A DNA stretch of 20,829 bases, from positions 1-20,829 of the IMG/VR virus record IMGVR_UViG_3300009605_006439; one strand, given 5' to 3'. This DNA is from a virus. A program made the position numbers and the translations under genes. Every line of letters starts with the position of its first letter. The first letter of the stretch is position 1. Of the stretch, positions 1-20,829 are shown in pieces. The notes beneath the pieces are model-generated. The model saw only the letters and a program-made list of their open reading frames with translations. It ran no database searches and was not told the DNA's origin.

Positions 1-28
1 GCTATATGTCACAACTCACCTTAATATA

Positions 29-114
29 TGGTACGGGTAGCCGGACTCGAACCGGCAAGATCAATGATCGAGGCATTTTAAGTGCCTTGCGTATACCAAT
101 TCCGCCATACCCGC
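29..114 (-). tRNA. tRNA-Leu (anticodon UAA)
   Basis: On the minus strand this folds as a class II tRNA. The 7-bp acceptor stem pairs gcgggta with tacccgt (one G-U at the end). The anticodon stem is aggca/tgcct with loop cttaaaa, giving anticodon UAA. There is a long variable region, and the T arm is gccgg-ttcgagt-ccggc. A discriminator A and a genome-encoded CCA follow at 29-31. It would decode UUA leucine codons, which suits an AT-leaning phage genome. It is the last tRNA of the loose tRNA cluster. Confidence 0.95.
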
Positions 115-127
115 ATATCTCACCTAT

Positions 128-157
128 ATTATACTTCAATGTTAGACTTTGTATAAC
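128..157 (-). promoter_or_regulatory. candidate promoter for tRNA-Leu
   Basis: A perfect minus-strand TATAAT lies at 128-133, about 14 bases upstream of the tRNA-Leu 5' end, so a transcript could start just before the tRNA. The -35 region around 151-157 is a poor match to TTGACA. The surrounding DNA is AT-rich, so a chance match is possible. Confidence 0.3.
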
Positions 158-170
158 GCTTTATAAAAAA

Positions 171-204
171 AGTATGTTGTGTATACCAATTCCACCACTT
201 CGGC
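171..204 (-). pseudogene. decayed tRNA-Leu 5' fragment
   Basis: Read on the minus strand from 204, this begins gccgaagtggtggaattggt and continues atacac. That is the acceptor 5' strand plus D arm of a bacterial tRNA-Leu. It shares the 13-base run ggaattggtatac with the intact tRNA-Leu at 29-114. The next bases do not form an anticodon stem. No cttcggc partner for the acceptor strand appears before the next tRNA, so the 3' half is missing. It starts one base after the CCA of the CAU tRNA. It is most likely a relic of a second tRNA-Leu gene or a recombination scar. Confidence 0.65.
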
Positions 205-205
205 T

Positions 206-281
206 TGGTGGGCTCTGTTGGATTTGAACCAACGACCTACCGGTTATGAGCCGGCAGCTCTGACCGCTGAGCTAAGAGCCC
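206..281 (-). tRNA. tRNA with CAU anticodon (Met elongator or Ile2)
   Basis: A standard 76-base cloverleaf on the minus strand. The acceptor stem gggctct/agagccc is perfect, the anticodon loop is ctcataa (CAU), the T arm is gttgg-ttcaaat-ccaac, and A plus an encoded CCA follow at 206-209. CAU reads AUG as Met, or AUA as Ile if the host enzyme TilS converts C34 to lysidine. From memory, the D-arm region and the variable and T-arm region resemble bacterial tRNA-Ile2 slightly more than elongator Met, but sequence alone does not settle it. Confidence 0.93.
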
Positions 282-321
282 GTGTTTATTTCCTGTACAG
301 ATAATATAAGTACATATCATA

Positions 322-528
322 CTAAGTCAATGGGTTAATCCAATATTCATCATAAACCGCAGCCTTTCCCTTGTCAAAAACCCACACCTTAAAACCTTCT
401 TTATTACCAAAACGATTTGACATTTGACACAACACAATTCCATAAGATGTTTCGCTTATTTCGCCTAGCGGCGCATCGCGGTGGTGGATCGGAATGATTG
501 GAACTCGAACCAATGTACCTTCCTTCAT
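322..528 (-). CDS. small KOW/SH3-like phage protein
   Basis: Sixty-eight residues starting MKEGTLVRV, with a later segment KVWVFDKGKAAVYDEYW. The pattern is an opening M-x-x-G-x-(L/V)-V followed by alternating hydrophobic strands. It is shared by three other genes in this window (529-789, 5027-5254, 14303-14587) and is typical of small SH3/KOW-like beta-barrels. The ATG follows the TAA of the upstream gene directly (TAAATG), with an AAGG Shine-Dalgarno about 8 bases before it, so translation is probably coupled. The fold is inferred; the function is unknown. Confidence 0.7.
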   Translation of the reverse strand: MKEGTLVRVPIIPIHHRDAPLGEISETSYGIVLCQMSNRFGNKEGFKVWVFDKGKAAVYDEYWINPLT

Positions 529-789
529 TTAAAATACCTTTTCTCCTTCGCTTATTACTCTTAATAAGCCAGCACTGGTAATAGTGTGAGACCCATCGTT
601 CCATAAAACTTTCACATGCCCTTCTGATTCAGGAAGGTCTGGGTTTTCTCCATAATAGTCTAGGACAAGACCGGTTAACTTTGAATCTGGGTCGTCTACA
701 TGATCATCATGTATAAAGGTAGGAGGTCCAATCAAATGAAGAAGCCCATACCCATTTCCATTCCACGATACTAAATCACCTATACCCAT
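529..789 (-). CDS. small KOW/SH3-like phage protein
   Basis: Eighty-six residues from the chosen start, MGIGDLVSWNGNGYG, followed by an acidic stretch and a C-terminal VKVLWNDGSHTITSAGLL strand region. The open frame extends to an ATG at 837. I prefer the internal ATG because it puts the GDLV motif at the N-terminus, as in the related genes at 322-528, 5027-5254 and 14303-14587. Neither start has a clear Shine-Dalgarno. It stops one base before the ATG of the next gene. The sequence suggests a small beta-barrel; no function is known. Confidence 0.65.
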   Translation of the reverse strand: MGIGDLVSWNGNGYGLLHLIGPPTFIHDDHVDDPDSKLTGLVLDYYGENPDLPESEGHVKVLWNDGSHTITSAGLLRVISEGEKVF

Positions 790-873
790 ATATAAGTAAA
801 TAGAAACCCACTTTCCGACCCTCCAAGTTTTGCACATTTAAGCTAGCAACTTGGCCACCAATAATGTCTGCAA

Positions 874-958
874 CAGAAGCGGTGAGATTCGAACTCACGG
901 TAGTTCTCACTACGCTGGTTTTCAAGACCAGTTCCTTAAACCGCTCGGACACGCTTCT
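874..958 (-). tRNA. tRNA-Ser (anticodon UGA)
   Basis: A class II tRNA on the minus strand. The acceptor stem is agaagcg/cgcttct, the anticodon stem ctggt/accag with loop cttgaaa (UGA), and the variable-arm stem gtag/ctac. The T arm contains gagttcgaatctc. The discriminator is G, as expected for serine tRNAs. TTG follows instead of CCA, so the 3' CCA must be added by a nucleotidyltransferase. It lies between two protein genes. Confidence 0.95.
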
Positions 959-964
959 ACATAT

Positions 965-1237
965 TTACTTTTCAACCTTAAAAGCATATTCAATTCCTCT
1001 GAAGGCTTTTCTATTTATTGTAAGCTCTATCATTCCCACGCCGCAATCTTTAATACTTACTACGCTTTCAGGTGATAGCCTGCTCAACAGCCTATAAACT
1101 AAACTGTTGTCAGTACTTACATGCACATGCCCTTCTTCTTTATCAAATTTTGAATCATGTAAATATGATTCGCTCTCTGGTGGACCACTGTGTTTAAAAT
1201 ACCTCTTCTTATACTTTTCTAGTTTCTTCTTATCCAT
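965..1237 (-). CDS. hypothetical protein, basic N-terminus
   Basis: Ninety residues. The first 16 are highly basic (MDKKKLEKYKKRYFKH). A compact domain with predicted strands and helices follows, including a GHVHVSTDNSLVYRLL segment. I do not recognise the family. The ATG is preceded by AGGAG at good spacing, and the gene fits exactly between tRNA-Ala and tRNA-Ser, which supports it being real. No membrane segment or signal peptide is visible. Confidence 0.65.
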   Translation of the reverse strand: MDKKKLEKYKKRYFKHSGPPESESYLHDSKFDKEEGHVHVSTDNSLVYRLLSRLSPESVVSIKDCGVGMIELTINRKAFRGIEYAFKVEK

Positions 1238-1254
1238 AATTTCTCCTTTTGTTG

Positions 1255-1327
1255 TGGAGCCGACTGGGTTCGAACCAGCGACCTATGGCTTGCAAAGCCA
1301 TTGCTCTGCCAACTGAGCTACGACCCC
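1255..1327 (-). tRNA. tRNA-Ala (anticodon UGC)
   Basis: A 73-base cloverleaf on the minus strand. The acceptor stem is ggggtcg/cggctcc and includes the G3-U70 wobble pair that is the main alanyl-tRNA synthetase identity element. The anticodon stem is atggc/gccat with loop tttgcaa (UGC), the T arm is gctgg-ttcgaac-ccagt and the discriminator is A. CCA is not encoded (CAA follows). The gene starts 5 bases after the stop codon of the purA-type gene. Confidence 0.96.
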
Positions 1328-1332
1328 TTTGG

Positions 1333-2328
1333 TTATATGCTTTCCTTCGTGCCCGAAAAGAATATTTCTTTTACTGATGTTTGTGTTTTACAAGCATGAA
1401 TAATATAGTTACATATTACATTATGCCCAGCAAAGTTTAACTTTTTTCCCATATTATATAATGACCATGCGCCGACTTCCTCCAACACGTCTATCTTGTT
1501 TAGAACAAGATGCGTGCATCCGTTAACCCTCATAGACCTTATTAACTTATCAACATTGAGCCAGTTGCACTGTCTAGGTCTTCCTGTGGTTGCGCCGTAC
1601 TCCTCTCCCACCTCTCTTATCTTAGAGAAAATATTATCCGTGGGCTCGAATTGTTTTGCGCCGACGTAAGTTTCATATATTTTTCCAACGCCCCAAACAT
1701 CGTTAATCCATTGAGGTGGAATGGCATTTAAAAGTGCGCCTGCTGTTGTGCAATGGCTAGAAGTGACATAAGGATAATCTCCCCAATCAATATCAAGCTC
1801 AAATCCCTGTGCTCCTTCACAAAGTATTTTAACTTCCTCATTCTCATGGAATTCTTCATATAAATTTACCGTATATTCTGCCAAGTCGGGGTCATCTTTT
1901 GCTAACAATCCTGACCGATTATACTTATCTCGGTAGGCGGGACCGTTGCCTCGCTTGGTTGTGCCGATCTTTGTGTCTTTGCCATCTTCTTCTAGATGAT
2001 CATTTGTAATAATGTGTGTATTCTCCGCAATGAAGATAAGACCTTTTGTATTAATCCCCCCTTCTTCTAGTTCTGCAATCTCAGTAAAAAACTGATCTTT
2101 GTTAACCACGCATCCAGAGCCAATTATAGACTTAATGCCGTAGAATACACCAGCAGGAATGTGATGGGTAACAAATTTTCTTCCCTCATGATAAATTGTA
2201 TGACCTGCATTGCATCCTCCATTAAATCTTAATACGTGAGTATAGTCTCCACTTTTGCAAAGGTGATGGGTCACTTTCCCCTTCGCTTCGTCGCCATGTT
2301 GTAAACCTACAACAATATCAGCTTTCAA
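1333..2328 (-). CDS. purA: adenylosuccinate synthetase family protein (PurA/PurZ-like)
   Basis: A 331-residue member of the adenylosuccinate synthetase family, which joins aspartate to IMP using GTP, the first step from IMP to AMP. Visible motifs: GDEAKGK at 12-18 with catalytic Asp13 present, GGCNAGHT with His43, the IMP loop IGTTKRGNGPAY at 121-132, the aspartate loop GATTGRPR at 245-252, and guanine-specificity motif NKID at 277-280. The length matches the short archaeal PurA and phage PurZ forms (about 340), not bacterial PurA (about 430). Phage PurZ makes the precursor of 2-aminoadenine from dGMP and is reported to have Ser in place of Asp13. Asp13 here favours IMP as substrate, but a PurZ0-like enzyme is not excluded. 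It starts with TTG behind a strong AGGAGG. Confidence 0.92.
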   Translation of the reverse strand: MKADIVVGLQHGDEAKGKVTHHLCKSGDYTHVLRFNGGCNAGHTIYHEGRKFVTHHIPAGVFYGIKSIIGSGCVVNKDQFFTEIAELEEGGINTKGLIFIAENTHIITNDHLEEDGKDTKIGTTKRGNGPAYRDKYNRSGLLAKDDPDLAEYTVNLYEEFHENEEVKILCEGAQGFELDIDWGDYPYVTSSHCTTAGALLNAIPPQWINDVWGVGKIYETYVGAKQFEPTDNIFSKIREVGEEYGATTGRPRQCNWLNVDKLIRSMRVNGCTHLVLNKIDVLEEVGAWSLYNMGKKLNFAGHNVICNYIIHACKTQTSVKEIFFSGTKESI

Positions 2329-2345
2329 AATATCCTCCTATTTGG

Positions 2346-2678
2346 TTAAAGATAATCATGTTCGTCTAAGAAATCATATAAATAATCATATGTGTATCCG
2401 TCTTCTGCTGGAAAGGGTATTTCTACCATGCCCGTCTCTTTTGTATATACATATATGCTGGGTACGCCATCTATATTAAATATATCCCCTAATTCTTCTT
2501 CAGCTTCGTCGTCAATAACAAAAAAATTATATTGTCCTTCGAATTCATTCTCTAGTTGTCTATATGAATGTACAAGCTCTTTACACATCCAGCATGTATC
2601 TTTATAAAATTTTATAACGCATGGAAGATCCGCTTGGTCCACTTCCATCTTAAAAGTTGTAAGAGTTAAGCCTTTCAT
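2346..2678 (-). CDS. thioredoxin-like protein
   Basis: A 110-residue thioredoxin-fold protein. The active site is C29-W-M-C32 inside KFYKDTCWMCKEL, and the expected cis-proline lies in DGVPSIYVY. The length is right for a single-domain thioredoxin. WM between the cysteines differs from the usual GP, so its redox potential may differ. It probably reduces protein disulfides, for example in a ribonucleotide reductase, which is not in this window. The ATG overlaps the TGA of the upstream basic protein gene (ATGA), with AAGGA just before it. Confidence 0.88.
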   Translation of the reverse strand: MKGLTLTTFKMEVDQADLPCVIKFYKDTCWMCKELVHSYRQLENEFEGQYNFFVIDDEAEEELGDIFNIDGVPSIYVYTKETGMVEIPFPAEDGYTYDYLYDFLDEHDYL

Positions 2679-2836
2679 TTTCCTTGTCCGCGTGATCTCT
2701 TCTTATATTTTTTACTTGTGGTGGAGCCTTTAACGCCGCCACCTTTGTTATGCCTTTTAGTAAACACACTATTGCCAATACTCGTCTTTTTTTTCTTCTT
2801 TTGTCTGTGAACAGCACTTGTTGCGACCCGCTTCAA
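2675..2836 (-). CDS. 53-aa lysine/arginine-rich basic protein
   Basis: A short frame that fills the gap between peptide deformylase and thioredoxin exactly. It begins with TTG directly after the deformylase TAA, with AGAGGA 9 bases upstream, and its TGA overlaps the thioredoxin ATG. The product has 19 Lys/Arg among 53 residues and no Asp or Glu. Motifs include HRQKKKKKTSIGNS, HNKGGGVKG and a C-terminal KKYKKRSRGQGK. The composition resembles ribosomal-protein tails and suggests RNA or DNA binding. I believe similar TSIG...RGQG proteins occur in marine phages, but no function is known. Confidence 0.72.
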   Translation of the reverse strand: MKRVATSAVHRQKKKKKTSIGNSVFTKRHNKGGGVKGSTTSKKYKKRSRGQGK

Positions 2837-3271
2837 TTATTTTATTCCTCTTTCAAACATCGTTTTCCCATCCAGATGGTCGATTTCATGCTGAACGCAG
2901 GCACACTCAAGTGGGTTTCTTTCTGCTGTAAAAATTATAGCTTCTTTGTGGTTATCTGCTGTAATCATTATATTTGCATATCTATTAGTTATAATATATT
3001 GACCAGGGAAGGAAAGACAACCTTCTTTATACTGAAATTTGCCAAATTGTGAAATTATTTTTGGATTTACTAAAATTATGGGCTCAGTGACGTTTATAAC
3101 ACACACTCTTTTATTAATCCCAATCTGATTAGCGGCGATTCCGGCAAATTTATTATTTTCTTTTAAATATGCTAGCATCTTTTCACCAAGTTGAATTCCT
3201 TCTTCAACGTCGACTTCTTTGCAGGGTTTTGATAATTGTTTTTTATCTGTAACTATCTTAAAACTAAGCAT
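2837..3271 (-). CDS. def: peptide deformylase
   Basis: A 144-residue peptide deformylase, which removes the formyl group from the N-terminal methionine of new proteins. All three family motifs are present: GIAANQ at 44-49, EGCLS at 83-87 with metal ligand Cys85, and HEIDH at 128-132 with two His ligands and catalytic Glu129. The frame is open to 3445, but the ATG at 3271 has a GGAGGAGGG ribosome site 7 bases upstream and yields the normal N-terminus, so the longer version is rejected. It lacks the C-terminal helix extension of many bacterial enzymes, as do known phage deformylases. TAA is followed at once by the TTG of the basic protein. Confidence 0.95.
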   Translation of the reverse strand: MLSFKIVTDKKQLSKPCKEVDVEEGIQLGEKMLAYLKENNKFAGIAANQIGINKRVCVINVTEPIILVNPKIISQFGKFQYKEGCLSFPGQYIITNRYANIMITADNHKEAIIFTAERNPLECACVQHEIDHLDGKTMFERGIK

Positions 3272-3329
3272 GTTTTCCCTCCTCCATGATAACGAGTACT
3301 CCCCATGTGTCCTATTAAATAGTTTGACG

Positions 3330-4034
3330 CTATGCTTCGGAGTTGGATTCTTCACTCTCATATAAATTCTTTTTCTCGATAAAATGTTTTGTAACGTAGA
3401 AGCATGCCATGGCGACGGCAAACCCTCCGACAACATCAATAACATAATGGAACTTTAATGTTAGTGTCGAAAAAGCAATTCCAATTGCCCACAAAAGATA
3501 TACCCTTTTCAGAACTGGCATCTTTTTCGCTTGACGACAATAACGAATAGCTAAGTACATCAGGAAGGCAAACGCCACATGTCCGGACGGAAATGTATTA
3601 CATGAACTATCCAAGTTATAGGAAAGATCAACTAATCTCTCAGACAATGTAAGGGGAATAAATTCAGGACGCGGGTAAAACGACGGGAACAAAGCGTAGC
3701 ATGCATTAATAATTACCGATGCAAGTATACAAGATATAATTGTTGTCATAAATAATCGCTTGGATCGAACGGTGAAAAACATCGTTGCAGCTATGACTGG
3801 CATCATGCTATGATATACCCAAATGTATTCTGGTATAAATGGAATTGATTTGTCAATGTCCATTAAAAAATCATATTCGTGTATAACGTAGTTTTGAATC
3901 AAAAAGTAAGCGCCAAGATTTACTAATGCAAAAAGAAGTATATACTTGACTCTATAACTAGTTGACACGGCGGTACCCTTCTGAACACTCTCAAATAGAG
4001 CGAACGAATAATGCGAAAAATATTTCGCACTCAC
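3330..4034 (-). CDS. PAP2-superfamily membrane phosphatase/phosphotransferase
   Basis: A 234-residue integral membrane protein with about six hydrophobic segments, near 29-49, 76-92, 94-116, 150-166, 178-195 and 199-217. It has the PAP2 signature FPSGH with His152, then FHYVID with His196 and Asp200, the catalytic pair. The usual SR before the second His is ST. That pattern fits the Aur1/Ipt1-like inositolphosphotransferase branch better than classical phosphatidic acid phosphatases. It would act on lipid-linked phosphates at the membrane; the substrate is unknown. The start is GTG with no convincing Shine-Dalgarno, so the N-terminus is uncertain. A lipid enzyme is unusual cargo for a phage. 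Confidence 0.8.
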   Translation of the reverse strand: MSAKYFSHYSFALFESVQKGTAVSTSYRVKYILLFALVNLGAYFLIQNYVIHEYDFLMDIDKSIPFIPEYIWVYHSMMPVIAATMFFTVRSKRLFMTTIISCILASVIINACYALFPSFYPRPEFIPLTLSERLVDLSYNLDSSCNTFPSGHVAFAFLMYLAIRYCRQAKKMPVLKRVYLLWAIGIAFSTLTLKFHYVIDVVGGFAVAMACFYVTKHFIEKKNLYESEESNSEA

Positions 4035-4106
4035 ACTTATAAATATAAAAACTCTTTTAAAAAGAACAAATTTTATTTATTTTTTTTAATAATATCCGAC
4101 GCTTAA

Positions 4107-4481
4107 TCAATGTAAAGATAAAGAAAGGTTAACTTCTTTAATCAATTCGTCCAAATTAAATATTTTTGACATTACTAGTGTCTCTAATATCAAAGCATTT
4201 TTTGGATCCACATAAACACTTTCTATTCCCTCTTTCGTCTCTGTTGAGGAGTACTCCAGTGCTTTACTTAAATAATGATGCAGCTTGTTATTAACAGAAA
4301 AGCTTTCACACAAAAGCTCAATCAAATATTCATATTTTGGATGTGAGAGTTCGCCCTTTTCTAGAAGACATGTTGTCAACATTTGCCTAGATCTATTAGC
4401 GGATACGCCGGTGTCTGCCAACATTTCCTCGATATCTTCTCTTTTAAAGACTAAATATTTTTCATTTTTATCAATCGCCAA
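4107..4481 (-). CDS. hypothetical protein
   Basis: Up to 124 residues, mostly helical and acidic, with segments YLVFKREDIEEMLADTG, YEYLIELLCESF and ALILETLVMSKIFNLDELI. No motif that I recognise and no membrane segment. The start is unclear. The frame opens with TTG at 4481, only 2 bases after a GGGAG, which is too close for a good ribosome site. The next ATG is at residue 20. The gene overlaps the end of the glutaredoxin gene by 11 bases if the TTG is used. Confidence 0.65.
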   Translation of the reverse strand: MAIDKNEKYLVFKREDIEEMLADTGVSANRSRQMLTTCLLEKGELSHPKYEYLIELLCESFSVNNKLHHYLSKALEYSSTETKEGIESVYVDPKNALILETLVMSKIFNLDELIKEVNLSLSLH

Positions 4482-4728
4482 TTCTCCCGATTAAATCTGT
4501 GTATCCTCCAACAAATGTAAGTGTATTGTCTTTTTTCTCAAATATCATTGGCACAGTCTCCCAGCCAAATATCTCCTTTAAACTCTTGAATATTAAATTG
4601 CTTTTTCTAGAAACAATCAATTCATGATCAAGCGCTTTGGATTCCAATAAATCTGCAGCCTTTAAACAATAAGAGCATCCTGTTCTCACTAACAATATAT
4701 ACTTTATACTATCTTCCATCAGGTTCAT
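4471..4728 (-). CDS. glutaredoxin-like protein
   Basis: An 85-residue glutaredoxin-fold protein with redox pair C18-S-Y-C21 in RTGCSYCLKA, the cis-proline loop TVPMIF and the downstream GGYTDL that contacts glutathione in this family. The length is typical. It likely uses glutathione or a thioredoxin-type reductant to reduce disulfides, for example in ribonucleotide reductase. ATG codons at 4728 and 4719 are both possible and neither has a clear Shine-Dalgarno. Both overlap the end of the upstream gene, so reinitiation is likely. Confidence 0.88.
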   Translation of the reverse strand: MNLMEDSIKYILLVRTGCSYCLKAADLLESKALDHELIVSRKSNLIFKSLKEIFGWETVPMIFEKKDNTLTFVGGYTDLIGRIGD

Positions 4729-5026
4729 TTATTTTTTGAAAAATTAAAACTGGATCTCCAATCACAACAATTGATGCAGAGCTAAGATTGCCCGAAAAGT
4801 TTAATTGGATACGAGAGAAGCTCTGTCTTTCATCTAGATCGTCTGGAAGGTGTCCAATTCTCTGCTTTTGTTTGAAAGCGGTATCCTCAAATATAGATGC
4901 AATATTGTTTGTGTTAACAATAACATCTCTTAAAGAATACCTTTTGTTTGCATTTTTAGTCGGCTGCACCTTTTTAGAAGCATTACACGACTCATAAATT
5001 TCTACTAATTTAATAAATTTTTTCAT
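4709..5026 (-). CDS. hypothetical protein
   Basis: A 105-residue protein of unknown function. The middle reads YSLRDVIVNTNNIASI, followed by LDERQSFSRIQLNFSG and a C-terminal SIVVIGDPVLIF. This alternation of strands suggests a small beta-rich domain. There is no catalytic motif or membrane segment. It starts with ATG right after the TAA of the upstream gene, with GGGGA 5 bases before it, and its 3' end overlaps the glutaredoxin gene. The tight overlaps on both sides support it being a real operon member. Confidence 0.65.
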   Translation of the reverse strand: MKKFIKLVEIYESCNASKKVQPTKNANKRYSLRDVIVNTNNIASIFEDTAFKQKQRIGHLPDDLDERQSFSRIQLNFSGNLSSASIVVIGDPVLIFQKINEPDGR

Positions 5027-5254
5027 TTATTCCCCGTCATTTAAATGTGGCTCGTTCGTTGGATAAACATCTTTTTCCTCGACTTGCCATATCTGACCAT
5101 CGTGCAAGATGCTTATTTTTTGATTTAATTTATCTGTTACCAAAAAATGACCTCGCTCATTTAACAAATAATAATTGGGTCTGTTTGCCGTGAGCAAATT
5201 TGCCCAAAGTCTCGTATGGGACGGGATATATACTAGGTCTCCAACCTTTATCAT
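5027..5254 (-). CDS. small KOW/SH3-like phage protein
   Basis: Seventy-five residues starting MIKVGDLVYIPSH, with later strands HFLVTDKLNQKISIL and IWQVEEKDVYP. This is the clearest GDLV member of the four-gene set (see 322-528, 529-789, 14303-14587). Its ATG overlaps the TGA of the upstream coiled-coil gene. It is probably a small beta-barrel; its binding partner is unknown. Confidence 0.68.
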   Translation of the reverse strand: MIKVGDLVYIPSHTRLWANLLTANRPNYYLLNERGHFLVTDKLNQKISILHDGQIWQVEEKDVYPTNEPHLNDGE

Positions 5255-5604
5255 TTTTTATCTTCTGCCTTGGTAGACTTTTCTGGCTCTTTAGGGTTGG
5301 CTTGTGGTCCTTCAATCTCCATTTCCTGATGTTGTTGTATATGATGTTGTATTTTTGCTCTTTGATATCCTCTTACAATCTCATAACATTCTTCTAACGT
5401 GGAATCAACATGAAACATATCTTTCCTAAGCTGATCAACTTCATCTAGTATCTTTAAATATTCACGATTTGATTTGGCTTTTTCAATAGCTTCGTCAAGC
5501 TTCTCTGATACGTTATACATTCTTCTTGCTGAATCGCTAAGAAGTCTAATAATATTATCTGGTATGTCGTCTAAGTCGACTGAATAAGAGAGTTTTACTT
5601 TCAT
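5251..5604 (-). CDS. hypothetical coiled-coil protein
   Basis: A 117-residue protein starting MKVKLSYSVDLDDIPDNI, a short strand-like segment. A long charged helix with heptad-like spacing follows from about residue 24 to 85 (RRMYNVSEKLDEAIEKAK... LEECYEIVRGYQ), and the C-terminus is disordered, rich in Lys, Glu and Pro. It is likely a dimeric coiled coil. No enzyme motif is visible. It overlaps the downstream gene by ATGA and starts immediately downstream of the small membrane protein gene. Function unknown. Confidence 0.68.
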   Translation of the reverse strand: MKVKLSYSVDLDDIPDNIIRLLSDSARRMYNVSEKLDEAIEKAKSNREYLKILDEVDQLRKDMFHVDSTLEECYEIVRGYQRAKIQHHIQQHQEMEIEGPQANPKEPEKSTKAEDKK

Positions 5605-5605
5605 T

Positions 5606-5884
5606 TTACTGTCCTAATACTTGGTTAAATATAATTGCTGTTGCCAGACCAACGATACTAGTAACAACAATCCAAAATATTCTCGACTGACCTTTTTTCC
5701 ATGCTTCTAATTCTCTAAGTCTAACATAGATACCGTTTTCTGGATTGTAAACTGCTTCCTTGATTTTTTTTAGATCTCCAAGCATGCAATCTTGCTTTTC
5801 CTTCACTACTTCTATTCCATCAGTAATGCGAATTAGCTTATTATCTAGTTCTAAAATATCTATTTGTATTTCAGTCTCGCCCAT
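5606..5884 (-). CDS. XhlA/holin-like small membrane protein
   Basis: Ninety-two residues: an N-terminal charged coiled-coil region, then ENGIYVRLRELEAWKKGQ, then a single C-terminal hydrophobic segment of about 20 residues beginning RIFWIVVTSIVGLATAII. This layout (coiled coil, Arg/Glu-rich linker, one membrane helix) matches XhlA-type haemolysin or holin-accessory proteins of phages. The frame opens at an ATG at 5905, but the ATG at 5884 has AAGGAG 8 bases upstream and is the better start. A lysis role is inferred; it could also be another small membrane protein, and the endolysin gene lies 3.4 kb away. Confidence 0.68.
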   Translation of the reverse strand: MGETEIQIDILELDNKLIRITDGIEVVKEKQDCMLGDLKKIKEAVYNPENGIYVRLRELEAWKKGQSRIFWIVVTSIVGLATAIIFNQVLGQ

Positions 5885-5928
5885 GCGGGTGTCTCCTTTT
5901 TCCATACTTAAATAGATCTTTTATTGTG

Positions 5929-7497
5929 TTATTTCTCAATAATTGCATAATTGGTTGTTAATAAAGTTGATGCCACAGAAACAGCATTTAAAAGTGCCGT
6001 TTTTGTAACACGCAAAGGATCAATGATTCCGGAATCATACATGTTTATTATAACATGATTAGCAAAATCATATCCATTTTCTTCTGGTGCATTCTTCACT
6101 TTCTCTAAAATAATATCAGCACTTACACCTGCGTTTTTTGACAATTGTCGAATCGGCTCACTAGCCACTTCTTTGATGATATTAAAACCAAGTTGTTCAT
6201 CGTTTGAGAGATCGGTCATCCCTAAATACATCGACGACCTGTATAAAGCGACACCGCCGCCTGGCAATATTCCCTCTGCCTGGGCTGATTTGACAGCCTC
6301 TAGAGCATCTTCTATCCTATGTTTCTTTTCAATCATTTCTATTTCAGTCGGCGCCCCTACTTTTACTAAGGCGATGCCACTGCCTAACCTAGTAATTCTA
6401 TCTTGAATACTAGTACATTCTCTTAAATCTTCTGTCTGTTCTATTTCTTCCTTAAGAGACGCGATCCTGGCATCTATTTTGGTATAGTCGCCCTTACCCC
6501 CAACAATGGTCGTTAAGTACTTGAGAACCTCAATCTTCCTGCAGGATCCAAGGTGATTTAACTTAGTTTCAGCCAATGAGAGGTTAGATTCCCTACTGAT
6601 GAAGGTTGCTCCAGTTGCAACACATAAATCTTTAAGAATGTTTCTTCTGTCTTCTCCATAAGAAGGAGGTTTAACGGCAGCTACTTTTAATGTTCCGCGA
6701 GTAGTGTTCATAATTAAAGCTGCTAGAGCTTGACCTTCTACTTCTTCGGCTACGATAATTAAAGGCTTGTTGTCTCTAGCAATCATTTCTAACACTGGAT
6801 ATATGTCTTCAACTAAATTAATCTTATGATCTGTAACCAAGATTACAGGGTGATCGTAAACAACTGCGCTTCTTCTCTCATCTGTAACAAAAGACTTCGA
6901 AAAATAACCAGAAGGAAATCTGAATCCTTCGATTACCTCTAACGAAGTGTCCATGGATTTAGCTTCTTCAATTGATATTGCCCCATCTTTGCCAATTTTG
7001 TCAACGGCAGTTGCTATTAGCTCGCCTATGACCTCATCGCCGTTTGCAGAGATTGTGGCAATATTTCTAATGTCTTCCTCGCTAGCGACGGGACGACTAA
7101 TCTCTTTAAGTTCATCAACCAACATACTGGCTGCTAAGTCCATGCCTCTTTTCATATCAGTTGGGTTTGCTCCCGCAACCAAATACTTTTGAGCATCCCT
7201 GAAGATAGCACGCGCTAATACTGTAGCAGTAGTCGTCCCGTCACCAGCGACTGAGTTGGTTTCGGCGGCTGCTTGCTTGATTACTTGAGCAGCCACATTC
7301 TCGAATTCGTCTTCTAATTCTACGAACCTTGCAACGGTTACACCGTCCTTTGTAATCACTGGCGAGCCGCTCTTATTATAAAGCAAGACATTTCGACCAG
7401 ATGGTCCCAACGTCGATGCCACGTTATCGGCTAGGATATTAACTCCGCGTAAAATCTTCTGGTGAAGATTCTCGTGGCTAGCATATTTTTTAGTCAC
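5929..7497 (-). CDS. groEL: GroEL-type chaperonin (group I)
   Basis: A 522-residue group I chaperonin, a ring-forming ATPase that folds proteins, plausibly capsid proteins here. ATP-site residues are present: TLGPSGRN at 29-36, TKDG with Asp51, AGDGTTTA with Asp86, GILPGGG and the catalytic Asp in EDALEAVKSA. Apical-domain changes are visible: the usual YLSPYF is YFSKSF, and the GFGDRR segment is SYGEDRR. The C-terminus ends AIIEK, with no GGM-repeat tail. The start is GTG with AGAGG 5 bases upstream. No GroES gene is visible in this window, so it may borrow host GroES or work without one, as reported for some phage chaperonins. Confidence 0.97.
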   Translation of the reverse strand: MTKKYASHENLHQKILRGVNILADNVASTLGPSGRNVLLYNKSGSPVITKDGVTVARFVELEDEFENVAAQVIKQAAAETNSVAGDGTTTATVLARAIFRDAQKYLVAGANPTDMKRGMDLAASMLVDELKEISRPVASEEDIRNIATISANGDEVIGELIATAVDKIGKDGAISIEEAKSMDTSLEVIEGFRFPSGYFSKSFVTDERRSAVVYDHPVILVTDHKINLVEDIYPVLEMIARDNKPLIIVAEEVEGQALAALIMNTTRGTLKVAAVKPPSYGEDRRNILKDLCVATGATFISRESNLSLAETKLNHLGSCRKIEVLKYLTTIVGGKGDYTKIDARIASLKEEIEQTEDLRECTSIQDRITRLGSGIALVKVGAPTEIEMIEKKHRIEDALEAVKSAQAEGILPGGGVALYRSSMYLGMTDLSNDEQLGFNIIKEVASEPIRQLSKNAGVSADIILEKVKNAPEENGYDFANHVIINMYDSGIIDPLRVTKTALLNAVSVASTLLTTNYAIIEK

Positions 7498-7523
7498 ATT
7501 AACCTCTCTTGATGAACTCTACA

Positions 7524-7557
7524 ATTATACTAATAAAAACCAAATTACTTAAGTCAA
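7524..7557 (-). promoter_or_regulatory. candidate promoter for groEL
   Basis: The 73-base gap upstream of groEL carries a minus-strand TATAAT at 7524-7529 and TTGACT at 7552-7557. The 22-base spacer is longer than the ideal 17, so the -35 may not be used. The AT-rich gap between two long genes makes a promoter here plausible. No terminator hairpin is visible. Confidence 0.4.
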
Positions 7558-7570
7558 GAAAAATATTATT

Positions 7571-9283
7571 TTAAACTTCTTCTTTTTCACGACCCTCAAG
7601 CGACGTAACGATTTCGTTACCCTTGGATACTGCGTCGTCAGCTTTTTCGTTGGCTGTTTTTCTGTCGGTTAGGCTGAAATATTCTCCAACGTTTGTGGCG
7701 AACTCTTTTGTCGCGGTTAACAAACTTGTCATTTTCTCGCCAATTATTCCCATGTAGATCTCAGCGCATTTACTAATGTTCTTTTCACTCATGTTAAGTT
7801 CGCCATGAGGTCGAACGTTCATCAGATTAGTCATTTTTATCATCCGATCTCCGGTGATTGTCCACTGACTACCATCGCCCGATTTGCCCCCTTCTGCTAA
7901 AATTCTTTGCTCTTGCAAAAAGATCTTCTCGCGCTCGTGAAAAGAGCCAAACCAAGACTCTGAGACAATGCTGCTTTCGTAGTCATCTTTAAAGGCTTTT
8001 CTTATTTTGTTCTGCAACCGCATAGCTGTCTTATCTGCTTTGTCGTTTGCATTTTTAAGATCCTCTTCGTCTTTGTAAAGCCTTGGATCAACTGTCGGAC
8101 GGGAATCTGAAACCATTTCTTCTCCGTATTCCGCAGTGTACTGACGCCATGCCTCCTCTTCGCTAGCGCCCGTGTTTGCAGCCTGGGCTGCGAGTCTGCG
8201 AGCAATTGCTTCATATTTACCCATAAAGCGCTTTTGGTATGCAGCAGACTTTGTGGCGGCTAATTTAGCTGCCGCTGCTGCGCTAGCTGCATCTGCTTCC
8301 TCTGGTGAGGGCATCAAGCCAGAGGCATCAACAATCTTGTCGCTGTTAAACATTCCAGCCTTTGTGTATCCTGTCACCGCTCCAGAAGCTAGAAGTTGTT
8401 TCATTTGACCGCGCCATTCATCTGTGTTGCTATACTTTGCCGCGAGGTCAGGGAATGAAGGCAGCGTTTTTTTAATAACCTTGCCGGTTGCTGGGTCTTT
8501 AACTTTAATCGTCACCGGTTTTAATGCGCGACCGAACTTGTCTCCGTTGCCTGATTGTCTCATCACCTCAACGAAGTTCTTTTGGTCGATCACAAAATCA
8601 TAAATCATAAGCTTGGAGACATCATCGCCATCTGAATCCTTATAGGCAATCAAATACTTAATATTGTCATTGCCTCCCTCTCGGAGATACAGGTAATCTA
8701 AGAGATTGGTAAAGCTACCATGAATGCCAGTACCAGGAGACAGTAGCTTGAGGCTTACGTTTTCTTTGTCAGCAGTAACGAAGTCTTCGATAGGAAGCGT
8801 TCCGCCAACTCTGTCTGCCTGTTGGGATCCACCTGTCAATGCTGCCATGAAACCCTCGAACACAAAACCTGCAGAAGACTCAGTGTAGTCATTCAAGGTA
8901 GCCTGAAGTGCTTCGATGATCTGCATCATGTTGATGATTGCGTTGAATTTTCCGCCTCGACCTTTAGCCTTTGCCTGGGCTGGGTCGATGAAAGAGTTGA
9001 CGTGCGCTATTCGTGACTTAATATCTGGCTCTCTCTTGACCGACGCGAAGACACGCTCGATGTTCTTTCTAGACTGATGGTCTGGATCTCCCCAAGCCTC
9101 ACTAGGAACCAAGGCGGGGATGTCGATCATATAACTAAATCGACCAGACTTTTTCTCTTCGAGAACATCCTTGTCGGGATTGTCAATTTGTTCTGCGATT
9201 AGCTCTAACAAGCTATTAAACTTTAAATCATTTTTTCCAAAGAAGTCGTCAACAACTTCGTTAATGTTTAATCTGTCTTTCAT
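7571..9283 (-). CDS. large hypothetical phage protein (possible virion protein or nuclease-like)
   Basis: A 570-residue protein I cannot name. After a helical N-terminus it has a motif block at about 134-184: SAGFVFEGFMAALTGG, then PIEDF, then VSLKLLS. This E...D...SLK order recalls a PD-(D/E)XK nuclease core, but Ser replaces the usual acidic residue before LK. An Ala-rich helical stretch follows near 335-375 (with AASAAAAAKLAATK), then charged helices. The frame opens at an ATG at 9331 inside the endolysin gene. I prefer the ATG at 9283, which has AAGGA about 8 bases upstream and leaves no overlap. Size and location beside the endolysin also fit a structural protein. Confidence 0.75.
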   Translation of the reverse strand: MKDRLNINEVVDDFFGKNDLKFNSLLELIAEQIDNPDKDVLEEKKSGRFSYMIDIPALVPSEAWGDPDHQSRKNIERVFASVKREPDIKSRIAHVNSFIDPAQAKAKGRGGKFNAIINMMQIIEALQATLNDYTESSAGFVFEGFMAALTGGSQQADRVGGTLPIEDFVTADKENVSLKLLSPGTGIHGSFTNLLDYLYLREGGNDNIKYLIAYKDSDGDDVSKLMIYDFVIDQKNFVEVMRQSGNGDKFGRALKPVTIKVKDPATGKVIKKTLPSFPDLAAKYSNTDEWRGQMKQLLASGAVTGYTKAGMFNSDKIVDASGLMPSPEEADAASAAAAAKLAATKSAAYQKRFMGKYEAIARRLAAQAANTGASEEEAWRQYTAEYGEEMVSDSRPTVDPRLYKDEEDLKNANDKADKTAMRLQNKIRKAFKDDYESSIVSESWFGSFHEREKIFLQEQRILAEGGKSGDGSQWTITGDRMIKMTNLMNVRPHGELNMSEKNISKCAEIYMGIIGEKMTSLLTATKEFATNVGEYFSLTDRKTANEKADDAVSKGNEIVTSLEGREKEEV

Positions 9284-9287
9284 TCTT

Positions 9288-10178
9288 TTAATCCTTTTTA
9301 TTCCAGCCTCTAACTTGCTCAACGATATCATTAAGTTCTAAGCCGGCTGTATCTATTTTCCCACGACTCAAGTGGTAGTGGCACACAACACCTTTAAATT
9401 TTGCACGCTTGGCTGGCTTGTGAACCCGAGTTATCAAATTCCCTTTATTGTCGATAGGACATTCCATTGGTATACCGTATTCGTTGTGGAGAAAATCCAA
9501 CAACACCTTATATGCATTAATCTGTCTAGTATAATAACCCAAATGGGACTTAAGTTTAACCCCATGAACGATGGAATCGTCTAGTATTGGTCTTAAACCG
9601 AAGCCTCGTCGACTGTATATTCTGTTATACTTTGTATAAAATGCGTTGCTGAAATCAACTCCTATAGATGTGTTGTTAACTCTCCTCTTACCAGCATGCC
9701 AACCAGCGTGATTGCAATCTAATAGTTGGACAATTGTTCCGTCATTGTCGATAACGAAATGCGTAGAGATTTTTCTTTTCTCCAATATCCTTTTACATAG
9801 AGCAGCTGACAGTGTGGCATCCCAATGTGTTACAATCATCGTGGGTTTTCTTTCTGAATTATATTCTTTGTAGCAGCCAGGTTTTATTAAATCAATTTTT
9901 ATATCTTCCCAATCAATCTTCTTAAGAATGCCGTTGCATAAAATTCCTTTGGTATTTTTTTCCGCGCTTTCTTGCTCATGAAATCTATTAACTTGAGTTA
10001 TAATCCTTCTGTAAGTTTTTGGTCCAACCATCCCGTCCTGCGTTAGACCATGTTCCTTTTGAAAGCTTTTTACTCTTATTTCTAATACCTGGTCAAACTC
10101 ACATGCGCCGAACCAGATAGGACTCCATCCATATTTTTTAGCTGATCTTTTGTTGTACCAATTAACTCTCCATCCCAT
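9288..10178 (-). CDS. endolysin: N-acetylmuramoyl-L-alanine amidase with peptidoglycan-binding domain
   Basis: A 296-residue lysis enzyme. Residues 28-60 form a PG_binding_1 domain (FDQVLEIRVKSFQ, LTQDGMVGPKT). Residues 113-276 form an Amidase_2 domain that cuts the bond between N-acetylmuramic acid and L-alanine. Likely zinc ligands are His118 (VTHWD), His267 or His269 (VCHYHLS) and Asp276 (RGKID), with Lys274 as in T7 lysozyme-type amidases. No signal peptide is visible, so export would need a holin; the small membrane protein at 5606-5884 is a candidate. The ATG has a very strong AGGAGGTAAC ribosome site 7 bases upstream, which predicts high expression. Confidence 0.92.
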   Translation of the reverse strand: MGWRVNWYNKRSAKKYGWSPIWFGACEFDQVLEIRVKSFQKEHGLTQDGMVGPKTYRRIITQVNRFHEQESAEKNTKGILCNGILKKIDWEDIKIDLIKPGCYKEYNSERKPTMIVTHWDATLSAALCKRILEKRKISTHFVIDNDGTIVQLLDCNHAGWHAGKRRVNNTSIGVDFSNAFYTKYNRIYSRRGFGLRPILDDSIVHGVKLKSHLGYYTRQINAYKVLLDFLHNEYGIPMECPIDNKGNLITRVHKPAKRAKFKGVVCHYHLSRGKIDTAGLELNDIVEQVRGWNKKD

Positions 10179-10312
10179 GACAAGTTACCTCCTGATTCAA
10201 ATATATATCTCATATAGCAATACTGTATTTGTTTATAAATAGTTGCTTTTAGAGGATACTAGTATAGAAAAAGTATTTTTAATATGGTTAACCTGCTATA
10301 ATCAGAGGTGAT
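10179..10312 (-). promoter_or_regulatory. intergenic region upstream of the endolysin gene, candidate promoter/operator
   Basis: This 134-base gap is the longest non-coding stretch in the window. It holds the AT-rich minus-strand element ACTATTTATAAACAA at 10229-10243, similar to one upstream of the acidic protein gene (12241-12256). It also has the palindromes atactagtat (10256-10265) and ggttaacc (10286-10293), and a small hairpin aatca-gagg-tgatt at 10300-10313. No canonical -35/-10 pair is clear. It probably drives endolysin expression; individual sites are unproven. Confidence 0.4.
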
Positions 10313-11143
10313 TTAAATTATTTCGTCGACTATTCCTAGTTCTACAGCTTCTTTTGCTGAAAGATAAACATTTGTGTTTCTTTTTATCAACCGTCGAAGG
10401 TGTGCTTCGGACATGTTTGTATTTTCTGATATGGCTCGAATGTACATTTTCTGCATTATTTTAGTTTCTTCCATTTCATTCTCAATTGAAATAAGACTTC
10501 CACTAGAGCCTGCGATGACGCCATGAAGCATCACCCTGCAATTAGCACCGATCTTTCGCTTGCCTTTCGTGCCGGCTGCTAGCAATAAGACGCCAGCGGA
10601 CATAACTTTTCCCAAGCCTACTGTGCATATATCACTATCCTTTTTAATAGCTTGCATCATATCATAAATGGCAAACATGTCTGATGCACCGCCGCCGTAA
10701 GTTGAAATATAAAAATCAAACGGTCTATGTTTTAAAATATATCCTTCTTCATGGTCATCCGGATTTTTATATGTTTCGTATTGTCCCTCTTCGTGCATTA
10801 GTGCCATAGAAAATATAGCGGCTTCGGCTTTATCTTCCGTCACGCTACCATATAAACTAACAATCCTCATTTGTGCGCGGTTTTGGGCAGCTCCCACCCC
10901 GGCAAGAGCAGACAGAAGATTTAAATCTGGAAGGACCACAAAGGGTGTTTTATCATCCTCTAGTTCCTTCTCTGTTTCGGGTGTCTTCTCTGTTTCGGGT
11001 GTCTTCTCTGTTTCAGATTCTTTTTTCTTAGTTTTCTTTTTTCTTGTATTGGCTTTTTTCTTGGGTGTATCCTCTTTATCAGGACAATTCTCACTAGCTT
11101 CTTCTTCGTCACTCTTTAATTGTACTTTTGATGCTACACTCAT
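10313..11143 (-). CDS. ClpP-like serine protease with altered catalytic triad
   Basis: A 276-residue protein. Residues 1-65 are a charged, Lys- and Glu-rich, probably disordered extension containing tandem EKTPET repeats. The rest is a ClpP/S14 fold: the STYGGGASD loop, nucleophile Ser182 in GKVMSAGVLLL, and His207 in NCRVMLHG. The third triad position, Asp in the family pattern ERDRFLSA, is Asn258 here (NTNVYLSAKEAVELG). Phage ClpP-like proteins often act as prohead proteases, and the acidic core-like gene nearby fits that. An Asn triad could still work weakly, or the protein could be a non-catalytic ring. ATG with AGAGGT 7 bases upstream. Confidence 0.88.
   Translation of the reverse strand: MSVASKVQLKSDEEEASENCPDKEDTPKKKANTRKKKTKKKESETEKTPETEKTPETEKELEDDKTPFVVLPDLNLLSALAGVGAAQNRAQMRIVSLYGSVTEDKAEAAIFSMALMHEEGQYETYKNPDDHEEGYILKHRPFDFYISTYGGGASDMFAIYDMMQAIKKDSDICTVGLGKVMSAGVLLLAAGTKGKRKIGANCRVMLHGVIAGSSGSLISIENEMEETKIMQKMYIRAISENTNMSEAHLRRLIKRNTNVYLSAKEAVELGIVDEII
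10967..11014. repeat. 18-bp tandem repeat, about 2.7 copies, inside the clpP-like gene
   Basis: The unit cttctctgtttcgggtgt occurs twice in perfect tandem (10967-10984 and 10985-11002), then a partial copy cttctctgtttc. It encodes the EKTPET repeats of the disordered N-terminal arm. Perfect copies suggest recent slippage, so the copy number may vary between related phages. Confidence 0.9.
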
Positions 11144-11167
11144 ATAGTTTACCTCTATTTTTATTTA

Positions 11168-11181
11168 AAGCTTCGAAGCTT
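11168..11181. other. 14-bp perfect palindrome between two genes
   Basis: The sequence aagcttcgaagctt is a perfect palindrome in the 48-base gap between the small membrane protein and the clpP-like gene. It can form a 5-bp hairpin with a TCGA loop. On the minus strand the following bases are ttaaataaaa, not a clear U tract, so a terminator role is weak; an operator or RNA-processing site is possible. Confidence 0.4.
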
Positions 11182-11191
11182 ATAATAGTAA

Positions 11192-11569
11192 TTAATTCGA
11201 ATTAATTTTAGAATCCAAAAAATTAATTGCTTGGCGCCAATTTTTAAATTTAATTGCTGGTCTAAGGGCTGTAGGTGTGAGATTAATAATACTAGTAATT
11301 GATAGTTGGCGCCATATTTCTATAGCCCTGTCCTCAATGACGTCATTTTTTCTGACCTCTTCTTCAGACATGCCAGATTTGATTTCTGTCTCTCTTCTTT
11401 TCGCTTGAGCTGTCAAAATGTTGTCTTCTGTCATTTTAAGAATGGCTAAAGAGCACAAGAGGGTCTGTGTATATAAATTTAACATTGCTCCATATTGTAG
11501 TAATCTAGATATTATTCTATATGACACTGCTCCTATCACAAACCATAGCAAACTATACATCATTTCCAT
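11192..11569 (-). CDS. hypothetical membrane-anchored protein
   Basis: A 125-residue protein. A hydrophobic N-terminal segment (LLWFVIGAVSYRII, then LLQYGAMLNL) probably anchors it in the membrane. A charged helical middle (AKRRETEIKSGMSEEEVRKND) and a C-terminal RQAINFLDSKI follow. No lipobox and no known motif. The ATG has AAAGGGA about 8 bases upstream. It is the first gene after the strong terminator at 11599-11622, so it begins a new transcription unit that continues into the clpP-like gene. The function is unknown. Confidence 0.68.
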   Translation of the reverse strand: MEMMYSLLWFVIGAVSYRIISRLLQYGAMLNLYTQTLLCSLAILKMTEDNILTAQAKRRETEIKSGMSEEEVRKNDVIEDRAIEIWRQLSITSIINLTPTALRPAIKFKNWRQAINFLDSKINSN

Positions 11570-11580
11570 TAATTATATCC

Positions 11581-11622
11581 CTTTTCTAAACAAAATAAAA
11601 GCCTGTCTTTACAGACAGGCTT
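11581..11622 (-). terminator. strong intrinsic terminator after the acidic protein gene
   Basis: A perfect 10-bp stem aagcctgtct/agacaggctt (11599-11608 with 11613-11622) and a 4-base loop. On the minus strand it is followed by ttattttgttt (11598-11588). It lies about 55 bases after the stop codon of the acidic protein gene. This is the clearest terminator in the window. Confidence 0.85.
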
Positions 11623-11636
11623 ATTATAAGATCCGA

Positions 11637-11663
11637 ATGAAGAAAATCAAGTCTTTTCTTCAT
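11637..11663. other. second inverted repeat downstream of the acidic protein gene
   Basis: A perfect 10-bp AT-rich inverted repeat (atgaagaaaa/ttttcttcat) with a 7-base loop lies between the stop codon and the terminator. It may protect the 3' end of the mRNA or assist termination. The stem is weak in G+C and no U tract follows it directly. Confidence 0.55.
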
Positions 11664-11675
11664 CTTGAAGAAGCC

Positions 11676-12230
11676 CTAGGACTTGCCGAGTTTCTTTAAG
11701 AGTCTCTTTGCAACGCGTCGGGTGACTTCATTGACGAATTTCTCTTGCATCATCAACTCTTCCTCTTCCTCTTCGCCAGGCATGGGCTCCTCTTCAGGGG
11801 CAGGCTCCTCTCCTGGCATGGGATCCTCGACGGGGAGTTCCTCTTCGGGTGCGCCGAGATCAGGCTCGTCGTCAAGCATCTCTTCGCCTGGTACCTCTTC
11901 TTCCCCGCCTTCACGAGAAATGTCCATGCCTGTGGCGCCTGAAACAGCGTCTAAAATAGAATCAACCAGTTCTACCACATCTACATTAACTGTTTCAGCT
12001 TCTGTAAGATCTGTGGTCTCTTCGATGTTCTCTTCGACGTTCTCTTCTAAGTCACGCTTGTAGGCATCACCTTCTTCAAGAGAGCTGTCATCAGTTTCCG
12101 TTACTGCCTCTTCAGTCTCTTCCATGGTCTCTTTATCTGATTCTGCGACGAATTGTTCAGAAAGAGCGCCAATACTGGCCAACTTCATGAATCTCTTTGT
12201 GTTACTTTCTGTTAAAATTAGCTTCTTCAT
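11676..12230 (-). CDS. highly acidic protein, candidate prohead core/scaffold protein
   Basis: A 184-residue protein with three parts. The N-terminus is MKKLILTESNTKRFMKLASIGALSEQF. The middle (about 30-160) is very rich in Glu and Asp, with PMPGEE/PAPEEE repeats. The C-terminus is a basic amphipathic helix (FVNEVTRRVAKRLLKKLG). Phage scaffolding and core proteins often pair an acidic body with a basic C-terminal capsid-binding helix. LTE and LSE near the N-terminus resemble the (L/I)xE cleavage sites of T4-type prohead proteases. AAGGAG precedes the ATG. Terminators on both sides make it a single-gene unit. The role is inferred from composition and layout only. Confidence 0.72.
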   Translation of the reverse strand: MKKLILTESNTKRFMKLASIGALSEQFVAESDKETMEETEEAVTETDDSSLEEGDAYKRDLEENVEENIEETTDLTEAETVNVDVVELVDSILDAVSGATGMDISREGGEEEVPGEEMLDDEPDLGAPEEELPVEDPMPGEEPAPEEEPMPGEEEEEELMMQEKFVNEVTRRVAKRLLKKLGKS

Positions 12231-12240
12231 ATTGGACTCC

Positions 12241-12256
12241 TTGTTTTATAAATGAT
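12241..12256 (-). promoter_or_regulatory. candidate promoter element before the acidic protein gene
   Basis: Minus-strand ATCATTTATAAAACAA lies just upstream of the AAGGAG ribosome site. It resembles ACTATTTATAAACAA upstream of the endolysin gene (10229-10243). Because a terminator closes the upstream operon at 12293-12312, a promoter must lie in this 62-base interval or termination must be leaky. No good -35 is visible. Confidence 0.35.
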
Positions 12257-12274
12257 GGTTTAGTCGAAAAAACT

Positions 12275-12289
12275 CACTAATAAATAGTG
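12275..12289. other. small hairpin upstream of the acidic protein gene
   Basis: The sequence cacta-ataaa-tagtg forms a 5-bp stem with a 5-base loop, between the upstream terminator and the candidate promoter element. It could be an operator or a second weak terminator; on the minus strand the run gttttttc follows within a few bases. Confidence 0.35.
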
Positions 12290-12292
12290 GCT

Positions 12293-12312
12293 AAAAAGCA
12301 TAAATGCTCTTT
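12293..12312 (-). terminator. hairpin terminator closing the DnaE-to-sigma4 operon
   Basis: The minus strand reads aaaagagcatttatgcttttt. The core stem agca/tgct is flanked by A and T runs that extend pairing, and a T run lies on the 3' side for either strand. It begins a few bases after the stop codon of the sigma region 4-like gene. The G+C stem is short, so it may be leaky. Confidence 0.55.
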
Positions 12313-12315
12313 TTT

Positions 12316-12561
12316 TTACATATTATATTTAGTACTATTCTGTAATATTTTGTTCAATTTTTTTATTGCCTTGTCTTCAATCTGCTTAATCCTGACAAAA
12401 CTAACACCTAGTCGATCAGCAACCTCTCTTAAAGTTAAGTTACCGTGCTTGTCGACAGATTCATGAACACAGTTTAAATCATCCTTATAATTTATCCAAT
12501 GCCTACAGTCGTCTTGCTTGCATGGCTCGTTATTTTCTATACATATTTCTAAACACTTCAT
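12316..12561 (-). CDS. sigma70 region 4-like small regulator with Cys-rich N-terminus
   Basis: Eighty-one residues. Residues 41-72 (GNLTLREVADRLGVSFVRIK, then QIEDKAIKKL) match the helix-turn-helix of sigma70 region 4, which normally binds the -35 box and the RNA polymerase beta flap. There is no region 2, so it is not a complete sigma factor. The first 31 residues have five cysteines (3, 7, 14, 19, 31) and could bind zinc. It may redirect host RNA polymerase or act with a separate region 2 protein, as split phage sigma and co-activator proteins do. Its ATG overlaps the TGA of the upstream ribbon-helix-helix-like gene. It is the last gene before a terminator. Confidence 0.78.
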   Translation of the reverse strand: MKCLEICIENNEPCKQDDCRHWINYKDDLNCVHESVDKHGNLTLREVADRLGVSFVRIKQIEDKAIKKLNKILQNSTKYNM

Positions 12562-12899
12562 AGATTGGGATTCTCCTTTTTTATCAAATCAAATATATCT
12601 TCAATGTCTTCGTCGTTAAGTGCAAATTGTTTTATGGTTTTTTTACCCTTCGCTGAAATTCTATTTGAACTTTTTATTTTGTCTTGTCCTTGCAAGCCAT
12701 ATTTAATTTTATGTTTTTCTAGAAAAGACAACAGCATTTCATCCTTTTCAAGATAGCCGGTTATCATTGCGCGGAAGAAAGTCGACTGATTTATGCCATC
12801 ATACTTAAGCCTAATTCTCAAATCAGCCTGCCTTCTAACTGTATCATAGAACATAAACTTTTTTCTTTCGTCAGGCGATGGAGTGAATGGATCCTTCAT
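12558..12899 (-). CDS. ribbon-helix-helix-like phage protein
   Basis: A 113-residue basic protein. The segment ADLRIRLKYDGINQSTFFRA, then MITGYLEKDE, has the strand-helix-helix pattern of Arc/MetJ DNA-binding proteins. A Lys-rich linker (SSNRISAKGKKTIKQF) and an acidic C-terminal helix (DEDIEDIFDLIKKE) follow. A regulatory role is likely because it is translationally coupled (ATGA) to the sigma region 4-like gene. The fold assignment is by eye and moderate. The start ATG itself overlaps the stop of the lipoprotein gene. Confidence 0.65.
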   Translation of the reverse strand: MKDPFTPSPDERKKFMFYDTVRRQADLRIRLKYDGINQSTFFRAMITGYLEKDEMLLSFLEKHKIKYGLQGQDKIKSSNRISAKGKKTIKQFALNDEDIEDIFDLIKKENPNL

Positions 12900-13213
12900 T
12901 TACGTCCGCCAGTATCTGTTTCATATGATAATGCGGATGGATCATATACATCATCCCAGCATCCGGATACATCAACATAATCAATGTAGTGTATTCCATG
13001 CTCTCCTTTCCTCACATCATAGCAACAGCTACACGGCTTCCAGACTCTAGGAGGCTTGGGTTCGCTGAAAGCTGGTCCACGAGAACACTCTTGTTCCCCA
13101 AGAGAACCATCCGGGCAATAACATAGTCGCTCTTCAAATGGAGCACATTCATATATTTTTTCTTCTCCACAACCAACAAATAATAGCGTGAATAATATAA
13201 CTGTTCTAATCAT
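12896..13213 (-). CDS. Cys-rich predicted lipoprotein
   Basis: A 105-residue protein. The N-terminus MIRTVILFTLLFVGC is a lipoprotein signal peptide with a lipobox-like LFVGC, so Cys15 would be lipidated and the protein anchored in the host envelope. The mature part is rich in cysteine (CAPFEERLCYCPDGSLGEQE, C, then WKPCSCC). The C...C-C-PDG...G...C...W..C-C pattern is one I associate with secreted proteins of Myxococcota and related bacteria. It could act in superinfection exclusion, a common role of phage lipoproteins. Its ATG lies one base after the guaB-like stop, with AAGGA before it. Confidence 0.78.
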   Translation of the reverse strand: MIRTVILFTLLFVGCGEEKIYECAPFEERLCYCPDGSLGEQECSRGPAFSEPKPPRVWKPCSCCYDVRKGEHGIHYIDYVDVSGCWDDVYDPSALSYETDTGGRK

Positions 13214-13214
13214 C

Positions 13215-14306
13215 TCATTTCCTTAAAATGTGTGTTGAGCTTTCAATTTGGCTAGCAGATGATTGCTTAATAAATTTAGCCTTTGCCCGTAACTCATTTA
13301 GATTCCTTGCACCTGAATAAGATAATCCAGAGCGGATCCCGCCATCTAGATCATTAAGTATCGTGCGCACTTTCCCTCTGTAAGGAACGGTAGTAGAGAT
13401 ACCTTCTGCTGTAGAGCTTTTGCCTCTCCAGTCCTTTTGAGCTTTAGCAGATGCCATGCCTCGATACACCTTGTATTTCTTTCCGTCTTGAGAGGTAAAT
13501 ACTGTGCCAGGTGTTTCTTTTGTCCCAGCCAGAAGAGACCCTGCCATCACAAAGTCTGCTCCAGCGGCGAGTGCTTTAACCACATCTCCTGATGTGCGTG
13601 CGCCTCCATCTGCAATTATCTTTGTGTCATATTCTGATTTGGCGCACTCAACGATGCTCTGCAAAGTTGGCATGCCATGCCCCGAAACAAGTCTTGTCGA
13701 GCATATACTTCCGCCGCCGATGCCGACTCTTACACTATCAGCGCCCCAGTCTGCTAGCGCTTCGAAGCCTTCTCTTGTCGCGACGTTGCCAGCCATAATA
13801 TGTACAGCGTCTGCAAATGTATTTCTTAGCCTTTTAAGCGCGTCTTTCATCAATATATGATGCCCATGGGCAATGTCCAGGCAAAGTACCTGGACACCGC
13901 ACTCACACAGTGCCATGGCTCGTTCAAAGTAATCTCCTGTTACTCCGACGGCAGCGCCGACTCTTGCATCAGGTCGGCTCTCAAACACATTTTGTATAAT
14001 AGCTAGCTGTTCATTAATGGTGTTGTATCTGTGTACAATAGCCAAGCCGCCCGCACCATCGAACGCTGCTGCCATGGCATTTTCAGTCACGGTGTCCATT
14101 GGACTAGCGATGATTGGCATTCCAAATTTTAAAACCTCATCTAATTCGGCTGATATATTAACGTCCGATCGGCTTTTAATATCACTATACTGTGGCACCA
14201 GCAAGACGTCATTATAGGACAATGTTTCCTCCGCGTCTGCTAGCATATTTTCGCTTTCTGTGAGTCCCCAATCTCGGGGTCCGGTTGATTTAATCCCGCT
14301 GATCAT
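13215..14306 (-). CDS. IMP dehydrogenase / GMP reductase family protein, no CBS domains
   Basis: A 363-residue TIM-barrel enzyme. Motifs: MDTVTENAMA, IMAGNVATREG, phosphate loop GIGGGSICSTR with catalytic Cys202 and Thr204, IIADGGART, YRGMAS at 281-286 and AEG with Glu301. It lacks the CBS pair of most IMP dehydrogenases. IMP dehydrogenase makes XMP from IMP; GMP reductase turns GMP into IMP. Signals are mixed. DIAHGH and STRLVSGHG look IMPDH-like. KSRSDV and a short flap (9 residues between YRGMASAKAQ and AEG), with no Arg-Tyr pair, look GMP reductase-like. I lean to reductase but keep both open. It overlaps the upstream gene by ATGA, with AGAGG upstream. Confidence 0.9.
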   Translation of the reverse strand: MISGIKSTGPRDWGLTESENMLADAEETLSYNDVLLVPQYSDIKSRSDVNISAELDEVLKFGMPIIASPMDTVTENAMAAAFDGAGGLAIVHRYNTINEQLAIIQNVFESRPDARVGAAVGVTGDYFERAMALCECGVQVLCLDIAHGHHILMKDALKRLRNTFADAVHIMAGNVATREGFEALADWGADSVRVGIGGGSICSTRLVSGHGMPTLQSIVECAKSEYDTKIIADGGARTSGDVVKALAAGADFVMAGSLLAGTKETPGTVFTSQDGKKYKVYRGMASAKAQKDWRGKSSTAEGISTTVPYRGKVRTILNDLDGGIRSGLSYSGARNLNELRAKAKFIKQSSASQIESSTHILRK

Positions 14307-14587
14307 CTTTTGCCTCTAGTTTGCAAAATATATTCAATTGTCTTAAGTGTTTTCATCTCTTTCTCAAGGTCAATAGTTTTTAATAAGTCAACTCTGTATT
14401 TTGTCAAAGACCAGTCCTTGCCCGATGTTAGTTTTTTTCTATCATTCATCGCAGTAATGTACCGTTCATCGTTAACCCACTCTACTTCACAGTAAGACCA
14501 GCCATCTGCTTCCATAGTTTTCTTCTCAACTATGCCGTATCTACGAATGCCGTGATATTCATTATACACTACGTCGCCCTCTTTCAT
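14303..14587 (-). CDS. small KOW/SH3-like phage protein
   Basis: Ninety-four residues starting MKEGDVVYNEYHGIRRYGIV, then a WSYCEVEWVNDERY strand pair and a C-terminal helix (YRVDLLKTIDLEKEMKTL). Fourth member of the G-D-x-V family in this window and the one closest to KOW-type layouts: GDVV, a Gly-Ile-Val turn, then VEWVND. It is coupled by ATGA overlaps to genes on both sides. Possible nucleic acid or polymerase partner; unproven. Confidence 0.72.
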   Translation of the reverse strand: MKEGDVVYNEYHGIRRYGIVEKKTMEADGWSYCEVEWVNDERYITAMNDRKKLTSGKDWSLTKYRVDLLKTIDLEKEMKTLKTIEYILQTRGKR

Positions 14588-15060
14588 ATTTCCTCTTCGT
14601 GTCTCTCAACAGTTATAAAATCAAACCAAGCAACCACATCAAAACTTGGTAACTTGTAAAATACGCCTTTATAATTTTCTTTTATTGTATCAAATACTTT
14701 ATTAAAATCAACAAAAAAAGCACCCGGTTGAACTGATTTTCTCTTTATTCCGTCTCGATCTTCATATAAGTCATATACTAAGGTCGACGGTACCGTTGTT
14801 TTATATAATTTTCTTCCTGATTTTACAATTGCCTCTGCTTGTTCAACATCGACGTAAAAGAATGTCCTAGGTACCTGGGATTTCTCATACTCTCTCTTGG
14901 AGAAAGTGCTTCTTCCGGAAAGAAAGCGCTCGGGATCTAAAGTCAACTCAGAAGCGCTTGTGGGAGAAAAATGATATAGTTCTAAAGTCCCCGATTCACC
15001 ATAATCAATCAATTTTCTCTCCAAAAGAAATTTCTTTAACCCTTTCTTATAGTTTTTCAT
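14584..15060 (-). CDS. hypothetical phage protein
   Basis: A 158-residue protein with a basic N-terminal helix (MKNYKKGLKKFLLERKLIDY), then LELYHFSPTSASELTLDPER, SQVPRTFFYVDVEQAE, LYKTTVPSTLVYDLYEDRDG and FFVDFNKVFDTI. The LYHFSP opening with the later FFYVD and LVYDL strands loosely recalls small ADP-ribosyltransferase-type folds, but no R-S-E triad is clear, so I do not assign that function. It overlaps its neighbours by ATGA on both sides. Confidence 0.7.
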   Translation of the reverse strand: MKNYKKGLKKFLLERKLIDYGESGTLELYHFSPTSASELTLDPERFLSGRSTFSKREYEKSQVPRTFFYVDVEQAEAIVKSGRKLYKTTVPSTLVYDLYEDRDGIKRKSVQPGAFFVDFNKVFDTIKENYKGVFYKLPSFDVVAWFDFITVERHEEEI

Positions 15061-15380
15061 GCACTTGTTTCCTTTTTCAAAATGTTTAAGTGTCTTTCAA
15101 GATACCAAATAGCTTTTTCAATATCTTGTATGGGATTCCCTTTGTATTTATGTCTCGCAATATATTTAATCGCGTTTCCGTCGTTAAAACCAAGCTTCCA
15201 ATCTTCAATGGCATCGATAACTTCGATTTTCCCAGCGTTATAGTGCGCTGGATGGTTGACTCTTTCTTTTTCATATATGTCGTTTCCTTGCAACAATGCT
15301 TTGCTAGCTGGTTTTTTATTACCACAAGATTTATTACTACAGGATTCGTTTGTGCAACTTCCACATCCTTTCTTTTTCAT
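15057..15380 (-). CDS. DUF3310 protein with Cys-rich N-terminus (putative nucleotide kinase family)
   Basis: A 107-residue protein. Residues 40-103 match DUF3310: VNHPAHYNAGKIEVIDAIED, GNAIKYIARHKYKG and DIEKAIWYLERHL. The family is widespread in phages and includes the T7 gp1.7 nucleotide kinase, so a role in deoxynucleotide supply is plausible. The N-terminal extension contains five cysteines in CGSCTNESCSNKSCG and could bind zinc or an Fe-S cluster; I do not know it as a usual part of the family. The gene is coupled by ATGA to the dUTPase gene upstream. Confidence 0.85.
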   Translation of the reverse strand: MKKKGCGSCTNESCSNKSCGNKKPASKALLQGNDIYEKERVNHPAHYNAGKIEVIDAIEDWKLGFNDGNAIKYIARHKYKGNPIQDIEKAIWYLERHLNILKKETSA

Positions 15381-15835
15381 TTATCAGTGCTCCCCAAGGC
15401 TCCATCTCCTCTATCAGAGATTGTGATTGGATACCAGTTGTAAAGATTTCCAGACTCAGTTTCGACTGCGCGGAAGGACACAACCGGTATTAATACAACC
15501 TGTGCTATCTTTTGTCCGGGTTCTATGATCTGTGTCATATTTCCAATGTTATGCATATCAATGAATACTTCACCATCATAGCCTGAATCGACTACATGCG
15601 CTCCGACTATAAGATCCCTCTTTGCGGCGACGGATGATCGATTCATTACCTGAAGCATATAACCATGCGGGACACCGAAGCGGAGACCAGTTTGGAGCCT
15701 TGCGCTAAATGATGGATCAATAACTGCCAATTCTTTATTCTCTGGATTGTAATATACATCCAGCCCTGCGTCACTAGGATTCCCTCTCGTTGGAGGGACA
15801 ACATCATTTCTAAGTCTTGCATATTCAATAATCAT
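15377..15835 (-). CDS. dut: dUTPase (deoxyuridine 5'-triphosphate nucleotidohydrolase)
   Basis: A 152-residue trimeric-type dUTPase, which splits dUTP to dUMP and pyrophosphate, keeping uracil out of DNA and feeding dTMP synthesis. All five family motifs are visible: SDAGLDVY at 21-28, NRSSVA, VVDSGYDGEV, GQKIAQV and the C-terminal RGDGALGST. The C-terminal motif usually reads RGxGGFGST; the Phe that stacks on uracil is Leu here. The length is typical. ATG with GAGGAAA upstream, overlapping the stop of the zinc-ribbon gene. Confidence 0.96.
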   Translation of the reverse strand: MIIEYARLRNDVVPPTRGNPSDAGLDVYYNPENKELAVIDPSFSARLQTGLRFGVPHGYMLQVMNRSSVAAKRDLIVGAHVVDSGYDGEVFIDMHNIGNMTQIIEPGQKIAQVVLIPVVSFRAVETESGNLYNWYPITISDRGDGALGSTDK

Positions 15836-16101
15836 TTATTTTCCTCGTATCGTTTCTGAAAGTCTTCAATGACTTGTGTTGCCTTGCCCCAGCACTCAGG
15901 ACAATAAAGATTTACTTTATCTTCTTGTTTCCTCACAACAACAGACCAAGACATAACTTGTTCTTTGTTGGTTTTATCAAATGGCGCGAGGCAGGTCATA
16001 CACTCATCGCCAAGTTTTCCAAACAAGGCTACTTTTTCAGCCATTTCTTTCTTGGCTTTTTTTTCTTTATTCCTTTTTATTGTTCTACTAAAGCTGCCCA
16101 T
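15832..16101 (-). CDS. small zinc-ribbon protein
   Basis: An 89-residue protein. The basic N-terminus MGSFSRTIKRNKEKKAKKEM is followed by a CMTC pair near 34-37 and a CPEC pair in LYCPECWGK near 67-70. Two CxxC knuckles about 30 residues apart suggest a zinc ribbon. The basic tail suggests nucleic acid binding. I believe similar MGSFSRTIKR proteins are common in marine phages; the function is unknown. It is the first gene after the DNA polymerase and overlaps dut by ATGA. AAGGAA lies rather far upstream of the ATG. Confidence 0.78.
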   Translation of the reverse strand: MGSFSRTIKRNKEKKAKKEMAEKVALFGKLGDECMTCLAPFDKTNKEQVMSWSVVVRKQEDKVNLYCPECWGKATQVIEDFQKRYEENK

Positions 16102-16125
16102 AATATAATAACGTTTCCTTGTTAA

Positions 16126-19100
16126 TTAACCTAATAATTTAAAATTGTATTTAATTGAACGGGTTGAAAATCCCCACGTTGGGTTGTAGTCAAGTTTAGA
16201 CATGTATGGGTGATTCAAAAAGATTCTATCGCTCTCCTTAACTCCCCAACAGCGAATCGAATGCATAGTCGAAGAATCATCAACAACTTTCAGAATCCAA
16301 TAATCTTTCTTATTCTTGGTTTTCTTCTTGATAATTTCTCTTGGTATGAACCAAGCAATTCCTAAATCATGATCCCAATTTGTTAAAGAGGGCACTTGGT
16401 ATTCGCCAAGCTTCTGTCGAATGTCGTCACTAATAACTAGATGAAACGGGAAGATGCCTGTCAAATCTGAAAGATATTCTATCTTTTCTTCTTTAGTGAA
16501 GTCACCTTCTGGTTCATATAACTCAATATTTTCATTCATCTTTTTTTCATTCTTTGGCTTGTCTTGGATAATAGCCATCCAAAAATGCTTTGCTCCAGAA
16601 AACCTCTCGTCAATAACAGAACTCATGGCTCTTGCGCGACAGAGGACGTCTAATGATTTCTTATTCAGTTTAGCATATGTTATGTTTTCATTAAAGATTA
16701 AATCCTCAACTGTATTAAATGGTCTATTGTCAATAATTTGCTCAATGGCTTTTTCTCCAAGACCCTTGATTGAAGTTAATGGCTGGAAAAGCCTTTTATT
16801 GTTTGTTTCAGATATGCTCCATGAAACTCCCGAAGTGTTGATATCAACTGGGATGACTTCAAACCCATGACTCTTAGCAAGATTAATCGCTGCCTCTTTC
16901 CTAGTCTCTGGTTCTTTGTCCAAAAAGGAGGCAACCCACTCGGAAGTATAATAATTCAATAACCAAGCGCACTGATACGAAAGGATGGAATAAGATACGG
17001 CATGGCTCTTATTGAAGCCATATCCTGAGAAGTATTCAAAATTCTGCCACAGTTCTACTGCAGCTGCCTTATCAACTCCTTTCTGCATGCATCCTCTGAT
17101 AAACTTATCATGGATCGCAACTTTAAGCTTGGCGCTTTTACCTGTGCCCTTCTTTGTAAGAAGTTTGCGAAGGAGATTGGATTCGTCAAGAGATATATCG
17201 TCTCCCAATTTGTGAGCCAGCAAAGCAATCTGTTCTTGAAAAATCAAGTATCCTGCTGTTTCTTCTGTGACTTCTTGCACAATATCGTTTACATAATTTA
17301 TTGTTTCAGGATTCTGCTTTGCATTCACATATGATTTGTCGACGTTAGCACCAAGCGGACCCGGACGATAGATAGACGTAATAGCAGAAATGTCAATGAT
17401 ATTCTCTGGTTTCGCACGTTTGCAAAACTTCTGCGCTCCTTCATTTGTAAACTGGAATACTCCAATGAATTTACCTTTGTGGAAGATATTCTCATATACC
17501 TTCTGGTCGTTAAGGTCAATAGCATCCGGATGTAAGTTTTCATCGTACCATTGCTTAATCTGGTTAAAGCTTGGATCTTCTATATTATGATTTCGCTGAA
17601 GTATCTTCTTAATACATCCTTCAATCATTTCCAATGTTGATAATCCAAGCAAATCAAACTTAATAAAACCAAGTGGTTCTAAGTGACGGACATTCTGACC
17701 TTCCGACCATGGAGTTTGCAGGACACCACCTGAATTAATCAGCGGCATGTGCTTATCCAAGTCCTCGCCAATTACAACACCGCCTGCATGTCGGCTAGTT
17801 GATCGCACTTGACCATACAATGCCTCGACGTGAGTCTTAATATGTGGATACTTCTGTAAGAATTGTTGAAGGGACTCTGAATAGTCCATAATCTCTTCAA
17901 AAGTTGGCACATAAACACCTGACTTAATGCCGTGTTTCGCTTTTGCTCTTGGGGTAGCCTCTGATATCATCTTCGACGTAACTGCATTTGCTTCCATAAA
18001 AGGAACTTCATAAAACTTGCTGATATCTTTAATCAACGATCGAAGCTGCAGCGTATTGAAATTAGAGATTGGTACAACAGTCGTTTCTCCCCACTCTTCT
18101 GCAAGAATCTCCTTCAAGCCGAAGGCGTCACTCACATCATAATCGATGTCAGGGTAGTCAGTGGCATCAGAACGCAGAAAGCGACTGAACAACAGCCCAT
18201 ACTTAATGGGATCAACTTGTGTAATCCCAAGAACATATGCAACCAGTGAGCCGGCTGCTGATCCGCGACCCGGACCTGAAAGCATATTCTCATTAGCCTT
18301 ATCAGCAATTGCTTTCATTGTGAGGAAGTATTTACTAAACCCCCTATCATCGATTACAACTAATTCGCGTCTAAGTCTCTGAATATACTCATCATTATCA
18401 TCTAGCTTAAGAGTTCGGAGACCCTTAATACAATCTAAAGTTAAAGCCTTGGTTGCAGACATGTCGTCTGGAACAACAAAGTCAGGTAAGCGGACGACAC
18501 CATCGGGCATAAAGTCTTCAATGAGGTGATTGGCAATCCAATGAGTTGTAGTCAATGAATCATAAACCATCTGATCGTCATATTCAATGCCACATTCTTC
18601 AGAGTATTTCTTGTATGACTCCCACATCTGATCTCCGTTCTTTGGATATAGTTCATATCCGATCTCATCGATGTCAATTGGGAGTTCAGATGTCATCCAC
18701 TCTGGTCTATTTGGTCTGTTGAGGAAGCCAAGACGTTTATATAGCTCACGGTCCTTCCACGCATCAGGATTCGGGTAATGGCTGTCAGCAGTGGAGATAA
18801 GGTCAATGCCAAACTCTTCGTGCATCTTGATAACGTACTTGTTCAGGCTATGCTGCTCTGGTACATTGTTCCACTGCAGTTCCCCGTACCAACGGTCACC
18901 AAAGATATCAACCATGTTTCGTGTAGTTTCACGCATTGCGCCGAGGATGGCTTCTTCGTTCTCACCCACCTTTTTGCTCTTTATCTTTATCTTTCCAGTC
19001 TCTTTATCCTCATGCTCATACTCTTCGTATATACAATTATCCCAATAATTTCCAGCATATACGCCGCCGAGGCAAGCTGAAGCTGCAATGACGCCTTTGC

Positions 19101-19626
19101 TGTATTTCTTCAAGAGTTCGTAATCAGTACGAGGGTAACGATAGAAGTGATCGCCCTGAAAAGTCGTAGAGATAATCTTGAAGATATTATTCAAACCCTC
19201 TTGATTTTGTGCCAAGAGGATCAGGTGCCTTCGTGCGCGGATTATATTATCGACCTTCCTCTTCGATGAACTTTCATCTTCATTTGCGGTCCTTGTTGGA
19301 TCACTCTCTAGCTGGCGTGCAGCTTTCTTATCCTTTTTAGCTTTGTTATAGGCTTCCTTCCACTCCTTAACTGAAGGGATGAAGTAGGCTTCAACGCCGA
19401 AGATGGGCTTAAAATCCTGTCCAGCTTCCTTCATCTTGCGGGCATGCAGCACCTGGTGTGAAAAGCCATTCATGTTCCCATGATCAGTAAGTGCTAGTGC
19501 CTGCATGCCGTTATCATAGGCGAAGTCCATGTGTTCTTGAGGATATCCAAAGCCATCAAATGGCGATCCCGCAACACTGTGGGCGTGTAGTCCAACAAAG
19601 GATATAGATGATTCTGTACGTTCCAT
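16126..19626 (-). CDS. dnaE: DNA polymerase III alpha subunit (DnaE-type, family C)
   Basis: A 1166-residue replicative polymerase, about the length of E. coli DnaE. The N-terminal PHP domain (about 1-290) keeps the full set of nine expected metal ligands: His14, His16, Asp24, His49, Glu79, His134, Cys185, Asp281 and His283. That suggests an active proofreading nuclease, unlike E. coli DnaE, where the site is degenerate. The palm has GPGRGSAAGS at 451-460 and catalytic Asp495 and Asp497 in PDIDYDV, with Asp658 in IKFDLLGL. NKSHAVSYS belongs to the polymerase core, and an OB-fold-like strand set (YWILKVVDDSSTMHSIRCWG) lies near the end. ATG with AGAGG upstream. Confidence 0.98.
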   Translation of the reverse strand: MERTESSISFVGLHAHSVAGSPFDGFGYPQEHMDFAYDNGMQALALTDHGNMNGFSHQVLHARKMKEAGQDFKPIFGVEAYFIPSVKEWKEAYNKAKKDKKAARQLESDPTRTANEDESSSKRKVDNIIRARRHLILLAQNQEGLNNIFKIISTTFQGDHFYRYPRTDYELLKKYSKGVIAASACLGGVYAGNYWDNCIYEEYEHEDKETGKIKIKSKKVGENEEAILGAMRETTRNMVDIFGDRWYGELQWNNVPEQHSLNKYVIKMHEEFGIDLISTADSHYPNPDAWKDRELYKRLGFLNRPNRPEWMTSELPIDIDEIGYELYPKNGDQMWESYKKYSEECGIEYDDQMVYDSLTTTHWIANHLIEDFMPDGVVRLPDFVVPDDMSATKALTLDCIKGLRTLKLDDNDEYIQRLRRELVVIDDRGFSKYFLTMKAIADKANENMLSGPGRGSAAGSLVAYVLGITQVDPIKYGLLFSRFLRSDATDYPDIDYDVSDAFGLKEILAEEWGETTVVPISNFNTLQLRSLIKDISKFYEVPFMEANAVTSKMISEATPRAKAKHGIKSGVYVPTFEEIMDYSESLQQFLQKYPHIKTHVEALYGQVRSTSRHAGGVVIGEDLDKHMPLINSGGVLQTPWSEGQNVRHLEPLGFIKFDLLGLSTLEMIEGCIKKILQRNHNIEDPSFNQIKQWYDENLHPDAIDLNDQKVYENIFHKGKFIGVFQFTNEGAQKFCKRAKPENIIDISAITSIYRPGPLGANVDKSYVNAKQNPETINYVNDIVQEVTEETAGYLIFQEQIALLAHKLGDDISLDESNLLRKLLTKKGTGKSAKLKVAIHDKFIRGCMQKGVDKAAAVELWQNFEYFSGYGFNKSHAVSYSILSYQCAWLLNYYTSEWVASFLDKEPETRKEAAINLAKSHGFEVIPVDINTSGVSWSISETNNKRLFQPLTSIKGLGEKAIEQIIDNRPFNTVEDLIFNENITYAKLNKKSLDVLCRARAMSSVIDERFSGAKHFWMAIIQDKPKNEKKMNENIELYEPEGDFTKEEKIEYLSDLTGIFPFHLVISDDIRQKLGEYQVPSLTNWDHDLGIAWFIPREIIKKKTKNKKDYWILKVVDDSSTMHSIRCWGVKESDRIFLNHPYMSKLDYNPTWGFSTRSIKYNFKLLG

Positions 19627-19650
19627 GGTACCTCTTAATAAGTTAACTTA

Positions 19651-19678
19651 ATTATAGAGACCACTTTTCATAAGTCTA
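19651..19678 (-). promoter_or_regulatory. sigma70-like promoter for dnaE
   Basis: A minus-strand TATAAT at 19651-19656 and TAGACT at 19673-19678, with a 16-base spacer. The -10 is perfect and the -35 matches TTGACA at four of six positions. It ends about 25 bases upstream of the dnaE ATG and overlaps the stop codon of the miniprotein gene. Use by host RNA polymerase early in infection is plausible. Confidence 0.55.
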
Positions 19679-19777
19679 GCAATTACGTCCTAAAACGAAC
19701 ATAACTCCTAAAGTAATCCACCACACATGACGTGCAGATCCGACTGATAATTGTCTCCAAAATTCTTTAAAATTCAT
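19676..19777 (-). CDS. 33-aa membrane miniprotein
   Basis: A very short gene in the 184-base gap between the large virion-like gene and dnaE. It starts with ATG at 19777 behind AAGGAG with 7-base spacing, one of the best ribosome sites in the window, and ends with TAG. The product has a polar, amphipathic N-terminus (MNFKEFWRQLSVGSARH) and a hydrophobic C-terminal half (VWWITLGVMFVLG), enough for one short membrane helix. No family is recognised. The strong ribosome site and fit to the gap support it, but the length limits confidence. Confidence 0.6.
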   Translation of the reverse strand: MNFKEFWRQLSVGSARHVWWITLGVMFVLGRNC

Positions 19778-19810
19778 TTTAACTTCTCCTTAACAAAAGT
19801 CAAGTATTAT

Positions 19811-20829
19811 TTACCCGCCTGGCGCGAACTCAAGCCCGGTGGGAAGGGTGCCAGGATTAATTTTAGAAACGTCGCCGGCGACAGTTATACTCTGTTTAAA
19901 ACCGCCACCTTTAAGCATAGTAGTTGTTAATTCTTGAGTTGCATAAGTTCCTTCTTTGCCAGCTTTTAAAAGGTCTTGAATATAATCATTATAATCATTT
20001 ACTTCCCGTACAGCCTGTTTAAATTGATCATACAGAGGTCCAGATTCCGGACTGCCCGCATCCACCCATTGCGACCCAATTACAGCCTTTGCAGCCTTTG
20101 CTTCTTCCGTTGCAGCCGATATATCATTGAATACTCCGCCCGCGTCTCGGATAATATCATTAACCATGGGATCATCAGGAAAACCAAAAGCAAGAACATC
20201 GCCGGAATCGACACCACCAGGACCATAATCATTAATAATTTGTATACATTCTTTAGCCATATCTTGTACCTCGGGGTCATCGCTATTTTTAAGAACCACC
20301 GTACATATTCCTTTTGCGCCCTGCCAAGTATCTTCCGCTCCGGACATTATCTTTTCTGGATTGTCAGGATGTTCAATTTTAGCATTTGCTTCACCAGCCA
20401 TTAAATATAATATAGCAGCTACAGTTGCGACGACAGCAGTGACTTGAACGATCTTAAACAGAACCGGATGGTTATATTTGAAATCTTTTATCTTTTCCAC
20501 TAAAGCAGACATGCCACTAATAAATTTTCGAACCGGACCAAATGAAGTAACTTTTTTAATTGTTCGAGATAAAATATCTAAGCCTCCAATATAAAGCCTG
20601 GTTATCCATTCATTAACTTTATTGGCAGCTGCGCTATAAGCAGCCATAATTTTATCTGCAATGAACTTACCGCCCTTTTTAACAGCTTCCACACCTTTTT
20701 TGAGAGCATCTATAACTCCCTCGTTAATCATCTGATTCCAATCATCGTCCAATGATTGTAACCATAACTCGGCTAGGCGTTCCTCTGTAATCAGCCCTTT
20801 ATCCGCGTTTTCTTTGAGGATATCTAAAC
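19811..20829 (-). CDS. partial large protein with one membrane segment, probable virion protein
   Basis: The frame stays open to the window edge, so the N-terminus is outside. The 338 visible residues begin LDILKENADKGLITEERL. A region of amphipathic helices follows (ALKKGVEAVKKGGKF, AYSAAANKVNEWITRLYIGG), then one membrane-spanning segment (LFKIVQVTAVVATVAAILYL), then a mostly acidic and helical C-terminal region ending in GLEFAPGG. An apparent TTG start at 20752 is internal and not needed. A helix-rich layout with a central hydrophobic segment fits internal virion or ejection proteins, but this is inference. A terminator is not evident after its stop. Confidence 0.7.
   Translation of the reverse strand, partial: LDILKENADKGLITEERLAELWLQSLDDDWNQMINEGVIDALKKGVEAVKKGGKFIADKIMAAYSAAANKVNEWITRLYIGGLDILSRTIKKVTSFGPVRKFISGMSALVEKIKDFKYNHPVLFKIVQVTAVVATVAAILYLMAGEANAKIEHPDNPEKIMSGAEDTWQGAKGICTVVLKNSDDPEVQDMAKECIQIINDYGPGGVDSGDVLAFGFPDDPMVNDIIRDAGGVFNDISAATEEAKAAKAVIGSQWVDAGSPESGPLYDQFKQAVREVNDYNDYIQDLLKAGKEGTYATQELTTTMLKGGGFKQSITVAGDVSKINPGTLPTGLEFAPGG

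Follow-up and report, generated by a model that had tools for sequence, protein, structure and literature searches.

The window analysed here is a whole IMG/VR contig of 20,829 bp, and the rest of the genome was judged from related viral records. An open reading frame of 331 codons occupies nt 1333–2328 on the minus strand, beginning with a TTG codon at nt 2328; the plus strand across the same interval carries many stops. The start residue is the same in the corresponding proteins of related viruses, making the TTG start credible. The 331 aa product matches PF00709 (E = 9e-80, 268.8 bits vs. a Pfam cut-off of 27) and contains the motifs GDEAKGK, GATTGR and NKID. A first-pass annotation of the DNA had recognised this reading frame without mentioning that it lies on the minus strand, and its existence is borne out by the Pfam match, the start and the ribosome-binding site. 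A small thioredoxin-like gene ends 17 bases upstream of purA, and the two are probably carried on one transcript. The coordinates of these and other features are given in the table below. The polymerase proved to be of the DnaE type, as had been stated earlier. The window also carries an unusual cargo of genes for GroEL, ClpP, a peptide deformylase and a PAP2 phosphatase.

Features of the window (20,829 bp) around and associated with the purA gene
Feature	Coordinates	Strand	Basis or remark
Shortened viral adenylosuccinate synthetase (PurA), 331 aa, TTG start	1333..2328	-	Pfam, residues, trees, model
AGGAGG ribosome-binding site	2334..2339	-	Read directly; 5 bases upstream of TTG
Small thioredoxin-like gene	2346..2678	-	CWMC motif, not family search
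Four tRNA genes (Leu, Met, Ser, Ala)	29..1327	-	Directly downstream of purA
IMPDH/GMP-reductase-family enzyme, 363 aa	13215..14306	-	Pfam PF00478 (E = 4e-108), flap alignment, tree
dUTPase	15377..15835	-	Closest to ordinary dUTPases
DnaE-type DNA polymerase III alpha subunit, 1166 aa	16126..19626	-	

Viral relatives were sought in IMG/VR with a profile scan, which gave 539 candidate stretches, the best 80 of which were kept. Window-like PurA proteins (54–76% identity) were found at 32 viral loci in one protein scan, and the larger records bearing a PurA of this clade are 100–190 kb in length. One relative of 158 kb, with a PurA 76% identical to that of the window, encodes a T4-type portal (gp20), major capsid protein (gp23), gp32-like protein, tail sheath and prohead protease, together with RecA, a DnaB-like helicase and DnaE. 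The purA carriers are a large clade of T4-like marine phages with DnaE. Many of them share the gene order ClpP, amidase, GroEL, glutaredoxin, PAP2, deformylase, PurA. A close relative (L059) has a similarly unusual cargo, with genes for PEP carboxykinase, a PALP enzyme and Hsp20, and another (L014) has a tmRNA gene at nt 18715–19039, near the purA locus.

No relative of the window PurA with more than 40% identity was found among GenBank phages. The best matches in cellular genomes are bacterial PurA proteins at 34–41% identity, mostly from Bacteroidota, one contig of a metagenome-assembled genome (MAG) aside. This 98.7-kb contig (L161) of a bacterial MAG is probably a phage contig; it carries a PurA of the viral clade (56% identity), the sole PurA found in the 1.3-Mb assembly. 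Matches labelled 'phage' in Listeria, Salmonella and Staphylococcus records resemble bacterial DNA, and were entered as bacterial PurA only.

Active-site residues were compared, using the numbering of E. coli PurA, in an alignment of 29 viral clade proteins and 34 PurZ-group proteins. Every one of the 29 keeps D13, K16, N38, G40, H41, T42, T129, R143, Q224, T239, G274, T300, T301, R303, R305, K331 and D333, a set that includes the PurA features of catalytic Asp13 and His41, the TTGRxR aspartate loop and Arg143. Asp13, the essential residue of PurA (PMC12884076), had been picked out earlier in the window protein, and is invariant across the 70 distinct clade members. It occurs in none of the 34 PurZ-group proteins, all of which have Ser at this position, as do 147 of 147 phage PurZ proteins (PMC12884076). 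The PurZ group has mostly lost Gly274 and often changed Arg303, which in PurA contacts the 2′-O of the IMP ribose and the aspartate, and whose counterpart in PurZ is displaced (PMC8342488). At the positions of Lys331 and Asp333, PurZ proteins have Phe and usually Asn, respectively; both PurA residues are kept throughout the clade, making the earlier prediction of GTP use from the NKID motif a reasonable one.

Departures from the standard active site were also seen. Arg272, adjoining the Val273–Gly274 loop, is replaced by Tyr in all 29 proteins, so that the protein may have a different ribose site. At position 14, Glu is changed to Cys, with Asp13 kept (GDCGKG), in at least 23 of the 70 distinct relatives (including L083, L110, L120, L132, L145, L033 and L161), while the window protein keeps Glu14. 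Gly15 is changed to Ala in many of the clade proteins. A separate, third group of phage 'PurA-like' proteins is found in C1 mycobacteriophages, Vibrio phages phiKT1024 and pv27, and Rhizobium phage RHph_TM21B (loci L384:1462-2790, L385:4962-6098, L388:586-1698 and L386:5001-6251). These keep Asp13 and His41 and have the motif TRHGxGP, but no longer have either Arg143 or the TTGRxR aspartate loop; they are probably not adenylosuccinate synthetases.

As judged by alignment, the window protein retains the catalytic core and has lost two peripheral stretches. Compared to the 432 aa PurA of Salmonella, residues ~154–196 and most of 344–393 (E. coli numbering) are missing. The PurA of P. horikoshii lacks 154–196 and 338–380, and the aligned borders of its middle gap are the same as those of the window protein. 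The PurA of a huge, 735-kb phage lacks only 159–179 and a few later residues. As the gaps of short PurAs differ or are partial, equal length is no proof of kinship. A shared deletion was likewise rejected as proof of archaeal kinship, since the gap borders are set by the alignment program and the huge-phage PurA is partially gapped.

Maximum-likelihood reconstruction under LG+C20 gave two trees, of 87 and 83 rows. In both, the window clade is monophyletic (100/100), on a long stem of 1.0–1.3 changes per site, and is excluded (100/100) from a group consisting of short archaeal PurA, PurZ0, PurZ and all viral proteins with Ser13. The neighbour of the Ser13 enzymes is the P. horikoshii PurA in both trees, with modest support (81/31 and 92/77). 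Joining the window clade to PurZ was rejected (AU p = 0.005), while placing it as the sister lineage of the entire archaeal-short/PurZ group was not (AU p = 0.297 and 0.332). In the second tree, the clade adjoins the PurA of the 735-kb phage (94/85) and then that of Bacteroidota (93/97). The first-pass annotation had assigned the protein to the short group of archaeal PurA and PurZ, and suggested that it might represent an early stage in a path leading to PurZ. The assignment holds for length, not for grouping, and the suggested path finds no support in either the trees or the AU test.

Other comparisons rank bacterial PurA ahead of short archaeal PurA and PurZ. Over shared columns, identities are 33–40% to bacterial PurA (mean 38.6%), 29–34% to short archaeal PurA (mean 30.8%) and 22–30% to the PurZ group (means of 26.1% for PurZ0 and 27.4% for PurZ). 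HMMs of bacterial PurA score 268 bits against the window protein, those of short archaeal PurA 189 bits and PurZ 126 bits. The score falls below the equivalog cut-off of the NCBIfam model PRK01117 (268 vs. 402 bits), but this cut-off is an annotation rule rather than a biochemical feature, and the model, at 430 positions, is ~100 longer than the protein. A Foldseek search with the AlphaFold model (pLDDT 87.5) placed bacterial PurA at the top, with E-values of 8e-24 and 2e-23; the PurA of P. horikoshii ranked fourth (2.5e-22), and no PurZ did better than 3e-16.

The IMPDH/GMP-reductase-family enzyme of the window lacks a CBS domain, has a short flap and carries the motif GIGGGSICSTR. IMPDH hydrolyses its intermediate by means of an Arg–Tyr pair in the flap, which activates water. 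This pair is absent from the window enzyme and from all 17 aligned viral relatives, and present in the 15 GuaB references; it is also missing from GMP reductases and from Legionella PDB 3r2g, a similar protein annotated as IMPDH. A tree calculated without the flap columns places the window enzyme between Legionella 3r2g and GuaB/T. brucei GMPR, with GuaC on long branches far from it and the viral clade not grouped with E. coli GuaC (the E. coli GuaC sequence in the flap alignment and tree was entered by hand; for P. horikoshii, Legionella and T. brucei, the sequences used in the analysis were taken from printed alignments). An identity as IMPDH proper was rejected because the Arg–Tyr pair is missing. 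A GMP reductase-like enzyme is the preferred assignment, inferred from the flap, the tree being indecisive. Annotated GMP reductases are present in other phages. Relatives of the enzyme accompany purA in 18 of the 32 related records and were not found in several others, some of them larger than 100 kb, indicating that the pairing with purA is not obligatory.

Taken together, the gene very probably encodes a working, miniaturised PurA of a T4-like marine phage, which uses IMP, Asp and GTP. During infection, it would join IMP and aspartate, with GTP, to form adenylosuccinate. A search of the 32 related records yielded no PurB-type lyase, suggesting that the PurB of the host would then free AMP, from which ATP and dATP could be made for phage replication. 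In the window phage and many of its relatives, the IMPDH/GMPR-family enzyme would probably supply the IMP from GMP. The co-occurrence of the two genes in related records and the flap without an Arg–Tyr pair suggest such a GMP-to-AMP route, by which the two enzymes together would turn guanine into adenine nucleotides for a genome of 39.6% G+C. More tentatively, the route from GMP through IMP to adenylosuccinate may serve to convert the guanine nucleotides of the host, and the active site may be further changed in the Glu14Cys subclade; we consider this possible rather than likely.

An alternative is that the protein is a PurZ- or PurZ0-like enzyme, or a direct forerunner of one, acting on dGMP in a phage whose genome contains, or is approaching, 2-aminoadenine. 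The short length and equivalent missing stretches are common to archaeal PurA, PurZ and the window protein, and PHROG 1211 and some annotations give such proteins the label '2-aminooxy adenylosuccinate synthetase'. This reading is nevertheless extremely improbable given the invariant Asp13, the retained Arg303 and Gly274, and the exclusion from the PurZ group; the residues, the trees and the AU test all speak against a PurZ origin. PurZ0 and PurZ have as companions DutZ/DmtZ, DatZ, MazZ or DpoZ (PMC12884076). No YfbR/DatZ-type gene and no MazG was found in the 32 related records, which are incomplete, by searches that detected their positive controls, consistent with the earlier view that a Z-genome is unsupported. 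The absence of such companion genes from incomplete records is evidence, not proof. A search of the relatives for DUF5664 gave no match, and its positive control was silent as well. The window dUTPase is not close to the DutZ of phage Wayne, sharing 29% identity with that portion of the Wayne protein over 102 aa. A short family A polymerase of about 394–438 aa is present in 11 of the 32 related records, the T4-like phages carrying it beside DnaE; one of these, a divergent protein of 394 aa, is encoded at L058:10647-11831. As a candidate DpoZ, the short polymerase was rejected, as the one example compared did not truly resemble that of the Z-phage Wayne (best E = 0.11).

Far closer to the preferred reading of a PurA is the view that the protein descends from an ancient, short line of PurA that branched off on the stem separating bacterial PurA from the archaeal-short/PurZ group, with shortness being ancestral and the function still that of PurA. 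The AU tests allow such a position, and the borders of the middle gap (154–196) agree with those of P. horikoshii, but the best trees nest the clade among bacteria, the second of them beside the huge-phage and Bacteroidota proteins, and the top cellular matches are mostly from Bacteroidota. A stem position is thus rather unlikely, and an origin nested in bacterial PurA is favoured, though not proven. It could also be supposed that the enzyme derives from PurA and has changed its substrate, accepting another nucleotide or another amine. The invariant Arg272Tyr, the Gly15Ala change in many proteins and the Glu14Cys change in a subclade could be read in this way, and the phage PurA-like group without an aspartate loop probably reflects functional drift in phages. 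With the aspartate loop, R143, R303, R305 and the residues contacting the GTP base kept in all 29 clade proteins, a changed substrate is quite improbable. The first-pass proposal of a true viral adenylosuccinate synthetase is supported, as far as can be predicted from retained substrate residues and exclusion from PurZ.

Phage genes of the PurA family are often labelled as 2-aminoadenine enzymes; the enzyme encoded by this large set of marine phages appears, by contrast, to be a real PurA. Short length is no mark of PurZ, and residues 13, 274, 303 and 331 provide simple rules for separating the two enzymes. The clade also offers a minimal PurA scaffold. If the enzyme is active, these phages would steer host purines towards adenine and not rely on the host supply alone.

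What is new here is a viral variant of a known enzyme, PurA. The window protein shares all tested catalytic and substrate residues with bacterial PurA (PF00709), which also provides the closest solved sequences and folds, but it is phage-borne, has Tyr for Arg272 and is about 100 residues shorter than the ~430 aa bacterial enzymes. Short archaeal PurA (P. horikoshii, PDB 5k7x/2d7u) has a similar length, missing stretches in similar positions, Asp13 and the GTP-type residues, but is only 29–34% identical, is separated from the window protein in both trees, and has a VTGR rather than a TTGR loop. PurZ0 (phage Archimedes, 7vf6; phage Wayne) and PurZ (phiVC8, S-2L) are likewise phage-encoded, short and of the same superfamily; they differ in having Ser13, a mostly altered Gly274, an often altered Arg303, and companion genes with no clear counterpart in the window. 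For the partner enzyme, the GMPRs of Caulobacter phage Cr30 and Xanthomonas phage XacN1, and Legionella 3r2g, similarly lack a CBS domain and have a short flap without Arg–Tyr; the window enzyme is 31–35% identical to these phage GMPRs, 44% to 3r2g and 39–44% to GuaB. Among phage proteins, the PurA of the uncultured 735-kb phage (LR756501) carries all tested PurA residues except for Thr42Ser and is the sister of the window clade in one tree (94/85), but at 398 aa it has lost the middle stretch only in part and, unlike the window protein, retains the C-terminal part.
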